In this document: positions 1 to 64,000 of the stretch, one piece after another
How the letters are laid out: each line of letters starts with the position of its first letter
Position numbering within the stretch: the first letter of the stretch is position 1
From: Herbiconiux sp. L3-i23
GTDB lineage: Bacteria; Actinomycetota; Actinomycetes; Actinomycetales; Microbacteriaceae
Length of the DNA stretch: 64,000 nt
Reading direction: 5' to 3'
NCBI RefSeq assembly: GCF_023734115.1
Contig: NZ_AP025737.1
Span: forward strand, 1,116,001 to 1,180,000
Made by a program: the position numbers and the translations under genes
Notes under the pieces: generated by a model
Databases searched by the model: none
What the model saw: only the letters and a program-made list of their open reading frames with translations
Told to the model about the DNA's origin: nothing

Positions 1-464
1 TCGAATCGGGTCGCGCCCTCGTCCTGGCCTTCAACAAGTGGGACCTGCTCGACGACGAGCGCCGCCGCTACCTCGAGCGTGAGATCGAGCAGGATCTCGC
101 GCACGTGTCGTGGGCGCCGCGCGTCAACATCTCGGCCCGCACCGGCCGCCACCTCGAGAAGCTCGTCCCGGCCCTGCAGCTCGCGCTCGAGAGCTGGGAC
201 ACCCGCATCGGCACCGGCAAGTTCAACGCCTTCCTCGCCGAACTCGTCGCCGCCCACCCGCACCCCGTGCGCGGCGGACGTCAGCCGCGCATCCTCTTCG
301 GCACCCAGGCGTCGACGCGCCCGCCGACCTTCGTGCTGTTCACGACCGGCTTCCTCGACCCCGGCTACCGTCGCTACATCCAGCGCCGGCTCCGCGAGAT
401 CTACGGCTTCGAGGGCACCCCGATCGTGCTCAACATGAGGGTCCGCGAGCGCCGCAAGAAGTGA
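1..464 (+). CDS. der: GTPase Der (EngA), C-terminal part only
   Basis: Ribosome-assembly GTPase acting on the 50S subunit. Only the last ~153 residues are present; the frame enters the window open (first full codon at base 3). Visible are the G4 guanine-specificity motif NKWD (bases ~33-44), a SARTG-type G5 stretch (NISARTGR, ~bases 126-150), and then the Der-specific KH-like C-terminal domain with KFNAFL, PPTFVLF and [16 protein letters not shown]. The basic tail ending at the stop is typical of Der. The stop overlaps the next gene's GTG start, suggesting translational coupling. Gene identity is secure because no other GTPase family combines this G4/G5 arrangement with this KH domain. Confidence 0.95.
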
Positions 465-766
465 CGGACGACGCGGGCGGGAGCGCGGACGAGCGGGAGG
501 TCGCGGCCGAGTACCTCGCGGCGCGGCTCGAGCCGCGCAGACTGAACCCGCTCCGGGTGCTCTGGGCCACCGTGCTCGCCGCGGGAGGCGCGGGAGAGGG
601 CGACGATGTCGGCACCTACGACCTCGTCGTCGAGCGTCTGGACAGCGGACGCGAGGTGATCAGGACGCGCGCCGACATCGGCGACCCTCACCATCTCCTC
701 GGCCAGGTGGAGCTCGACCTCGAGACGAAGAGCGTCGAGGAGTTCCTCGCCGAGTGGCGGGTCTAG
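461..766 (+). CDS. Small acidic hypothetical protein coupled to der
   Basis: A 101-residue protein. The GTG at 461 overlaps the der stop (GTGA), which is why I choose this start over the longer open frame upstream, which is only a shadow of der. The product is acidic and soluble, with no signal peptide or membrane segment. Its middle ([48 protein letters not shown]) reads like a compact alpha/beta domain. I do not recognise a named family. Its stop overlaps by two bases the stop of the convergent XRE regulator. Position after der is common for small conserved actinobacterial proteins, but no function is assigned. Confidence 0.7.
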
Positions 767-1350
767 TCGGCGCCCTCGGAGGAACGACTGCGGAGGTGGG
801 CGATCTCGCCGTCCCGATCGAAGATGGTGAGGATCTCGACCGGCCCTCCGTGTGGCTCGATCGAGTGCGGCGTCATCGTCGAGAACTCAGCGGCGTCGCC
901 CGGGTGCACGAGCATGGTCCGCTCGCCGAGGCGCAGCATGACGACGCCGCTGAGCACGGTGAACCACTCCCGGCCCGGGTGCACGCGCAGCGAGCCGCCC
1001 GACTCCCATCCGCCGGGCTCGATGCGCATCTTCGCGACCGAGACGCCGTTCATCGCCCGCTCCCGGGACAGCACCCACGTCGTGCGACCCCGTGACGTGG
1101 TCGCCTGCGGGTGGATCACGACGTCGTCGTCGCCCGCCGGGTCGAGCAGCTGCTCGAGCGTCGTGTCGAGTGCCCGGGCGATCGGCACCAGCTGATCGAG
1201 AGCGATCCGGCGCTGTCCCGTCTCGATCCGGCTGAGGGTCGACGGGCTGAGGAAGCAGCGCGCGGCCACCGCATCGAGCGACAGCCCGCGGGACAGGCGG
1301 AGCCCGCGGATCCGTTGTCGGATGGCCGCGTCGATCGAGTCTTGCGTCAT
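763..1350 (-). CDS. XRE-family transcriptional regulator with cupin domain
   Basis: DNA-binding regulator of about 195 residues, starting at MTQDSIDAAI (an in-frame upstream start at 1377 is possible). Residues ~10-65 form an XRE helix-turn-helix (LSLDAVAARCFLSPSTLSRIETGQR). The C-terminal half is a cupin barrel with the usual HPGREWFTVLSGVVMLRLGE stretch, a fold that typically binds a small ligand. The gene is divergent from a thioredoxin-reductase-like flavoprotein, 81 bp away start to start. A perfect 19-bp palindrome covers its own start codon, so autorepression and control of the neighbour are likely (inference). Family call is firm; ligand unknown. Confidence 0.9.
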   Translation of the reverse strand: MTQDSIDAAIRQRIRGLRLSRGLSLDAVAARCFLSPSTLSRIETGQRRIALDQLVPIARALDTTLEQLLDPAGDDDVVIHPQATTSRGRTTWVLSRERAMNGVSVAKMRIEPGGWESGGSLRVHPGREWFTVLSGVVMLRLGERTMLVHPGDAAEFSTMTPHSIEPHGGPVEILTIFDRDGEIAHLRSRSSEGAD

Positions 1351-1358
1351 ACGCAAGA
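1340..1358. promoter_or_regulatory. 19-bp perfect palindrome over the regulator start codon
   Basis: TCTTGCGT-CAT-ACGCAAGA: 8-bp arms around a 3-base centre, and that centre is the complement of the ATG of the XRE-cupin gene. It also lies about 75-90 bp upstream of the divergent flavoprotein start. Placement and symmetry fit an operator for the dimeric XRE protein; binding is inferred, not shown. Confidence 0.6.
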
Positions 1359-1431
1359 TTCTATGCGGTAGGCGCACGCGCTTTGTACGGTGGATATCGC
1401 GGCCTCATTAGGTCCGGACGGAGGAGCCATC

Positions 1432-2418
1432 ATGTCGAACGCATCCGCAGCACACGTGAACCCGGAGAGGGAGTTCGACGTGGTCGTCGTCGGGGGAGGG
1501 ATCGCCGGCCTCGCCGCGGCGGTGGCGCTCGGACGCTCGCTCCGCCGCGTGCTCGTGATCGACTCGGGCGAGCCGCGGAACGCGACATCGCCATCGGCCC
1601 ACAACCTGCTGGGACATGAGGGGATCGCGCCGCGGACGCTGCTGGCCGACGGACGCCGCGAGGCCCTCTCGTACGGAGTCGAGATCCGTGACGACACCGT
1701 CCTGACTGCTCGGCCAGGCGCCGACGGCGTCGTCGTCGTCGACTCGCTCTCCGGAGGGCGAGCGCACGCCCGTCAGCTCGTGCTCGCCCAAGGAGTGCGC
1801 GACGAACTGCCGGCGATCGACGGGCTCAGGGCCTTCTGGGGCACCTCGGTGCTGCACTGCCCGTACTGCCACGGCTGGGAGGTGCGGGGGAAGCGGATCG
1901 GGGTCATCGCCACCGGGTCGAACGCGTCGCATCAGGCGCACCTGTTCCGGCAACTCAGCGACGACGTCACCGTCGTGCTGCACGACGCCCCCGCCCCGAC
2001 CGATGACGAGCGCCGACGATTCGACGCCCGCGGAATCCGGGTCGTCGACTCCCGGATCCTCCGGGTGCGGCACGACGGCGACGCGCTCACCGGGGTCGAG
2101 CTCGACGACGGCACCGAGCTGCCGTTCGACGCCCTCGTGGTCGCTCCTCGGGCCACCGCGCGCGGCGAGCTCTTCGAACAGCTCGGCGGCACGCTCAGCG
2201 AGCATCCCATGGGGCGGATGATCGCCGCCGACGAGATGGGCGCAACGGCGATCCCGGGCGTCTGGTCGGCGGGCAACGGCACCGACCCCGCCGCGACTCT
2301 GGCGGTCGCCGCCGCAGCAGGCATGCGCGTCGGCGCGCGAGTGAACGCCGAGCTCGTCGAGCAGGACGTACGTGCCGCACTGGTCGCGTGGGGTGACCGG
2401 GCAGCGACCGCGTGGTGA
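1432..2418 (+). CDS. Thioredoxin-reductase-like NAD(P)/FAD-dependent oxidoreductase
   Basis: A 328-residue pyridine-nucleotide disulfide oxidoreductase. An N-terminal FAD-binding Rossmann motif (VVVVGGGIAGLAAA, ~residues 18-31) and a second nucleotide-binding region (IGVIATGSNASHQA) flank a CPYC pair at about C143/C146, in the place where thioredoxin reductases carry CAT/VC, followed by HGWE. The C-terminal GVWSAGNGTDPAATLAVAAAAG is the second FAD-contact segment. The ATG at 1432 is preferred over the GTG at 1390 because of the upstream GGAGGAG. It resembles the stand-alone TrxR-like enzymes often paired with HTH or sigma regulators; the adjacent XRE-cupin gene fits. Substrate unknown; canonical trxB is less likely because of the CPYCHGWE motif. 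Confidence 0.88.
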   Translation: MSNASAAHVNPEREFDVVVVGGGIAGLAAAVALGRSLRRVLVIDSGEPRNATSPSAHNLLGHEGIAPRTLLADGRREALSYGVEIRDDTVLTARPGADGVVVVDSLSGGRAHARQLVLAQGVRDELPAIDGLRAFWGTSVLHCPYCHGWEVRGKRIGVIATGSNASHQAHLFRQLSDDVTVVLHDAPAPTDDERRRFDARGIRVVDSRILRVRHDGDALTGVELDDGTELPFDALVVAPRATARGELFEQLGGTLSEHPMGRMIAADEMGATAIPGVWSAGNGTDPAATLAVAAAAGMRVGARVNAELVEQDVRAALVAWGDRAATAW

Positions 2419-2481
2419 GGTCGCCCTAGACTCGACTCGGATTCCGCCCCCGCGGACCTCGACGCCCCCGAGGAGCCCCGC

Positions 2482-3942
2482 TTGTCCCGAGCACATCGCG
2501 CCGCGCCCGACGCGCGACGCCGCAACGTCGTCGCCGCGGCGGCGATCGTCGCGGTCCTCGGAGCCCTGACCGCGGCGGGAGTCTCCTACGACGGCGGAGC
2601 GCAGCTGTGCGGCCCCGACGGCGCGCACTGCGTCGCCCTCCCCACCGACCGTGACGGCCGGGATGTCGGCGACCGCGTCGAGATCATCCCGCTCAGCGAA
2701 ACCGGTCGACTGACGGTTTCGAACCGTGCGACGGACGCCGAGCGGACCGTGGGGGTGCTCGGCTACCTCGACCGAGCCGCGACCGATCCCGATGTCTCGT
2801 ACATCCCGGTGCCGACGTCTGCGCCCCGCACCAGTACCGGGATCGGACGCTGGGGGTCGAGTGATGCGGCACTGCCCGCCTCCGCCGCCGGCGCCGATGC
2901 GGTCATCGTGCGATTGACCGATGACGACACCGTTGCGGGCGCCGGACCCGACGGACTCACCGTCGACTTCGCGCCGTCGGCCGCAGCGGCGACCTCGGAC
3001 GAGCTCTTCGGGGCGATGAGCAGACTGGCCTCGTCGATGGGGGAGGACGCTCCGACGGCGGCGCAGGCGCGAAGCCTCTGGAGGACGATGAGACACGCCA
3101 CCCCGGCCATCCCCGATCCCGAACCGGCTCCGCCCGCGACTCCCGCTCCGGCGCCCACCGAGACCGCCGTGCCGCCCGCCGACGCGGCGCCGCCGCCCGT
3201 CACGGGCGGCGGTTCCGAAGCGGCCCCGCAGGGTGACCTGCCGGAATGGCGACAACTCCTCGTCGAGGACTTCACCCGCGACGCACCGCTCGGAACATTC
3301 GCCTCCCGCTATCCCGGTTTCGCGAGCTACGACGGCTCGCTCGACACGTCGGCGCGCGAGGGACGGCCCCAGGGGCAGGCCGGCCTGTATTCGAGCAGCA
3401 CGACGACCACCGCGCACGACGGTCTCTTCGACTGCTACCTGCACACCCGCGGCGTGACGCCCCAGGTGTGCGCCCTCACCCCGTCGCTCGACGGCGGCTG
3501 GTGGGAAGGGCAGATGTACGGCCGGTACAGCGTGCGCTTCAAAACCGACTACCTGCCCGGATACAAGATCGCCTGGCTGCTCTGGCCGTCGAGCGACGAC
3601 TGGAGCGACGGCGAGATCGACTTCCCCGAGACCGAGCTCGACGGCACCATCAAGGGTGCCTCGCACGACGTATTCGGCAGCCCGCAGGACAACGCGTACT
3701 ACGTCGACACCGAGCAGACGACGCAGTCGTGGCACACGGCGACCATCGAGTGGCGGCCGGGCAGCCTGACCTTCATCCTCGACGGACAGAGCTGGACGAC
3801 CACCGACCCGAGCGCCCTCCCCACGAAGCCGATGCGCTGGACGCTGCAGACCGAGACGCATCTCATCGCACCCGCGCCGGCCCCCGAGGTGGCAGGGCAC
3901 GTCTATATCGACTGGATCGCCGCGTACGCCTACTCCGGCTGA
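2482..3942 (+). CDS. Secreted glycoside hydrolase family 16 protein
   Basis: A 486-residue exported protein with a TTG start preceded by GAGGAG. Residues ~1-35 are an R-rich n-region and an Ala/Val hydrophobic core (signal peptide or anchor). Residues ~200-245 form a Pro/Ala-rich linker (PEPAPPATPAPAP...). The C-terminal ~240 residues are a GH16 beta-jelly-roll with the catalytic pattern ExDxxE: E378, D380, E383 within DGEIDFPETE. GH16 members hydrolyse beta-1,3/1,4-glucans and related polysaccharides; the exact substrate cannot be read here. The preceding N-terminal domain (~40-200), with two early cysteines, is not one I recognise. Likely acts at the cell surface or outside. Confidence 0.88.
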   Translation: MSRAHRAAPDARRRNVVAAAAIVAVLGALTAAGVSYDGGAQLCGPDGAHCVALPTDRDGRDVGDRVEIIPLSETGRLTVSNRATDAERTVGVLGYLDRAATDPDVSYIPVPTSAPRTSTGIGRWGSSDAALPASAAGADAVIVRLTDDDTVAGAGPDGLTVDFAPSAAAATSDELFGAMSRLASSMGEDAPTAAQARSLWRTMRHATPAIPDPEPAPPATPAPAPTETAVPPADAAPPPVTGGGSEAAPQGDLPEWRQLLVEDFTRDAPLGTFASRYPGFASYDGSLDTSAREGRPQGQAGLYSSSTTTTAHDGLFDCYLHTRGVTPQVCALTPSLDGGWWEGQMYGRYSVRFKTDYLPGYKIAWLLWPSSDDWSDGEIDFPETELDGTIKGASHDVFGSPQDNAYYVDTEQTTQSWHTATIEWRPGSLTFILDGQSWTTTDPSALPTKPMRWTLQTETHLIAPAPAPEVAGHVYIDWIAAYAYSG

Positions 3943-4129
3943 CCTGCGCCGTCGTCGGCACGAAGGCGGACCGCTCGAAGGTGAGGTCTTGTCAGCGCGG
4001 TGCCATTGGGTGCACCATGGGCGCCAGCCCCGGCCGGCGTCCGCGACGTCATCGGCGATGCTGCCCCTCGTCGTCATCGCCGTCGCCACTGAAGTTCGGC
4101 CCATCGACCCACCGACGACAGGACATCTC

Positions 4130-5515
4130 ATGATGACGACCTCCCTGGCCGACGCCGTCCGGGAGGCGGGAGCATCGCGCGTGCTCACGCCCGATGACGC
4201 CGACTACACCGCTGAGCTCAGCGCCTTCAACCTCGCCATCCGCCAGACCCCGGAGGTGGTGGTGGCGGCGCAGAGCGTCGCTGACGTCACCGCCGCGGTC
4301 GACGCCGCCCGCGGCGCCGGCGCTCCGCTCGTCGTGCTGGGGCTCGGGCACGGGGTGCTGCGCGACACCGATCGCGGCATCGCCGTCAGCACGCGCGGTC
4401 TCGCGTCGGTCGATGTCGACCTCGATGCGCGCACCGCCCGGATCGGGGCCGGAACGACCTGGAACGAGGTCCTCGCCGCCGTCACCCCGCACGGCCTCGC
4501 CGCGCTCAACGGGTCGGCCCCCGGTGTCGGCGTGATGGGCTACCTGCTCGGCGGCGGGCTCGGCCCGATCGCCCGCAGCTACGGCTTCGCGGCCGACCAC
4601 GTGCGCGCGTTCGAGATCGTGACCCCCGCCGACGGTGCGATCACCGTCGATGCCGACTCGCATCCCGACCTGTTCTGGGCGCTGCGCGGCGGCAAGGGAG
4701 GATTCGGCGTCGTCACCGCCGTGACCATCGACCTGTTCCCGATCGCCGAGTTCTACGGTGGCGGGCTGTTCTTCCCCGACACCGACGTGCGCTCGGTGCT
4801 CGAGGCGTTCAGCGACTGGTCGACCGGGCTGCCCGACACGGTGACCGCGTCGATCGCGCTGCTCCGGCTGCCGCCGCTGCCCGACCTGCCCGAGCCGATC
4901 CGCGGACGGTTCGTCGCCCACGTGCGCTACGCGGCGCTGACGAGCGCCGAGGAGGCGGAGCGCATCCTCGCCCCGATCCGAGCCGCCGGCTCGCCTCTGC
5001 TCGACGCGATCGGCGTGATGCCCTACGCCGCGATCGGCATGATCCACGCCGACCCGGTGACGCCGCTCGCCGCCACCGAGGGCGGCCTCACGCTGAGCTC
5101 CTTCGGCCGCGACGCCGTCGACGCCCTGCTCGCCGCGGCCGGCCCCGAGGTTGACGTGCCCCTGATCGCCGTCGAAGTGCGGGTTCTCGGCGGTGCGGTC
5201 GGCCGTGAGCCCGAGATCCCCAACGCGATCGGCGGACGCGACTCGGCTTACGGCGTGCACGTCGTCGGAGCGCCCGTGCCGGAGCTGCTCGAGACCGTCA
5301 TCCCTCAGGTGATCCGAGGCGTCTTCGCCGCACTGGCGCCGTGGCAGGCGCCGGTGTCGATGATCAACTTCGTCGGCCGCAGCAACGAGCCGGGCCAGGT
5401 CGAGCGCAGTTGGAGCGCGGAGCAGAACGATCGGCTGGATCGTGTCCGCGCGGCTGTCGACCCGGACGGCCTCTTGCCGTTCGGCCGTCACGGAGCCCCC
5501 GCCACCACCGCCTGA
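4130..5515 (+). CDS. FAD-binding (berberine-bridge-type) oxidoreductase
   Basis: A 461-residue flavoprotein of the FAD_binding_4 / BBE superfamily. The N-terminal part has the FAD-binding cradle (PEVVVAAQSVADVTAAVDAAR, then PLVVLGLGHG, VGVMGYLLGGGLGPIARSYG, GGKGGFGVVTAVTIDLFP). The C-terminus has the BBE-like substrate region with SMINFVGR and DPDGLLPFGRH. Such enzymes oxidise sugars, alcohols or amines with O2; substrate unknown. The start is taken at the MMTTSL double ATG (4130/4133); the frame is open upstream to 3989 but that extension looks non-coding. It stands alone between GH16 and the immunity-like gene. Confidence 0.88.
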   Translation: MMTTSLADAVREAGASRVLTPDDADYTAELSAFNLAIRQTPEVVVAAQSVADVTAAVDAARGAGAPLVVLGLGHGVLRDTDRGIAVSTRGLASVDVDLDARTARIGAGTTWNEVLAAVTPHGLAALNGSAPGVGVMGYLLGGGLGPIARSYGFAADHVRAFEIVTPADGAITVDADSHPDLFWALRGGKGGFGVVTAVTIDLFPIAEFYGGGLFFPDTDVRSVLEAFSDWSTGLPDTVTASIALLRLPPLPDLPEPIRGRFVAHVRYAALTSAEEAERILAPIRAAGSPLLDAIGVMPYAAIGMIHADPVTPLAATEGGLTLSSFGRDAVDALLAAAGPEVDVPLIAVEVRVLGGAVGREPEIPNAIGGRDSAYGVHVVGAPVPELLETVIPQVIRGVFAALAPWQAPVSMINFVGRSNEPGQVERSWSAEQNDRLDRVRAAVDPDGLLPFGRHGAPATTA

Positions 5516-5551
5516 GTCGCCGCGCAGGCGTGCTCGTGTCAGAGTGACGGT

Positions 5552-6110
5552 ATGCCGTCGCCGCAGACGTTGGCCGAGACCGATCGTCGTCTGGTCGCGG
5601 CGTGGGCCGCCGACTGCGCCGAGCGCGTCCTCCCGCTGTTCGAAGCTGAAGCGCCTCACGACAGACGGCCCCGTGACGCCATCTCCCGGGCACGCGCCTT
5701 CGCCGCGGGGGAGCTCGACGCCGCGGGGGAGATCCGAAGGAGGTTCGTCGCGGGCAGGGCTGTCCACTCGGTGAGCGGGCGCGCCGCTGTCGCCGCCGCG
5801 CGCTCGGCTGCTCAGGCGTCCGGAGTGGCGCACATGGGCGCGCACGCGCTCGGCGCCGCCGCCTACGCCGCGAGGGCGGCGGGACTGGACGGCGGCCGAC
5901 CCGTCTTCGGCGGTCGACGCCGAGATCTCATGGCAGCTCGGCAGCATGGGCTCTGCGGTCGCCGCCGCGCTGCGGACCTTGCCGCCCCTCGGGAAGGACC
6001 CGTCCGGCCCGCTCGGCTCGGGTCTGCTCGCCACGGGAGTCCTCGGCGAGAACATCCGCCGACTGCAGGCGGCGCTCACCGGCGGGTCACCCCCAAGCCT
6101 CGGAGCATGA
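5552..6110 (+). pseudogene. Imm-5-like putative immunity protein, apparently frameshifted
   Basis: The first ~110 codons (ETDRRLVAAWAADCAERVLPLFE, then Ala-rich helices with GVAHMGAHALGAAAYAARAA) look like the helical putative immunity protein family found in actinobacteria. The frame then runs into Arg/Gly-rich text. A one-base forward shift at about 5880-5886, in or near a GGG, restores a natural continuation: AADPSSAVDAEISWQLGS, SAVAAALRTLPPLGK, LLATGVLGENIRRLQAAL, with a stop at 6108-6110. The Trp-Gln-Leu helix is expected near the end of this family. Either a real one-base indel or a sequencing error. No cognate toxin is visible next to it. Confidence 0.65.
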
Positions 6111-6162
6111 CGCGCTCGCCTGCACCTGGAATGTCGCGGCGTTCTCTGCTGTTGTAGGGGAT

Positions 6163-6558
6163 ATGGCGACGACAACTATGACCAAAGAGACGCACGACGA
6201 GACCGTCGCCGACGGAATCGTGCTCATCGACTTCTGGGCCGACTGGTGCGGCCCCTGTAAGCAGTTCGCTCCGATCTTCGAGAAGGCCAGTGAGGTCAAC
6301 CCCGAGATCACGTTCGCGAAGGTCGACACCGACGCGGAGCAGGAGCTCTCGGCGGAGTACGGCATCCGCTCCATCCCGACTCTCGTGGTCTACCGAGACG
6401 GAATCCCGATCTTCGGGCAGCCCGGCGCTCTCCCGGGCGCCGCGCTCGACGATCTCATCACCCAGGTGAAGGCGCTCGACATGGACGACGTCCGCGAGCG
6501 CTACGCCGCCGCGAAGGCGGCGCAAGAGCAGGGCGAGGCGGCCGCCCCGCAGGCCTGA
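6163..6558 (+). CDS. trxA: Thioredoxin
   Basis: A cytosolic thiol-disulfide oxidoreductase of 131 residues. The active site WCGPC has C29 and C32, preceded by the LIDFWAD strand, with the cis-proline segment RSIPTLVVY downstream. The thioredoxin fold ends near residue 110, followed by an extra ~20-residue acidic/Ala-rich tail (RYAAAKAAQEQGEAAAPQA) that ordinary TrxA lacks. A second in-frame ATG (MTKETHDE) is possible. It is monocistronic with a strong terminator just downstream. No thioredoxin reductase gene is adjacent. The gene symbol is a family-level assignment; paralogues may exist elsewhere. Confidence 0.93.
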   Translation: MATTTMTKETHDETVADGIVLIDFWADWCGPCKQFAPIFEKASEVNPEITFAKVDTDAEQELSAEYGIRSIPTLVVYRDGIPIFGQPGALPGAALDDLITQVKALDMDDVRERYAAAKAAQEQGEAAAPQA

Positions 6559-6574
6559 CACCTCGGCTCGACAC

Positions 6575-6614
6575 AGCGCCCGGTTCGACTTCGGTTGAGC
6601 CGGGCGCTTCTTTC
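6575..6614 (+). terminator. Rho-independent terminator of the thioredoxin gene
   Basis: A 9-bp GC stem AGCGCCCGG / CCGGGCGCT enclosing an inner CGAC-TTCG-GTTG hairpin with a TTCG tetraloop, followed by TTCTTTCGTT. It begins about 17 bases after the thioredoxin stop. Confidence 0.85.
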
Positions 6615-6765
6615 GTTAGCGCAGAGGAGAGCTCGGGCGCTCGGGCCGCCCACGGTCCACGCTCGCCTGCGTCGGATGAACGGACGCCATCCGCGATCGC
6701 CGAGGGGCGACCCGGCGAGTGCCGGGTACCGGATCGCTTCCGGCGCCGTCCCCGGTGTGTGATGT

Positions 6766-6794
6766 TTGAGAAACGGGCTCACACCCTCTAAAGT
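6766..6794 (+). promoter_or_regulatory. Predicted promoter of the iol operon
   Basis: TTGAGA (6766-6771), exactly 17 bases, then TAAAGT (6789-6794), close to the housekeeping sigma consensus and unusually AT-rich for this genome. It lies 54 bases upstream of the iolC start. Predicted by eye. Confidence 0.6.
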
Positions 6795-6798
6795 CATC

Positions 6799-6814
6799 CT
6801 TTGTCACTACAAAG
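6799..6814. promoter_or_regulatory. Operator-like palindrome downstream of the iol promoter
   Basis: CTTTGT-CACT-ACAAAG, a perfect 6-bp inverted repeat sitting at the expected +1 region of the predicted promoter. This is where a repressor such as an IolR-type regulator would bind. No regulator gene lies next to the operon, so the protein partner is unknown. Confidence 0.5.
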
Positions 6815-6847
6815 TCTGACTCGCCCGATCGAAGAGGATCGCCCGTA

Positions 6848-7819
6848 TTGAGTTCCCTGCACGCCGTCGATCCGCTCGACGTCCTCGCCATCGGTCGCGT
6901 CGGTGTCGACCTCTATCCACTGCAAGACGGCGTCGGCCTCGAGGACGTCTCGACGTTCGGGAAGTACCTCGGCGGATCCGCGGCCAACGTCACCGTCGCC
7001 GCCGCGCGCTACGGCAGGTCCGCCGGCCTCATCAGTCGCACCGGGGACGACCCGTTCGGCGTCTACGTGCGTCGGGAGCTCCTGCGGCTCGGCGTCTCCG
7101 ACGAGTTCGTCACCCCGGTGCCGGAGCTGCACACCCCCATCACGTTCTGCGAGATCTTCCCGCCCGACCACTTCCCGCTGTACTTCTACCGCGAACCGAT
7201 CGCTCCCGACCTCATGGTGCGCGCTGACGAGCTCGACCTCGACGCCATCGCGTCGGCCCGGATCTACTGGTCGACCGTGACCGGACTCAGCCGCGAGCCG
7301 AGTCGCGAGGCGCACTTCGCCGCGTGGCAGGCGCGGGGACGGCGTGCCCACACCGTGCTCGACCTCGATTTCCGACCCATGTTCTGGAGCGACGCGGCCG
7401 AGGCCCGCGCCCAGGTGGCGAAGGCCCTCGAGCACGTCAGCGTCGCGGTCGGCAACCGCGAGGAGTGCGAGATCGCCGTCGGTGAGACCGACCCCGACCG
7501 CGCGGCCGACGCGCTGCTCGAGCGTGGGATCGATCTCGCCATCGTGAAGCAGGGCCCGAAGGGAGTTCTCGCCAAGACGCGCGACGAGCGCGTCGAGGTG
7601 GCCCCGTTCTTCGTCGACGTCGTGAACGGCCTCGGAGCGGGAGACGCCTTCGGCGGGGCGCTCTGTCACGGGCTGCTCGGCGGCTGGGACCTCGAGCGCA
7701 CCATGCGCTGGGCCAACGCCGCCGGCGCGATCGTCGCAGGCAAGCGGGAGTGCTCGACGGCGATGCCCGACGCGGCGGAGGTCGAGCACCTGATCGAACG
7801 GACGGCGGCCAATGCCTGA
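6848..7819 (+). CDS. iolC: 5-dehydro-2-deoxygluconokinase
   Basis: A PfkB-family sugar kinase of 323 residues that phosphorylates 2-deoxy-5-keto-gluconate in myo-inositol degradation. Visible are the PfkB glycine-rich signature near the N-terminus (GKYLGGSAANVTVAAARYG, ~36-54) and the C-terminal signature with catalytic base (VNGLGAGDAFGGALCHGLL, ~258-276; the Asp in GAGD). YREPIAPDLM is typical of IolC. Start is the TTG at 6848 with GAGGAT upstream. It overlaps the following aldolase gene by 8 bases, so the two are probably translated together. First gene of the operon behind the promoter at 6766. Confidence 0.92.
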   Translation: MSSLHAVDPLDVLAIGRVGVDLYPLQDGVGLEDVSTFGKYLGGSAANVTVAAARYGRSAGLISRTGDDPFGVYVRRELLRLGVSDEFVTPVPELHTPITFCEIFPPDHFPLYFYREPIAPDLMVRADELDLDAIASARIYWSTVTGLSREPSREAHFAAWQARGRRAHTVLDLDFRPMFWSDAAEARAQVAKALEHVSVAVGNREECEIAVGETDPDRAADALLERGIDLAIVKQGPKGVLAKTRDERVEVAPFFVDVVNGLGAGDAFGGALCHGLLGGWDLERTMRWANAAGAIVAGKRECSTAMPDAAEVEHLIERTAANA

Positions 7820-8705
7820 CTTCGACCGGCTCAGAAGCATCCGCGCCGAGCACCCCGAGCTCATCGGCGACGCCCTGCGCGCCCGCAGCCGACGCTCGCT
7901 CTTCGGCGATGACGGCCGTCTCTTCATCGTCGCCGCCGACCACCCCGCTCGCGGCGCACTCGGCGTCGGCTCCCGGAGCACCGCGATGGCGAGCCGCGTC
8001 GAGCTCCTCGCCCGCCTCGCGGCGGCCCTCGACCGTCCCGGAGTCGACGGCGTGCTCGCCACCCCCGACATCATCGAAGACCTCGCCGTGCTCGGGGCGC
8101 TCGAGGGCAAGGTCATCGTCGGCTCGATGAACCGCGGCGGGCTGCAGGGCGCCGCCTTCGAGATGGACGACCGCTTCACCTCGTACGACGTGCCGTCGAT
8201 GGCGCGGGATGGGATCGATGTCGGCAAGCTGCTCCTGCGCATCAACCTCGACGACTCCGGCACCGCGGCAACCCTCGAGGCCGCGGCGGCGGCGGTCACG
8301 GCCGCGGCGAGGGCGCGACTGCCGATCATGCTCGAGCCGTTCATGAGCGAGTGGCGCGAGGGTCGCATCTGCAACGATCTGTCGACCGACGCGGTCATCA
8401 AGTCGGTCGCGATCGCCTCCGGGCTCGGCGCATCCTCCGCCTACACCTGGCTGAAGCTGCCGGTCGTCCCCGAGATGGAGCGCGTGGCGGAGGCGACGAC
8501 GATGCCCACACTGCTGCTCGGAGGCGATCCCGTCGCGGGTCAGGATGAGACCTTCGCCTCGTGGGAGACCGCGCTGGCGCTCCCCGGGATGCGCGGGCTC
8601 GTCGTCGGCCGCACCCTGCTCTACCCCGACGATGACGACGTCATCGGCGCCGTCGACACCGCCGCCGGGCTCGTCCACGCGAGCGCCGTCGCGCAGCAGT
8701 ACTGA
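7812..8705 (+). CDS. Cgl0159-family (beta/alpha)8 aldolase of inositol catabolism
   Basis: A 297-residue TIM-barrel protein of the family annotated as Cgl0159 in corynebacteria, class I aldolase-like. Segments FIVAADHPARGALGVG, GVDGVLATPDIIEDLAVLG, IVGSMNRGGLQGAAFEMDDR, LPIMLEPFMSEW, SAYTWLKLPVV and LLLGGDPV are barrel strands; the Lys in TWLKLP is the probable Schiff-base lysine by analogy with class I aldolases. Overlapping iolC and preceding iolA, it most likely cleaves 5-keto-2-deoxygluconate-6-phosphate to dihydroxyacetone phosphate and malonate semialdehyde (IolJ role). This role is inferred from context and family. Confidence 0.85.
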   Translation: MPDFDRLRSIRAEHPELIGDALRARSRRSLFGDDGRLFIVAADHPARGALGVGSRSTAMASRVELLARLAAALDRPGVDGVLATPDIIEDLAVLGALEGKVIVGSMNRGGLQGAAFEMDDRFTSYDVPSMARDGIDVGKLLLRINLDDSGTAATLEAAAAAVTAAARARLPIMLEPFMSEWREGRICNDLSTDAVIKSVAIASGLGASSAYTWLKLPVVPEMERVAEATTMPTLLLGGDPVAGQDETFASWETALALPGMRGLVVGRTLLYPDDDDVIGAVDTAAGLVHASAVAQQY

Positions 8706-8741
8706 TCCGGTTCACGACTGATCCAGTTCAAGGAGAACACG

Positions 8742-10340
8742 ATGACGACTTCGATGGCCACAGAGACCGGCACCGCGCAGCAGAGCGGGGAGCTCCCGGT
8801 GGTGCCGCACTGGATCGGCGGCGCCGCCGCCGCGGGCCTCGGCGACCGCACGGGCGACGTCTACGACCCCGCGCTCGGGCAGGTCACCAAGCAGGTGGCC
8901 TTCGCCGACCAGCAGGACATCGACGCGGCGGTCGCCGCCGCGAAGGCCGCCTATCCGGCTTGGCGCGACCTGTCGCTGGCTCGCCGTCAGGCGATCATGT
9001 TCAAGTTCCGGGAGCTGCTCGACGCGCGCAAGGGCGAACTCGCCGAGATCATCACGAGCGAGCACGGCAAGGTCCTCTCCGACGCGCTCGGCGAGATCAC
9101 CCGCGGGCAGGAGATCGTCGAGTTCGCGACCGGGCTCGCGCACCACCTGAAGGGCGAGTTCTCCGAGCAGGTCTCGACCGGTGTCGACGTCTACTCGATC
9201 CGGCAGCCGCTCGGCGTGGTCGGCATCATCTCGCCGTTCAACTTCCCGGCGATGGTGCCGATGTGGTTCTTCCCGATCGCGATCGCGGCGGGCAACACCG
9301 TCGTGGTGAAGCCGAGCGAGAAGGATCCCTCCGCGGCGGTGTGGATCGGCGAGCTGTTCACAGAAGCGGGACTTCCCGACGGCGTGTTCAACGTGCTGCA
9401 CGGCGACAAGGTCGCGGTCGACGGCCTTCTCACCCACCCGGACGTCCGCTCCATCTCGTTCGTCGGCTCCACCCCGATCGCGCAGTACATCTACGAGACC
9501 GCGGCGAAGCACGGCAAGCGGGTGCAGGCGCTCGGCGGGGCGAAGAACCACATGCTCGTGCTGCCGGATGCGGACCTCGACCTCGTCGCCGACTCCGCCG
9601 TGAACGCCGGCTTCGGCTCGGCGGGGGAGCGCTGCATGGCCATCTCCGTCGCTGTCGTCGTCGATGGGCCCCTGCGTGCCGGTTCCGGCGCGGCGCGAAG
9701 CGACGGGACGGCCGAGCCCGCAGGGACGGTGGCGGATGCACTCATCGCGAAGGTGAAGGAGCGCATGGCCGGGCTCGTCACCGGTGACGGCCGCCGCTCC
9801 TGCGACATGGGGCCCCTGGTCACGAAGCAGCACCGCGACAAGGTGGCGTCCTACATCGAGATCGCCGAAGCCGACGGCGCCGAGATCGTCGTCGACGGTC
9901 GCGACGTGCAGCCCGACGGCGACCCGAACGGCTTCTGGCTGGGCCCCACCCTGATCGACCGGGTGCCCACCTCGTCGCGGGTCTACACCGAGGAGATCTT
10001 CGGCCCCGTCCTCTCGGTGGTGCGCGTCGCGTCCTACGAGGACGGCGTCGAGCTCATCAACTCGGGCGCGTTCGGCAACGGCACCGCCATCTTCACCAAC
10101 GACGGCGGCGCCGCACGCCGCTTCCAGAACGAGGTGGAGGTCGGCATGATCGGCGTCAACGTGCCGATCCCCGTGCCGGTCGCGACGTTCTCGTTCGGCG
10201 GGTGGAAGCAGTCGCTCTTCGGCGACACGAAGGCGCACGGCGCCGAGGGCGTCAAGTTCTTCACCCAGCAGAAGGCCATCACGGCGCGCTGGCTCGACCC
10301 GTCGCACGGCGGCGTCGACCTCGGGTTCCCGCAGAACTGA
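8742..10340 (+). CDS. mmsA: CoA-acylating methylmalonate-semialdehyde dehydrogenase
   Basis: Converts (methyl)malonate semialdehyde to acetyl/propionyl-CoA with NAD+ and CoA, the last step of inositol (and valine) breakdown; also called iolA. It has the ALDH fold with VVKPSEKDPSAA, the FVGSTPIAQYIYE nucleotide-binding stretch, GGAKNHMLVLPDAD typical of MMSDH, catalytic C298 in GSAGERCMAIS, and the C-terminal FSFGGWKQSLFGD. At 532 residues it is ~25-30 longer than usual. The excess is a Gly/Ala/Ser linker (~309-328) right after the catalytic cysteine strand. A good RBS (AAGGAGAA) precedes the ATG. Third gene of the iol operon. Confidence 0.93.
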   Translation: MTTSMATETGTAQQSGELPVVPHWIGGAAAAGLGDRTGDVYDPALGQVTKQVAFADQQDIDAAVAAAKAAYPAWRDLSLARRQAIMFKFRELLDARKGELAEIITSEHGKVLSDALGEITRGQEIVEFATGLAHHLKGEFSEQVSTGVDVYSIRQPLGVVGIISPFNFPAMVPMWFFPIAIAAGNTVVVKPSEKDPSAAVWIGELFTEAGLPDGVFNVLHGDKVAVDGLLTHPDVRSISFVGSTPIAQYIYETAAKHGKRVQALGGAKNHMLVLPDADLDLVADSAVNAGFGSAGERCMAISVAVVVDGPLRAGSGAARSDGTAEPAGTVADALIAKVKERMAGLVTGDGRRSCDMGPLVTKQHRDKVASYIEIAEADGAEIVVDGRDVQPDGDPNGFWLGPTLIDRVPTSSRVYTEEIFGPVLSVVRVASYEDGVELINSGAFGNGTAIFTNDGGAARRFQNEVEVGMIGVNVPIPVPVATFSFGGWKQSLFGDTKAHGAEGVKFFTQQKAITARWLDPSHGGVDLGFPQN

Positions 10341-10358
10341 CGGCGGCGACCCTCACCG

Positions 10359-11246
10359 ATGACGACGAACGACTGGCTGTTCTCCCGCGGAACACTCGCA
10401 GACGGACCATGGGAGAGCGTCGTCGGCGACGGCCTGCCGGGCTGGGCGCACACCGGCCTGCGCATCGCCGAACTCGACGGTGACCTGCTCCTGACGGCGG
10501 GGCCCGTGGAACGGATGGTCGTGCCGCTCGCGGGCGCCTTCACCGTGACCTCGGGCGCCGACCGGTGGGAGCTGTCGGGTCGCGCGTCCGTCTTCGACGG
10601 CCCCACGGACGTGCTCTACCTCGGCATCGACGCGGAGGCGCGCATCGAAGGACGGGGACGGGTCGCGGTCGCGGAGGCGACCGCCACGACGTCGCTGCCG
10701 AACGCCGTCCTCGGTCGCGACGAGGTGCCGGTCGAGATCCGCGGCGCCGGACGCTCGACGAGGCAGGTGCACAACTTCGGGGTGCCCGGCGCCCTCGTCG
10801 CGCAGAAGCTCATCGTCTGCGAGGTGATCACTCCGGCCGAGAACTGGTCGTCGTATCCCGCGCACAAGCACGACGAGCAGGGCCCGCACGAGAGCGAGCT
10901 CGAGGAGATCTACTACTTCGAGTCCGCCGTCGCCCGCGGAACCGAGGCGCCGGGCGAGGCCGCCCCGTTCGGGATGTTCGCGACCTACGCCTCCGACACG
11001 CGACCGATCGACACGAGCGCCCTCGTCCGCACCGGCGACGTCGCCCTGGTGCCGTACGGTTACCACGGGCCCGCGGTCGCCGCCCCCGGGTACGACCTCT
11101 ACTACCTCAACGTCATGGCGGGCCCCGGCGCCGAACGCGCCTGGCGGATCACCGACGACCCCGCCCACGGCTGGGTGCGCGGATCGTGGACCGATCAGCA
11201 GCCCGACCCCCGTCTGCCGTACCTGGCGAAGGAGCCGCACGCATGA
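10359..11246 (+). CDS. iolB: 5-deoxy-glucuronate isomerase
   Basis: A cupin-fold isomerase of 295 residues converting 5-deoxy-glucuronate to 5-keto-2-deoxygluconate. IolB hallmarks are the metal-binding stretch SSYPAHKHDE (His residues at ~168 and 170) followed by ESELEEIYYFE, VPYGYHGPAVAAPGYDLYYLNVMAGP with a further His, and the final DPRLPYL. It follows mmsA by 18 bases and its stop overlaps the iolD ATG (ATGA), so it is within the operon. Length and motif spacing match the family. Confidence 0.93.
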   Translation: MTTNDWLFSRGTLADGPWESVVGDGLPGWAHTGLRIAELDGDLLLTAGPVERMVVPLAGAFTVTSGADRWELSGRASVFDGPTDVLYLGIDAEARIEGRGRVAVAEATATTSLPNAVLGRDEVPVEIRGAGRSTRQVHNFGVPGALVAQKLIVCEVITPAENWSSYPAHKHDEQGPHESELEEIYYFESAVARGTEAPGEAAPFGMFATYASDTRPIDTSALVRTGDVALVPYGYHGPAVAAPGYDLYYLNVMAGPGAERAWRITDDPAHGWVRGSWTDQQPDPRLPYLAKEPHA

Positions 11247-13177
11247 TCACCCCCTCGGCCGAGACCCCGCAGGACGGCCCCTCGACCCGCACGATGACGG
11301 TCGCGCAGGCGCTGACGACGTTCCTTGCCAACCAGTGGACCGTCGACGGCGAGGTCCGCGAGCGCACCATCGCCGGCACCTTCGGCATCTTCGGGCACGG
11401 CAACGTCGCGGGCATCGGGCAGGCGCTGCTGCAGCTCGACACCGAGCAGCCGGGCCTCATGCCCTACCACCAGGCCCGCAACGAGCAGGCCATGGTGCAC
11501 CAGGCGGTCGGCTACGCGCGCATGCGGCGCCGCCGCGCGACCTACGCGGCCACCGCGTCCGTCGGCCCGGGAGCAGCGAACATGCTGACCGGTGCGGCGC
11601 TCGCCACCGCCAACCGACTCCCCGTGCTGCTGCTGCCCTCCGACACCTTCGCGACCCGCGTCGCCGACCCCGTGCTGCAGCAGCTCGAGCATCCGCACGA
11701 CCTTGGACTGCAGGTGACCGACGCGTTCCGTCCGGTCTCCCGCTTCTTCGACCGGGTACAGCGCCCCGAGCAGCTGTTCTCGATCGCGCTGGCCGCCATG
11801 CGCGTACTGACCGACCCCGCCGAGACGGGAGCGGTCACGATCGCGCTGCCCGAAGACGTGCAGGCCGAGACCATTGAGGTCCCGGTGGAGTTCCTGCAGC
11901 CTCGCGAGTGGCACGTGCGGCGCCCGCTTGCCGAGCCCGAGGAGCTCGCCCGCGCCGTCGAGGCGATCCGCGGTGCGACGGCACCGTTCATCGTCGCCGG
12001 GGGAGGAGTGCTCTACTCCGGCGCCGAAGACGCCTTGCGTGCCCTCGTCGAGGCGACCGGCATCCCCGTCGGTGCGACGCAGGCGGGCGTCGGGTCGCTC
12101 GCTTGGGACCACCCGCAGTACCTGGGCGGTGTGGGCGCGACCGGATCGACCGCCTCCAACCGGCTGGCGGCCGACGCCGACGTCGTGATCGGCATCGGCA
12201 CGCGCTACAGCGACTTCACCACGGCCAGCCGTTCCGCTTTCCAGCGGCCCGGGGTGCGCTTCGTCAACATCAACGTCGCCTCGTTCGACGCGTACAAGCA
12301 CGGCTCGCAGCTGCCCGTCATCGCCGACGCCCGCCGCGCGCTCGATGCGCTGGCGACGGAGCTCGCCGGCTGGCGGGTCGACGAGTCCTACGCCGACCGC
12401 GTCGCCGCCGAGAAGGCGGAGTGGGATGCCGTCGTCGACCGCGCCCTCGCCCCCTCGGGTGCGGAACTGCCCGGGCAGGCCGAGATCATCGGCGCGGTGC
12501 TCGCCGCCAGCGACCCGACCGACGTGCTCGTTCAGGCGGCCGGAGCGCTGCCCGGCGACCTGCACAAGCTGTGGCGCGTGCGCGACCCGCTCGGCTACCA
12601 CGTCGAATACGCGTTCTCGACGATGGGCTACGAGATCGCCGGGGGACTGGGTGTGCGCCGCGCCGCTCCCGACCGCGACGTGCTCGTCATGGTGGGCGAT
12701 GGCTCGTACCTGATGCTGCACACCGAACTCGTCACCGCGGTGGCGGAGGGTCTGAAGATCGTCGTCGTGCTCGTGCAGAACCACGGGTACGCGTCGATCG
12801 GTCACCTCTCGGAGACCGTCGGCTCCGACCGGTACGGCACCAAGTACCGCAGGCAGGACACGGCGGCGCCCGACTTCGCGGAGGAGCAGTACCTGCCCAT
12901 CGATCTCGCGGCGAACGCGCGCTCGTACGGCGTCGACGTGATCGAGGTGCGGCCCGGTCCCGACGTCGTGCGCGATCTCGAACGCGCGGTGCGCGACGCG
13001 AAGGCCTCGTCCCGCACCACGCTGGTGCACGTCGACGCCGACCCGCTGCTCTACGCGCCCGACGGCGAGGGCTGGTGGGACGTCCCGGTCGCCGAGCAGT
13101 CGACCTTGCCGAGCACCCAGCAGGCTCGCGCCGACTACGAACGCCAGCGCACCGCCCAGCGCCCCCTCCTCGGCTGA
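11243..13177 (+). CDS. iolD: 3D-(3,5/4)-trihydroxycyclohexane-1,2-dione acylhydrolase
   Basis: A ThDP-dependent ring-opening hydrolase of 644 residues in myo-inositol degradation. The N-terminal PYR domain has the activating glutamate region (YHQARNEQAMVHQAVGYARM), the central domain has PFIVAGGGVLYSGAEDAL, and the C-terminal PP domain has the ThDP-Mg motif beginning MVGDGSYLMLHTELVTA (GDG...). The ATG at 11243 overlaps the iolB stop. Last gene of the cluster; iolE and iolG are not in the window, so their steps must be encoded elsewhere or lie outside. Downstream is a repeat array rather than a simple terminator. Confidence 0.94.
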   Translation: MITPSAETPQDGPSTRTMTVAQALTTFLANQWTVDGEVRERTIAGTFGIFGHGNVAGIGQALLQLDTEQPGLMPYHQARNEQAMVHQAVGYARMRRRRATYAATASVGPGAANMLTGAALATANRLPVLLLPSDTFATRVADPVLQQLEHPHDLGLQVTDAFRPVSRFFDRVQRPEQLFSIALAAMRVLTDPAETGAVTIALPEDVQAETIEVPVEFLQPREWHVRRPLAEPEELARAVEAIRGATAPFIVAGGGVLYSGAEDALRALVEATGIPVGATQAGVGSLAWDHPQYLGGVGATGSTASNRLAADADVVIGIGTRYSDFTTASRSAFQRPGVRFVNINVASFDAYKHGSQLPVIADARRALDALATELAGWRVDESYADRVAAEKAEWDAVVDRALAPSGAELPGQAEIIGAVLAASDPTDVLVQAAGALPGDLHKLWRVRDPLGYHVEYAFSTMGYEIAGGLGVRRAAPDRDVLVMVGDGSYLMLHTELVTAVAEGLKIVVVLVQNHGYASIGHLSETVGSDRYGTKYRRQDTAAPDFAEEQYLPIDLAANARSYGVDVIEVRPGPDVVRDLERAVRDAKASSRTTLVHVDADPLLYAPDGEGWWDVPVAEQSTLPSTQQARADYERQRTAQRPLLG

Positions 13178-13214
13178 CAGCGCCCACCCGGGCCCGTCCG
13201 GGCGGGCCTGGCGG

Positions 13215-13623
13215 GTACACGGATCAGGAAATTGTGCACGGATCAGGAGAATGTGCACGGATCAGGACGCCGAGCGCGGTTCAGGACAACGAGCGCGGAT
13301 CAGGACCAATCGGCTCGATTCCCCGGCGCGTCGCGGGCTTGGTCCTGATCCGCGTACACAGCTGGGTGCGCCGACGCTCCGGTAGGTACACGGATCAGGG
13401 GTTTGTGCACGGATCAGGAGCAACCGGCGAAATGGTCCTGATCCGTGTGCGAGTTGCCCACTTTTGGGCCGGATCTCCTGATCGGTGCACACAACTTGGC
13501 GCGCTGACGTCCGGTGGGTCCACGGATCAGGAGTTCGTGCACAGATCAGGAGTATCCGGCGAAATGGTCCTGATCCGTGTGCGAGTTGCCCAGTTTTGGG
13601 TCGGATCTCCTGATCCGTGTATA
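13215..13623. repeat. Intergenic array of 14 CACGGATCAGGA-type motifs, both orientations
   Basis: Five direct copies with exact 19-bp spacing (12-bp cores starting 13218, 13237, 13256, 13275, 13294). Then inverted copies TCCTGATCCGTG at 13343, 13436, 13476, 13568 and 13608, and further direct copies at 13389/13408 and 13521/13540, again 19 bp apart. Two larger units repeat at a 132-bp offset (13389 to 13521, 13408 to 13540, 13436 to 13568, 13476 to 13608). Each unit is two direct motifs, a short gap, then two inverted motifs 40 bp apart, so it could fold into a long hairpin. No ORF of note. It fills the gap between convergent iolD and the GH2 gene. Confidence 0.9.
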
Positions 13624-13650
13624 CGGGCGGACACGCGCCCGACCAGAATG

Positions 13651-13696
13651 CCGAAGGGCCGGCGGCTCCACCGAGGTGGGACCGCCGGCCTTTCGG
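13651..13696. terminator. Bidirectional hairpin terminator between iolD side and GH2
   Basis: A 15-bp stem with one mismatch, CCGAAGGGCCGGCGG / CCGCCGGCCTTTCGG, around a 16-base loop, 10 bases past the stop of the minus-strand GH2 gene. It is symmetrical enough to act in both directions. Confidence 0.75.
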
Positions 13697-13705
13697 CGCA
13701 CGGAA

Positions 13706-15532
13706 CTACGGCTTGGAGCGCGACTCTGCGGCGATGATCGAGTGCAGCACCTCGATGGGCAGCTTCGGCACCCGGTTCTCGAAGGCGAGGCCGTTGGCCT
13801 CCTGCATGGTGTCGGTGATCTGCGTGTAGCAGAATCCGGCGAGCACGGTGCTGTCGAGCAGCGCGCCGAACAGGCCGCGCAGGTGCGACTCGAGCTCCTC
13901 GGTGGTGTTGCTCGTCGAGTAGCCCCACGCCGGCGCGGACTCGGTGGTCTCGAACTTGATCCCGCCGAATTCACTCACCATCACCGGGACCGTCGCGGTG
14001 TCGGCTTCGCCCTCGGCCATCATGATGCGGTGCGAGGGGCCGTAGCCCGCGAACAGCTTCTCGAGCGCAGCGTGGTCGATGTACCGTGCCGCGAAGGTCA
14101 CCGGGTCGCCGTCGTAGTCGTGCACCGTGAGGATGTCCGACTGCGTGTGCTCCCATCCGTCGTTCGACACCACCGGGCGGGTGGGGTCGAGCGCCCGGGT
14201 GAGGTCGGAGAGACCGCGGGAGAAGGCCCGTTGCGGCGCATCGGTGAGGAGGTCGCGCAGGCCCCAGCTCTCGTTGAACGGCACCCATGTCACGATCGAC
14301 GGGTGCGAGCGGTCGCGGCGCACCAGCTCGACCCATTCGCGGGTGAGGTCGGTGATCGCGTCGGTCGTGAACTCGTACGCCGCGGGCGCCTCGCCCCAGA
14401 GCATGAGCCCGAGCCGGTCGGCCCAGTACAGGAACCGCGGATCCTCGGCCTTCTGGTGGATGCGCGCCGCGTTGAATCCCATGTCCTTGATCAGCTGGAC
14501 CTCGGCGCGCAGGGCGTCGGCGCTCGGTGCCGCGAGGTGCGACTCGGGCCAGAAGCCCTGCTCGAGCACCGAGCGCACGAAGTACGGCCGGTCGTTGAGC
14601 AGGAAGCGACCGGCGGCGGTTCCGACGGTGCGCAGCCCCAGGTACGACTCGACGGAGTCGATGGCGGTCCCGTCGGTCACGGTGACGGTCGCGTCGATGA
14701 GCCGCGGGTTCTCGGGCGTCCAGGTGAGATTCTCGTAGTGCTGGCCATTGCGCTGATCGCGCAGAGGGATGTCGATGATCGGCGCGCCCGAGGTGAGCGA
14801 CTCGACCGATACCCGCGCCAGGGGAGCGCCGTCGTAACGCAGCTCGACGTCGACCCGCGCGCCGTTCTCGAGGGGCCGGTTGCAGAGCACTTCGAGGACG
14901 ACGCTGTCGGTGCCGCGGGTGGTGCGCCAGGTGAGCTCGGTGATGTGGGTCGTCGGCACCTGCTCGAGCCAGACCGGCTGCCAGATGCCGGTCGTGCGGA
15001 AGTACCAGATCGAGTGCGGCTCGGGCAGCCACTCCTGCTTGCCGCGCGGCTGGCCGACATCGAGGGGACGGTCGATGGCTCGCACCACGACGAGGTTCTC
15101 GCCTCCGTCGACGAGGTAGTCGGTGATGTCGGCCGAGAAGGGGGAGTGCCCGCCCGCGTGGGTGGCGACCTGGCTGCCGTTCAGCCAGACGGTGGCCGCG
15201 TAGTCGACGGCACCGAAATGCAGCAGGAGGCGGGTGTCCGCGTCGGCACGCTCGAGCTCGGTGTCGGTGAGGAGGCGCGAGTACCAGACGACCGGGTGGT
15301 AGGAGGTGTCCCCGATGCCCGACAGTGGCGATTCCGGGGGATACGGGACCAGGATCGTCTGCGCGAAGTCGCCGGTGCGGAACCAGCCCTCGGCGGCGCC
15401 GATCTCGTCGTCGTCGTAGGCGAAGCGCCATTCGCCGTCGAGGCTGTGCCAGTTCGGTCGGCGCAGCTGCGGGCGGGGGTACGAGCCGATGAGATCGGCT
15501 TCGGGCGAGGGAGTCGGTTCCATGCGGAACAC
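13706..15532 (-). CDS. Glycoside hydrolase family 2 protein (beta-glycosidase)
   Basis: A cytosolic GH2 enzyme of ~608 residues (start at 15532, or at the MEPTPSPE Met at 15523). It has the sugar-binding jelly-roll (LHFGAVDYAATVWLNGSQVATHAGGHSPF), the immunoglobulin-like domain, and a TIM barrel with acid/base E421 in PFNESWG and nucleophile E521 in VSEFGG. LIKDMGFNAARIHQKAEDPRFLYWADRLGLMLWGE is the GH2 barrel entry. Substrate could be beta-galactoside, beta-glucuronide or beta-mannoside; sequence alone does not settle it. It lies directly downstream of a LacI regulator with an operator-like site in the 68-bp gap, indicating substrate-induced expression. Confidence 0.88.
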   Translation of the reverse strand: MFRMEPTPSPEADLIGSYPRPQLRRPNWHSLDGEWRFAYDDDEIGAAEGWFRTGDFAQTILVPYPPESPLSGIGDTSYHPVVWYSRLLTDTELERADADTRLLLHFGAVDYAATVWLNGSQVATHAGGHSPFSADITDYLVDGGENLVVVRAIDRPLDVGQPRGKQEWLPEPHSIWYFRTTGIWQPVWLEQVPTTHITELTWRTTRGTDSVVLEVLCNRPLENGARVDVELRYDGAPLARVSVESLTSGAPIIDIPLRDQRNGQHYENLTWTPENPRLIDATVTVTDGTAIDSVESYLGLRTVGTAAGRFLLNDRPYFVRSVLEQGFWPESHLAAPSADALRAEVQLIKDMGFNAARIHQKAEDPRFLYWADRLGLMLWGEAPAAYEFTTDAITDLTREWVELVRRDRSHPSIVTWVPFNESWGLRDLLTDAPQRAFSRGLSDLTRALDPTRPVVSNDGWEHTQSDILTVHDYDGDPVTFAARYIDHAALEKLFAGYGPSHRIMMAEGEADTATVPVMVSEFGGIKFETTESAPAWGYSTSNTTEELESHLRGLFGALLDSTVLAGFCYTQITDTMQEANGLAFENRVPKLPIEVLHSIIAAESRSKP

Positions 15533-15552
15533 TGTGACGTAGTTTTTCTAGC

Positions 15553-15569
15553 GCTGCAAATTTTTCAGC
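15553..15569. promoter_or_regulatory. LacI-type operator candidate upstream of GH2
   Basis: GCTGCAAATTTTTCAGC, a 17-bp near-perfect palindrome with arms GCTG/CAGC and an AT-rich core. It lies 21 bases before the GH2 start at 15532, in the gap behind the lacI-type gene. Position and symmetry suggest it is bound by that repressor (inferred). Confidence 0.5.
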
Positions 15570-15600
15570 GACACCGCGTGTCGGCATCGTGCGGGCGCCG

Positions 15601-16605
15601 TCAGCTCGCGGTGCTGCCCCGAACCACCAGGTCGAACCCGACCAGCTCGTGCCGCCCAGGGTCGGCACTGCCGTCCATCCGGTCGCGCAGCATGCGGAAC
15701 GCCGTGCGGGTCAGCGCGGACTTGTCGGGTCGGATCGTGGTCAGCGCAGGGGTGGTGAACTGCGCCATGAGGATGTCGTCCCAGCCCACGACGCCGACGT
15801 CGTCGGGCACGACCCGCCCGGATCGGGCGAGCGCCTTCATCGCGCCGATGCCGGAGAGGTCGTCGAAGCAGACGAGCCCGTCGAAGTCGACACCCGCCTC
15901 GAGGGCGTCGATGACCGCGGCCTCGGCGGCGAACGCGCCGAACTGGGTCATCGGGATCAGGAGCTCGTCGCTGCGGTAGGCGCCGAGATCCTCGAGCGCC
16001 GAGCGGTAGCCATCGACGCGCAGCCCCGCCGTGACGTGATCGTCGGAGAGTGAACGGCCGAGGAACGCGATCCGCGTGCGTCCGGATTGCAGCAGGTGGA
16101 AGGTGGCGGCGCGGGCGGCGGCGATGTTGTCGACCATCACGTGGTCGACGGTCGGCGGTGCCGCGATCTCGCCGAGGAGCACCAGCGGAGTGGACCCGCG
16201 GAACTGCTCGATGGCCGCGGCGTCGAGGACCGTCGGCTGGAAGATCAGGCCGTCGACGAGTCCCTGCTCGCGCCCACGCAGCACGGCGCGCTCGTCGTCG
16301 AGGCCGCCGGCCGTCTGCTCGATCAGCAGGCGGTAGTCGAAGCCGTCGGCCTCGGTCGACACGAGGGCGGCGAGCTCGGCGAAGTACGGGGCCTCGATGG
16401 CGGGGAGAGCGAAGGCGACCATGCCCGTCCTGCCGGTCGCGAGGCGTCGCGCGATGCTGTGCGGCGCGTATCCGAGCTCGTCGATGGCCGCCTGCACCCG
16501 TTCCCGGGTCGACGGGCGCACGTGCTTGTAGTCGCGCACCACATTCGAGACCGTCTTGATCGAGACGCCGGCGAGTGCGGCCACGTCCTGCAGGGTCACC
16601 GTCAT
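15601..16605 (-). CDS. LacI-family transcriptional regulator
   Basis: A 334-residue sugar-responsive repressor. Residues 1-55 hold the LacI HTH and hinge (TLQDVAALAGVSIKTVSNVVRDYKHVR, then AIDELGYAPHSIARRLATGRT). The rest is a periplasmic-binding-like ligand domain (VAFALPAIEAPYFAELA, DGLVCFDDLSGIGAMKAL, GVVGWDDILMAQFTTPALTTI). It sits between GntR (7 bases upstream, probably co-transcribed) and GH2 (68 bases downstream) on the same strand. Likely ligand is a mono- or disaccharide released by the locus enzymes; likely targets are GH2 and perhaps the divergent importer operon. Confidence 0.93.
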   Translation of the reverse strand: MTVTLQDVAALAGVSIKTVSNVVRDYKHVRPSTRERVQAAIDELGYAPHSIARRLATGRTGMVAFALPAIEAPYFAELAALVSTEADGFDYRLLIEQTAGGLDDERAVLRGREQGLVDGLIFQPTVLDAAAIEQFRGSTPLVLLGEIAAPPTVDHVMVDNIAAARAATFHLLQSGRTRIAFLGRSLSDDHVTAGLRVDGYRSALEDLGAYRSDELLIPMTQFGAFAAEAAVIDALEAGVDFDGLVCFDDLSGIGAMKALARSGRVVPDDVGVVGWDDILMAQFTTPALTTIRPDKSALTRTAFRMLRDRMDGSADPGRHELVGFDLVVRGSTAS

Positions 16606-16612
16606 GCGTGCC

Positions 16613-17407
16613 TCACCGGTCGACGAGGGTCATCTCGAAGCCGTAGAGGTCGGGGCGGTAGCAGTGGTGCCCGTACTCGACGGCGGCGCCGTCGGCGTCG
16701 TACGCCGTGCGATCCATCGTGAGCACCGGTGCACCACGGCCGATGTCGAGGAGCAGCCCCTCATCGACGCTCGCCCGCCGGGCGCCGATCCGCTGGCGCG
16801 CGACGCGAAGCGTCACCCCGCGTGCTCGGAGCTCGTGGTAGAGGCCGACGTCGTTGAGTGTCTCGGCCGTGATGTCGGCGAACGCCTCGGGCAGATAGTT
16901 CTCGAGGATCGCGATCGGCACCGCGTCGGCGAACCGGACCCGGCGGATCTTCAGCACCTTCGCGTCGGAGGCGAGGCCCAGCTGATCGGTGACCTCGCTC
17001 GTCGCGTGTGCGAAGGTCACGTCGAGGACGCGTGTCGAGGGCACCCGGCCGGACCGCTCGAGGTCGTCGTGGAGGCTCGTCAGGTCGATCTGTCGGGCGA
17101 CGGAGCCGTGCACGACCTGGGTTCCGACGCCGCGTCGGCGCACGAGGAGACCCTTGTCGACGAGCTCCTGGATCGCCCGACGGACGGTGGGGCGCGAGAG
17201 CGAAAGACGTTCGCTCATCGACACCTCGTTCTCGAGGCGCGCCCCCGGCGGCAGGGCGCCCGAGGAGATCGCGGCCTCGAGGCCCGCAGACAGACGCACC
17301 CACAGAGGGGACACCTGCGTCGTAGGCTGAAGCAACTGCTCGATCGGCAGCACTACCGCCTGTCCACCGTCCAGCATGTGACACCCGCCCCTCGTCTGCA
17401 CTGACAT
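16613..17407 (-). CDS. GntR-family regulator with UTRA ligand domain (HutC subfamily)
   Basis: A 264-residue regulator (starts possible at 17407 or the MLDGGQ Met at 17377). The winged HTH at ~35-105 has LENEVSMSERLSLSRPTVRRAIQELVDKGLLVRRRGVGTQVV. The UTRA domain follows (VLKIRRVRFADAVPIAILENYLP, then PVLTMDRTAYDADGAAVEYGHHCYRPDLYGFEM). UTRA regulators sense sugar phosphates or similar small molecules. It is divergent from the sugar ABC importer operon, 137 bp start to start, with related half-sites in between. It likely represses that operon and itself, and probably forms a transcription unit with the downstream LacI gene. Confidence 0.93.
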   Translation of the reverse strand: MSVQTRGGCHMLDGGQAVVLPIEQLLQPTTQVSPLWVRLSAGLEAAISSGALPPGARLENEVSMSERLSLSRPTVRRAIQELVDKGLLVRRRGVGTQVVHGSVARQIDLTSLHDDLERSGRVPSTRVLDVTFAHATSEVTDQLGLASDAKVLKIRRVRFADAVPIAILENYLPEAFADITAETLNDVGLYHELRARGVTLRVARQRIGARRASVDEGLLLDIGRGAPVLTMDRTAYDADGAAVEYGHHCYRPDLYGFEMTLVDR

Positions 17408-17421
17408 GATGGTCCATATGT

Positions 17422-17484
17422 CATGTTAGTACAAAACCCGGAAATCGTTGGCGGATTCGTCGCGAATGTTCTAACATGCAGAAC
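17422..17484. promoter_or_regulatory. Paired operator half-sites in the GntR / ABC-importer divergent region
   Basis: CATGTTAG at 17422-17429 recurs inverted as CTAACATG at 17471-17478. The second lies in GTTCT-N7-AGAAC (17468-17484), a 17-bp interrupted palindrome about 60 bases upstream of the substrate-binding-protein gene. The first sits 15 bases upstream of the GntR start. The pair fits one regulator binding near both divergent starts, most simply the GntR/UTRA protein. Confidence 0.5.
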
Positions 17485-17543
17485 GGGATCGACCCGACAG
17501 CCGGCAAAGCAGCCGACGGGGTGATTCCAGGAGAGGCATCGCA

Positions 17544-18896
17544 ATGAAGCGCAAGTACGTTGTCGCTGCGTTCACGGCTACCGTGGTCGCCGCGGCGGGA
17601 CTCACCGGCTGCTCCGCAGGAGACAGCGGTGGTGGGGACGGAACCGACGGTCCCGTCACGATCACCATCCTCGAGACCAAGCAGACCAACATCGACGCCA
17701 TCTCGAAAGAGATCCCCGGCTTCGAAGCGGCGATGAAGGAAGAGGGCAAAGACATCAAGGTCGACCTCGTCGCCGACATCCTCACCGATGAGCAGATGCA
17801 GACGAAGGTCACGCAGCAGCTCGTCGCCGGGCAGGCCACCGACATCCTCGACATCGGCGAGAACATGGCGATCGGCTGGGCCGGCGCCGGTTACCTCGCC
17901 CCGCTCGACGATTACCTGAACGACTGGGACGGCTGGGAGCACTACTACCCTGCGGTCAAGGAAGCGATGACGCGTCAGGATGGTTCGATCTATAACCTGC
18001 CCTCCGGTGCGGGTGTGCTGAACCTCTTCTACCGCAAGGACATCCTCGAGCAGGTCGGCGTCGACACCTCCCAGCCTGAGACCTGGGATGAACTGATCGA
18101 GCGCCTCGTGCAGGTACGGGACGCGACCGGCGACAACCCCATCGTGGTCCCGGCCGGCACGGCGTGGGGTGGCGGCACCTGGGGTGAGGGCTTCCAGCCC
18201 CTCCTCGGCGGCACCGACAAGGAGTACTACGACAGCGAGACCGGCACCTGGGACCTCGAGAGCCCCGGATGGCTCGCCGTCTTCGACCTCTACGCCGACC
18301 TGGTCGCGAACGACCTGCTGCCGGTCGCCGACCTGCAGAACCCCAACCCGTGGGAGCCCACGAAGTACGAGAAGTTCCCGGCCGGCGAGATCCAGGTCTC
18401 CGCTCAGGGCACCTGGGGCTGGAAGTTCGACTGGGGCCCCGAGGGTGCGACTCCCATCGAGGGTCTGACCGAGAAGGTGTCGACCTGGCAGTGGCCCGGT
18501 CTCCGCGACGGTGACGAGCCTTACGGCTGGAGCAGCACCGGCGGCGGTTACGCCATCACCGAGGATTCCGAGAACAAGGAAGCCGCCTTCGAGTTCATCA
18601 AGTACCTCTCGAGTGGCAAGCCGCTCGCCGAGCAGCTGGTGGCCTCGGGTGCAGCGTCGGCCCGTGACGACCTCGACGATGTCGCGCCCTACTCCGAGGA
18701 ACCGCAGCTGCTGCAGGCCGGTGAGGACCTCAAGGAGAGCGTCTTCATCGTGACCGGCGACGGTGCCGAGCAGATCGCTCAGGCTGTCGCGTCCGCCACG
18801 GAGCTGATCCTCAGTGGCGCAAGCGGGCAGGAGGCGTACGACGCGTTCGTCGCGAACGCCACCGAGCTCCTCGGACCCGCATTGGTGAAGGAGTGA
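17544..18896 (+). CDS. Sugar ABC transporter substrate-binding lipoprotein
   Basis: An extracellular solute-binding protein (SBP_bac_1, CUT1 type) of 450 residues anchored by a lipid. The signal peptide MKRKYVVAAFTATVVAAAG ends in the lipobox LTGC with Cys23, followed by a Gly/Asp-rich linker. The mature domain shows ILDIGENMAIGWAGAGYLAPLDDYL, YNLPSGAGVLNLFYRKDIL and the late GGGYAITEDSENKEAAFEFIKYLSS, typical of oligosaccharide binders. RBS GGAGAG precedes the ATG. First gene of a coupled operon with two permeases. No ATPase is in the operon, so a shared MsiK-like ATPase elsewhere probably powers it (known for CUT1 systems in actinobacteria; inferred here). Confidence 0.94.
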   Translation: MKRKYVVAAFTATVVAAAGLTGCSAGDSGGGDGTDGPVTITILETKQTNIDAISKEIPGFEAAMKEEGKDIKVDLVADILTDEQMQTKVTQQLVAGQATDILDIGENMAIGWAGAGYLAPLDDYLNDWDGWEHYYPAVKEAMTRQDGSIYNLPSGAGVLNLFYRKDILEQVGVDTSQPETWDELIERLVQVRDATGDNPIVVPAGTAWGGGTWGEGFQPLLGGTDKEYYDSETGTWDLESPGWLAVFDLYADLVANDLLPVADLQNPNPWEPTKYEKFPAGEIQVSAQGTWGWKFDWGPEGATPIEGLTEKVSTWQWPGLRDGDEPYGWSSTGGGYAITEDSENKEAAFEFIKYLSSGKPLAEQLVASGAASARDDLDDVAPYSEEPQLLQAGEDLKESVFIVTGDGAEQIAQAVASATELILSGASGQEAYDAFVANATELLGPALVKE

Positions 18897-19834
18897 CGTC
18901 GATCATCGACGCACCCGTCGCGGCGCAGACGGCCACCCGGCCGTCTGCGCCGCGGCGCCGTCGCGCCAGCACCCTGCCCCTCGTCCTCCTCCTGCTGGGC
19001 CCCTCGGCGGTCCTGATCGTCCTGTTCATCGTGATGCCCGCCGTCTACGGCATCTGGCTGAGCCTCACGAACACCCAGCTCACCGGTTTCGCAGCGCGCG
19101 ATCCCAAGTTCGTCGGAATCGACAACTACACCTACCTCCTCGCGAGCGCCGACTTCATCGCCTCGCTCGGTCAGACCGGCACCTTCTTGTTCTGGTCGGC
19201 CATCGTCGGCCAGACCGTGCTCGGCATGCTGGCCGCCATCCTGCTCAGCCGGCCATGGATCCGCGGCAAGGGCTTCTTCGGAGCCGCGCTGCTGATGCCC
19301 ATGGTCGTGCCCGAGGTCGTCGCGTCCCTCACCTGGGCGAGCGTGCTGGCGACGAGCCCCGAGGGAACCCTGAACCGGCTCACCGGCGTGTTCGGGGCCG
19401 AGCCGACCGCCTGGTTGCAGACGGCGCCCATGCTCGCGATCATCCTCGTGAACATCTGGCGCGGTCTCGCCTTCGCGATGATCATGTTCCAGGCCGCCCT
19501 CGAGGACGTCCCCGCCGAACTGATCGAAGCCGCCCGTGTCGACGGCGCGCGGGCGGTCCAGGTCTTCCGCCATGTCACGCTTCCGCTGATCCGCGGTCCG
19601 GTGTTCCTCTATCTCCTGCTCACGACCATCAGCACCGTCGGTGTGTTCGGTCTCGTGTACTTCCTCACCCGCGGCGGCCCCGGTGGGCAGACCCGCATCG
19701 CCGCCATCTACATCTACGAGCGGGCACTGCAGTTCTCGCAGATCGGCATCGGCAGCGCCGCGTCGATCATCCTGCTCGCCATCGTCGTCGTGCTGGGCTT
19801 CGTGTACGTGCGCCTGGCGAAGGTAGAGGTGTGA
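18893..19834 (+). CDS. Sugar ABC transporter permease (MalF-like)
   Basis: An integral membrane permease of 313 residues, BPD_transp_1 family. The hydrophobic helices start at ~LPLVLLLLGPSAVLIVLFIVMPAVYGIWLSL. The EAA loop that contacts the ATPase is visible as PAELIEAARVDGARAVQVFRHVTLPLIRGPV (~residues 203-233; EAARVDGA core). The GTG at 18893 overlaps the binding-protein stop, so translation is coupled. N-terminal ~20 residues are cytosolic and Arg/Pro-rich. Pairs with the next gene to form the heterodimeric channel. Confidence 0.93.
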   Translation: MTSIIDAPVAAQTATRPSAPRRRRASTLPLVLLLLGPSAVLIVLFIVMPAVYGIWLSLTNTQLTGFAARDPKFVGIDNYTYLLASADFIASLGQTGTFLFWSAIVGQTVLGMLAAILLSRPWIRGKGFFGAALLMPMVVPEVVASLTWASVLATSPEGTLNRLTGVFGAEPTAWLQTAPMLAIILVNIWRGLAFAMIMFQAALEDVPAELIEAARVDGARAVQVFRHVTLPLIRGPVFLYLLLTTISTVGVFGLVYFLTRGGPGGQTRIAAIYIYERALQFSQIGIGSAASIILLAIVVVLGFVYVRLAKVEV

Positions 19835-19835
19835 C

Positions 19836-20717
19836 ATGACCGCCATCGAGACCCGCCCCGCGGCACCCGTTCCGATCCTTCGTCGACGCCGCCCGCTCCG
19901 CCCGGTCGATGTCCTGCAGCGCTTCATCGGCTACGCGCTGATCGTCCTGCTCACTCTGTTCTGCCTCGTCCCGTTCCTCTGGGTCGTCTTCAGCGCCGTC
20001 GACGCGAACGCCGGCGCGACAGTGCAGTGGCCCGAATTCTCGTTCGACAACTTCGTGAAGTTCTTCACGGCGTCCGGCACACCGCTGCTGCTGGTGAACA
20101 GCCTCGTGATCGCGATCTCTTCGACCGCGTTGAACCTGGCCCTCGGAATCGCGGGCGGTTACGCGCTCTCGCGCTTCAACTTCCCTGGACGCCGCTTCTT
20201 CATGTTCAGCATCCTGCTGATCCGCGTCATCCCGGCGCCGGCGACGATCGTCGCGCTGTACCTGATCATGGTGAACCTGGGGCTCGCGAACACCCTGTTC
20301 GGGCTCATCATCGTGCAGGCGGTGAGCGGCCTGCCGGTCACCCTCTGGCTGATGAAGGGCACCATCGACGCGGTGCCGATCGAGCTCGAGGAGGCGGCGT
20401 GGACCGACGGCAACACCCGTCTGCAGGCGGCATACCGCATCGTGCTGCCGCTGATCGGACCGGGTCTCGGCGCCGCGGCGATGCTCATGTTCATGGGCTC
20501 ATGGGGCGACTTCCTCACGCCGCTCGTGCTGCTGCAGGACCAGGACCTGTACCCGCTCGCGATCGGCCTGTTCCGCGCGTTCAGTGAGCGCAACATCGTC
20601 GACTGGGGTCTGCTGGCCGCGAGCGCGATCGTCTACGTCCTGCCTCCCGCTGTGCTCTACATGCTCGTGCGCAAGCACCTGCTGAAGTCGAGCCTCGGTG
20701 GAGCGTTGAAGGGATGA
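19836..20717 (+). CDS. Sugar ABC transporter permease (MalG-like)
   Basis: The second CUT1 permease, 293 residues. The N-terminal cytosolic Arg-rich segment (RRRRPLRPVDVLQRF) is followed by transmembrane helices. The EAA loop reads PIELEEAAWTDGNTRLQAAYRIVLPLIGPGL (EEAAWTDG core). LPVTLWLMKGTIDAVP precedes it as usual for MalG homologues. It starts one base after the first permease stop and overlaps the Gfo/Idh gene by ATGA. Function: imports a carbohydrate, probably an oligosaccharide trimmed by the GH enzymes of the same operon. Confidence 0.93.
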   Translation: MTAIETRPAAPVPILRRRRPLRPVDVLQRFIGYALIVLLTLFCLVPFLWVVFSAVDANAGATVQWPEFSFDNFVKFFTASGTPLLLVNSLVIAISSTALNLALGIAGGYALSRFNFPGRRFFMFSILLIRVIPAPATIVALYLIMVNLGLANTLFGLIIVQAVSGLPVTLWLMKGTIDAVPIELEEAAWTDGNTRLQAAYRIVLPLIGPGLGAAAMLMFMGSWGDFLTPLVLLQDQDLYPLAIGLFRAFSERNIVDWGLLAASAIVYVLPPAVLYMLVRKHLLKSSLGGALKG

Positions 20718-21859
20718 CGCACATGTCAGAGCCTGCCCGGCTTCCCGTTCTGGTCGTCGGCGCAGGCGCGATGGGTGGCGAGTGGATCCGCATGCTCGCG
20801 AAGTCGTCGCACGCCGAGCCGGTGGGTGTCGTCGACCTCAACGTGGACCTCGCGAAGTCGACGGTCACGGCGGCCGGACTCGACATCGCCGTCGGCGCCT
20901 CGCTCGTCGAGGTGGCCGAGGCGTCGGGTGCTCAGGCGGTCGTCAACGTGACGGTGCCGCAGGCGCACCGCGTGGTCAACGAGCAGGCGTTGCGGGCGGG
21001 ACTCCCGGTGCTCTGCGAGAAGCCGCTGGCTCCGACGATCTCTGAGGCGCTGCGCCAGGTGGCCCTCGCGGACCTCACCGGCCAGTTGCTGATGGTGAGC
21101 CAGAACCGGCGCTACTTCGATCACCTGGCGGCGTTCCGTCAGGCGGTCGGTGCGCTCGGCCCGCTCGGTGCCGTGCACTCGCAGTTCTTCCACGAGGACC
21201 ACGAGCCCGGCTTCCGCGAGCAGATGGCGCATCCACTGCTCGTCGACATGTCGGTGCACCACTTCGACATGCTGCGCTTCCTGAGCGACGACGAGCCGGT
21301 CAGCGTGCGCTGCGACTCGTGGAACCCGTCGTGGAGCTGGTTCAAGGGCGACGCGGCGGCGACCGCGACGTTCGAGCTCGCCTCCGGTGCCCGCTTCATC
21401 TACTCCGGCAGCCGGGCGACCCCGGGTTTGCAGACCTCGTGGAACGGCGACTGGCACGTCTACGCCGAGAAGGGGGCCGCCCACTGGGACGGCGACTTCG
21501 TCGTCGAGACCGACGCCGAGGGCGTCCCGATCGAGGTGCGGCACGGCAGTGAGGGCATCGAGGGCTCCCTGGAGGAGTTCGTCGCCTCGCTGCGGTCGGG
21601 CGTCACCCCGCAGAACGAGGTGCGCACCAACGTGCTGACCCTCGCCATGGTCGAGGGCGCGATCCGCAGCAGCGACCGCGGCGGCGAGAAGGTCGTTCTC
21701 GCCGACCTGCTCGAAGAGTCGCTCGCTCAGGCCATCGCCGACGAGCAGAGCGACGACATCGCAGATCTTCTGCGCTCATGGACCAGTGCCAAAGACGGCA
21801 TCTCCACCCCGGCCTGGGGATCGTCCCCGGCCCCGATCGCCTCAGGAGGCGCCCGATGA
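20714..21859 (+). CDS. Gfo/Idh/MocA-family oxidoreductase
   Basis: An NAD(P)-dependent sugar or inositol dehydrogenase-like protein of 381 residues. The N-terminal Rossmann domain has [19 protein letters not shown] (~10-28), and the family EKP motif appears as [16 protein letters not shown] (~97-112). [16 protein letters not shown] and [26 protein letters not shown] contain the conserved C-terminal catalytic region (D and H of MSVHHFD). ATGA overlaps on both sides place it firmly in the operon, so it probably oxidises a sugar released or imported by this locus. Substrate unknown. Confidence 0.9.
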
Positions 21860-22704
21860 CCGTTGCTGCACCGAGCAGCTCGACCCCCGAGAAGAAGGCC
21901 ATCAGGGTCGTCGTCTGGGGCGAGAACCGACACGAGCAGATCAACGAGGTCGTCCGCGGCATCTACCCGGACGGCATGCACGCCACCATCGCGGGCGGCA
22001 TCACCCGCCTGCTCGGCGACGACGTGACCGTCACCACCCGTGTGCTCGACGACCCCGAGCATGGCATGACCGAGGAACTGCTCGCGCAGACCGACGTGCT
22101 GCTCTGGTGGGGTCACACCGCGCACGAAGAGGTCACCGACGAGGTCGTCGACCGCATCCAGAAGCACGTGCTCGAGGGCATGGGCATCATCGTGCTGCAC
22201 TCGGGGCACCACTCGAAGATCTTCCGCCGCCTCATGGGCACCACCTGCAGCCTGCGCTGGCGCAACGACAACGACGGCGAGCTCGTCTGGACGGTCGCGC
22301 CGCGCCATCCCATCGCGGAAGGCGTGCCGCAGCCGCTGATCATCCCCGGTCAGGAGATGTACGGCGAGTTCTTCGACATCCCCGAACCCGACGAGCTGAT
22401 CTTCATCAGCAGCTTCTCAGGCGGCGAGGTGTTCCGCAGCGGCATCACCTACAACCGCGGGTACGGCAAGGTGTTCTACTTCAGCCCCGGCGACGAGATC
22501 TTCCCGGTCTACCACCACCCCGACGTGCAGCGCGTCATCGCGAACGGCGTGAAGTGGGCCTACTCCGACCGTGCTCGTGAGTCGTACCTGACCACGCCGA
22601 TGTACGTCTCGGGTCAGTTCGACCGCCCGGTTCTGCCGTCGCCCGACGGCCTCGTCGACTACTACACCCGCGAGCTCATCGCGCCGCGGGAGAACGCGGA
22701 ATGA
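21856..22704 (+). CDS. ThuA-domain protein (trehalose-utilisation-like)
   Basis: A 282-residue protein of the ThuA family (class I glutamine-amidotransferase-like fold). Visible are [58 protein letters not shown] and [32 protein letters not shown]. The last segment is the diagnostic ThuA C-terminus. ThuA members co-occur with Gfo/Idh dehydrogenases in disaccharide 3-keto-glycoside pathways; this pairing is seen here directly. The ATG at 21856 has a clear AGGAGG and overlaps the dehydrogenase stop. Cytosolic; exact reaction unproven. Confidence 0.9.
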
Positions 22705-25700
22705 CGGACGAGTCGAACCCGAACGGTCGAGTAAGACTCGACGCCGAGACACTCGCGATGCAGCGGGTGCGACGGTTCACCCGCTTCCGGATCACCCCGG
22801 CGCTGTACCGCGAGGCGCGCCCGGTCGAGGTCACCGCATGGCAGGTGGACGGCGAGCCCGTTCCCTTCGCCACCGCGGTGACGCAGGAATTCGAGCCAAT
22901 CGCGATCGGCGCGCCGTGGGGGCGGCCGTGGGACACGGTGTGGTTCGACGTGCGTGGCGAGGTGCCCGCTGACTGGTCGGCGGAGGAGACCGAGCTGATC
23001 GTCGACCTCGGTTTCGTCGACGAGCAGCCGGGCTTCCAGGCCGAGGCGACCGCGTACCGTCCCGACGGGACGATCGTGAAGGCGATCGAGCCTCGCAACG
23101 CGTGGGTGCCGATCACCGAGCCGGGAGCCTTCCGGCTGCTGCTCGAAGCGGCCGCGAACCCGACGATCCAGGTGCCGTACGAGTACGAGCCGACTCGGCT
23201 CGGGGACAGGGCGACCGCCGGCGACGAGGCGCACTACCGCGTCGTCCGCATCGAGGTCGCCCGCCGCGACATCGTCGTCTGGGAGCTGCTGCAGGACGTG
23301 CTCGCGCTCGACGGGCTCGTGCACATGCTGCCCGCCGACACCGCCCGCCGTGCCGACATCGTGCACGCGCTCGAACGCATGGTCGATGTCATGGACCCCG
23401 ACGACATCTCGGGCACCGCCCAACTCGGGCGCGACGCCCTGGCGCCGGCGCTCGCGATGACGGCTCCGGGCAGCGCCCTGCACGTCACCGCCGTGGGGCA
23501 CGCGCACATCGACTCCGCGTGGCTGTGGCCGACGCGCGAGACGATGCGCAAGGTCGCCCGCACGTTCTCGAACGTCGTCGACCTCATCGAGCGCGACCCC
23601 GAGTTCGTCTTCGCCGCCTCCTCGGCGCAGCAGTACCTGTGGTTGAAGCAGAGCCAGCCCGAGCTGTTCGAGCGGGTGCGCGCCGCGGTCGCGTCCGGTC
23701 GGTTCCGTCCGGTCGGCGGCATGTGGGTCGAGTCCGACACGAACATGCCGAGCGGTGAGGCGCTCGCCCGCCAGTTCGTGCAGGGCAAGAAGTTCTTCCT
23801 CGAGGAGTTCGGCATCGAGAGCGACGAGGTGTGGCTGCCCGACTCGTTCGGCTACAGCGCCGCGCTGCCGCAGATCGCCCGCGCTGCCGGTGCCCGCTAC
23901 TTCGTGACGCAGAAGCCGTCGTGGAATGAGACGAACCGCATCCCTTATTCGACCTTCCACTGGGAGGGCATCGACGGATCGCGTCTGTTCACCCACCTAC
24001 CCCCGGCGGAGACCTACAACTCCGACCTCGGCGCGCTCGACCTGGCGCGCACCGAGCGCGTCTTCAGCGAGAAGGGCTCGGCCCGCGAGGTGATGGGCCT
24101 GTTCGGGTGGGGCGACGGAGGGGGAGGTCCGACCCGCGAGATGCTGGCACAGGCCGCCCGCAAGCGCGACCTCGAAGGCTCGCCCCGGGTGTCGCTCGGC
24201 GACCCGCACTCGTTCTTCGAGGCGGCCGAAGCTGAGCTGACCTCGCCGCCGGTGTGGGTGGGCGAGATGTACCTCGAACTGCACCGCGGCACGCTCGTGT
24301 CGCAGCAGAAGACGAAGCGGGGCAACCGGCACAGCGAGGCGCTGCTGCGTCAGGCGGAGCTGTGGGCGGCGACCGCCGCGATCCTGCGTGGCACCGAGTA
24401 TCCGGCAGCCGAGCTGCAGGATGCGTGGCGCACGGTGCTGCTGCTGCAGTTCCACGACATCCTGCCCGGCACCTCGATCGCGTGGGTGCACCAGGACGCC
24501 GAAGCCTCCTACGCGCGCGTCGCCGAGGTGCTCGGGCGGATCATCGACGCGTCGCTGACCGCGCTCGCGGGCGACGGCGACACGGCGCTCGCTGCCAACG
24601 CCGGACCGTACCCGCAACGCGGCGTCGGGGCCATGGCTCTCGGGCCGGCCGCCGAGATCATCGCCGCGGCACCGTCGGCCGACGGCGGACTATTCGTGCT
24701 CGAGGACGAACAGCTTCGAGTGACGATCGACGCGCGCGGCACCTTCGTGTCCATCCGCGACCTGGTCGCCGACCGCGAGGTGCTGCCCGAAGGCATGGCG
24801 GGCGGGGTCCTGCACCTGTTGCGCGACACCCCGCGCGAGTGGGATGCCTGGGACATCAACGAAGAGGACCAGCGGACGGGCCGCGAGCTGCTCGACCCGG
24901 TCTCCGTCGCGATCGACGGCGACGCGGTGGCCGTCCGTCACGAGGTCGGCGGGTCGGCGATCGACCTGCGCGTGCGTCTCGAAGACGGTCGGATCGACCT
25001 CGCGTTCGAGATCGACTGGCACGAGTCGCAGAAGCTGCTGAAGCTGAAGTTCCCGATCGACGTGCGGGCCGAGCGGGCGGCGTCCGAGATCCAGTTCGGT
25101 CACCTGCATCGCGCGATCCACCGCAACACGTCGTGGGACTCGGCGCGGTTCGAGACCGTCGCGCACCGCTGGGTGCAGGTCGGTGAGCCGGGCTGGGGGG
25201 TCGCGATCGCGAACGACGTCGTCTACGGCCACGACCTGCGCACCCTGCGCGCACCGTCGGGCAGCCCGATGGTGATGGCGCGGCTGTCGCTGCTGCGCGC
25301 TCCCCGGTATCCGGACCCGTTCGCCGATCAGGGCACGCATTCGTTCACCGTGAGCCTGCGTCCGGGCGGCATCCCCGAGGCGATCGTCGACGGCTACCGC
25401 CAGTCGCTGCCGCCGCGCGCGGTGACCGGGTCGCCGGTCGAGCCGTTGCTCGCGGTGTCGAACCCGGCCATCGTCGTCGAAGCGGTGAAGCTCGCCGAAG
25501 ACGGTAGCGGCGACCTGGTGGTGCGGCTGTACGAAGCGCACGGCGACCGGTCGTCGGGCACCGTGACGACGTCGATCGGGTGGGACACCGTCGAGGCGAC
25601 CGACCTGCTCGAGCGACCTCTCGAGAGCAGCGCCATCCGCTCCACCCACACCCGCCGGGTCGACCTCGAGTTGCGCCCGTTCGAGCTGCTGACGCTGAGA

Positions 25701-25730
25701 TTCAGCACTCCCACCCCCGCTCCCCGATAG
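22701..25730 (+). CDS. Alpha-mannosidase, glycoside hydrolase family 38
   Basis: A zinc-dependent alpha-mannosidase of 1009 residues. The catalytic domain begins ~260 with [12 protein letters not shown], whose H269 and D271 are zinc ligands; nucleophile D381 lies in [27 protein letters not shown] supplies another metal-site His and is diagnostic of GH38. The N-terminal ~250 residues are the bacterial GH38 beta domain. The C-terminal half is the mannosidase beta-sandwich (WAGV-type [19 protein letters not shown]). No signal peptide, so intracellular: it would trim imported manno-oligosaccharides or glycan fragments. Coupled by ATGA to the ThuA gene. Confidence 0.95.
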
Positions 25731-25752
25731 ATCCGATCCGAAACGAAGTCGA

Positions 25753-28700
25753 GTGCGCGAAGAAGACCACTACCTCAACGACATCGGACCGGGCAGGGGG
25801 CGCAGGCGCCCCGCGCGGTCGTGGCTGCACTCGGATGCGCCGTCCCTCTCGCTGAACGGCGAGTGGCGCTTCCGGCTGCTGAGCGGCGCCCCGGGCACCC
25901 TCGGCGCGCCCGCCGTGCTTCCTGCGGGGGAGGCGGCGGAAGGGTTCGCGAGCCCTGAGTTCGACGATTCGGGCTGGGACCGGCTGCCGCTTCCGGCGCA
26001 CTGGGTGCTGCAGGGCGACGGCCGGTACGGCGCCCCGCAGTACACGAATGTGAAGTTGCCGTTCCCGCAGGATCCGCCGTTCTCGCCCGACGAGAACCCG
26101 ACCGGTGACCATCGGCGCACGTTCGAGCTGCCCGCCGAGTGGATGGATCGCGACCGCTTCGAGGCGGTGGTGCTGCGCTTCGACGGGGTCGAGTCGCGCT
26201 ATCGGGTGTGGCTGAACGGTGTCGAGATCGGTGTCGGCACGGGGTCGCGTCTCGCGCAGGAGTTCGACGTGACCGATGCGGTGCGCGCGGGCGTCAACGT
26301 CGTGGCCGTGCGCGTGCACCAGTGGTCGGCGTCGACCTACATCGAGGACCAGGATCAGTGGTGGCTGCCCGGCATCTACCGCGATGTCACCCTGCAGGCC
26401 CGACCGCGCGGCGGGGTCGAGGACGTCTGGGTGCGGGCCGCGTTCGACCACCGCTCCGGGGCGGGAACGCTGTCGACGGAGCTGCGCGCCGCCGATGCCG
26501 CCTACCCGATCCGGCTGTCGGTGCCGGAGCTCGGCGTCGACGTCACCTGGCAGAGCCCCGCCGAGGTCGCGCCGATCGACATCAAGGCCGTCGAGCCATG
26601 GAGCGCAGAGGACCCGAGGCTCTACGACGCCACCGTGGTGAGCGCGGGCGGAGCCGAGAGCATCGCGCTGCGCCTTGGCTTCCGCTCCGTCGAGATCGTC
26701 GGCGACCGTTTCCTCGTCAATGGGCGTCGCGTCGTGCTGCACGGCATGAACCGGCACGACACCAACCCCGACCTCGGGCGCGGCTTCGACGAGGAGTTTG
26801 TGCGTCGCGACCTCGAGCTGATGAAGCGGCACAACGTGAACGCGATCCGCACGGCGCACTACCCGCCGCATCCGCGGGTGCTCGACCTCGCCGACGAGTA
26901 CGGCTTCTGGGTGATGCTCGAGAACGACATCGAGACGCACGCCTTCCATCATGGGGGCAGCCAGTTCACCTCGGGTGTCGACGAGTGGTTCGGCAACCCG
27001 AGCGAGGATCCGGCCTGGCGTGCCACCTACCTCGACCGCATCGAACGCACGGTTGAGCGCGACAAGAACCACCCGAGCGTCGTCATGTGGTCGCTCGGCA
27101 ACGAGTCGGGCACCGGAGCGAACATGGCCGCGATGGCGGAGTGGGTGCACGCCCGCGACCCCGAACGGCCCGTCCACTACGAGGGCGATCACGCGGGCGA
27201 CTACACCGATGTCTACTCGCGGATGTACCCGGCGATCGCCGAGCTGGCGAGCATCGGCAGCGACTCGACATCGCGGTTGCTCGACGCGTCGGTGGTGCAG
27301 TCGGCGCGGCAGCGCACCAAGCCCGCCCTGCTCTGCGAGTACGTCCACGCGATGGGCAACGGCCCGGGCGGCATCGAGCTGTACGAAGACTTGGTCGACC
27401 GGTACCCGCGACTGCACGGCGGGTTCGTCTGGGAGTGGCGCGATCACGGCATCCGTACCCACACCGCTGACGGGATGTCGTTCTTCGGCTACGGCGGCGA
27501 CTTCGGCGAGACCGGCGTGCACGACGGCCACTTCTGCATGGACGGCATGGTGCTCTCCGACGGCACCCCGACCCCGGGCCTGGTCGAGTTCGCGGCGGTG
27601 ACGGCGCCCATCCGCTTCGCTTTCGTAGTGACGGACGAGGCGGCGACGGTCACGGTGCGCAACCTCCGCCACTCCGCCCACACCGGCGACCTCGTGTTTC
27701 AATGGCGCATCGAGCGCGACGGCCACGAGGTGGCGGCGGGCGTGCTGCAGGTCGAGGGTGCCCACGGTGCGCCGCTGGCCGCGGGCGCCGACGCGGACAT
27801 CGAACTGCGACTCGATCTCGAAACGCTCGGGCTCGAGCCCGGCGAGCTGTGGCTGACCGTCTCGGCGGTGCTCGCGGCGGATACGTCGTGGGCGTCAGCC
27901 GGTCACGCTCTCGCTATCGGTCAGGTGGAGCTGGCGTCGACGCCCGCGCCTCGAGTGCCTTCGGTTGCCGTTCCGGCACGGCACGGCAGCGGAGCCGTCG
28001 CCGACGGTCGGGAGACGACCGGGACCTACGAGCTGGGTCCGGCGCGGTTCACGGACGGCCGCTTCACCGGCTTCGGCGACGCGCTCGTCGCGGGTCCGCA
28101 CCTCTCGTTGTGGCGCGCGCCGACGGACAACGACGCGGGCTCCCACATGGGCAGCTACGACGTCACGGATCCGTGGGAGGGCCGCGGGCTCGGCATCCCG
28201 GGCCCGTCGTATGCGTTCCAATGGCTCGAGGCGGGGCTCGACCGGCTGAGCTCCCGCCTAATCGAGGTGAGCAGGACCGAGACCACGCTGGAGCGGCGCA
28301 CCCGATGGGCTGCCGCCGACACCCGCGACGCGGTGGCGCTCGAAGAGACCTGGGCCGTCGACGGCGACTCGGTGCTGCTCTCGATCGAGCTCATCCCCAC
28401 CACGCGGTGGGATCTGGTGTGGCCGCGCTTCGGGGTGCGCTTCGACCTGCCGCTCGATGTCGATGGCGCCGAGTGGTTCGGCACAGGGCCGGGGGAGTCG
28501 TACCCGGATTCGCGCCGCGGCGTGAACGTCGGACGCTTCCAGGCCGGCATCGACGAGCTGCGGTTCCCGTACGCCTGGCCGCAGGAGAGCGGCCACCGCA
28601 GTGACCTGCGAAGCCTCGACATCACGGCGAACGGCAGCCCGTGGATGCGCGTCGAAGCAGAGGCTGACAGTCGTGGGCGTCGCCCCGGCTTCACGCTGTC

Positions 28701-28890
28701 GCGGTACACGGCGGAGCAGCTCGCTGTCGCGACCCACCAGCACGAGCTCCCGGCCGCCAGTGCCACGTACCTCTACCTCGACGTCGGACAGAACGGACTC
28801 GGTTCGCGCGCCTGCGGACCCGACGTCTGGCCCGACGCCCTGCTGCGCCCGGAAGCCCGCTCACTGACCCTGCGGTTCACCGCACTGTGA
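25753..28890 (+). CDS. lacZ: Beta-galactosidase (LacZ-type), glycoside hydrolase family 2
   Basis: A large five-domain GH2 enzyme of 1045 residues with a GTG start. The jelly-roll (LNGVEIGVGTGSRLAQEFDVTDAV) with SASTYIEDQDQWWLPGIYRDV precedes the barrel with GMNRHDTNPDLGRG and RTAHYPPHP. The acid/base is E451 in LGNESGTG, the nucleophile E561 in GGFVWEWRDHG. The C-terminal Bgal_small_N domain is complete (LWRAPTDNDAG, YPDSRRGVNVGRF, PYAWPQESGHRSDLR). Active on beta-galactosides by family; no signal peptide, so intracellular. It begins 22 bases after the mannosidase and continues the operon. The symbol denotes the family rather than a proven orthologue. Confidence 0.93.
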   Translation: MREEDHYLNDIGPGRGRRRPARSWLHSDAPSLSLNGEWRFRLLSGAPGTLGAPAVLPAGEAAEGFASPEFDDSGWDRLPLPAHWVLQGDGRYGAPQYTNVKLPFPQDPPFSPDENPTGDHRRTFELPAEWMDRDRFEAVVLRFDGVESRYRVWLNGVEIGVGTGSRLAQEFDVTDAVRAGVNVVAVRVHQWSASTYIEDQDQWWLPGIYRDVTLQARPRGGVEDVWVRAAFDHRSGAGTLSTELRAADAAYPIRLSVPELGVDVTWQSPAEVAPIDIKAVEPWSAEDPRLYDATVVSAGGAESIALRLGFRSVEIVGDRFLVNGRRVVLHGMNRHDTNPDLGRGFDEEFVRRDLELMKRHNVNAIRTAHYPPHPRVLDLADEYGFWVMLENDIETHAFHHGGSQFTSGVDEWFGNPSEDPAWRATYLDRIERTVERDKNHPSVVMWSLGNESGTGANMAAMAEWVHARDPERPVHYEGDHAGDYTDVYSRMYPAIAELASIGSDSTSRLLDASVVQSARQRTKPALLCEYVHAMGNGPGGIELYEDLVDRYPRLHGGFVWEWRDHGIRTHTADGMSFFGYGGDFGETGVHDGHFCMDGMVLSDGTPTPGLVEFAAVTAPIRFAFVVTDEAATVTVRNLRHSAHTGDLVFQWRIERDGHEVAAGVLQVEGAHGAPLAAGADADIELRLDLETLGLEPGELWLTVSAVLAADTSWASAGHALAIGQVELASTPAPRVPSVAVPARHGSGAVADGRETTGTYELGPARFTDGRFTGFGDALVAGPHLSLWRAPTDNDAGSHMGSYDVTDPWEGRGLGIPGPSYAFQWLEAGLDRLSSRLIEVSRTETTLERRTRWAAADTRDAVALEETWAVDGDSVLLSIELIPTTRWDLVWPRFGVRFDLPLDVDGAEWFGTGPGESYPDSRRGVNVGRFQAGIDELRFPYAWPQESGHRSDLRSLDITANGSPWMRVEAEADSRGRRPGFTLSRYTAEQLAVATHQHELPAASATYLYLDVGQNGLGSRACGPDVWPDALLRPEARSLTLRFTAL

Positions 28891-28904
28891 TGCCCACGCT
28901 GTGA

Positions 28905-28971
28905 GATCGCGGCGGTGACCAGCGCCACATCCGCCACCAGGATGTAGGCGAACGGCCTCGCCGCCGCGATC
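28905..28971. other. Nested hairpin between beta- and alpha-galactosidase genes
   Basis: Perfect 11-bp arms GATCGCGGCGG (28905-28915) and CCGCCGCGATC (28961-28971) enclose an inner stem CGCC-ACATCC / GGATGT-A-GGCG with a 7-base loop. It fills most of the 107-bp gap inside the operon. It may be an RNA-stability or attenuation element that sets GH36 levels; there is no U-run, so not a standard terminator. Confidence 0.5.
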
Positions 28972-28997
28972 CGCAGATCTCGACCCACCACCCGACG

Positions 28998-31220
28998 ATG
29001 GAGTTCCCTGTGACGAAGAGTCCGCCAGCCTTCTCGACCACCGATTCGCAGGCCGATGCGCCCGATGTCGTGCTGCACCTCACCGCTGGGGGTGTCAGTG
29101 TCGTGATCGATGCGACCGGTGGCCGCCTGCCCGCGGTCACGTACTGGGGGTCGGCGCTCGGCCCGCAGACCGCGGACGATGTTTTCGCCCTCGAACTCGC
29201 CGCGACCGAACCCACGTCGGGCAATGTCGTCGACGTGCCGGTGCGCGTCTCCGTCCTGCCCGAACAGCACGCCGGGTGGGAGGGCAAGCCCGGCATCGTC
29301 GGCCACCGAGACGGAGCCGACTGGTCGCCGAAGTTCACCGTGTCCGCCATCGAGGTAGACGGCGAGACCCGCACTGACGGGCGCCTCGTCGAGACCGGTG
29401 GCGCCGTCGTGACGGTGACCGCCAACGACGCGGTGGCGGGGCTCGACCTCGCCCTCGAGATCGAGCTGCTCGCCTCCGGGCTGCTCCGCACCCGCGCTGC
29501 ACTGGTTAACAGCGGCTCCGGCGTTTACACGGTCGACGGGGTGAACCTGGCGCTGCCGATCCCGGTCCGCGCCCGCGAGATCCTCGACTTCGCGGGGCGG
29601 TGGAGCAAGGAGCGCATCCCGCAGCGCCGCGACCTCGTCGTGGGCATCCACGAGCGCGAGGGACGCAAGGGCCGCACCGGCCCGGACGCGGCGACCGTGC
29701 TCAGCGTGGGAACCCCCGGCTTCGGCTTCGCCTCCGGCGAGGTGTGGGGCGTGCATGTCGGCTTCAGCGGTAATCACCGCCACTACGCCGAGCAGCTGTC
29801 GGCCGGCGCGCAGGTGATCGGCGGGGGAGAGCTGCTGCTGCCCGGCGAGGTCCGCCTGGCCGAGTCCGAGAGCTACCGCTCGCCGTGGGTGTACGCCGCG
29901 TACGGCGACGGTCTCGATGATCAGGCGCACCGCTTCCACCGCTTCCTGAGAAGCCGCGAGACGCATCCGACGACGCCGCGCCCGGTGACGCTGAACGTGT
30001 GGGAAGCGGTCTATTTCGACCACGACATCGATCGACTCACCGACCTGGCCGACCGGGCCGCGGCGCTCGGGGTCGAGCGGTTCGTGCTCGACGACGGCTG
30101 GTTTACGGGCCGCCGCGACGACCACGCCGGCCTCGGCGACTGGACCATCGACGAGGACGTGTGGCCGCACGGTCTCGCGCCGCTCGTCGACCGCGTCACC
30201 GGTCTCGGCATGCAATTCGGTCTCTGGTTCGAGCCGGAGATGGTGAACGAGGACAGCGACCTGGCCCGCGAGCATCCCGAGTGGATCATGCAGACCGGCG
30301 GCCGCCTGCCCCTTCGCGGGCGCGATCAGCAGGTGCTGAACCTCGGCATCCCGGAGGCGTACGAGCACATCCTCGAGCGCATGTCGGCGATCCTCACCGA
30401 GTACGACATCGCCTACATCAAGTGGGATCACAACCGCGACCTCATCGACGCCGGCACCTTCCCGACCGGGGTGGCGGGCGTGCACGAGCAGACGCTCGCC
30501 GCGTACCGGCTGATGGATGAGCTGAAGCGTCGCTTCCCGGGCCTCGAGATCGAGTCGTGCTCATCGGGTGGCGCGCGCGCGGACCTGGCCGTCATCGAGC
30601 GGACCGACCGGGTCTGGGTGAGCGACTGCATCGACCCGCTGGAGCGGCAGCAGATGATGCGGTGGACGATGCAGCTGATGCCCGCCGAGCTGCTCGGCTC
30701 GCACATCGGCGCGACGGCCAACCACACGACCGGCCGCACACACGCGCTGTCGTTCCGCGCCGCGACCGCGGTGTTCGGTCACTTCGGCATCGAGTGGGAT
30801 CTGACGAAGGCGACGGAGCAGGAGAACGCGGACCTCGCCGCGTGGATCGCGTTCTACAAGGAGCATCGCTCGCTACTGCACACGGGCGAAATGGTGCGCG
30901 CGGACGAGATCGACCCTGCGTTCCAGGTCTACGGCGCGGTCGCCGATGATAGGTCGGAGGCGCTGTTCTTCGTCGCCTTCCTGACGCGGGCGACGGTGTC
31001 GCCGCGCGGCCGCTTCACCCTGCCGGGCCTCGACCCGGAGAGGCGCTACCGCGTCGCGCCGGTCGTCGTCGGCGAGCCGGATCACGGCCGCGCCGACCCG
31101 CCCTGGTACTCGGACGGAGCGGGCGTGGTGCTGAGCGGACGCGCGCTCGCGACGGCGGGCCTGCACCTGCCGGGCTCGTTCCCGGAACGCGTGGTGATGC
31201 TTCGCATCGAGGCGGTGTGA
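28998..31220 (+). CDS. Alpha-galactosidase, glycoside hydrolase family 36
   Basis: A 740-residue GH36 enzyme hydrolysing alpha-1,6-galactosides such as raffinose, melibiose or galactomannan side chains. The N-terminal beta-supersandwich is followed by a TIM barrel with RFVLDDGWFTGRR, LWFEPEMVNEDSDL, nucleophile D477 in YIKWDHNRD, the substrate loop SCSSGGARAD, and acid/base D543 in VWVSDCIDP. SHIGATANHTTGR is also a family signature. Start ATG at 28998 (GTG at 29010 possible). No signal peptide. Last gene before tRNA-Pro; with GH38 and GH2 it suggests breakdown of a mixed mannose/galactose-containing glycan. Confidence 0.95.
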   Translation: MEFPVTKSPPAFSTTDSQADAPDVVLHLTAGGVSVVIDATGGRLPAVTYWGSALGPQTADDVFALELAATEPTSGNVVDVPVRVSVLPEQHAGWEGKPGIVGHRDGADWSPKFTVSAIEVDGETRTDGRLVETGGAVVTVTANDAVAGLDLALEIELLASGLLRTRAALVNSGSGVYTVDGVNLALPIPVRAREILDFAGRWSKERIPQRRDLVVGIHEREGRKGRTGPDAATVLSVGTPGFGFASGEVWGVHVGFSGNHRHYAEQLSAGAQVIGGGELLLPGEVRLAESESYRSPWVYAAYGDGLDDQAHRFHRFLRSRETHPTTPRPVTLNVWEAVYFDHDIDRLTDLADRAAALGVERFVLDDGWFTGRRDDHAGLGDWTIDEDVWPHGLAPLVDRVTGLGMQFGLWFEPEMVNEDSDLAREHPEWIMQTGGRLPLRGRDQQVLNLGIPEAYEHILERMSAILTEYDIAYIKWDHNRDLIDAGTFPTGVAGVHEQTLAAYRLMDELKRRFPGLEIESCSSGGARADLAVIERTDRVWVSDCIDPLERQQMMRWTMQLMPAELLGSHIGATANHTTGRTHALSFRAATAVFGHFGIEWDLTKATEQENADLAAWIAFYKEHRSLLHTGEMVRADEIDPAFQVYGAVADDRSEALFFVAFLTRATVSPRGRFTLPGLDPERRYRVAPVVVGEPDHGRADPPWYSDGAGVVLSGRALATAGLHLPGSFPERVVMLRIEAV

Positions 31221-31348
31221 CCGCTCAGGCGGCGGGTTGTCGACCGGTTGCCGTCTTCGCGACGCGAGGTTCGTCGGATGTGTCACCGATGGGCCTCGGG
31301 AGGCGGTAAAGTGGTTGATCGCGCCGACCGCGAGGGAGGCACAAGCCA

Positions 31349-32049
<701 letters not shown>

Positions 32050-32995
32050 TTCTTCATCTACAGGAACCAAGGACTTCTAAGGTCCGACACAGGGTGGCAA
32101 GGTGCTGAGCTGGCCTGTTGTCCTCTCCAGGCCTGTTTGAACCTGCAAGGTCCAGATCCATCGGCATGTTGATGCCTGCCCAAGTGAGATTCTGAGGTGA
32201 GAATCTGCTATATTTTTTTTTTGTTCTGTGGCCTGGCGGCCGAGCCGCATGTGCTGTCCTGGCAACAAGCCTGCCTGTGCGCATGTTCATGGGAGGCGTC
32301 TAACTGCACGCCCTAATGCGACAGGGCTCTGCTGGAGTGTGCCCACTCACAGTTTTTTTACTAGCTCGAGCCATGTAGCGAGGAGGGATCACAGCAGAGA
32401 GCAGATCCCATGCTTCATGGCTGCGGCTGTTTATTGTCTCCTCGTGCTGCGGTTTTTTTTTTTTTGTAGCAAACGTTCCAGTGGGGAAGGCTCCCAGCTT
32501 GTCTACTTCTGTTCCTATAGTCGCCTTCAGCTCTCTTCACACGAGCCTCAACGCCTGCTGGCACCAGTGCCACCGTAGTCCCGCTAAAGTTCTCCACGAG
32601 CCACCGTGGATCAGCCGGCTGCTTCCTAGTTCTGCCTCGATGGCAGCCATGTTTTTTTCCCGCCGTCTCAGCAGAATATAGCGGTGCCATGTCTCCAGCG
32701 CGACCGTGGCCGGAGCGCACGTCACGCGCCTCCTCGCCGGAGTTAGGGGAGTGTAGCCTACAGCCAGCAGCCCAAAGTCCATCCCAGAGATGCCTCATAT
32801 AGAGTGTTGCATCGGAGATATCTGTCCAAGTTTTGCTGCGCGCTTGAGGGCGGCGCGGCAGGTCGAGATACACGGACCCTGGAGTCCGGTGCCAACCCGG
32901 TCGACAGAAGGTCCAAACCATCCCGGCCTCCTGGAAGCGTCGCGCCCGCGACCGCCAGAGCGTGCTTTAATGCTCCCCAGGCGCCGCCGCGTGGA
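32050..32995. other. Eukaryote-like foreign stretch, probably a chimeric join
   Basis: This ~0.95-kb segment is unlike the rest of the window. It has T-runs of 11 (~32212-32222) and about 14 (~32453-32466), a further T7 near 32350 and 32650, mixed GC, no codon-periodicity, and stops in all frames beyond short ORFs. On the minus strand these become A-runs of the poly-A type. The bacterial genes on both sides are cut at its edges: the recombinase loses its N-terminus and the hypothetical protein at 33.7 kb loses its C-terminus. It reads to me like plant or other eukaryotic intergenic DNA. Boundaries are estimated to about 30 bases. No gene is called in it. Confidence 0.6.
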
Positions 32996-33706
32996 GTGCT
33001 TGGCGAGGTCGCCGACCTTGGACTTCTTCTCCATCTTCTTTGCGAGCGCGTCGAGCTGGAGCAGCGCGTAGGCCTGTGTGGTCGCGATGGTCTGGGCGGC
33101 GCCGTGCAAGTTTGACCAGGTCACCTCGGAGACGCGTCCGACGTGCTCACGCTTGAACATGGCGTCGTCGATTACCATGCCGACGCCGATCATCTTCGCG
33201 ATCTCTGCGTTCTTCTGTGCGAGGAGGATGTCGTCGACCTTCTCATCGATGACTTTGAGGTACTCGGTGATCTCCTCCATGGTCTGCTGCATGGCCAGCT
33301 GCGCCATGATCCCCGCAGCACCCGCGAGCATCGCTGGGTTCGTCAGCATTGAGCCCACCGAGCCGGGCTTCACGAACTCCAGGATCTTCGTGACCTTGCC
33401 CTTGCTCGTGGTGGCGATGGCGCGGCTGACGCCGTCCGAGGACCCCTTCATCGCCTTCCCGAGCTTGAGCGCTTTGGCGGACTCCTCGGTGAGCTTCACC
33501 CAGCGGCCCGAGTTTGCTGCGATCTGAGAGCCCGCTTGCGCCACACCGGAGCCCGCGTTCAGGGCTGCGCCGAACGACGAGCGGAGGGCAATCTCCTTCG
33601 AGGTGACTCCGGCGGTAGAGAGGAAGAGCTCAACCTCGCTGGGGTGGCCGAAGATGGCGACGCCTTCACCGTCGCTGACCAGCTCGATCTCGCTGCCCAT
33701 GTTCAC
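32795..33706 (-). pseudogene. Hypothetical protein truncated at its C-terminus
   Basis: The first ~235 codons look like a real actinobacterial protein: MGSEIELVSDGEGVAIFGHP, a Ser/Ala-rich region, a short hydrophobic patch (SMLTNPAMLAGAAGIMAQLAM), then a helical or coiled stretch (EEITEYLKVIDEKVDDILLAQ, IGVGMVIDDAMFKREHVGRVSEVTW, LLQLDALAKKMEKKSKVGDLAK). After about base 33000 the frame passes into Arg/Gly-rich text within the eukaryote-like stretch and stops at 32795. I recall longer homologues continuing with more helix, so the end is missing. Start is the ATG at 33700 or GTG at 33706 behind AAAGAGGTG. Function unknown. Confidence 0.65.
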
Positions 33707-33826
33707 CTCTTTCGAAGGCAGTGGGGCCTCACCGCTCTCACGGTACCTGAGCCCGGAGACGTCGCTTCAGATGCGCCTGCCACGACGCCTCCCTTGGGTG
33801 TCGGCGCGAGTCGATACGGTCTCATC

Positions 33827-34118
33827 ATGCGCCCGCTCTCGCCCACGCAGGGTCTCTACCCTTCGCGGCATTGCCGAACATGGCCTGGTCGTGCCGAGCG
33901 TCACGTTGGACGGCCCGTACGCGATGGCGCACCTTGATCTCCCGGCTCCGGCGTATGAGGTCGTGCGTGTCACGACCGCTCGGCGTCTTGCACGAGACGG
34001 TCTGATCGCCCCTCGGCAGCACACCCCGGCACCCGGGGAAGTCGTCATTGAGTGGGAGACCACCAAGGCCGGCAAAGCGCTGCTTCATGAGCAGCGCGAC
34101 TCGGCGCCCCTAACCTGA
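33827..34118 (+). CDS. Small winged-helix-like hypothetical protein, possible frameshift
   Basis: The segment LRGIAEHGLVVPSVTLDGPYAMAH...RRLARDGLIAPRQ...VVIEWETTKAGKALLHEQ looks like a small winged-helix protein: helix, recognition-like helix, then a beta wing. The natural start would be the ATG at 33827 (MRPLSPTQ), but that frame joins the body only if one base is dropped at the GGG near 33851. Otherwise translation must start at an internal GTG or TTG. It precedes the PD-(D/E)XK gene by 8 bases and probably belongs with it. No named family recognised. Confidence 0.5.
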
Positions 34119-34126
34119 GACTCGTT

Positions 34127-35209
34127 ATGACTGAGGACTTCAAAGACGTCGCCCGCCGCATCGAAGCGAACCCGCTCGGGCGGCTCATGTACGGCCAGCG
34201 CGAGCTGTTCCACTCCAATCTCATCGGTTGGTTCTTCGACCAGCTTCCGGATGCGGCCGACGCGACGTTCCGGCCGCTTGCCTCGCCCGGCACGGACTCT
34301 GGTCGGTTCGTAGAGCGCGAGCGAGGTCACATGGATCTCGTGTTCCACTGGCCAGACCGTGCCCCGCTCGTCATCGAGAACAAGGTCTTCTCCCTGCCCC
34401 ACCGAGACCAGCTCCATGAGTACCACGCAGCCGCATCGAAGTGGCCGCACACGCCGGCCCTTGTGCTGCTCTCGGTAAGCGCGCCGGACTTCGACCTGGG
34501 GGAGTGGCGCTACCTGAGCTACGCCGAGTTCGCCGCTCGCATCCTCGACGCGCTTCCTGCCGACTCGTCCTACGAGGTTGAGACGATGCGCCGCTACGCC
34601 GCGCTCGTTGCCGACTTGTATCAGCTCGTCTCGGCTGTCGACGTGCAGTCCGACGACGAGGCGGTCTGGCTGCCGGGATCGATATTGTCGGCGATCTCCA
34701 GCACGCAGATGCGCGCGGCGCTCCATAAGGCGCGGGCACAGCGCGTCGCGCGGGTGCTCAACGAGTTCCTTCCTGGCTTGGAGCAGCCCGCTGCGGGCGG
34801 CATGAGCAACGCGACACCGCTGGTCGAGTCCTTCGAGTACGTCTACACCCGCCGCATGCATCTGCACATTGGTTGGCAGCTCCAAGGCAGCCAGTTCCGG
34901 CGCGCCGCCGTTTACCACGACCCATCCATCTCCGGGCGGAGCCAAGAGTCTCGCAGACTCCGCGAAGACGTCAGCCGCGAACACCCCGAGTTCTACTCCT
35001 TCCCTGCCCCACTGCCGCAAGCGATTGGCGGGCGCAAGGAGTTCAACCACTTCGCCCCCTCCTTCGTCTACAAATACGTCAAGACGCCGAACCTCACTAT
35101 CTCCGAGCTGAAGGCAGCCGCCGCCGAGGTGCACGCGGAGATCCAGCAATTGCGCGCCGAAGGGGCGAACGAGAGTCGCCCCGCCGAGGCAGTGCGCAAG
35201 GCTCCGTAG
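34127..35209 (+). CDS. PD-(D/E)XK nuclease superfamily protein
   Basis: A 360-residue protein resembling the PDDEXK_4 group. The N-terminal nuclease core has an early helix (QRELFHSNLIGWFFDQLP), then D70 in HMDLVFHW and E84-x-K86 in LVIENKV, followed by DQLHEYHAAASKWPHTPALVLLS. The C-terminal half (HIGWQLQGSQFRRAAVYHD, FNHFAPSFVYKYVK) is a less-characterised domain. DNA cleavage in defence or mobile elements is the usual role of such proteins. It lies in the island, 28 bases before a second nuclease-like gene. ATG start behind the small winged-helix gene. Confidence 0.85.
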   Translation: MTEDFKDVARRIEANPLGRLMYGQRELFHSNLIGWFFDQLPDAADATFRPLASPGTDSGRFVERERGHMDLVFHWPDRAPLVIENKVFSLPHRDQLHEYHAAASKWPHTPALVLLSVSAPDFDLGEWRYLSYAEFAARILDALPADSSYEVETMRRYAALVADLYQLVSAVDVQSDDEAVWLPGSILSAISSTQMRAALHKARAQRVARVLNEFLPGLEQPAAGGMSNATPLVESFEYVYTRRMHLHIGWQLQGSQFRRAAVYHDPSISGRSQESRRLREDVSREHPEFYSFPAPLPQAIGGRKEFNHFAPSFVYKYVKTPNLTISELKAAAAEVHAEIQQLRAEGANESRPAEAVRKAP

Positions 35210-35237
35210 AACGCTGTCGTCCCGCTTCGGCTCCGAG

Positions 35238-35834
35238 GTGTCGTCGGTGCCGCTGGCTACCCTCGGAAGCGTGGAAGCCTTTGAGCAGTTCGTCGCCCTC
35301 GCACTGGAAGCCGAAGGGCTGGTCGTCTCGAGCGCGCTCAAGTTCCCCGTCAAGCGCCGCACCCGCAAAACCGCCTACGAGGAGTGGCAGACGCACGGCT
35401 TTGAGGTGGATCTCGTCGCCGCTCGTGCCGACAAGCTTGTGCTCGCGACGGTGAAGTCCTTCTTCGGCTCGCGTGGGGTCGTGGCAGCGCACGTGCGCGG
35501 CGAGAGCGAGAACCGCACTTGGAACGCCGCCTACGCGCTCCTCAACGACGAGCAGATCCGTTCCACTGTCGTCGCGGCGGCCGCGGAGCGGTTTGGATTC
35601 AACGTTGACCAGGTCGAGCTGCGACTCTACGTCGGCAAGTTCGCCGGCGGCGGGAGTGAGGCTGCCGTGCGCGACTGGTGTGCCCAGCAGGTCGTCGGTG
35701 CGGGGCCGATCGCGGTGGTTGGTGCTGCCGAGGTGGTGAAGACCGTTCGCGAGGTCGCGGGCTCGAAGCAGTACCGCGACAACGCCGTGCTGGCCACGAT
35801 GAAGGTGCTGGACGCCGTGGGGGCGCTCGCTTAA
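35238..35834 (+). CDS. Restriction-endonuclease-like hypothetical protein
   Basis: A 198-residue protein with a GTG start. The N-terminus (FEQFVALALEAEGLVVSSALKFPVKRR) and GFEVDLVAARADKLVLATVKSFFGSRGV have the layout of a PD-(D/E)XK fold: helix with Glu, D58, then T71-V72-K73 where active enzymes have E-x-K. The replaced Glu could mean loss of activity or a migrated catalytic residue. The C-terminus (VRDWCAQQVVGAGPIAVVGAAEVVKTVREVA) is helical. It overlaps the helicase remnant that follows. Role unknown; island context suggests defence or mobile-element maintenance. Confidence 0.7.
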   Translation: MSSVPLATLGSVEAFEQFVALALEAEGLVVSSALKFPVKRRTRKTAYEEWQTHGFEVDLVAARADKLVLATVKSFFGSRGVVAAHVRGESENRTWNAAYALLNDEQIRSTVVAAAAERFGFNVDQVELRLYVGKFAGGGSEAAVRDWCAQQVVGAGPIAVVGAAEVVKTVREVAGSKQYRDNAVLATMKVLDAVGALA

Positions 35835-36066
35835 TCGCCCGCCACGCCCGGGAGTACGACTCAGTGAAGGTCGTCATAACTGACGCCAACGAGGATGACA
35901 TCTCGCATGGCATCTTCTACACCGCCATCACCCGAGCGCGCGAGACGCTGAGATCTACTGGACCCCGGAGACGCAGGCGAAGGTGATGGGCCAGCTCGAT
36001 CCGAAGCGAAGTGGTCGGGACGTCGGCCTTCTGAAAGCGCGTCGCGGTCTCAAGCGGGTGTCATAG
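35831..36066 (+). pseudogene. C-terminal remnant of an SF1 helicase
   Basis: LIARHAREYDSVKVVITDANEDDISHG leads into FYTAITRARE, the conserved motif VI of UvrD/RecD-like superfamily 1 helicases. At about 35951 the frame breaks, and a shifted frame continues naturally: IYWTPETQAKVMGQLDPK, then GLLKARRGLKRVS and stop at 36064-36066. Motifs I-V are absent, and the 5' end merges with the stop of the preceding gene. This is a relic of a deletion joining two genes, plus one indel. Non-functional. Confidence 0.75.
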
Positions 36067-36133
36067 CTCGACTCAGAATGTCGGAGGTGCTCACTAGCGT
36101 GAATCTCCTGTACCTGAAGCGAGGCGATGCACG

Positions 36134-36847
36134 ATGACATCCGAGACGTACCAGTTCCCCGTCGCGATCTCGCGGCTCAGTGAAGGTGAGACTTCGCGCG
36201 AACCCCAGAACCTGCGGGCGATCAAGTGGCTACTTGAGCAGCCCGGTCGATCCGTCGTCGTGGTCACGCCCCAGAAGCAGTTCCATGGAGACGGCCTGAA
36301 GCGGCTGGTGGCGCAGCCTGGCGTGTTGCACCTCAGCTGGAAGGGATTCTCGACCGGTTCGCTCGCTGGACGTCGAGTGCTGTACGCCTGGCCGGATCGC
36401 CAGCACCTCAACGGGCTCTGGGGCGTCGAGGCTGACGCACTCGTGGTGATCGAGTGGAATGAGAGCGAGACGGCCGAGTGGATCGAAGACGCCAACCCCG
36501 CGCAGCTCTTGCGAGGCGAGACGGTGCCACCAGCCGCCGTATCTGCTTCGCCCAAGGCGCACGAGCCGCTTCCGAATGGAGTCGACGGGATTCTTGAGCA
36601 CATCGCCGCGATGGCGGCCGGATACAGCTCGGGTCTCAAGTGGAATGAAGAAGACAAGCTCAAGGCCGACATGATGAATCGGCCGGACCGCTGGTTGCCG
36701 ATCACTCCCGAGCAAGTCCGCACTAAGTGCCGCGAGCTGGGCATGCGGCCTAACGACGTCGACACGGTCGCCGGGTTCCTGCAGCGGCGCAAAGAGGGTC
36801 GACGCTTCAACGTGCAAAGCTCGTACCGAACCTTCCACTTCAGCTGA
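36134..36847 (+). CDS. Hypothetical protein of the accessory island
   Basis: A 237-residue soluble protein of a family I do not recognise. The N-terminal half reads like an alpha/beta nucleotide-type fold: LRAIKWLLEQPGRSVVVVTPQKQFHGDGLKRLV, VLHLSWKGFSTGSLAGRRVLYAWPDRQHLNGLWG, ADALVVIEWNESETAEWIEDANPAQLL, with no P-loop visible. A Pro-rich linker (~145-160) leads to a helical C-terminus (ILEHIAAMAAGYSSGLKWNEEDKLKADMMNRPDRWLPITPEQVRTKCRELGM). ATG start. It lies between the helicase remnant and the restriction-like cassette and has normal codon use, so it is probably intact. Confidence 0.7.
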   Translation: MTSETYQFPVAISRLSEGETSREPQNLRAIKWLLEQPGRSVVVVTPQKQFHGDGLKRLVAQPGVLHLSWKGFSTGSLAGRRVLYAWPDRQHLNGLWGVEADALVVIEWNESETAEWIEDANPAQLLRGETVPPAAVSASPKAHEPLPNGVDGILEHIAAMAAGYSSGLKWNEEDKLKADMMNRPDRWLPITPEQVRTKCRELGMRPNDVDTVAGFLQRRKEGRRFNVQSSYRTFHFS

Positions 36848-36900
36848 CCCGGGGCTTGGGCAGCTGGGCGACGAATCATCGGCTTGTCCTCTCCGGTTTC

Positions 36901-36918
36901 CGGTTGCATATGCAACCG
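36901..36918. promoter_or_regulatory. 18-bp perfect palindrome upstream of the restriction-like cassette
   Basis: CGGTTGCATATGCAACCG is perfectly self-complementary, with an AT-centred TTGCATATGCAA core as found in operators of small HTH or MarR-type proteins. It lies ~130 bases upstream of the first cassette gene, in a 200-base gap with no other gene. No regulator gene is adjacent. Confidence 0.55.
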
Positions 36919-37049
36919 CGGAGCGGTGCGCGCACCGGTGGCTCTCTCAGGTCGGCTTTACGGCTGACGGATCGACGGTGCTGTTTGCCGCTGAAACTCG
37001 AGCGATGGTACGGTCATCGGTTGCTCAAATTCAGAAAGGAGGCAGAGTG

Positions 37050-38318
37050 ATGTCGAGTCCCAGGCGCGAGCACGATGCGATCGCCAAGCACGCTGTGGAT
37101 CAACTGCACGACGCGGGCTATAAGTCGGTGGAGTCGGAACTACGCATTGCCGGTACCAACTCCCGTCCGGATATCGTCGCTTGGGCGGCTAACGAGGACG
37201 GGAAGATCGTTCCCTGGGTCGTAGTCGAGATCAAGTCCGGCGAAAGCACCAGCAAGCCTGAAGTCGTACTTCCTCAGGTCGCCCAATACGCCAACACTCT
37301 GGGCACCGTCGACAACTACGTAGTGATCGGCACGAACTGGTTCAAGGCAGATCGATCGTTCCGACGCCTCGAGCCCGTCATCGGGCCGACACCTCCGCCG
37401 TTTGGATCTCAGGGATACGTTGACGATCCCACGGTTGTCGCGCCGCTTCTAACGAACTGGCTGGCGAGCCTCACCCATAAGGTGGCGTCGCGGGAGCTTC
37501 GAGTTGCTCTTCCGGAACTGGAAGGGTTCTCGGTGAGCGACGCGGCTTACTGGCGCGCGGCAATGAATGCCATCGCCGACACGACCTCGCGGTCGGGGTT
37601 CGCCCAGCATTCCAGCAGCCCGTTCATTGCGGCGTTGGTTGCTCGTCTAGTCGGAACTCGGCTTGAAGGGCTGGTGCTTGATCCCTTCTCTGGCGTCGGC
37701 TCTTTCCTGTGGGCGGTCGCCGATCGCGTGAAGGAGGCGATAGAGCGAGGCGAACGACCGGCGGAGGTCTCGCTCTATGGCGTTGAGTTGGAGGAGCGAA
37801 CGGCCGCGATCGCGCGGGCGATCGGCGAGGTGGCGGGCGTGCCAACGGAGATCATCGCAGGGGACGCCTTCCATGTTGATCTGCCGAAGGCGAGCGCAAT
37901 CGTCACCGCCCCACCACTTGGTATGCGGCTACCGGAGCCCTATGAGTTGCTCAATGGGCGGGTCACCACCGACATGGACCTGGCAGCAGTCGACCTGTCG
38001 CTCCGGCATCTCGAAGAGGGCGGGCGCGCGGTAATCCTGCTACCGCGAACATTTGTGAATCGCGCCAGCGGGGAGGCGTACCGCGAGTATCTCGCCAACC
38101 AGTTCCGGGTCGGCGCGCTCATCGGCACGCCGCGCGGCGCAGTACCGGGCACAAGCTTCGCTGGTGTTCTGCTCGTGATTAATAAGGGTGACGCCCCCGG
38201 CGAAACGTTCGTCGGCCAGGCTGCAGATGACGACTGGCAGGTGCAGCTCGGTGTGGATGGGCCCCTGACGAAGGCGGCAGTCGACTACCTCGACGGGTTC
38301 AGCGAGATGTGGTCATGA
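37050..38318 (+). CDS. PD-(D/E)XK nuclease / N6-DNA-methyltransferase-like fusion
   Basis: A 422-residue protein, start ATG 37050 (GTG 37047 alternative) behind a strong AAGGAGG. Residues ~1-100 resemble the HsdR N-terminal nuclease domain: D41 in RPDIVAW and E60-x-K62 in VVVEIKSG. Residues ~185-400 resemble the HsdM N6-adenine methyltransferase fold: SAM motif I LDPFSGVGSFL (~210-220), LDLSLRHLEEGGRAVILLP-like strand, and GTPRGAVPGTSFAGVLLVINKG. The catalytic motif IV, normally NPPY/F, is APPLG (~287-291), which would be unusual for an active enzyme. Domain order recalls BcgI-type (IIB/IIG) nuclease-methylases, but this is shorter. ATGA overlap with the specificity gene. Confidence 0.82.
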   Translation: MSSPRREHDAIAKHAVDQLHDAGYKSVESELRIAGTNSRPDIVAWAANEDGKIVPWVVVEIKSGESTSKPEVVLPQVAQYANTLGTVDNYVVIGTNWFKADRSFRRLEPVIGPTPPPFGSQGYVDDPTVVAPLLTNWLASLTHKVASRELRVALPELEGFSVSDAAYWRAAMNAIADTTSRSGFAQHSSSPFIAALVARLVGTRLEGLVLDPFSGVGSFLWAVADRVKEAIERGERPAEVSLYGVELEERTAAIARAIGEVAGVPTEIIAGDAFHVDLPKASAIVTAPPLGMRLPEPYELLNGRVTTDMDLAAVDLSLRHLEEGGRAVILLPRTFVNRASGEAYREYLANQFRVGALIGTPRGAVPGTSFAGVLLVINKGDAPGETFVGQAADDDWQVQLGVDGPLTKAAVDYLDGFSEMWS

Positions 38319-39484
38319 GCACGTGGGCGCTGACAGATCTCCGAAGCAAGCGGACATGGGACATCGGAAGTCTCGCGATTGACGCATTCTCGTGGCCCGT
38401 CGACGAGCCACTTCGTCGGCTCGACGAGGTCGCATACATACTCTCGGCTGTCGAAGAAGCCGAACCAGATTTTCCGATCATAACGCCGCAGAGCATCGAT
38501 ACGGTCACTGGCGTCCTTCGTCGTCGCCGCCGCGGTTACATTGGGGCCGCTTTCCGGGTAGGTGGGTTCGGTCGGGCTTTGCAGCCCGGGGACCTGCTGG
38601 TTCCGCCGAACGATGTGCCAGTGCTGTTCGTGAATGAGACACTCGCCGGTTCGCTCGCATCCGCGCAGTTTCTCGCCGTTCGGCCGGATCCGTCGGTGAT
38701 CGATGCCCAGTGGCTATGGGGATTGCTGAACAGCCGCTCGGGGCGGTCGTTTCGGCGCCTCGTGACTGCGGATTCCTCTGGGAAGCGGGACGCCACTGCG
38801 GCGCTACTGCGCATGAAGATCCCGGTTCCGGGCCTCACTGAGCAACGATCCGTGGCATACCAGTTGGCAGCGATCGAACAGAGCCTCCGAGGCCAGGAGC
38901 AGGAAGGGCCGACAACGTGGTGGCGAGTTTCTGACCTGCGTGGCCAGGAATGGCGATTCGCGTTGGCATCGGCGAATCCGTCACTCATGCAGGAGGGCGA
39001 CCCCCTCGGTGACTTCTGCGAGATCGTTCGGGGGCGCCAATCGCGTTCGCGAGACGAACCGCTGAACACCTCCGTCGGGGTGCTTCCGCTCGCCACGGGC
39101 ATGTATCTCGCGGGGCGCCGGGATGAGGTTGCTCCGGTGTTGCCGAACTCGCTCATCGCGGAGCCGGGCGACGTACTCGTCGCGGTCATTGGCGAGCGCC
39201 CTCTGGCGAGAGTCGTCGTCGATCCGATGCTTGTCGGCGATACGGTCTATCGGATCCGTCCGAACGAGCGCGCGTTCGCTGCTGCAATCGCGAGCTTCCT
39301 CAACAGCGCGATCGGTCTCGCGCGGTGGCGCTTCCTCGCGCTCGATGGAACGGTGCCGCAGATGCGGCTCAGTGACCTACGGCAATTTCCGGTTCCTGTG
39401 GGCGCACTTGCCGCGCAAACGGCGGACATATTCCCCGTGCGACCGCTCGACGTGCAACTGGACAGCATCCTGTGGCCGAACTGA
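38315..39484 (+). CDS. Type I-like specificity (HsdS) subunit
   Basis: A 389-residue protein. ATG 38315 overlaps the preceding stop. It shows two half-site target-recognition-type units: N-terminal RLDEVAYILSAVEE...GDLLVPPNDVPVLFVNETLAG...QWLWGLLNSRSGRSFRRLVTADSSG...LRMKIPVPGLTEQRSVAYQLAAIEQSL, and C-terminal LGDFCEIVRGRQSRSR...PGDVLVAVIGERPLARVV...AAIASFLNSAIGLARWRFLALDGTVPQMRLSDLRQFPVPV. The repeated pattern of recognition domain then IPVP/FPVPV helix is the HsdS signature. It should give sequence recognition to the fused nuclease-methylase. GTG of the next gene overlaps its 3' end by 13 bases. Confidence 0.85.
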   Translation: MSTWALTDLRSKRTWDIGSLAIDAFSWPVDEPLRRLDEVAYILSAVEEAEPDFPIITPQSIDTVTGVLRRRRRGYIGAAFRVGGFGRALQPGDLLVPPNDVPVLFVNETLAGSLASAQFLAVRPDPSVIDAQWLWGLLNSRSGRSFRRLVTADSSGKRDATAALLRMKIPVPGLTEQRSVAYQLAAIEQSLRGQEQEGPTTWWRVSDLRGQEWRFALASANPSLMQEGDPLGDFCEIVRGRQSRSRDEPLNTSVGVLPLATGMYLAGRRDEVAPVLPNSLIAEPGDVLVAVIGERPLARVVVDPMLVGDTVYRIRPNERAFAAAIASFLNSAIGLARWRFLALDGTVPQMRLSDLRQFPVPVGALAAQTADIFPVRPLDVQLDSILWPN

Positions 39485-40422
39485 GCTGTCGTCTTTCGCC
39501 GCTGGTTTACAGCGTCCTGTATCGCCGTCTTGCTGCTGATACTGCCGCGCACGTCATCCTCGAGCCTCGACTGCAAGAGATTGAACTCGATCTTGAGTGG
39601 CTTGATTCGGCGGCGGAGGCTTATGGGCGGAAGTGGACAGCCAATGCCGAGATGCTCAGCTCTGGCACTCCAGCGGATACGATCGAGCGCCTCGAAGCCT
39701 CGCATGCGCTTCTCGCCAGTTGGATTCTGACAGCGCTGCGAGGTCGCGGCAGCTCCGATGATTTCTCGGCGGATCTAAGAACGGAGATCCTTGGCCGTCT
39801 TACTGACGACGGGCAGGATGCCAGCGTGTTCGGCGTACGCGAGGAGTTCTCCCCGGTCATCGTCGGCTGGGTGCTCGGGATGGTGGTGCAGAACAACATC
39901 GATCTGAACCTGCCTGCGATCCCGGCGACACCTATCAAGAACAGGCACATCGCGGCGGCGTACGAGGGTCTGGTGCAGCACGTTGCAGCGCTCAGGCTGG
40001 AGGCAGAGCCTTGGCCGGACCTGCTCGGGACGTCCACACTGGTGCGAGGCGTGGGTTTGGCGGAGGCGCTGAGGCCGGAGGCCGGCTCCGCGCGTGCTGC
40101 GGTCCAGGCGTTACTGCGCGAGTCTGCAAGGTATGTTCCCTCGCCGGTTCAGACGACACTCGCGAACCACTGGGACCGCGGAGACATCATCGGCATGCGA
40201 AACGCAGTTGTTCACATCCTGCCAACCTCTGGCGGAGGCCTGCCGTTTCTCGACGTTATGAATCCCGCCGACAACTGGGGCAAGATCAAACCGACTGTCC
40301 AGGGCATCACGCAGTTCGTCTTCCAGGAGGTCGCTCGTGAGCTGGCCGAGGAAGCGAGCGGAGTCCACAGCGGTATCTGGGACCAGCAGCTGAAGTGGGA
40401 CGTGGAGGTGTGGGGGTTGTGA
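39472..40422 (+). CDS. HEPN-motif protein, third gene of the restriction-like cassette
   Basis: A 316-residue, mainly helical protein with a GTG start overlapping the HsdS-like gene by 13 bases. Near the C-terminus WDRGDIIGMRNAVVHILP contains R243-N-A-V-V-H248, the R-x4-H pattern of HEPN ribonucleases, in a helix context typical for them. The N-terminal half (LQEIELDLEWLDSAAEAYGRKW, IERLEASHALLASWILTALRG) has long amphipathic helices. HEPN proteins are often RNases in toxin-antitoxin, abortive-infection and type I/III defence loci. No full family match is claimed; the HEPN call rests on this motif and its context. Confidence 0.65.
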   Translation: MAELSCRLSPLVYSVLYRRLAADTAAHVILEPRLQEIELDLEWLDSAAEAYGRKWTANAEMLSSGTPADTIERLEASHALLASWILTALRGRGSSDDFSADLRTEILGRLTDDGQDASVFGVREEFSPVIVGWVLGMVVQNNIDLNLPAIPATPIKNRHIAAAYEGLVQHVAALRLEAEPWPDLLGTSTLVRGVGLAEALRPEAGSARAAVQALLRESARYVPSPVQTTLANHWDRGDIIGMRNAVVHILPTSGGGLPFLDVMNPADNWGKIKPTVQGITQFVFQEVARELAEEASGVHSGIWDQQLKWDVEVWGL

Positions 40423-40641
40423 AGGCCGCGGGCGTTCTGCGCTCGGTGGGCGCCTATTCCTTTGTCGGAGAGCGCCTCGCCGCATTGCAAGCCGGGTGCG
40501 AGGCGGAAGGTACAGGGCGGACTGAGAGAGGCGACAGCGGCGATCACATTAGCGCTTGTCCTGTCGGAATGCGCTGTCAACATCAGGCGCAGAAGGCGAA
40601 GGCTCCCGGAGTACGCGTCAGGCGGCCAGACCTTCCCGTGC
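40423..40641. other. Non-coding gap after the cassette
   Basis: Two hundred and twenty bases between the HEPN gene and a recombinase remnant. Only short shadow ORFs are present. I see no terminator, RNA gene or repeat in it. Confidence 0.5.
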
Positions 40642-40960
40642 CTACCGACCAGTCGGCGGTCGAATCGTAACCCCCGCGGCGATGATCGCGACCCGCATAG
40701 TCTCCTGGTTCACGTCGAGTCGCTTGGCGACCTGCGACAGCGACAGCCCGGACTCGTAGAGTCGTGCGGCGTCGCTCACCTGCTCGGCCGTCATCGGCTG
40801 ACGGCGGACGACCACTCGAGCTTCGCGCAGGATCCGCAGGATGGTGGACTTCGCAACGCCGAATTCCTCGGCAAGTGCGGTCGATGTCGAGCCGCTGCCG
40901 TACCGGGGCGATGACAGTGGCCTGCTGTTCGGTGCTCAGTCGGTTCCAGCCACGCTTGAC
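40642..40960 (-). pseudogene. Recombinase-type helix-turn-helix C-terminal remnant
   Basis: On the minus strand ESERKFQPRVKRGWNRLS precedes STALAEEFGVAKSTILRILREA, VVVRRQPMTAEQVSDAARLYESGLSLSQVAKRLDVNQETMRVAI and IRPPTGR-stop. These are two tandem HTH units like those at the end of resolvase/invertase-type recombinases and related short HTH proteins. A one-base shift is needed around 40900 (between TVIA and GSGSTSTALA). No catalytic domain precedes it; the IS3 element begins about 40 bases upstream, so the N-terminal part was probably lost or displaced. Non-functional. Confidence 0.65.
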
Positions 40961-41032
40961 GCGTGGTTGGAACTTCCGCTCAGATTCCCCGATGGGCCTT
41001 GACCCTCGATCGTGGACACGGTGTCGGTTCGG

Positions 41033-41953
41033 TTATGCCGCTTCCGCGAGGGTAGCGGACGTGGTCTCCGCGTAGGCGGTCTCGTAGTTGTTCGGGGTGA
41101 TCTGGCCGATCGCGGAGTGGCGCCTGCGGGTGTTGTAGCGGTTCGCCCATCGGAACACGGCCCGGTAGGCGGTGGCCTGGTCCGGGAACGCCGCCTGGCC
41201 TTCGAGGAGCTCCCGCTTGAGTGTGGCGTTGAAGCTCTCCGCGAGTGAGTTGTCGGCGCTCGTGCCCACCGCACCCATGGACTGGACGATGTTGAGCTGC
41301 TCGCAGAGGGCTGCGTAGGCCTTCGAGGCGTAGACGCTGCCGTGGTCGCTGTGGAAGATCGCGCCGGCCAGCGTCCCGCGGTCACGGGCCGCAGCGCGCA
41401 GGGCGTCTTCGACGAGCCCTACGCGCATGTGGTCGGCGACCTGCCAACCCGCGAGCTTCCGTGACCCGAGGTCGATGCAGGTCGCGAGATACAGGTTCGA
41501 CCCGTCCGCGATCGGGAGGTAGGTGATATCGCCCACGTATCGGCGGTTCGGCTCACCAATGGAGAAGTCCCGCTCGATCAGGTCGGGGAAGCGGCGTCCG
41601 GACTGGTCCGGGATCGTGGTCCTCACCCGTCGACGCAGCCGGATCCCCGCGAGCTGGTGTTCCCGCATCACCCGGGCGACCCGCTTGTGATTCACCCGCC
41701 CGGCCGCCGCGGCGCCGTCGTTGAGGTCGGCGGTGATCCGCGGCGCCCCATAGGCGCGATCGCCACCCTGCGCGGGGTCCTGCAGCACACGGATTCGCGC
41801 CGCCAGCGCGGCGTCTGCGGCGGCCCTCGCGGCCCGTCCCGGGGCCACCGCCAGCCAGGCGTAGAACGACGACCTCGCGATCTGAATGACCTCACACAAC
41901 CGCTTCACGCCGTAGGCGTCCTTGTGATCCTCAACGAACTGGAAGCGGTTCAC
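41033..41953 (-). CDS. IS3-family transposase OrfB (DDE integrase)
   Basis: Catalytic half of the IS3 transposase, 306 residues from the GTG at 41953. HTH_21-type N-terminus (YGVKRLCEVIQIARSSFYAWLA), YGAPRITADLND and the rve integrase core. The DDE triad is in YVGDITYLPIADG (D), FHSDHGSVYASKAY (D) and NSLAESFNATLKRELL (E). The C-terminal YNTRRRHSAIGQITPNNYE is the usual IS3 end. The GTG overlaps the OrfA stop (GTGA). Fusion by -1 frameshifting is the normal mode in this family and is possible in the shared 41.95-42.0 kb region; reinitiation is an alternative. Confidence 0.93.
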   Translation of the reverse strand: MNRFQFVEDHKDAYGVKRLCEVIQIARSSFYAWLAVAPGRAARAAADAALAARIRVLQDPAQGGDRAYGAPRITADLNDGAAAAGRVNHKRVARVMREHQLAGIRLRRRVRTTIPDQSGRRFPDLIERDFSIGEPNRRYVGDITYLPIADGSNLYLATCIDLGSRKLAGWQVADHMRVGLVEDALRAAARDRGTLAGAIFHSDHGSVYASKAYAALCEQLNIVQSMGAVGTSADNSLAESFNATLKRELLEGQAAFPDQATAYRAVFRWANRYNTRRRHSAIGQITPNNYETAYAETTSATLAEAA

Positions 41954-42279
41954 CAGTTCGTCTCCCCGGCGAAATACTTCGCCGCCTGACGAAGGATGTC
42001 CCGCTCCGTCTGAAGCTTCAGCTTCTCCGCTTCCAGCCTCGCGTTCTCGGCCTCCAGCCGGAGGACCTTCGCCGCCTGTGACTCCGCCCGCGCCGGCGCG
42101 GGCGTCGACGCTGTGCCGGTGGTCGTGATCCCCGAGCCGTGCTTCTCGACCCACTCCCGCAGCGCACCGCGGGAGATCCCCAGATCCGCCGCGATGCCCT
42201 TCAACGTCGCACCCGGCGTGGACGCGAACAAGTCCACCGCCCGCTGCCGGAACTCGTCCGTGTAGTTCTTCCTTGCCAT
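41950..42279 (-). CDS. IS3-family transposase OrfA (HTH)
   Basis: DNA-binding half of the IS3 transposase, 109 residues. HTH_Tnp_1 domain (YTDEFRQRAVDLFASTPGATLKGIAADLGISRGALREWVEKHG) at ~6-50, an Ala/Thr/Pro spacer, then the leucine-zipper coiled coil (AKVLRLEAENARLEAEKLKLQTERDILRQAAKYFAGE) that mediates dimerisation and meets OrfB. It starts about 60 bases inside the right terminal repeat. Intact. Confidence 0.92.
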   Translation of the reverse strand: MARKNYTDEFRQRAVDLFASTPGATLKGIAADLGISRGALREWVEKHGSGITTTGTASTPAPARAESQAAKVLRLEAENARLEAEKLKLQTERDILRQAAKYFAGETNW

Positions 42280-42428
42280 CCCTTGGATTCTCGCTTCCCC
42301 AGCAACGTGCTGGAATCAGCGTGTCCAAGATCAGGGGTCAAGCGCCGATGGCGGCGGAAATCCACTGAATCTCGACAGCCGTAACAGAGGTCGTCGATTT
42401 ATTGGAACAGAGGTAGACGATGTCGACT

Positions 42429-42473
42429 GTAACGAAGAACGGGTCGCTCGAAAGGTGGCCCGTTCGTCGTTAC
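42429..42473. repeat. Long inverted repeat / terminator-like hairpin beyond the IS
   Basis: GTAACGAAGAACGGG and CCCGTTCGTCGTTAC pair over 15 bases with one mismatch around a 15-base loop. It lies in the 250-base gap between the IS and the YwqG-like gene; the remainder of that gap shows no gene. No long U-run on either strand. Confidence 0.6.
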
Positions 42474-42589
42474 ACGAGGTCTCATTCAGGCGGAGTCCCC
42501 GCTGGCGAGGGGCCTCTGGCGGCGCGGAGCGACGTTCGTCGTTGGGCTGAGCTCTCGCCGCCCGGGATCTGCCTCCTCCCGGATAGCCT

Positions 42590-43411
42590 GTGGCGGTGTC
42601 CGAACTGGAACTTCAGGCGGCGATCTCCCGCGTAGAACTTGATGCCCACCGCGACGTGCTTGTCGAGATTGCGCGGCCCGCTGCCTACCTTGGTGTCGAG
42701 CCGGCCTCGGCGGGTGAGCCGCAGGGGAGCAGGCTCGGTGGGCAGCCATGGCTGGCGGCGGAGACGCCGTGGCCCACGGACGAGCAAGGGCGGCCGATGC
42801 AGTTCGTCCTGCAGATCGCCGTTGACGACATTCCCTCGGAGTGGGCTGGTCGGCCGCTGCGGCCGGCGTCGTGGCCCGGTGACGGTCTGCTGGCGCTCTT
42901 CGTCGGGATGTCCGCCTCGTCGTTCGACATTCCTCACCGCGTACTGCTGACCTCTAGAAGCGAGGGCGCGCTGCGGGAGGCGCCGCTCTCGATGGAACCG
43001 ACTCGACTCGAGGTCGTGTTCCTCGACGAGGTGCCGTCGGCGGCCCTCACGGTGCGCCCGGGGTGGGACCTCCCACGGTGGGCCTCTGACGAGTGGGCTC
43101 ACCTCGACGAGGAGGTGTTCGAGGGCGAGCATGACGCCGTCGGATACGAGTCCCTCGAGGGTCTCCTCAATCCCCTATCGTCGGCAGACACGATCGGGCG
43201 ACTCTTCGGGCACGTCGCCGGCGTCGGCGCTGATCCGCGCGAGGACATCGAGGGGCGCCCGGAGGGCACCGCCTGGCAGCATCTGCTCACGCTCGACTCG
43301 TCACTCCGGGTCGATCTGACCATCGCCGACGCGGGATACCTCCAGGTGTTGGCGCCTGAGCCCTTCGGCGCGGAACTCCGCCTGACGTTCGCGTCCGTCG
43401 AAACGAGCTGA
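42590..43411 (+). CDS. DUF1963 (YwqG-like) family protein
   Basis: A soluble protein of 273 residues with the YwqG-type pattern: Leu/Ile-rich N-terminal helix, then SRLGGQPWLAAETPWPTDEQGRPMQFVLQIAVDDIP, GLLALFVGMSA and the acidic EEVFEGEHDAVGYESLEGLLNP. The C-terminus has GTAWQHLLTLDSSLRVDLTIADAGYLQVL, matching the W-x-LLQLDSD...D-x-G-x-x-Y/F pattern of the family. Biochemical function is unknown; members are sometimes linked to polymorphic toxin immunity. GTG starts at 42590 or 42596. It marks the return of normal chromosomal-type sequence after the island. Confidence 0.8.
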   Translation: MAVSELELQAAISRVELDAHRDVLVEIARPAAYLGVEPASAGEPQGSRLGGQPWLAAETPWPTDEQGRPMQFVLQIAVDDIPSEWAGRPLRPASWPGDGLLALFVGMSASSFDIPHRVLLTSRSEGALREAPLSMEPTRLEVVFLDEVPSAALTVRPGWDLPRWASDEWAHLDEEVFEGEHDAVGYESLEGLLNPLSSADTIGRLFGHVAGVGADPREDIEGRPEGTAWQHLLTLDSSLRVDLTIADAGYLQVLAPEPFGAELRLTFASVETS

Positions 43412-43420
43412 GGGTCCCGG

Positions 43421-43806
<386 letters not shown>

Positions 43807-43810
<4 letters not shown>

Positions 43811-44097
43811 GGTGTCTCCTTGAGGGGCCATCGTCGCGCGATCTGCGCGAGCGGTTGAGGGTCGAACGTGTGGTGCTTGTAGCGGCCGCGCTTCTCGGTG
43901 AGCACGAGTCCGGCGCGTTCGAGCACGGCGAGGTGTTGCGACACGGCTTGCCTGCTCGACGTCGATCCGTGCTCCATCGCGAGACGGGTGCAGAGTTCGA
44001 ACAGGGTCTGCCCGTCGCGTTCGGCGAGCTCGTCGAGCAGGATGCGGCGCGTGGGGTCGGCGAGAGCGAAGAACAGGCTGCTCTCGTCGTCGTCCAC
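43807..44097 (-). CDS. ArsR-family winged-helix regulator
   Basis: A 96-residue regulator from the GTG at 44097 (VDDDESSLFFALADPTRR). It has the ArsR winged HTH: ADPTRRILLDELAERDGQTLFELCTRL, then SSRQAVSQHLAVLERAGLVLTEKRGRYKHHTF. No cysteine metal-site pattern of the CxCxxC type is seen, so it is more like the ArsR proteins that accompany SRPBCC or VOC genes. Co-transcribed with the VOC gene downstream. Operator not identified. Confidence 0.9.
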
Positions 44098-44199
44098 GGC
44101 GCCACTATATGCAAGTGAGCGCTTGCCTATCAAGGGTTATCGCGCACGTATCGATTTCTCCCAACGCTGCGGCGACACTCCACCGGCTTCGCTGGTGCG

Positions 44200-44877
44200 A
44201 TGACCGACCCGATCCGCAACGACCAAGGCGCAGACAGACGCCGCCGCATCCTGGCGATCCTCTTCATGATCTACCTGGCCGTCCTGGTCTGGCTGGTGCT
44301 GTGGAAGCTGCACCTGCCCTATATCGGTGACGTGGGGGAGCGGGCGGTCAAGCTGGTGCCGTTCGTGGCGGGCAACGGCTACGGGTCGAGCGCACGCGTC
44401 GAGGTGCTGCAGAACCTCGCGATCTTCTTCCCCTTCGGCATCTACCTCGGACTGCTCGCTCCGTCGTGGCGGTGGCGCCGTCACCTTGCGGTCATGGCGG
44501 CGGCGAGCCTCGGCCTAGAGGTCCTGCAGTTCGTGCTGGCATCCGGAAGCTCCGACCTCACCGATGTCATCGTCAACACCGCCGGGGGAGTGCTGGGACT
44601 CGGGATGATCGCCATCGCGCGGAGGTGGATCGCTCGTCGCTTCATGCGGGTCGCCACCGTCTTCTGCGCCGCATCGACCGTCGTGATGCTGCTCACCGTC
44701 GGGGTGGTGATCGGCTCGTTCCCCCTGCTCCGGCCGGGACCCGGAGCGCCGATCATCCTCGTTAGCTCAGTCGGTCCTATTCCAGGGCGGCAACCCGGGC
44801 AGGTACTCGCAGTGCCTCCCGGCCCCAGGAACCCGGGCGTAGCGTCGAAGACATGGCAACCCCCACCTTCACCCTGA
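44200..44877 (+). CDS. VanZ-family membrane protein
   Basis: A 225-residue integral membrane protein. VanZ features are the first helix (ILAILFMIYLAVLVWLVLWKL), PFVAGNGYGSSARVEVLQNLAIFFPFGIYLGLL with the conserved N-x-x-x-F-x-P-F-G, then LGLEVLQFVLASGSSDLTDVIVNTAGGVLGLGM (E-x-x-Q and D-x-x-x-N-x-x-G), and a fourth helix. VanZ proteins give low-level teicoplanin resistance in some hosts, but most homologues have unknown roles. The Pro-rich tail after ~residue 185 overlaps the next gene and may be a weakly conserved extension. Confidence 0.88.
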   Translation: MTDPIRNDQGADRRRRILAILFMIYLAVLVWLVLWKLHLPYIGDVGERAVKLVPFVAGNGYGSSARVEVLQNLAIFFPFGIYLGLLAPSWRWRRHLAVMAAASLGLEVLQFVLASGSSDLTDVIVNTAGGVLGLGMIAIARRWIARRFMRVATVFCAASTVVMLLTVGVVIGSFPLLRPGPGAPIILVSSVGPIPGRQPGQVLAVPPGPRNPGVASKTWQPPPSP

Positions 44878-45743
44878 ACAACGGCGTCGAGATCCCGGCC
44901 ATCGGGCTCGGCGTCTACCAGTCGGCCCCCGACGAGACGGCCGCCGCCGTCGAGGCCGCCCTGCGCACCGGATACCGGCACATCGACACCGCGGCCGCGT
45001 ACCGCAACGAACGTCAGGTCGGTGAGGGCATCCGGGCGTCGGGCATCGACCGTGCCGAGATCTTCATCGAGACCAAGGTGTGGGTGAGCGACTTCGGCTA
45101 CGACGAGACCCTCCACGCGTTCGAGAAGGCCACCCGCAAGCTGGGCGTCGACCAGCTCGACCTGCTGATCCTCCACCAGCCCGCACCCTCCCGATGGGAG
45201 AAGACGGTGGCGGCGTACAAGGCGCTCGAGACGCTGCTCGCCGACGGACGCGTCCGCTCGATCGGCGTCAGCAACTTCAAGCCCGAGCACCTCGCCAACC
45301 TGGCCGACGCGACCGACGTCGTGCCGGCGGTCAACCAGATCGAGCTGCACCCCTACTCCGCCCAGCGCGCCACGCAGGTCGCAGACGCCGAGCGCGGCAT
45401 CCTCACCCAGGCGTGGTCACCGATCGGCGGCATCACCTTCTACCCCGGCTGGGGAGAGCAGCGCCGCAACGTGATGGAAGACCCGGCGCTCGCCGCGATC
45501 GCGGGTGCTCACGGCAAGACGGCCGCGCAGGTGATGCTGCGCTGGCACCTGCAGCAGGGCCGCTCCGCCATCCCGAAGTCGACGAACCCCGCCCGCATCG
45601 CCGAGAACTTCGACATCTTCGACTTCGAACTCGACGACGCGCAGCTGGCGCAGATCGACGCCCTCGACACCGACCGTCGCAGTGGACCCGATCCCGACGT
45701 CGAGCGGGCCGAGATGTTCGACATGCCCATCGCCGAAGACTGA
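44853..45743 (+). CDS. Aldo/keto reductase
   Basis: An NADPH-dependent carbonyl reductase with a TIM barrel, 296 residues. GYRHIDTAAAYRNERQVGEGI carries the catalytic Asp and Tyr, FIETKVWVSD the Lys, and LILHQPAPS the His of the tetrad. The C-terminal cofactor stretch is QGRSAIPKSTNPARIAENFDIFDFEL. It belongs to the 2,5-diketo-gluconate-reductase-like AKR5 group by these motifs; the true substrate is unknown. The start ATG lies inside the 3' end of the VanZ gene. A second, related AKR lies at 47.7 kb. Confidence 0.93.
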   Translation: MATPTFTLNNGVEIPAIGLGVYQSAPDETAAAVEAALRTGYRHIDTAAAYRNERQVGEGIRASGIDRAEIFIETKVWVSDFGYDETLHAFEKATRKLGVDQLDLLILHQPAPSRWEKTVAAYKALETLLADGRVRSIGVSNFKPEHLANLADATDVVPAVNQIELHPYSAQRATQVADAERGILTQAWSPIGGITFYPGWGEQRRNVMEDPALAAIAGAHGKTAAQVMLRWHLQQGRSAIPKSTNPARIAENFDIFDFELDDAQLAQIDALDTDRRSGPDPDVERAEMFDMPIAED

Positions 45744-45792
45744 GCCGCCGAGACCCGGGCTAGACGGCGGCGACCGATCCGGGGGCGCGGAG

Positions 45793-46479
45793 TCAGCGCT
45801 TCCGGGTCGGTCGCACCGACACCGCTTCGACCGTGCCGCCCGGCGGCAGGTCGACGACGGTGCGCACCACCGCGGCCACCGCGGCGGCGTCGAGGTAGAA
45901 GTCGGTGTCGTAGTCGTCGCCCTCGAGCGCGACCTTCGCCCGCTGCATGTCCGTGTCGACGCGGCCGGGATGCACGCTCGACACCCGCACGCCGTTCGCA
46001 CGCTCCTCTTCGCGGAGCGCATCGGTGAACGCGCGCAACGCGAACTTGCTCGCCGCATACACGGCGCCGCCAGGATTGGACGTGAGCCCCGATCCGCTGT
46101 TGATGCTGACGACCAGCCCGCGCGCCGCCCGCAGGGACGGCAGCGCCTGACGGGTGAGCTCGGCGACGGCGAAGAGGTTCGCCGCGAACACCCGCTCCCA
46201 CACCTCGCGCCCGATCTCGGCGACCGGCCCGCTCTCTTCGACGCCGGCGGAGTGCACCAGCACGTCGAGCCGCGGTGGAAGCGGGGGCAGCGGATCGAGC
46301 GTCAGGTCGGCGACATACGGCTCGGCCGACGGGAGCGAGTCGACCACCGCTGCAACGGCGTCGGCGTTCCGCCCTCCGACCAGCACGTGGTGGTCGGATC
46401 CGAGCGCGTCGGCGATGGCGCGGCCGATGCCGCGGGTGGCTCCGGTGACGAGGGCGATGGGGCGATGAATCACCTGCAA
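45793..46479 (-). CDS. Short-chain dehydrogenase/reductase
   Basis: An NAD(P)-binding oxidoreductase of 228 residues. The N-terminal nucleotide motif is ALVTGATRGIGRAIADAL (TGxxxGIG), the structural motif is VLVHSAG in place of NNAG, and the active site YAASK (Y-x-x-x-K) follows the Ser in VSINSGSG. The C-terminal PGRVDTDM is the usual SDR loop. Its length matches classical SDRs. Convergent with the AKR gene at 44.85 kb; probably monocistronic. Substrate unknown. Confidence 0.92.
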   Translation of the reverse strand: MQVIHRPIALVTGATRGIGRAIADALGSDHHVLVGGRNADAVAAVVDSLPSAEPYVADLTLDPLPPLPPRLDVLVHSAGVEESGPVAEIGREVWERVFAANLFAVAELTRQALPSLRAARGLVVSINSGSGLTSNPGGAVYAASKFALRAFTDALREEERANGVRVSSVHPGRVDTDMQRAKVALEGDDYDTDFYLDAAAVAAVVRTVVDLPPGGTVEAVSVRPTRKR

Positions 46480-46592
46480 ACCCTAACCACGCTCGGCCGC
46501 GCGATCTGGTCGCGTCCGCCCTGTCGCAGCCGGGAGCCGCGTCGCTACTGTGTCGGCATGACGCCGACGACGGCGACGGGCGGGACGGATCG

Positions 46593-47219
46593 GTGAAGAT
46601 CGACATCAAGAAGGATCTGAAGGCGTTCTACCGACCCAAGCCTGACGACTTCGTCGAGGTGGTGGTGCCGCCGCAGCGGTTCCTCGCCATCGACGGTAGC
46701 GGCGACCCGGACACCTCCGACGACTACGCGAACGCGGTCGCGGCGCTGTATGCCGCCGCCTACGCGACGAAGGCCGCGTCGAAAGCGGCCGACGGAGTCG
46801 ACTTCATCGTGGGTCCACTCGAAGGTCTGTGGTCGAGCAGCGACCCGAGCAGTTTCGTCGATGGGCGCAAAAGCGAATGGGACTGGACGATGCTCATCCC
46901 GTTGCCCGACCAGCTCGACGAATCAGCTGTTCGCGACGGTCTCGAGTCGGCGCGGAAGAAGAAGCCCGACCTGCCGCTCGACCGGGTCGCCCCGCTCCGA
47001 CTCGACGAGGGGCGGTCGCTGCAGATCCTGTACATCGGCGGCTACGACGACGAGGCTCCCGTTCTCGCGCGGCTCCACAACGAGGTGATGCCGGCGCTCG
47101 GAGTCGAATGGAACGGCCGCCACCACGAGGTGTACCTGAGCGACCCGCGCAAGGTCCCGGCCGCCGCCCTCAAGACCGTTCTGCGGCAGCCGGTGACCGA
47201 CGCCGATCGAGCCGGGTGA
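46593..47219 (+). CDS. GyrI-like small-molecule-binding domain protein
   Basis: A 208-residue cytosolic protein starting with GTG (MKIDIKKDLKAFYRPKPDDFVEVVVPPQRFLAIDGSGDP), the opening typical of the stand-alone GyrI-like/YdhR-type proteins. Also visible are YANAVAALYAAAYATK, SEWDWTMLIPLPDQL, RSLQILYIGGYDDEAPVLARLHNEVMPALGVEWNGRHHEVYLSDPRKV with the conserved H-E-x-Y-L-S-D end. These bind small hydrophobic compounds and some have hydrolase activity. Monocistronic by spacing. Confidence 0.88.
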   Translation: MKIDIKKDLKAFYRPKPDDFVEVVVPPQRFLAIDGSGDPDTSDDYANAVAALYAAAYATKAASKAADGVDFIVGPLEGLWSSSDPSSFVDGRKSEWDWTMLIPLPDQLDESAVRDGLESARKKKPDLPLDRVAPLRLDEGRSLQILYIGGYDDEAPVLARLHNEVMPALGVEWNGRHHEVYLSDPRKVPAAALKTVLRQPVTDADRAG

Positions 47220-47253
47220 GCGCTCGACGCGCGGGTCTCGATACGGTGTCGGG

Positions 47254-47610
47254 ATGGCCCCGACATCGTGGATCGAGCACCGGCGCTCCGACGGCGAACT
47301 CGTCGGCTGGATCGTGCCCGACGGGGACGGCTTCACCACCATCGACCTGCTCGACCGTGCCCGCATCACCGAGCCGGTCGACTGGCTGAGTGCCGAGGAG
47401 TCGCTCGACGAACTCGGAATCGGCTACCTCGCCGACCGATACACGCTCGACCTCGCCGACGGCCGCGCGCGACCGGTACGCATCGGGGAAGTGAGCACCG
47501 ACCGCGTCGTCGTGGTCGCCGACGACTTCGGCGCGGCCTCCGCAGTGGGCGCGAACCCGGAACGGTTCGAGCTTCCGTTCCCGGCGCCCGAGTCGCTTCG
47601 TCCTCACTGA
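47254..47610 (+). CDS. Hypothetical protein
   Basis: A 118-residue acidic soluble protein with an ATG start, 34 bases after the GyrI-like gene. Visible are WIEHRRSDGELVGWIVPDGDGFTTIDLLDRAR, DWLSAEESLDELGIGYLADRYTLDLADGRARPVRIGEV and DRVVVVADDFGAASAVGA, consistent with a small beta-rich domain. I recall similar unnamed proteins in actinobacteria but no function. Codon use is normal for the genome. Confidence 0.75.
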   Translation: MAPTSWIEHRRSDGELVGWIVPDGDGFTTIDLLDRARITEPVDWLSAEESLDELGIGYLADRYTLDLADGRARPVRIGEVSTDRVVVVADDFGAASAVGANPERFELPFPAPESLRPH

Positions 47611-47742
47611 GCCGCCCTCACCCCCGCGAGCACGCTGGGCCCCACCGGGTACGCTTGTCCGGAGGGAGTGCTACGAGCGCGCCTGTTTGAACACCGGCGC
47701 TCGGAGCAACACACCGCGCTCGCGGGGGCATAGCGTTGGGGC

Positions 47743-48567
47743 ATGCGAGAACTGAACGACGGCACGACGATCCCCGACATCGGCTTCGGCACCTACCCCC
47801 TGCGGGGAGAGCAGGGAGCTGACGCGGTCGTCAGCGCACTCGAGATCGGCTACCGGCTCATCGACACCGCGGTGAACTATGGCAACGAGGATGCCGTCGG
47901 CCAGGGCATCGCCCGCAGCGACGTCGCGCGCGAGGACATCGTGGTGACGACGAAGCTGCCGGGGCGCGACCACGGCTACGACGAGACGCTCGCCTCGTTC
48001 GACCGGTCGATCGAGGCGCTCGGACTCGACACCATCGACCTCTACCTCATCCACTGGCCCAACCCGAGCGTGGACAAGTTCGTCGACACGTGGCGCGCCA
48101 TGGTGCAGCTCAAGGAGTCGGGCCGGGCCCGCTCGATCGGCGTCTCCAACTTCACTCCCGAGTTCCTCACCCGCATCGGCGACGCGACGGGTGTGCTGCC
48201 CGCGGTCAACCAGGTCGAGCTGCACCCGTTCTTCCCGCAGGTCGAGCTGCGCGCCTTCCACGCCGAGCACGGCATCGTCACCGAGGCGTGGAGCCCGCTG
48301 GGCAAGCGGGCGCCCGTGAAGGAGGCCGAGCCGGTCACCACCGCCGCCGCCGCGCACGACGTGACGCCCGCCCAGGTGGTGCTGCGCTGGCATCAGCAGA
48401 TCGGTTCGGTGCCGATTCCGAAGTCGGGCGACCCTGCCCGTCAGCGCGAGAACTTCGACATCGCCGGCCTGACGCTGACCGATGACGAGGTGGCTGCGAT
48501 CACCGCGCTCGGCCGCCCCGACGGTCGCCTGTTCGACGGCGACCCCAACACGCACGAGGAGATGTAG
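47743..48567 (+). CDS. Aldo/keto reductase
   Basis: A 274-residue AKR (TIM barrel, NADPH). The catalytic Asp and Tyr are in GYRLIDTAVNYGNEDAVGQGI, Lys in IVVTTKLPGRD, and His in LYLIHWPNPS. The cofactor region is QIGSVPIPKSGDPARQRENFDIAGLTL. It is a paralogue of the protein at 44.85 kb but clearly diverged. Upstream 130 bases are non-coding; it is followed convergently by the MarR gene. Substrate unknown. Confidence 0.93.
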   Translation: MRELNDGTTIPDIGFGTYPLRGEQGADAVVSALEIGYRLIDTAVNYGNEDAVGQGIARSDVAREDIVVTTKLPGRDHGYDETLASFDRSIEALGLDTIDLYLIHWPNPSVDKFVDTWRAMVQLKESGRARSIGVSNFTPEFLTRIGDATGVLPAVNQVELHPFFPQVELRAFHAEHGIVTEAWSPLGKRAPVKEAEPVTTAAAAHDVTPAQVVLRWHQQIGSVPIPKSGDPARQRENFDIAGLTLTDDEVAAITALGRPDGRLFDGDPNTHEEM

Positions 48568-48580
48568 CCCCTCGCAGCAG

Positions 48581-49120
48581 TCAGACGGTTGCGCCGTCGC
48601 TCTCGATCTTCGCGTCGAGGGCGGCGGCGCCCGTCTCGACGGCGCCGATCATGCCCTGCAAGAAGCGCCCTACCACGGCCAGCTCGTCGGGGCTGAGCCC
48701 GTCGACCACCGACACCATCTCCTGGTGCATCCGGCCGAGCGTCTGCCGCACCTCGTGATCGGTGCCCGTCGTCGGCACGATGTAGACGGAGCGCTTGTCG
48801 GTGGGATGCGGTTCGCGTCGCACATGGTCGTCGCGCACCAGCCGGTCGATCAGCACCGACACCGACGCCGACGAGATCTGTAGGCGAGCGACGAGGTCGC
48901 GCTGCGTCAGCGAGATGCCGCGCCGCTGCGCTTCGAGCAGGTAGCGGAGGGCGAGGAGATCGGTCTCGCCCATGCCCATGGATCCCCGGGTGCGTGCGCG
49001 CATCCGTCGCTCGGACTCGCGGTACCGGCGCAAGAGGTTGAGCACGTCGACGCTCGCCGGCGCGCTGCGTCCGTCGGCGTACCAATACCCCGACGACGGC
49101 TGCTCGGTCACATCGCTCAC
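48581..49120 (-). CDS. MarR-family transcriptional regulator
   Basis: A 179-residue winged-helix regulator. The HTH core is LEAQRRGISLTQRDLVARLQISSASVSVLIDRLVRDDHVRREPHPTDKRSVYIVPT, with the wing RREPHPTDKRS typical of MarR. The N-terminal ~40 residues (including WYADGRSAPASVDVLNLLRRYRESERRMRARTRG) form the dimerisation helices. It overlaps by ATGA the small gene upstream, implying co-expression. It may control that gene or the neighbouring AKR genes; no operator identified. Confidence 0.92.
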   Translation of the reverse strand: MSDVTEQPSSGYWYADGRSAPASVDVLNLLRRYRESERRMRARTRGSMGMGETDLLALRYLLEAQRRGISLTQRDLVARLQISSASVSVLIDRLVRDDHVRREPHPTDKRSVYIVPTTGTDHEVRQTLGRMHQEMVSVVDGLSPDELAVVGRFLQGMIGAVETGAAALDAKIESDGATV

Positions 49121-49332
49121 CGTGCCGCCTCGCTCTGCCGTCGCGCCAGTTCCATCTCCACCCGCTCGAGAGTCGCCTCCGCGACCAGAGGGGTGATGAC
49201 GCCGTCGGGGTCGAAGCCCATGAGCATGTCGTGCTCCTCGGCCATCATCGTCATGATTCGTTGAACGGGAAGCTCCGGGAAACGGTCTGCGAGCCGCTCC
49301 GCGTGCTGCCGGTGCGACTCCGCTGGCATCAT
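49117..49332 (-). CDS. Small helical hypothetical protein (three-helix-bundle-like)
   Basis: A 71-residue acidic protein: HAERLADRFPELPVQRIMTMMAEEHDMLMGFDPDGVITPLVAEATLERVEMELARRQ. Three predicted helices resemble the small three-helix-bundle dimerisation proteins of actinobacteria. Its stop overlaps the MarR start, so it is the first gene of a two-gene unit. No known activity. Starts at either Met of MMPAES. Confidence 0.72.
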   Translation of the reverse strand: MMPAESHRQHAERLADRFPELPVQRIMTMMAEEHDMLMGFDPDGVITPLVAEATLERVEMELARRQSEAAR

Positions 49333-49424
49333 CCGTCGAGCCTATCGCCGAGACCCGAGGTCCGAGGCGGACGGATACGCTCGTCGCACCCCGCCCGATC
49401 CCGTTGACGGACGAGGGCTGACGG

Positions 49425-50354
49425 ATGGGAGCGACGATGACCGCGCGACTCGGACTGGGCCTCGCCGCTCTCGGACGGCCCGCCTACATCGCGACCGGAC
49501 GCGGCGACGACCTCGGCGACACCCGTGACGAGCAGGCCCTGGAGCGCCGCACTCTCGAGGTCCTCGATCGCGCGTGGGCGAGCGGCATCCGATACTTTGA
49601 CGCGGCTCGCTCGTACGGCATCGCCGAACGATTCCTCGGCACCTGGCTGCGAACCCGTGGCCCGCTCGACGGCGTCATCATCGGCAGCAAGTGGGGCTAC
49701 CGATATACCGGCGACTGGCGGATGGACGCTCCCGTCCACGAAGTGAAGGACCACTCGCTCAGCGCATTCGAGCGCCAATGGCCCGAGACCCTCCGTGAGC
49801 TGGGGCGTGCGCCGGACGTGTACCTCGTTCACTCCGTGACGCCCGAGAGTCCCGTGCTCACCGATTCAACGCTGCTCGATCGACTCGCGGCGCTCGCCGC
49901 CGAGGGGGTGCGGATCGGAATCTCCACGAGCGGACCCCGTCAGGGCGACGTGCTCGAGGCCGCTCTCGCAACTCCCGACTCCCCGTTCTCGGCGGTGCAG
50001 GCGACCTGGAACCTGCTCGAGCGCTCCGCGGCGCCCGCGCTTCAGGCGGCGCACGACTCGGGCTGGCTCGTGGTCGTCAAAGAGAGCTTCGCGAACGGGC
50101 GACTGACCGCTCGCGGCGACACCCCCGCGCTGCGCCGCATCGCCGAGGAGCGCGGCAGCACGCCCGAGGCGCTCGCGCTCGGAGCAGTGCTCGCTCAGGA
50201 GTGGGCCGACATCGCGCTGACCGGCGCCGTCACCGCCGAGCAGGTCGCTGAGAACGCCGAAGCCGTGCCGGTGGCCGTCGACGCAGAACTCGATGCACTC
50301 CGGGTCGAGCCGATTCGGTACTGGGCCGACCGGTCGGCGCGCTCCTGGTCGTGA
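49425..50354 (+). CDS. Aldo/keto reductase (D-threo-aldose 1-dehydrogenase-like)
   Basis: A ~309-residue AKR of the L-fucose/D-threo-aldose dehydrogenase type. It opens with LGLGLAALGRPAYIATGRGDDLG; the catalytic segment is SGIRYFDAARSYGIAERFLGTWL (Asp, Tyr), Lys in VIIGSKWGYRY, and His in VYLVHSVTPES. VVVKESFANGRL and the later TPEALALGAVLAQEW complete the barrel. Start may be the second Met (49437) with GGGAG just upstream. The third AKR in this 6-kb stretch, divergent from the MarR unit and convergent with an SDR. Confidence 0.9.
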   Translation: MGATMTARLGLGLAALGRPAYIATGRGDDLGDTRDEQALERRTLEVLDRAWASGIRYFDAARSYGIAERFLGTWLRTRGPLDGVIIGSKWGYRYTGDWRMDAPVHEVKDHSLSAFERQWPETLRELGRAPDVYLVHSVTPESPVLTDSTLLDRLAALAAEGVRIGISTSGPRQGDVLEAALATPDSPFSAVQATWNLLERSAAPALQAAHDSGWLVVVKESFANGRLTARGDTPALRRIAEERGSTPEALALGAVLAQEWADIALTGAVTAEQVAENAEAVPVAVDAELDALRVEPIRYWADRSARSWS

Positions 50355-50366
50355 GCGCCGGGACCG

Positions 50367-51128
50367 TCAGGTGAGCTCCTCGTAGGCGCGTTGCGGCATC
50401 TGCGTCGCGAACTTTCCGCCGCTCACGTCGACCAGCGTGCCCGTGATGTATCCGGCGGCGTCGCTGGCGAGGAAGCAGAGCAGGTCGGCGACATCCTCGG
50501 GGCTCTCCCATCGGCGCAGGCTGAGCGTGTCGAGGAGCCGCTCCTGCTTGTCCTCGGGCATCGATGCGAAGCCGTTCATCGCGGTCGGAATCATGCCGGG
50601 CGCATACGCATTGACGGTGATGTTCCACGGGCCGAGCTCACTGGCGAGCACCCGGGTGAGTTGCACGACCGCCGCCTTCGAGGCCCCGTAGGCCGCCGAG
50701 CCGACGCTCGGGATGATCGCGGCGAACGACGACGCATTGATGATGCGGCCCGAGCGGGCCGCCTTCATGTGCGGGATGACCGCCTTCGCGAGCAGGAAGA
50801 CGCCCGTCACGTTGACCTCGAAACACGCCCGCCAGCGGGCGAGGTCGAGGGTGTCGACCGGACCTCCGACATCGATGCCCGCGTTGTTGACGAGCACATC
50901 CACCCGGCCATGACGGCGTATCACCTCGTCGATCGCGCCTGTCACCGAGCCCTCGTCGGTGACATCGCAGACGAGGGAGTCGATACCGTCGCTCGGGGTG
51001 TCGGGGAAGGCGAGGTCGAGCGCGACGACCGTCGCCCCCTCGTCGCGGAAACGCTCGGCGAGCGCGCGGCCGATTCCTCGGCCGGCTCCGCTCACGACGA
51101 CGATGCGGGAGCGCAGATCGATCAGCAT
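50367..51128 (-). CDS. SDR-family oxidoreductase (3-oxoacyl-reductase-like)
   Basis: A classical SDR of 253 residues: cofactor motif VVVSGAGRGIGRALAERF, DVTDEGSV, VNNAG (NNAG), active Ser in IINASSFAAIIPSVG, and catalytic YGASK (Y-x-x-x-K), then YAPGMIPTAMN. The C-terminal SDAAGYITGTLVDVSGGKFA is the usual FabG-like end. Divergent from another SDR with a 13-bp palindrome between them. Substrate unknown, probably a sugar or polyol by analogy. Confidence 0.93.
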   Translation of the reverse strand: MLIDLRSRIVVVSGAGRGIGRALAERFRDEGATVVALDLAFPDTPSDGIDSLVCDVTDEGSVTGAIDEVIRRHGRVDVLVNNAGIDVGGPVDTLDLARWRACFEVNVTGVFLLAKAVIPHMKAARSGRIINASSFAAIIPSVGSAAYGASKAAVVQLTRVLASELGPWNITVNAYAPGMIPTAMNGFASMPEDKQERLLDTLSLRRWESPEDVADLLCFLASDAAGYITGTLVDVSGGKFATQMPQRAYEELT

Positions 51129-51154
51129 TCGGGGGAGTCCTCCTCGACTCGGGC

Positions 51155-51167
51155 GATACGTAGTATC
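51155..51167. promoter_or_regulatory. Palindrome between the two divergent SDR genes
   Basis: GATAC-GTA-GTATC, a 13-bp perfect inverted repeat in the 44-base region between divergent starts. It could be a shared operator or promoter element; the sequence is AT-rich compared with its surroundings. No regulator gene adjoins it. Confidence 0.4.
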
Positions 51168-51172
51168 AATCT

Positions 51173-51940
51173 ATGAGCAACGACCGCTCCCCGCGAGACG
51201 ACGCCGTCCCATCCGATGCCGCCGAGGGGCGGGTGCTCTGGGTGGTGGGCGCAGGATCCGGCGTGGGGCGCGCGACCGCCGTCGCCGCTGCTGCGGCGGG
51301 ATGGTCGCTGGTGCTGTCCGGGCGCCGCGTCGACGCGCTCGAACAGACCCGCTCGCTCCTCGGAGAGGCCGCCGCATCGGCGCGGATCCTTCCGCTCGAC
51401 GTCCGCGATCACGGCGCCGTCGCTCAGGCGGTCGGCTCGATCGACAGGCTCGACGCCCTCGTGATCGCGGCCGGGGCCAACACGAAGCGGCGTCGGTTCG
51501 ACGACCAGGACTCCGACGAGTTCGACGACGTCGTGACCATCAACCTGCTCGCACCGGCCCGACTGATCACCGCCGCGCTGCCGCAGCTGCGCGCGAGCGG
51601 CAGCGCCCACGTCGTGCTCGTCTCCTCCCAGGCGGCGTGGACTCCGTCACCCGGCGCCGGTGTCGCCTACAGCGCGTCGAAGACGGCGCTGTCGACGATC
51701 GCCCGCGACCTCAACGCGCAGGAGGCGGCGTCCGGGGTGCGGGCCTGCCATCTCTGCCCCGGCTCGATCGACAGCGATTTCCTCCGGGCGCGACCGACCA
51801 TGCCGAGCGACGAGGAGCGCGCCACGCTGCTCACCCCCGCCGACGTGGCGCGGTCGATTCTGTTCGTGCTGGACTCGCCGCCCCACGTGCGGATCGACGA
51901 ACTGGTCCTGTCGCCGCTCAGTCAGATCGGCGGCTACTGA
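51173..51940 (+). CDS. SDR-family oxidoreductase
   Basis: A 255-residue SDR. The nucleotide motif is LWVVGAGSGVGRATAVAAAAAGW (G-x-G-S-G-V-G). LDALVIAAGANTKRR stands for the NNAG strand. Active Ser is in HVVLVSSQAAWTPSPGAGV with YSASK as the Y-x-x-x-K. CHLCPGSIDSDFL and RIDELVLSPLSQIGGY end the protein. It is a divergent neighbour of the FabG-like SDR but only distantly similar to it. Substrate unknown. Confidence 0.92.
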   Translation: MSNDRSPRDDAVPSDAAEGRVLWVVGAGSGVGRATAVAAAAAGWSLVLSGRRVDALEQTRSLLGEAAASARILPLDVRDHGAVAQAVGSIDRLDALVIAAGANTKRRRFDDQDSDEFDDVVTINLLAPARLITAALPQLRASGSAHVVLVSSQAAWTPSPGAGVAYSASKTALSTIARDLNAQEAASGVRACHLCPGSIDSDFLRARPTMPSDEERATLLTPADVARSILFVLDSPPHVRIDELVLSPLSQIGGY

Positions 51941-51949
51941 CTCTCATCT

Positions 51950-52252
51950 TCAGCGCTTCGACGTGGCATCCGCGAAGGTGATCGACAGGAACACCGCCAT
52001 CGCGCCCGCTCCCACCGCGAAGGCGATTCGCTCGCCGCGGGTGCCGGCACCGCGAGGACGCAGAAGCGCAGCGGTGCCGGCGTTCGCCGCGCTCCAGAGG
52101 ACGTTCTCGGTCGGCGACGACAGTCCGACCCCGGGCGGGTCGGCGAACGGCGTAGGGAACCGCTGTCCCTGAACGCCCTTGACCCCGTGGGGAATGGCGT
52201 TGACGGCGAAAACTCCGGCGGCGGCGCTGCGCAGAATTCGGGCGAGACTCAC
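51950..52252 (-). CDS. Small membrane-associated hypothetical protein
   Basis: A 100-residue protein from the GTG at 52252. ILRSAAAGVFAVNAIPHGVKGVQGQRFPTPFADPPGVGLSSPTENVLWSAANAGTAALL and IAFAVGAGAMAVFLSITFAD give 2-3 hydrophobic segments. The IPHGVKGVQGQRFPTPF stretch is shared with unnamed actinobacterial membrane proteins I recall. It overlaps the SRPBCC gene upstream (GTGA), so both are translated together. Function unknown. Confidence 0.8.
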   Translation of the reverse strand: MSLARILRSAAAGVFAVNAIPHGVKGVQGQRFPTPFADPPGVGLSSPTENVLWSAANAGTAALLRPRGAGTRGERIAFAVGAGAMAVFLSITFADATSKR

Positions 52253-52734
52253 GATGCTTCTCCTTCTTCGCGTTCTTCGCCGAGGAACACGGCGAGGTTG
52301 TCGAGCGACGAGGCGAGCCCCGCCGCGTGGTCGTCGGCAGAGATCCCGGTCGGCACGTCGTCGGCGCGCAGCTCGACGAGTGTGCCGTCGGGCGCGGGGG
52401 AGAGGGTCCACGTCATCCGCATGGTGCCGGCGAACGCGGGGTCGTCGGAGACGAAGTCGGCCGCCTGCACGATCCGCTGACCGGGAACGAGTTCGATGAT
52501 GCGGACGTCGACGACGTCGTCGTCCTCGGTCGTCTTGCCGCCGCCCTCGGGCGTCTCCTCATAGGTGAGCACCATGCGGTAGGAGCCACCGGCCCGCATG
52601 TCGATGTGCTCGAACCTCCCCGACATCCCGGTCGGCGGCAGCCACGCGAGAAGCGCCTCCGGGTCGATCAACGCGGCGAACACCCGATCGGGATCAGCGG
52701 AAAACTGTCGAGCGGCGCGATCGGTGCGGGTCAC
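52249..52734 (-). CDS. SRPBCC-family protein (AHSA1/CalC-like)
   Basis: A 161-residue START/Bet v 1-fold protein starting at the GTG 52734 (VTRTDRAARQFSADPDRVFAALIDPEALLAWLPPTGMSGRFEHIDMRAGGSYRMVLTY). The longer frame upstream is not credible, as it is Cys/Arg-rich. DVVDVRIIELVPGQRIVQAADF and MRMTWTLSPAPDGTLVELRADDVPTGISADDHAAGLASSLDNLAVFL are the AHSA1-like strands and C-terminal helix. Typically binds a hydrophobic ligand. Coupled to the small membrane protein downstream. Confidence 0.9.
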   Translation of the reverse strand: MTRTDRAARQFSADPDRVFAALIDPEALLAWLPPTGMSGRFEHIDMRAGGSYRMVLTYEETPEGGGKTTEDDDVVDVRIIELVPGQRIVQAADFVSDDPAFAGTMRMTWTLSPAPDGTLVELRADDVPTGISADDHAAGLASSLDNLAVFLGEEREEGEAS

Positions 52735-52915
52735 TCGCCAGAGAGTACGACCGCCCGCCGGAAGAAACCAGAGCCGCGAGACCGGCCGATGAAAAGAGGG
52801 GGAGCGACAGTACCCGTCACAACCGTGCACAGGGTGCCGATATCGTGCGACCCTGTACGCAGCCCGAGCGTCAGCGATGGATTCATCGACGGCTCGGACG
52901 AGCGGGAGGCGACGC

Positions 52916-54793
52916 ATGACCCAGTTGACCATCATCAGGACCTCACCCGACCCCGAGCAGCAGCAGGCACGCAACCGTCAGCACCGGTCGGTGGCCGACA
53001 AGATCCGAGCGATGGGGCAGGCGCGCATCGGGGCGGCTCTGCTGCTCATCGCCACCCTGGTCGCGATCCTCTGGGCGAACCTCTCGCACGAGACCTACCA
53101 GTCGTTCTGGGATACGCATCTCACCTTCGGCTTCGCCGACCTGCAACTCGACTTCACCCTGCACGCGCTGGTCAACGACGCCCTGATGGCGCTGTTCTTC
53201 TTCACCGTCGGACTCGAGGTGCGCCGCGAGTTCGCGATCGGCGAATTGACCAGCTGGTCCCGCGCGGTCGTGCCCGTGGTCGCCGCGATCGCGGGCCTCG
53301 CCGTGCCCGCGGTGCTCTACTTCCTCATCGCCATGGGATCCGGCAACGAGCACGCCTGGGGAGTGGTCATCTCGACCGACACGGCGTTCGTCGTCGGCGC
53401 GCTCGCGCTCGTCGGCCCGCGCATCCCCGGCCGGCTGCGGGTCTTCCTGCTCGCCCTCGCCGTCGTCGACGACATCGGGGCGCTCAGCATCATCGCCCTC
53501 GTCTACACCGAGAACTTCAACCCGATGCCGCTCATCGTCGCAGCGATCGGACTCGTCGGCGTCTACTTCACCCGCTACCTCCGTGGCGGTCGCGGCCCGG
53601 TCTACGGCACTCTCGCCGTGATCGTGTGGCTCGCCTTCCTCGCCTCGGGCGTGCACCCGACGCTCGCCGGTGTCGCGATCGCCCTGCTGGTGCCCGTCTA
53701 CCGACCGAACCGCCGTGACGTCGAGCACGCGCTCGATCTCGCTCGCACCTTCCGCCAGTCGCCGAACACCGAGTACGCGCGCGCCGCCGCCAACAGCCTG
53801 CGCGAGTCGATCTCGATCAACGAACGACTGCAGACCGCCTACGCGCCGTATGTCGCCTACGTCGTGCTGCCGCTCTTCGCCCTCGCGAACGCCGGCGTGC
53901 AGATCAGCCCCGAGATCCTCGCCGCGTCGATCCAATCGCCCGTGACGTGGGGCATCATCGTCGGGCTCGTCGTCGGCAAGTTCGTCGGTGTGCTCGCGCC
54001 GACCGCACTGATGAAGTTCTTCCGGATGGGAGAGCTCGGGGCGGGACTCACCCTCGACCGGGTCGCCGGCGGGGCGGCGCTCTGCGGCATCGGCTTCACG
54101 ATCTCGCTGTTCATCATCGACATCGCGATCGACGACCCCGCCGCGCAGAACGAGGCGCGCGTCGGCGTGCTCGCCGCGTCGGTGCTCGCGTTCGTGCTCG
54201 CGACCATCATCTTCCGCGTCTCCGACCGCGTGCACCCCTCGCAGGAGGCGGCGCGCACCCTGGCCCGGCCGGTCGATCCGAAGCGCGACCACGTGTTCGG
54301 GTCGAACGACGCCCCGTACACGATCGTCGAGTACGGCGACTTCCAGTGCGGCTTCTGCCTGAAGGCGTCGGGATCGATCCAGCAGGTGAAGGAGGAGCTC
54401 GGCGATCAGCTGCGCTACGTCTGGCGACACGCGCCGCTCACCGCGTTCCACCCCAACGCTCTGGCCGGCGCCGAAGCGTCGGAGGCCGCCGCTCGCCAGG
54501 GCAAGTTCTTCGAGTTCGAGCGGGCCCTGTTCTCGGACCAGGAGAACCAGTTGCCTTCCGACATCCTGCGGCGCGCGCGTGAGCTCGGGCTCGACATGGA
54601 GAAGTTCGAAGCCGACCTGACCTCACCCGAGGTGGCGGCCCGGGTGCGCGACGACATGCTCGACGCCGAGGCGATGGAGATCACCGCGGTGCCCACCCTG
54701 TTCATCAACGGGGTGCGACACGTCGGACCGTACGACGCCCGGTCGCTGATCGAGGCGCTGCAGGCGAGCGTGCGCGACGACGCGTCGGTCTGA
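52916..54793 (+). CDS. nhaA: Na+/H+ antiporter NhaA fused to a DsbA-like thioredoxin domain
   Basis: A 625-residue membrane protein. Start ATG 52916 behind GGGAGGCG. Residues ~40-435 are NhaA: ALLLIATLVAILWANL, DALMALFFFTVGLEVRREF, VISTDTAFVVGALALVG and LAVVDDIGALSIIALVY with the essential Asp pair. Residues ~450-620 are a DsbA/thioredoxin fold: APYTIVEYGDFQCGFCLKASG (CGFC active site), WRHAPLTAFHPNA, and the cis-Pro TAVPTLFING. This NhaA-DsbA fusion is known in some actinobacteria. The antiporter exchanges Na+ for H+; the role of the thiol domain is unclear. Monocistronic. Confidence 0.93.
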   Translation: MTQLTIIRTSPDPEQQQARNRQHRSVADKIRAMGQARIGAALLLIATLVAILWANLSHETYQSFWDTHLTFGFADLQLDFTLHALVNDALMALFFFTVGLEVRREFAIGELTSWSRAVVPVVAAIAGLAVPAVLYFLIAMGSGNEHAWGVVISTDTAFVVGALALVGPRIPGRLRVFLLALAVVDDIGALSIIALVYTENFNPMPLIVAAIGLVGVYFTRYLRGGRGPVYGTLAVIVWLAFLASGVHPTLAGVAIALLVPVYRPNRRDVEHALDLARTFRQSPNTEYARAAANSLRESISINERLQTAYAPYVAYVVLPLFALANAGVQISPEILAASIQSPVTWGIIVGLVVGKFVGVLAPTALMKFFRMGELGAGLTLDRVAGGAALCGIGFTISLFIIDIAIDDPAAQNEARVGVLAASVLAFVLATIIFRVSDRVHPSQEAARTLARPVDPKRDHVFGSNDAPYTIVEYGDFQCGFCLKASGSIQQVKEELGDQLRYVWRHAPLTAFHPNALAGAEASEAAARQGKFFEFERALFSDQENQLPSDILRRARELGLDMEKFEADLTSPEVAARVRDDMLDAEAMEITAVPTLFINGVRHVGPYDARSLIEALQASVRDDASV

Positions 54794-54828
54794 CGCGGCG
54801 GGCTTCGGCTGAGCCCGAACGGCTGCGC

Positions 54829-55194
54829 TCAGCCGCGATCGCGGAGCGCGGCGGCGACGAACCGCCGCGCGTCCTCGGCTGAGACCCCGAGGCGACTGAC
54901 GCGGTCGACGTAGGCGACGGCAGCGGCCTGCGCCTCACGCTCTGCGACGTCGCCCTGCGGTGTCACGAACGATCCGTTGCGGCCCCGCGTCTCGATGAAG
55001 CCGTCCTGCTCCAGCTCGCGGTAGGCCTTCGCGACCGTTCCCGCGGCAAGATTCAGCTGCTCGGCGAGACCGCGCACCATGGGCAGTTTCGACCCACCGG
55101 CGAGCTCACCGGAGGTGATGCGGTTCGAGAACCAGACCCGTACCTGCTCGGAGGGAGCGACGGCGCTGGCGGGGTCGATCGCGAACGAGGTCAT
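54829..55194 (-). CDS. GntR-family regulator, YtrA subfamily
   Basis: A 121-residue regulator from MTSFAIDPASAVAPSEQVRVWFSNRI. It has the short GntR winged HTH (SGELAGGSKLPMVRGLAEQLNLAAGTVAKAYRELEQDGFIETRGRNGSFVTPQGD) and only a ~35-residue helical tail, which is the YtrA layout. YtrA regulators usually control an adjacent ABC exporter or membrane protein; here the divergent gene is a 74-residue membrane protein starting 79 bases away, the likely target. Confidence 0.92.
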   Translation of the reverse strand: MTSFAIDPASAVAPSEQVRVWFSNRITSGELAGGSKLPMVRGLAEQLNLAAGTVAKAYRELEQDGFIETRGRNGSFVTPQGDVAEREAQAAAVAYVDRVSRLGVSAEDARRFVAAALRDRG

Positions 55195-55272
55195 GTCCTC
55201 AGTCTGCCGTGCCCGCGCACCCCTACGGCGAGTCGGCGTCGACGGCCGAATGGAGTCCGCCACGATGGCGCC

Positions 55273-55497
55273 GTGGAGTCATCGATCATCTACTTCGTCC
55301 TCGGTGGCATCGCCATCGCCGCCGGAATCGTCTTCATCGTCGCCCGCAAGCCGATCTCGGCCGTCGCGCTGCGCCGACGGGACGACCCGTGGAAGAAGCC
55401 CTTCATGCTCTCGCCCGCCGTGATGGTCATCGGGGGAGCGATCCTGGTGGTCTTCGGCGTCGTCGCGATCCTCGCCGGGCTCTACCCGAACGCGTAG
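55273..55497 (+). CDS. Small membrane protein
   Basis: A 74-residue protein with a GTG start and two clear membrane helices (IIYFVLGGIAIAAGIVFIVA and MLSPAVMVIGGAILVVFGVVAILAGLY) joined by a basic cytosolic loop (RKPISAVALRRRDDPWKKPF). Divergent from the YtrA-type regulator and overlapping by 16 bases the convergent DUF1304 gene. No named family. Confidence 0.75.
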   Translation: MESSIIYFVLGGIAIAAGIVFIVARKPISAVALRRRDDPWKKPFMLSPAVMVIGGAILVVFGVVAILAGLYPNA

Positions 55498-55874
55498 AGA
55501 CCGACTGCCAGCAGCACCGCCGCGATCGTCGGAGCGGTCGCCTGCACCAAAGCGGCGCGGAGCTTCGACCGATCCGAGATCGCCAGCACGAGTCCCGCAG
55601 CCGCCATCGACAGCGTCCCGGCGAAGACCAGGGCCGCGCCGACGGCCTCGGACCCCGCCGCGACCACGACGACTCCGATCGCGGTCACGATCGCGAGGAA
55701 CAGGTTGTAGAAGCCCTGGTTGAAGGCCAGCGCGCGAGTCGCCTCAGCCTGGTCCGGAGTGGTCCCGAAGGTGCGGCGCGTCCGCGCGCTCGTCCAGGTG
55801 ACCGACTCCAGCACGAAGATGTAGACGTGGATCAGCGCGGCGATGCCGGCGAGGACGAGGGCGACGACGATCAT
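55482..55874 (-). CDS. DUF1304 integral membrane protein
   Basis: A 130-residue membrane protein from MIVVALVLAGIAALIHVYIFVLESVTW, the hallmark DUF1304 opening with the H-x-Y-I-F-x-L-E motif. FNQGFYNLFLAIVTAIGVVV and the later helices (VGAALVFAGTLSMAAAGLVLAIS, APTIAAVLLAVGLYAFG) make four transmembrane segments. Function unknown. An upstream frame to 55919 exists but adds only Arg-rich text. Confidence 0.9.
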   Translation of the reverse strand: MIVVALVLAGIAALIHVYIFVLESVTWTSARTRRTFGTTPDQAEATRALAFNQGFYNLFLAIVTAIGVVVVAAGSEAVGAALVFAGTLSMAAAGLVLAISDRSKLRAALVQATAPTIAAVLLAVGLYAFG

Positions 55875-55929
55875 CCGCTCATCATGCTCGCCGCGCCCCC
55901 GTTTCCTCAACGAGCCCACGGGCTGCGGT

Positions 55930-56610
55930 CTCGGTGCGCTTCGGTCGTCGAGTAGGCGCTCAAGCGCCGTATCGAGAGCCCAGCCTCAGACCTCGGCGCG
56001 GTGGTCTCGATGCGCTTCGCTTACTCGACCGGGCCCACCGCGCACGCTTGCGCGGGGGACTCGATACGCTCCTTCGTCGCTACTCGACGACCGGTTGGGG
56101 CCCGCCCGTTGAGCGCAGCGATACGGAGGGCACCCGTCGCGAACCCGGTCGTCGAGTAGGCGCGCCAGCGCCGTATCGAGACGACTCGAGTAAGCGACGA
56201 AGCTTCGCTTACTCGACCCTGGGCCCAGCGCGGACGCTTGCGCGGGGGAATCGATACGCTCCTTCGTCGCTACTCGACGACCGGGATAAGGCCCGCCCGT
56301 TGAGCGAAGCGATACGGAAGGCACGAGTGCCATCCCGGTCGTCGAGTAAGCGGAGCACACCGAGACGGCTCGAGTAAGCGAGGAACGAGCGCATCGAGAG
56401 CGTAGCGCTGCGGTCTCGGTGCGCTTCGCTTACTCGACCCGTCTCGATACGCTCCTTCGTCGCTACTCGACGACCGGGTCAGGCTCGCCCGTTGAGCGCA
56501 GCGATACGAAGGACAAGCTCCGAACCCGGTCGTCGAGTAGGCGCGCCAGCGCCGTATCGAGACGGCTCGAGTAGCGAGGAACGAGCGTATCGAGAGCGCA
56601 GCGCCCCGGC
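55930..56610. repeat. Cluster of REP-like palindromic extragenic repeats
   Basis: Dense mixture of GGTCGTCGAGTA(G/A)GCG and its complements. The core TCGATACGCTCCTTCGTCGC-TACTCGACGACCGG occurs three times (starts near 56061, 56251 and 56443), giving a superunit of about 190 bp. GGTCGTCGAGTA recurs near 55943, 56150, 56338 and 56530. Arms pair to form multiple hairpins. This class of repeat is widespread between genes of Microbacteriaceae. It lies between two convergent or same-strand gene ends and contains no credible ORF. Confidence 0.9.
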
Positions 56611-58395
56611 TCAGCGGTGGCGGGGTTTGCGGGGTGGGCGCTCGTCGCGGTCCTGTCGGTCGCGGCGGCCGCCGGGGGCGCCGCGGTCGAGGCGCATCTC
56701 GATCAGCTTGCCGCTGATCCGGGTGCCCGACAGGCGGTCGAGGGTCTCGTTCGGCAGATCCGCCGGCAGCTCCACCAGCGAGAAGTCCGGCCGGATGTCG
56801 ATCTGCCCGAAGTCCTCACGGCGCAGGCCGCCCTCGTTCGCGAGAGCGCCGACGATCTGCCGCGGCTCCACCTTGTGACGGCGGCCGACGGCGAGACGGT
56901 ACTTCACCAGCGGCGACCCGGCCGGGCGGCGTCGACGCTCGGCGCGTTCCCCGCCGCCGTCGCGGTCGCCGCCATCGCGGTCGCCGCCGCGCTGACGGTC
57001 GTCGCGGTCGAAGCGCTGTGGTGCGCGGTCGGCGTTCGGGTCGAGCAGGAGAGGCTCCTCGCCCTGCGCGACCACCGCGAGCGCCGCCGCGACATCGGCC
57101 TCGGGCACGTCGTGGTGCTCGACGTAGTGGGCGATGATGTCCCGGAACCGGGCGATGCGGGTCGTCTGCTCGAGCGCCGCCGTGATCGAGTCATCGAAGC
57201 GGGTCAGCCGCGTCGCGTTGACGTCCTCGGCGGTGGGCAGCTGCATCTGGGTCAGCGGCTGACGGGTGGCGCGCTCGATCGACGACAGCATCCGCCGCTC
57301 ACGGGGAGTGACGAAGCTGATCGCGTCACCGGTGCGGCCGGCACGACCGGTGCGGCCGATGCGGTGCACGTACGACTCGGTGTCGATCGGCAGGTCGAAG
57401 TTCACGACGTGGCTGATGCGGTCGACGTCGAGTCCGCGCGCGGCGACGTCGGTGGCGACGAGGATGTCGAGCTTGCCCGACTTCAGCTGATTGACCGTCT
57501 TCTCGCGCTGAGCCTGCGCGACGTCGCCGCTGATCGCGGCCGCCGTGTATCCGCGGGCGCGCAGCTTCTCGGCGAGGGTCTCGGTCTCGTTCTTGGTGCG
57601 GACGAAGACGATCATGCCCTCGAAGTTCTCGACCTCGAGGATGCGGGTGAGGGCGTCGACCTTCTGCGCGTACGAGACGACCAGGTAGCGCTGGGTGATG
57701 TTCGCCGACGTCGTCGTCTTGTTCTTGACGCTGATCTCTTCGGGATCGCGCAGGTACTGGTTCGAGATGCGGCGAATCTGCGCGGGCATGGTCGCGGAGA
57801 ACAGGGCGACCTGCTTGTCGTCGGGGGTGTCGGCGAGGATCGTCTCGACATCCTCCGCGAAGCCCATCTTGAGCATCTCGTCGGCCTCGTCGAGCACGAG
57901 GTACTTCAGCTCGGACAGGTCGAGGGTGCCCTTGTCGAGGTGGTCCATGATGCGCCCGGGGGTGCCGACGACGACGTGCACGCCGCGGCGCAGCGCGGAC
58001 AGCTGGGTACCGTAGCCCTGCCCGCCGTAGACGGGGAGGACGTGGACGCCGCGGAGGTGACCGGCGTAACTCTCGAACGCCTCGCAGACCTGCAGCGCCA
58101 GCTCGCGGGTGGGGGCGAGCACCAGCGCCTGCGGGGTGCTCTGCGACACGTCGAGACGCGACAGGATGGGCAGCGCGAACGCCGCGGTCTTGCCGGTGCC
58201 GGTCTGCGCCATGCCGATGACGTCGCGGCCTTCGAGCAGCAGCGGGATGGTCGCCGCCTGGATGGCCGACGGGGTCTCGTAACCGACGTCCTTCAGTGCT
58301 TTGAGGACGGGGTCGGACAGGCCGAGGTCGGAGAAGTTCTGAGTCGGCTCCGTCGGTTCGGGCTGTTCGGTCTCGGGTGAAGCGTCGGAGGACAT
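56611..58395 (-). CDS. deaD: DEAD-box ATP-dependent RNA helicase with DbpA-type RNA-binding domain
   Basis: A cytosolic RNA helicase of 594 residues in ribosome biogenesis or cold response. All motifs are present: Q motif (FSDLGLSDPVLKAL...TPSAIQ), I AQTGTGKT, Ia PTRELA, GG, TPGR, II DEAD, III SAT, IV IVFVRT, V ATDVAARGLD, VI HRIGRTGRAGR. A Gly/Arg/Asp-rich linker (~435-475) leads to the DbpA/CsdA RNA-recognition domain (YRLAVGRRHKVEPRQIVGALANEGGLRREDFGQIDIRPDFSLVELP) and a basic tail. It matches the DeaD/CsdA group. Monocistronic. Confidence 0.94.
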   Translation of the reverse strand: MSSDASPETEQPEPTEPTQNFSDLGLSDPVLKALKDVGYETPSAIQAATIPLLLEGRDVIGMAQTGTGKTAAFALPILSRLDVSQSTPQALVLAPTRELALQVCEAFESYAGHLRGVHVLPVYGGQGYGTQLSALRRGVHVVVGTPGRIMDHLDKGTLDLSELKYLVLDEADEMLKMGFAEDVETILADTPDDKQVALFSATMPAQIRRISNQYLRDPEEISVKNKTTTSANITQRYLVVSYAQKVDALTRILEVENFEGMIVFVRTKNETETLAEKLRARGYTAAAISGDVAQAQREKTVNQLKSGKLDILVATDVAARGLDVDRISHVVNFDLPIDTESYVHRIGRTGRAGRTGDAISFVTPRERRMLSSIERATRQPLTQMQLPTAEDVNATRLTRFDDSITAALEQTTRIARFRDIIAHYVEHHDVPEADVAAALAVVAQGEEPLLLDPNADRAPQRFDRDDRQRGGDRDGGDRDGGGERAERRRRPAGSPLVKYRLAVGRRHKVEPRQIVGALANEGGLRREDFGQIDIRPDFSLVELPADLPNETLDRLSGTRISGKLIEMRLDRGAPGGRRDRQDRDERPPRKPRHR

Positions 58396-58499
58396 CCCGC
58401 AACCGTACCCCGCATCGCTGCAGGGGCGGCATTCGTCAGCGGCCCCAGTAGTGGCTGCAGTCTGGCTGTCTGCGGGTTCGGCGGCTACCCTCCACGCCC

Positions 58500-59453
58500 A
58501 TGGATGTCACCCGATGGCTGCTCGAGTCGGATCCGGCGATCCGCTGGCAGGTCCTTCGCGACCTGACCGACGCCTCCGAGGAGGAGGTCGCGCGGGAGCG
58601 GTTGCGCATCGCCCACGAGGGATGGGGTGGTGCGCTGCTCGACCTGCAGGGCGGCGACGGGATGTGGGACCGCGGCGCCTACTACCCGGACTGGTTGACC
58701 GAGGAGTACTGGGACGATCACGACGGGCAGCCCTGGACCGCGACGGGACCGACGCTGCTGCTGCTCCGACAGCTCGGCGTCGATCCGCACGACGAGAGGG
58801 TGGTGGAGGCGATCCGCCTGGTCGATGAGCGGGTGCGGTGGGAGGACGCGGGTCAGCGGTTCTTCGAGGGTGAGACCGAGCCGTGCGTCAACGCGCTGAC
58901 CGTCGACGTCGGCAGCTACTTCGGCGTCGACGTGTCCGGCGTCGTCGACCGGCTGCTCGGCGAGCGACTCGCCGATGGCGGCTGGAACTGCGAGGCCTCG
59001 AAGGGGTCGACCCGCTCGTCGTTCCACACGACCATCGCCGTCGTCGAGGCGTTGCACGGCTACGAGATCGCCACCGGCGGCGACTCGGTGGCGCGCGAGG
59101 CGCGTCTCGCGGCGGAGCAGTACCTCCTCGATCGACGCCTCATGTACCGCTCCGGCACCGACGAGATCATCGACGCCTCGTGGCTCGACTTCTCGTTCCC
59201 GGTGCGCTGGTTCTACGACGTGCTGCGCGGGCTCGACCACTTCCGCGCCGTCGGAGCCGACGCCGCCGATCCGCGCTTCGCCGACGCGCTCCGACTCGTT
59301 CGGGACAAGCGCGGAGCCGACGGCATGTGGGTGCTCGAGAATCCGCACGAGGGCGAGACCCAGCTCGACTTCGGCGAGGGCGACGGCAGGCCGAGCCGCT
59401 GGAACACCCTGCGCGCACTGCGTGTGCTGCGCTGGGCGGGCGACCCGGCCTGA
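58500..59453 (+). CDS. Prenyltransferase / squalene-cyclase-like alpha-toroid protein
   Basis: A 317-residue soluble protein that opens with WLLESDPAIRWQVLRDLTDASEEEVARERLRI, typical of unnamed actinobacterial proteins with the squalene-oxidase-repeat alpha/alpha fold. The repeats show as GGDGMWDRGAYYPDWL, LLGERLADGGWNCEASKGSTRSSFHTTIAVVEAL and DKRGADGMWVLENPHEGETQLDFGEGDGRPSRWNTLRALRVLRW. D-G-x-W repeats fit terpenoid-cyclase folds, but catalytic DxDD is not seen, so no cyclase activity is claimed. Function unknown. Confidence 0.82.
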   Translation: MDVTRWLLESDPAIRWQVLRDLTDASEEEVARERLRIAHEGWGGALLDLQGGDGMWDRGAYYPDWLTEEYWDDHDGQPWTATGPTLLLLRQLGVDPHDERVVEAIRLVDERVRWEDAGQRFFEGETEPCVNALTVDVGSYFGVDVSGVVDRLLGERLADGGWNCEASKGSTRSSFHTTIAVVEALHGYEIATGGDSVAREARLAAEQYLLDRRLMYRSGTDEIIDASWLDFSFPVRWFYDVLRGLDHFRAVGADAADPRFADALRLVRDKRGADGMWVLENPHEGETQLDFGEGDGRPSRWNTLRALRVLRWAGDPA

Positions 59454-59462
59454 CGCGTCCGC

Positions 59463-61037
59463 TCAGGCGGAGACGGCCTCCGCCTTCGCCTCGTCGGCGC
59501 CGACCTCTCCGGCCTCCACTTCTTCGGCCTGCAGCGACGCAGCGAGACGGGTCGCCGCACGCCACGCCAGCGCCACGGTCGTCAGCGTCGGATTCGCCGC
59601 GGTCGCCGTGGGGATGACCCCGTTGCCGCCCACGTAGAGGTTCTCGACACCCCAGACCCGCAGGTACTGGTCACAGACGGAGTCGCCGTCGTCGGTCTCG
59701 CCCATCCGCACGGTGCCCTGGTAGTGCAGCGACGAGCCGCCGGCGGCGAGCGCCGGCTCCTCGGTGAGGGTGCCGATCCGCGCCGCGCTGCGATGCGAGT
59801 TCTCGCGCATCTGCTCGATCGTCGCGAGATCCTTCTCGGTGCGCGAGTAGCGGATCGACATCTGCGGCATCCCGTAGAAGTCGGTCTCGTCGTCGCTGAA
59901 CTCGACGGCGTCGGCGAACTGGACGTCCTTCGCGCCATACCAGGCGAGCACTCCGAGACGCGCGGTGTTCGGGTCGTCGCCGATGCCGAGCTTGTACGCC
60001 GAGTTCGCGAGCGCCATGACCCCGCCCTGCATGGGACGGGCGTCCGAGAAGGGGATGAGCACGTAGCCGAGGTTCTTCGGGTCCGTGTCGAAGCGTGCCG
60101 GGTCGAAGTCGTCGTTCAGGTAGACGAACGACGCCATCTGGAAGTGCTCGTTCAGATGATGACCGAGTGCGCGGGGACGCACGCCCGAGGCGAAGAGCAC
60201 CTGCGGGGTGCGGAGGCCGTCGGCGCACACGACGACGTGGCGGGCGCGCACCTCGTAGCGGCGGCCGTCGCGGCGGTCCTCCAGTTCGGCCCCCACCGCG
60301 ACGCCGTCCTCGACGATCACCCGACGGGCGAGCGTCTCGGAGCGCAACTCGAATCCAGGGACCGTGTCCTCGAGCTGCCCGAGGATCGTGCCTGTGCCCG
60401 AGAAGCGGAGGTCGTCGCCCTCCCAGTGCGTCGCGCTCGGCATGAAGCCGACCGGGGTGAGCCCTGGGCCGTCGAACTCGTCGGCCATGGCGGCGCGGAT
60501 CGCGCCGGGCAGCGCCTCACCGGGGCCGTCGATGACGGTGACGCCGAGAGTCGTCTCGGCGAATCGGTACGCCTCCTCCATCTCCTCGGCGGCGATGAAC
60601 GGGATGCGCTCCGACTGGTGCGGCCGCGGGCACGAGGTGCCCCAGTGGATGCCCATGCCGCCGACACCGCTCGCCATGCTCGCGGCGGGAAGCCCCACCT
60701 CGCCCTCGCCGAGGCGCGGGAAGGGGTCGACGAAGAACAGCCCGGGCAGGATCGTCTGCCGGAACTCGAGGCTCGGGTCGATGCCCTCCGCGATGTCGGC
60801 GAGGGCGGCGAGCCGCTCCCGCCCGGCGTCCGGTCCCTGGGTCAGCAGCTGGACGGCGGCGCGGTCCTCGTCCGTCATGTTCTGGGTGTGGTCCCCGCGC
60901 GCGCCGGGCACCGCGGGGCCGACCTCGACCATGAGGATGCGGGCGTCGGGCACCGCCTCGCCGATGGTGCGGGCGTACGTCGATCCCGCCGGGCCGCTGC
61001 CGATGACGAGGACGTCGACCTGCTCCGTGCCGCTCAT
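59463..61037 (-). CDS. GMC-family oxidoreductase (pyranose-oxidase / C-glycoside-3-oxidase-like)
   Basis: A 524-residue FAD enzyme. Dinucleotide motif VLVIGSGPAGSTYARTIGE (~8-26), GVGGMGIHWGTSCPRPHQSE typical of the pyranose-2-oxidase branch, and the C-terminal catalytic pair H in SSLHYQGTVRMGET and N in GGNGVIPTATAANPTLTTVAL. This subgroup oxidises sugars or glycosides at C2/C3; I recall close relatives acting as 3-oxidases of C- or O-glycosides in Microbacterium. The ATG overlaps the stop of the TIM-barrel gene (ATGA). Its Glu/Ala-rich tail (LQAEEVEAGEVGADEAKAEA) is unusual. Confidence 0.88.
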   Translation of the reverse strand: MSGTEQVDVLVIGSGPAGSTYARTIGEAVPDARILMVEVGPAVPGARGDHTQNMTDEDRAAVQLLTQGPDAGRERLAALADIAEGIDPSLEFRQTILPGLFFVDPFPRLGEGEVGLPAASMASGVGGMGIHWGTSCPRPHQSERIPFIAAEEMEEAYRFAETTLGVTVIDGPGEALPGAIRAAMADEFDGPGLTPVGFMPSATHWEGDDLRFSGTGTILGQLEDTVPGFELRSETLARRVIVEDGVAVGAELEDRRDGRRYEVRARHVVVCADGLRTPQVLFASGVRPRALGHHLNEHFQMASFVYLNDDFDPARFDTDPKNLGYVLIPFSDARPMQGGVMALANSAYKLGIGDDPNTARLGVLAWYGAKDVQFADAVEFSDDETDFYGMPQMSIRYSRTEKDLATIEQMRENSHRSAARIGTLTEEPALAAGGSSLHYQGTVRMGETDDGDSVCDQYLRVWGVENLYVGGNGVIPTATAANPTLTTVALAWRAATRLAASLQAEEVEAGEVGADEAKAEAVSA

Positions 61038-61993
61038 CGGCCGGCCTCCGACGCCTCGACGCTCACCGCGTCGGCGGTCACTTCGAGCACCCTCGCCGTC
61101 TTCTGCCATGGGTCACCGCCGCTGCCCTCGTATTCGACCGTGAGCGGGCCGTCGTAGCCGTGACGCTCGAGGATGCCGATCGCACGGCCGAGGTCGACGG
61201 CGCCCACCGTGCCGTCGTCGGCGACGTGATGCGCCTTGACGTGCACCAGTTCGGCCCGCGCCGCGAGCGCCTCGATGCCGTCGTAGAGCGGCTCGAGGTC
61301 GACGCTCGCGAAGAGCAGCGCCGGGTCGACGGCCTCGCCGTCGGGCGTTCCGAAGAGCAGCGCCATGGCGGGCTGCATGAGCACGTCGAAGTTGCCGAGG
61401 TCGAGCAGCAGACCGCACGACTCGCGACCGACGGCGGCAAGCAGCGCGTTCATCCACACCGGATCGCTGCTCGGCCCGCCGTGGTTCTCGACGAGCAGCC
61501 GGGAGCCGCGCGAGGCGGCGTGCTCTCCGAGCCGCACGAGCGCGGCCACGAGGTGGCTCGGCGGCTCCTCGCCGTGGTGCGGGCTGAACGGCGAACCGGG
61601 GTTGACCCGCACGAACTGCGCCCCCATCGCGGCGAAGCGGTCGATCCACCGCTCCAACTCGACGATGTCGGCCGTGCGGGCATCGTCGTCGGGTTCCAGC
61701 AGGTCGCCGGTGTCGAGCGCGACGTTCACCAGCCGCACGCCCGATGCGGTCAAGGCCTCGGCGAACCGGTCGAGCTCGGGGTCGTCGAGCCCGGCGAACT
61801 GGAAGCCGACCGTCTCGATGGCGTCGACGCCGAACGCGTCGCGTGCCCGCTGCGGGAATTCGGAGAGTTCGAGCAGCTTCGGGTTGTCGAAGGTGAAGGT
61901 GCGGGACACGCCCTCGGGGTCGGTGAACGCGAAGGACACGGGGCCCAGCTGCTCACGGACGCTGTAGGACGAGACGGAGAGGGTGTTCATCAT
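61034..61993 (-). CDS. Sugar phosphate isomerase/epimerase-like TIM-barrel protein
   Basis: A 319-residue AP-endonuclease-2-type TIM barrel. Metal-site residues appear as LLVENHGG (Glu), GLLLDLGNFD (Asp), LVHVKAHHVAD (His) and the late LTVEYEGSGGDPW (Glu), the divalent-metal set of the family. SVSSYSVREQLGPVSFAFTDPEG is its opening. In glycoside 3-oxidation loci such enzymes isomerise or cleave 3-keto-sugars, and some act as deglycosidase subunits; here no small partner subunit is visible. Coupled to the GMC gene; starts at either of two adjacent Met codons. Confidence 0.88.
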   Translation of the reverse strand: MMNTLSVSSYSVREQLGPVSFAFTDPEGVSRTFTFDNPKLLELSEFPQRARDAFGVDAIETVGFQFAGLDDPELDRFAEALTASGVRLVNVALDTGDLLEPDDDARTADIVELERWIDRFAAMGAQFVRVNPGSPFSPHHGEEPPSHLVAALVRLGEHAASRGSRLLVENHGGPSSDPVWMNALLAAVGRESCGLLLDLGNFDVLMQPAMALLFGTPDGEAVDPALLFASVDLEPLYDGIEALAARAELVHVKAHHVADDGTVGAVDLGRAIGILERHGYDGPLTVEYEGSGGDPWQKTARVLEVTADAVSVEASEAGR

Positions 61994-62054
61994 GCTCCAG
62001 GTGTTGCGGTTCGGTCGGTCGGGTCGGATGCGGTTCCGCGGCGGCTGCCCGCGA

Positions 62055-63374
62055 TCACGGGACGGGCACGCGGGCGGGGGAGACGGCGCGCGTGATCTGC
62101 GCCCAGCGGGAGTCGCCTTCCCAGCCGATCTCGGGGATTCGCAGCACGGCGAGAGCGCCGAGGATTCCGAACAGGGCGAGCGTCACGTACAGGGCGGTGA
62201 AGCCGCCGACGGCGAGCAGGAACGGGGCGATGAACGGCACGAACGACTGCGGGATCGTGTTCGCCATGTTGATGATCGCGAAGTCCTTGCCCGCGTTCTC
62301 GGCGCTCGGCAGCACTCGCACGCAGAGCGCGCTGTCGATCGAGAAGAAGAGGCCGGTGCCGACCCCGAGCACGCCGACGGCGAGGTAGACGATCTCGAGC
62401 GACGGTGCGAGCGCGAGGAGCACGAGGGACCCCGCGGCGAGCACGCCGGCTGCGACGACGAACGGCTTTTGTCGGCGCAGACGGTCGGAGATCGGACCGG
62501 CGACGACGCTCGTCACCGCGAGCAGGCCGACCGAGATCAGCGAGAGCAGCAGCACGGCGCCGCCGACGGCCTCGGGCGCGATGCCGAAGCGGTCCATCAG
62601 ATAGAAGGCGTTGTAGGTGCCGCTCGCGTAGGCGCAGGTGATGAGGAAGCGCACGAGCCAGGCCCAGCCGAACGCCGGGTGCTTACGCGGGTTCAACCAG
62701 AACGACTTCAGCAGTTCGACGAGGCCGAGACCTGCCTGACCCTGCGCCGGAACATGCTGAGGGTCACGCAGCAGCGCGACCGCGAGGAGACCGAGCACGA
62801 CCGAGACGACCGCGATGACGCCCCACTGGACGAGGGGATCGGTGATCGCGCTGACCGCGGCGATGCCGAGGAGCGGCCCGAGTGCGGCGGCCAGGCCGAT
62901 GAAGCCCGACACCGTTCCGCGTCGCAGCGGCGGCACCTGATCGGCGAGCAGCGCGCTGGTCGCGGCCTGCTGGAAGTTGAACAGCGTCTGGGTGATGCTC
63001 CAGACGATGACCACCTGCCAGATCTCGGTGGTGAAGCCGAGCGCGAAGACGGCGAGGGCGCCGCCGATCGCCCCGGTCAGGATCCATGTCCGCCGGCGAC
63101 CGAACCGCGCAGCCGTGCGGTCGCTGATGCGGCCGGCGAGGGGATTCGCCACGAGGGCGAAGAGTGCGCCGACGCCGGTGATGACGCCGAACGCGGCGGC
63201 GGCTCCGTCTCCGGCGATGCGGGTGGTCTGCAGCGTGAGAAGCAGCTGCAGCGGGGTGAGCAGTGCGATCAGCGCGCCCACGTTCGACGACAGCATCACG
63301 GCGATGAGTCGGGGGAGCGGGGTGGCGGGATTGCGGGGCGATTCGTCGACGGCGGGGTCGAGGGAAACGGTCAA
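62055..63374 (-). CDS. MFS transporter
   Basis: A 439-residue 12-helix transporter from the TTG at 63374 behind GAAGGAG. MFS hallmarks are LAGRISDRTAARFGRRRTWI (loop 2-3 GRxxDR/FGRRR) and the second-half copy VVAGPISDRLRRQKPFV. Helices run throughout (SNVGALIALLTPLQLLLTL, FVPFIAPFLLAVGGFTALY). Close to the SLC45/GPH-like sugar porters by the RxxGRRRP-type loop. First gene of the operon leading to the TIM-barrel and GMC genes, so it probably imports the glycoside they process. Divergent from a TetR regulator. Confidence 0.92.
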   Translation of the reverse strand: MTVSLDPAVDESPRNPATPLPRLIAVMLSSNVGALIALLTPLQLLLTLQTTRIAGDGAAAAFGVITGVGALFALVANPLAGRISDRTAARFGRRRTWILTGAIGGALAVFALGFTTEIWQVVIVWSITQTLFNFQQAATSALLADQVPPLRRGTVSGFIGLAAALGPLLGIAAVSAITDPLVQWGVIAVVSVVLGLLAVALLRDPQHVPAQGQAGLGLVELLKSFWLNPRKHPAFGWAWLVRFLITCAYASGTYNAFYLMDRFGIAPEAVGGAVLLLSLISVGLLAVTSVVAGPISDRLRRQKPFVVAAGVLAAGSLVLLALAPSLEIVYLAVGVLGVGTGLFFSIDSALCVRVLPSAENAGKDFAIINMANTIPQSFVPFIAPFLLAVGGFTALYVTLALFGILGALAVLRIPEIGWEGDSRWAQITRAVSPARVPVP

Positions 63375-63417
63375 GACACACTCCTTCGTGCGGACTCCCG
63401 AAGTGGAAGTGGCTCTC

Positions 63418-63447
63418 ACTATGGAGTGTCACCCGTCTTGGTGTCAA
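63418..63447 (-). promoter_or_regulatory. Predicted promoter of the MFS-isomerase-oxidoreductase operon
   Basis: Minus strand TTGACA (complement of 63442-63447), 18 bases, then CATAGT (63418-63423), ~44 bases before the MFS start. The overlapping TGGTGTCAATACCA is an imperfect palindrome and GTGTCA repeats twice, so the divergent TetR protein may bind here. Confidence 0.55.
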
Positions 63448-63480
63448 TACCATCCGGGAGGCCGCTGATACCCTCGTCCC

Positions 63481-64000
63481 ATGGGTCTCCGGGCGATGAA
63501 GGTGGCGCGTACGCGCGAGCAGATCGTGAGCATCGCGCTCGATCTCTTCATCGAGCAGGGTTACGACGAGACCACCATGGAGCAGATCGCCGAGAAGGCC
63601 GAGATCGGCAACTCGACGCTCTATCGCTACTTCCCGAGCAAGGATCTGCTGATCCTCGACCGGTTCACCCAGTCGTTCGAATTCGGGCGCCTGCTGCGCG
63701 AACGTCCCGAGACCGAACCGCTCGAGGTCTCCCTCGGCGAGGTCGTGCGCGAGTCGCTGCGGGCGTCGACGCTCGACGACGAGCGCTTCGCCGAACTCCG
63801 ACGTCTCGTCGACAATGCGCCGGGACCGCGCGCGAAGCTGTGGGATCTCGTCGCCTCATCGACCCGCGACCTCGAGGATGCGCTCGCCGAGCGTCTCGAT
63901 CGCTCCCCGGGCGACCTGCTCGTCGTGATGACCGCTCGGATGCTGTTCGCCGTCTACGAGATCGCGGGCGAGAAGTGGTGGTCCGGTGACCACCACGCCT
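63481..64000 (+). CDS. TetR-family regulator, truncated by the window end
   Basis: The first 173 residues. The HTH is at ~8-55: TREQIVSIALDLFIEQGYDETTMEQIAEKAEIGNSTLYRYFPSKDLLILD, the canonical TetR_N signature. The ligand domain follows (ESLRASTLDDERFAELRRLVDNAPGPRAKLWDLVASSTRDLEDAL) and continues past base 64000. ATG start. Divergent from the MFS operon with a ~106-bp gap, so a local regulator of sugar/glycoside oxidation is likely. Confidence 0.92.
   Translation, partial: MGLRAMKVARTREQIVSIALDLFIEQGYDETTMEQIAEKAEIGNSTLYRYFPSKDLLILDRFTQSFEFGRLLRERPETEPLEVSLGEVVRESLRASTLDDERFAELRRLVDNAPGPRAKLWDLVASSTRDLEDALAERLDRSPGDLLVVMTARMLFAVYEIAGEKWWSGDHHA

Follow-up and report, generated by a model that had tools for sequence, protein, structure and literature searches.

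Three closely packed genes on the + strand of the 64-kb window (the whole stretch of DNA that was analysed), at 37050-40422, raise the question of whether they constitute an ordinary restriction-modification system followed by an unrelated third gene, or a distinct defence module in which a DNA-recognition complex is coupled to an RNase. Gene 1 (37050-38318, 422 aa) combines a PD-(D/E)XK-like domain with an HsdM-like N6-methyltransferase fold whose catalytic motif is degenerate, gene 2 (38315-39484, 389 aa) encodes an HsdS-like specificity protein with two recognition domains (TRDs), and gene 3 (39472-40422, 316 aa, GTG start) encodes a mostly helical protein, probably a HEPN RNase. A ribosome-binding site, AAAGGAGG (37035-37042, +), was read in the sequence just 5' of the gene 1 ATG. 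The gene coordinates agree with overlaps of 4 bases between genes 1 and 2 and 13 bases between genes 2 and 3, and the residues singled out in an initial sequence-only reading of the locus, namely D41, E60 and K62 of gene 1 and R243-N-A-V-V-H248 of gene 3, were correctly placed. Elsewhere in the window, a tRNA-Leu call within 35238-35834 was dropped because Rfam does not see it, and no 14-base stretch taken from the tRNA-Pro together with the 40 bases that follow has a second copy in the 64 kb.

The sequence-only reading had taken the genes for a single unit and had suggested seeking the same neighbourhood in other genomes. We recovered 11 intact triplets, all from actinobacteria and all with the same gene order; as the whole triplet recurs in 10 genomes other than that of the window, it represents more than a chance arrangement. 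Genes 2 and 3 overlap by 10 or 13 bases in every case, and genes 1 and 2 by 4 bases in seven, the remaining four having gaps of 2-5 bases. Furthermore, the pairwise identities of the three genes are correlated with each other (Mantel r 0.88-0.97 over 11 loci, 0.76-0.92 over 9 loci). Far from being absent from homologous loci, which had been named as evidence against the proposal, gene 3 follows in 11/11 loci where genes 1 and 2 are intact. Co-inheritance of the three genes is thus borne out, and the triplet is a real, conserved, co-inherited module. This count excludes gene 3 fragments in two genomes (L031 in G239 and L049 in G1213) and a weak match interrupted by a stop (L003 in G292); L030 and L035 are one Oerskovia locus, counted once, and gene 1 of L036 was read from 8983, one codon past its ATG, which leaves the counts unaffected. 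Within the order, a search with gene 1 retrieved its own genome, G653 and 24 genomes in which the match was weak and partial (E 7.5e-13 to 9.9e-4); the latter were taken as ordinary methylases, with the loci of G461 and G758 inspected.

The methyltransferase-like domain of gene 1 (37554-38219, +; approximately residues 169-390) matches N6_Mtase (E 4.8e-13), and a 9-member profile of gene 1 matches the type I M protein StySJI 2okc (E 2.4e-17), in keeping with the HsdM-like fold originally proposed. The accompanying label of a nuclease-methylase is not supported, since all 11 homologues have another residue at the catalytic position of motif IV: against an expected [DN]PP[YF], the motif reads APP in 10 and GPP in one, with A287-P-P-L (37908-37919, +) replacing N-P-P-F/Y in the window protein. 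D211, P212, F213, G215 and G217, an acidic residue at 246 and D272, which we take to be S-adenosylmethionine-binding positions, are kept in 11/11. The methylase is probably dead, since motif IV has been replaced throughout even though these presumed cofactor-binding positions persist, and the complex of genes 1 and 2 probably still binds S-adenosylmethionine. Among the neighbouring hsdM genes, NPP[FY] is kept in six of the seven read; the seventh (L048), which has none, was apparently cut at the fetch edge.

The N-terminal region of gene 1 (37050-37439, +) had been interpreted as an HsdR-N-like PD-(D/E)XK domain. The motif on which this was based stands, D41, E60 and K62 being invariant in 11/11, whereas the matches to HSDR_N_2 are weak and confined to 3 of the 11 members (best E 5.3e-4), with the window protein below the curated cut-off. 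A PDB search with this domain gave no nuclease match, the matches being BurrH, flavodoxin and other chance-like ones.

That gene 2 is HsdS-like, with two recognition halves, is supported by the matches of its 9-member profile to HsdS 5ybb and 3okg (E 1.4e-11 and 1.6e-11; profile positions 87-332). The protein also matches PADLOC Specificity_I (E 7.9e-9), and Pfam Methylase_S only at E 0.23. Its recognition regions, whose limits are approximate, are TRD1 (38405-38689, +; residues 31-125) and TRD2 (38915-39289, +; residues 201-325); their mean pairwise identities over 55 pairs are 49.1% and 47.2%, as against 39.2% and 46.5% for the spacer regions, so that the TRDs are no less conserved than the spacers. 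The gene 2 proteins of L046 and L047 are 91% identical, with 87-97% in each 30-column block, and the first six 30-column blocks of the neighbouring hsdS of these loci are 10-23% identical, the first half having been swapped. As judged from these alignments, the recognition domains of gene 2 are fixed and not diversifying, unlike those of the adjoining true HsdS. Taken together, the lost motif IV and the non-diversifying TRDs make a type I or IIB system that methylates in the ordinary way unlikely.

Gene 3 had been proposed to be a HEPN RNase on account of its Rx4H motif, R243-N-A-V-V-H248 (40198-40215, +). The motif itself is upheld, with R243 and H248 invariant in 11/11 and the polar residue after R being N in 10 and Q in one. 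AlphaFold gave a poor model of the window protein itself (5 sequences, pLDDT 51.6) and a mostly helical one, with a pLDDT of 85.1, of its homologue from L046 (12 sequences). In the L046 model R235 ends the third core helix and the catalytic H240 lies just past the helix end, within a stretch of pLDDT <50; an insert helix sits between helices 2 and 3, and helix 2 bears E192 (E198 in the window protein), an acidic residue kept in 10/11. In PMC3710099, the HEPN domain is described as having its motif at the end of helix 3, an insert separating helices 2 and 3, and an acidic residue in helix 2. The predicted Rx4H placement and helix topology agree with that description, suggesting a HEPN-like C-terminal domain at 39943-40353 (+; approximately residues 158-294). 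A Foldseek search of PDB and BFVD with the L046 model yielded nothing at E <= 0.001, and no HEPN is named among the best 50 rows of each; sequence searches (Pfam, NCBIfam, PADLOC and hmmsearch of PDB) gave no credible match and no HEPN, and hhalign against single HEPN-type proteins gave no HEPN match in two comparisons. The conserved motif and the modelled topology favour the proposal and the fold and profile searches do not, and we consider gene 3 a probable HEPN RNase.

We tentatively favour, with doubt still slightly outweighing confidence, the view of the triplet as an accessory module for abortive infection that guards restriction, and whose dead M-S complex restrains the probable HEPN RNase and releases it on infection. 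We infer complex formation, RNase activity, trigger and outcome alike. Genes 1 and 2 would form a type I/BcgI-like M-S complex that does not methylate and, with its fixed recognition domains, serves as a sensor, holding gene 3 in check in the resting cell. Infection would alter what the complex binds, through a phage-encoded DNA mimic directed against restriction, some fixed feature of foreign DNA or the loss of S-adenosylmethionine, and the freed RNase, perhaps joined by the PD-(D/E)XK domain as a DNA cutter, would bring growth to a stop. The triplet may serve as an alarm in reserve, for when phages put ordinary restriction systems out of action. A narrower version, in which the M-S complex is a decoy that senses phage anti-restriction (Ocr-like mimics or S-adenosylmethionine depletion), frees the HEPN RNase and guards any host type I system, appears rather doubtful to us.

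Such guardian logic is known from PrrC and PARIS, and the triplet is best read as resembling PrrC/EcoprrI in logic. PrrC is a HEPN anticodon nuclease tied to the type IC system EcoprrI, and associations with restriction-modification genes extend to at least 16 HEPN clades (PMC3710099, PMC3874165); the earlier statement, that a coupled HEPN partner is not part of any known type I system, is therefore not supported. The likeness lies in the pairing, at the level of the genes, of a HEPN-type RNase with a type I M-S-R system that it backs up as a further defence (PMC3710099, PMC3874165). PrrC differs in carrying an ABC-ATPase, whereas the Pfam matches of the 11 gene 3 members include no ATPase family, only three weak unrelated ones in one member each, and in being held by an active restriction enzyme, whereas the proposed partner of gene 3 is a separate dead M-S complex. 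PARIS (AriA-AriB), as described in PMC12707154, is a guardian: it detects Ocr, an anti-restriction protein, and in response frees an effector that cuts RNA, a logic like that proposed here; by description only, it consists of other proteins, whereas the proposed sensor of the triplet is a restriction-enzyme look-alike. The same review, from 2025, counts PrrC and PARIS among the guardians of restriction; cofactor degradation figures in it as one of the signals for defence systems that experiments have yet to identify. A pseudo-methylase that keeps its cofactor site without its catalytic motif and is coupled to a probable RNase makes this idea directly testable.

The alternative that survives best, though we consider it unlikely, is a modification-independent nuclease, in which the complex of genes 1 and 2 recognises a fixed foreign feature or modified base and the PD-(D/E)XK domain cuts, gene 3 being structural or regulatory and no RNase. 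The invariant D41/E60/K62, the lost motif IV, the fixed TRDs and the failure of Foldseek to recognise the fold of gene 3 are all compatible with it; yet it leaves unexplained the invariance of Rx4H, the polar residue after R and the position at the end of helix 3, and the profile support for the nuclease domain itself is weak.

The surroundings of the triplet suggest another explanation, that it is a regulator or partner of an adjoining type I enzyme, with the dead M-S complex swapping subunits or tuning restriction and gene 3 acting as an adaptor. A type I hsdR lies close by in 8/11 loci, a linkage that also speaks for the guardian reading; it ends 2 bases 5' of gene 1 in L046 and L047, and there is no HsdR translocase subunit inside the triplet itself. 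An HSDR_N match, favourable to such a partnership and to the guardian reading alike, occurs in all 11 triplet genomes (the window's own and the other 10) and is absent from both genomes with gene 3 fragments only; such matches are common, being found in 9 of 14 control genomes, which were not matched to the triplet genomes. The hsdR and gene 1 identities are weakly correlated over 7 loci (r 0.44, permutation 0.07), but the correlation is lost only after L047 is dropped (r -0.25, 6 loci). Moreover, the neighbours come from several type I subfamilies, and no type I system adjoins the triplet at three of the 11 loci (the window, L036 and L040), which counts against the guardian reading as well. 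We regard partnership with an adjoining type I enzyme as improbable. Protection of the triplet's sites by a neighbouring type I methylase was likewise rejected as a general rule, because L046 and L047 have nearly the same gene 2 but differ by a swap in the first half of the hsdS beside it, and because of the three loci without such a neighbour. The triplets are known so far solely from genomes with an HSDR_N match.

Gene 3 could also be a helical antitoxin or chaperone of the complex of genes 1 and 2, with Rx4H present by chance: random placement of its invariant R and H yields Rx4H in 2.5% of trials, which is non-negligible, and no search run gave a HEPN match. However, four features fit HEPN, namely the polar residue that follows R, a motif sited where helix 3 ends, the insert helix and an acidic side chain in helix 2, and we hold this explanation to be highly improbable. 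The least probable explanation is that genes 1 and 2 are an ordinary restriction-modification system, of BcgI-like type IIB or of type I, to which gene 3 is unrelated. This would suit the domain content of genes 1 and 2 but conflicts with the loss of motif IV in every triplet, as opposed to its retention in most neighbouring hsdM, and with the fact that gene 3 follows wherever genes 1 and 2 are intact, the overlaps between the genes being conserved.

The favoured guardian module also bears likenesses to other known systems. BcgI-like type IIB systems have a nuclease-methylase fusion and a separate specificity subunit (PMC3874165), a domain plan that genes 1 and 2 may share; the triplet differs in the loss of the catalytic methylase motif and the presence of a third gene, each in 11/11. 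With the HEPN families of restriction-modification operons (PMC3710099), gene 3 shares Rx4H and the genomic association, and differs from them in having no credible Pfam, NCBIfam or PADLOC match. The best PADLOC profile for gene 1 is mad2 (E 7.6e-18), and gene 2 matches mad5 (E 3.1e-8); nevertheless, the triplet is set apart from MADS by NCBIfam scores of 18.7 bits for MAD2 against a cut-off of 720 and 31.2 bits for MAD5 against 400, and no other mad profile is among the matches listed for the six window proteins scanned. Literature searches limited to open-licence PubMed Central, together with passages of PMC12839542, PMC3710099, PMC13092281, PMC3874165 and PMC12707154, gave no description of the triplet. 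While the coupling of a HEPN RNase to type I systems is already known, a sensor with a dead methylase and fixed recognition appears to be new, and genes annotated as 'N-6 DNA methylase' and 'specificity subunit' may in such cases be sensors rather than modifiers.

As for mobile elements, tblastn found no relatives of gene 3 in plasmids and phages, and in plasmids gene 1 has four partial matches, with annotations as DNA methylases, which cover 46-56% of the query at 22-29% identity. Three of four scans of viral contigs gave no relative, and the fourth gave one partial methylase-like match.

The three genes of the triplet, gene 1 (37050-38318), gene 2 (38315-39484) and gene 3 (39472-40422), lie on the forward strand, with a good ribosome-binding site upstream of gene 1. 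The sequence-only reading had described them as a cassette of a nuclease-methylase, a specificity subunit and a HEPN RNase; the window coordinates bear out the overlaps of 4 and 13 bases that it reported, and the motif residues it named are found in the sequence where it placed them. The same three-gene neighbourhood, proposed there as a check, is conserved elsewhere, amounting to 11 distinct intact triplets with that of the window included.

Among 396 genomes of the order, gene 1 has one full-length relative beyond its own genome, in Oerskovia (genome G653), and weak partial matches in 24 others. Its alignment against 84,980 species genomes gave four relatives (Microbacterium sp. Root166, Oerskovia again, Paractinoplanes and Mycobacterium sp.), in a scan that distant members would escape because it used only two short peptide patterns. 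In the class, gene 3 queries matched 2 of 394 genomes (its own and G1017); in G1017's family, 5 of 197 (G1276, G1273, G1234, G1017 itself and a fragment in G1213); in G1276's genus, 6 of 147 (adding G1429 and G1451); in its own family, 3 of 398 (its own genome and two partial matches); in G653's family, 1 of 150 (G653 itself); and in the phylum, 1 of 296 (its own). Gene 3 was present at all four distinct loci reached via gene 1, and genes 1 and 2 at all six full-length gene 3 loci reached via gene 3. It is a rare module, found to date only in actinobacteria; coverage beyond them consisted of the scan with two patterns together with plasmids, phages and viral contigs. Pairwise identities of the three proteins correlate with each other across the 11 loci (Mantel r 0.88-0.97) and across nine, with one of each near pair dropped (0.76-0.92); on these comparisons the genes appear to be co-inherited.

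A nine-member profile of gene 1 finds methylase subunits of type I systems (2okc, E 2.4e-17), and all nine members match N6_Mtase. The D and G residues of motif I, the acidic residue after strand 2 and the motif III Asp, which bind the cofactor in this family, are kept in all 11 proteins. In motif IV the residue preceding PP is Ala in ten and Gly in one (A287-P-P-L in the window); NPP[FY] is present in six of the seven neighbouring hsdM genes read, the seventh, at L048 (L-numbers denote loci), has no such motif and is apparently cut at the edge of the fetched sequence. Loss of the motif IV Asn abolishes methyl transfer in amino-methyltransferases. Marking of self DNA would be beyond the complex of the gene 1 and gene 2 products, and cutting at ordinary sites would be dangerous. 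In the N-terminal domain D41, E60 and K62 are kept in 11 of 11 proteins; HSDR_N_2 is weakly matched in three (best E 5.3e-4), the single weak Pfam matches are partly nuclease-type (Endonuc_Holl, Mrr_cat, Uma2) and partly unrelated, and a PDB search with the domain returned no nuclease. Judged from sequence, this domain is a likely, not a proven, nuclease.

The nine-member gene 2 profile matches HsdS structures that have two TRDs, 5ybb and 3okg, at E about 1.5e-11; Pfam Methylase_S reaches only E 0.23 against the window protein alone. Over 55 pairs, and with TRD limits that are approximate, the TRD regions (49.1 and 47.2% identity) are no less conserved than the spacers (39.2 and 46.5%). In the type I systems neighbouring L046, L047 and L057, hsdR is 85-96% and hsdS 26-53% identical, and gene 2, unlike this hsdS, is as conserved as gene 1 in these pairs; when L046 is compared with L047, identity is 10-23% in the first six 30-column blocks of hsdS and 87-97% in the blocks of gene 2. 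Such fixed TRDs argue against a diversifying DNA-sequence specificity.

Searches with the gene 3 sequence gave no credible family or structure; the Pfam hits listed for its members are three, weak and unrelated (best E 0.01). Neither R243 nor H248 varies among the 11 proteins, with N at position 244 in ten and Q in one. Rx4H alone is modest evidence, since placing the invariant residues (four R, two H) at random yields it in 2.5% of trials, and a spacing of 4-6 in 7.4%. An AlphaFold model built with 12 sequences for the homologue at L046, which shares 41% identity with the window protein, reached pLDDT 85.1 and pTM 0.86; it is mostly helical (152-169, 177-194, 201-213, 218-238, 260-284), with three short strands at 123-145. 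In it R235 lies near the C-terminal limit of the third core helix and H240 just beyond that helix, within the stretches below pLDDT 50 (236-243 and 247-253); an insert helix precedes the third core helix, and E192 lies in the second. HEPN domains are described in the same terms, namely a motif that closes the third core helix, an insert helix and an acidic residue in helix 2 (PMC3710099). Foldseek searches of PDB and BFVD with this model gave nothing at E <= 0.001, and no HEPN is named among the best 50 from each; hhalign of gene 3, in weak single-sequence tests with an ApeA-type protein and with an HsdR that bears DUF4145, gave no match. We consider it quite probable that gene 3 encodes a HEPN RNase.

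At eight of the 11 loci no more than 4.7 kb separate gene 1 from the nearer end of a Pfam-confirmed type I hsdR (L034, on the opposite strand, L035 of Oerskovia, L037, L046, L047, L048, L056 and L057), the accompanying hsdM and hsdS being assigned by position, clustering and motif rather than Pfam. At L046 and L047 the hsdR stop lies 2 bases upstream of gene 1. These hsdR carry EcoEI_R_C (L035), EcoR124_C (L037) or T1RH-like_C (L046, L047, L056, L057), and those of L034 and L048 none of the three above cut-off. No type I system adjoins the triplet in the window, L036 or L040; HSDR_N occurs elsewhere in these three genomes, and the window's own genome has a Pfam-confirmed hsdR-hsdS-hsdM set about 250 kb away (L068:2195-8181, reverse strand). 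The HsdR of this set, like that of L035, bears an N-terminal DUF4145 domain. HSDR_N was found in all 11 triplet genomes (the own genome and 10 of 12 others searched), a sign of a type I link that is suggestive, not conclusive, because 9 of 14 well-known control genomes have it too. The hsdR and gene 1 identities correlate weakly over seven loci (r 0.44, permutation 0.07) and are uncorrelated over six, without the near-duplicate L047 (r -0.25). We read the triplet as a separate module that joins various type I systems. HSDR_N was not found in G239 and G1213, the two searched genomes with gene 3 fragments only (L031:5863-6411 and L049:9274-9492, genes 1 and 2 not being nearby), a pattern that would be consistent with the module decaying where no type I system is present.

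A sensor role for the complex of the first two proteins seems to us the best fit. This restriction-enzyme-like complex would restrain gene 3, and infection would alter its ligand, be it a DNA mimic, a DNA feature or a cofactor level, so releasing gene 3. Guardian precedents are described in PMC12707154, namely PrrC with EcoprrI and PARIS with Ocr, and supply the logic proposed here. Coupling of HEPN RNases to restriction systems is itself already known (PMC3710099); novelty would be limited to the triplet with a methylase-dead M-S complex, of which no description was found in searches of the open-licence literature.

Upstream of the triplet, a tRNA-Pro (31349-31425, forward) precedes the defence genes and may mark the edge of an island, although a search for repeats of it elsewhere in the window found none. 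A tRNA-Leu called by ARAGORN at 35625-35718 lies inside a forward ORF (35238-35834), lacks Rfam support and is probably false. The product of 34127-35209 (forward), a PDDEXK_4 protein matching PADLOC PDC-S26, is a further defence candidate. A gene of unknown function at 32795-33706 (reverse) shares 42% identity across 237 columns with a gene of 400 aa that adjoins the triplet in L040 (4835-6037); departing from this relative after about residue 236, the window copy may be truncated. In L040 an ApeA_NTD1 protein upstream of the triplet (11669-13195, reverse) has a C-terminal RNDLAH motif, so that a second HEPN candidate adjoins gene 1 there. An IS3-like transposase (rve, HTH_21; 41033-42328, reverse) lies directly downstream of the window triplet, and in L056 a SIR2-like and HerA-like (DUF87) pair (12013-15247, reverse) stands between hsdR and the triplet.
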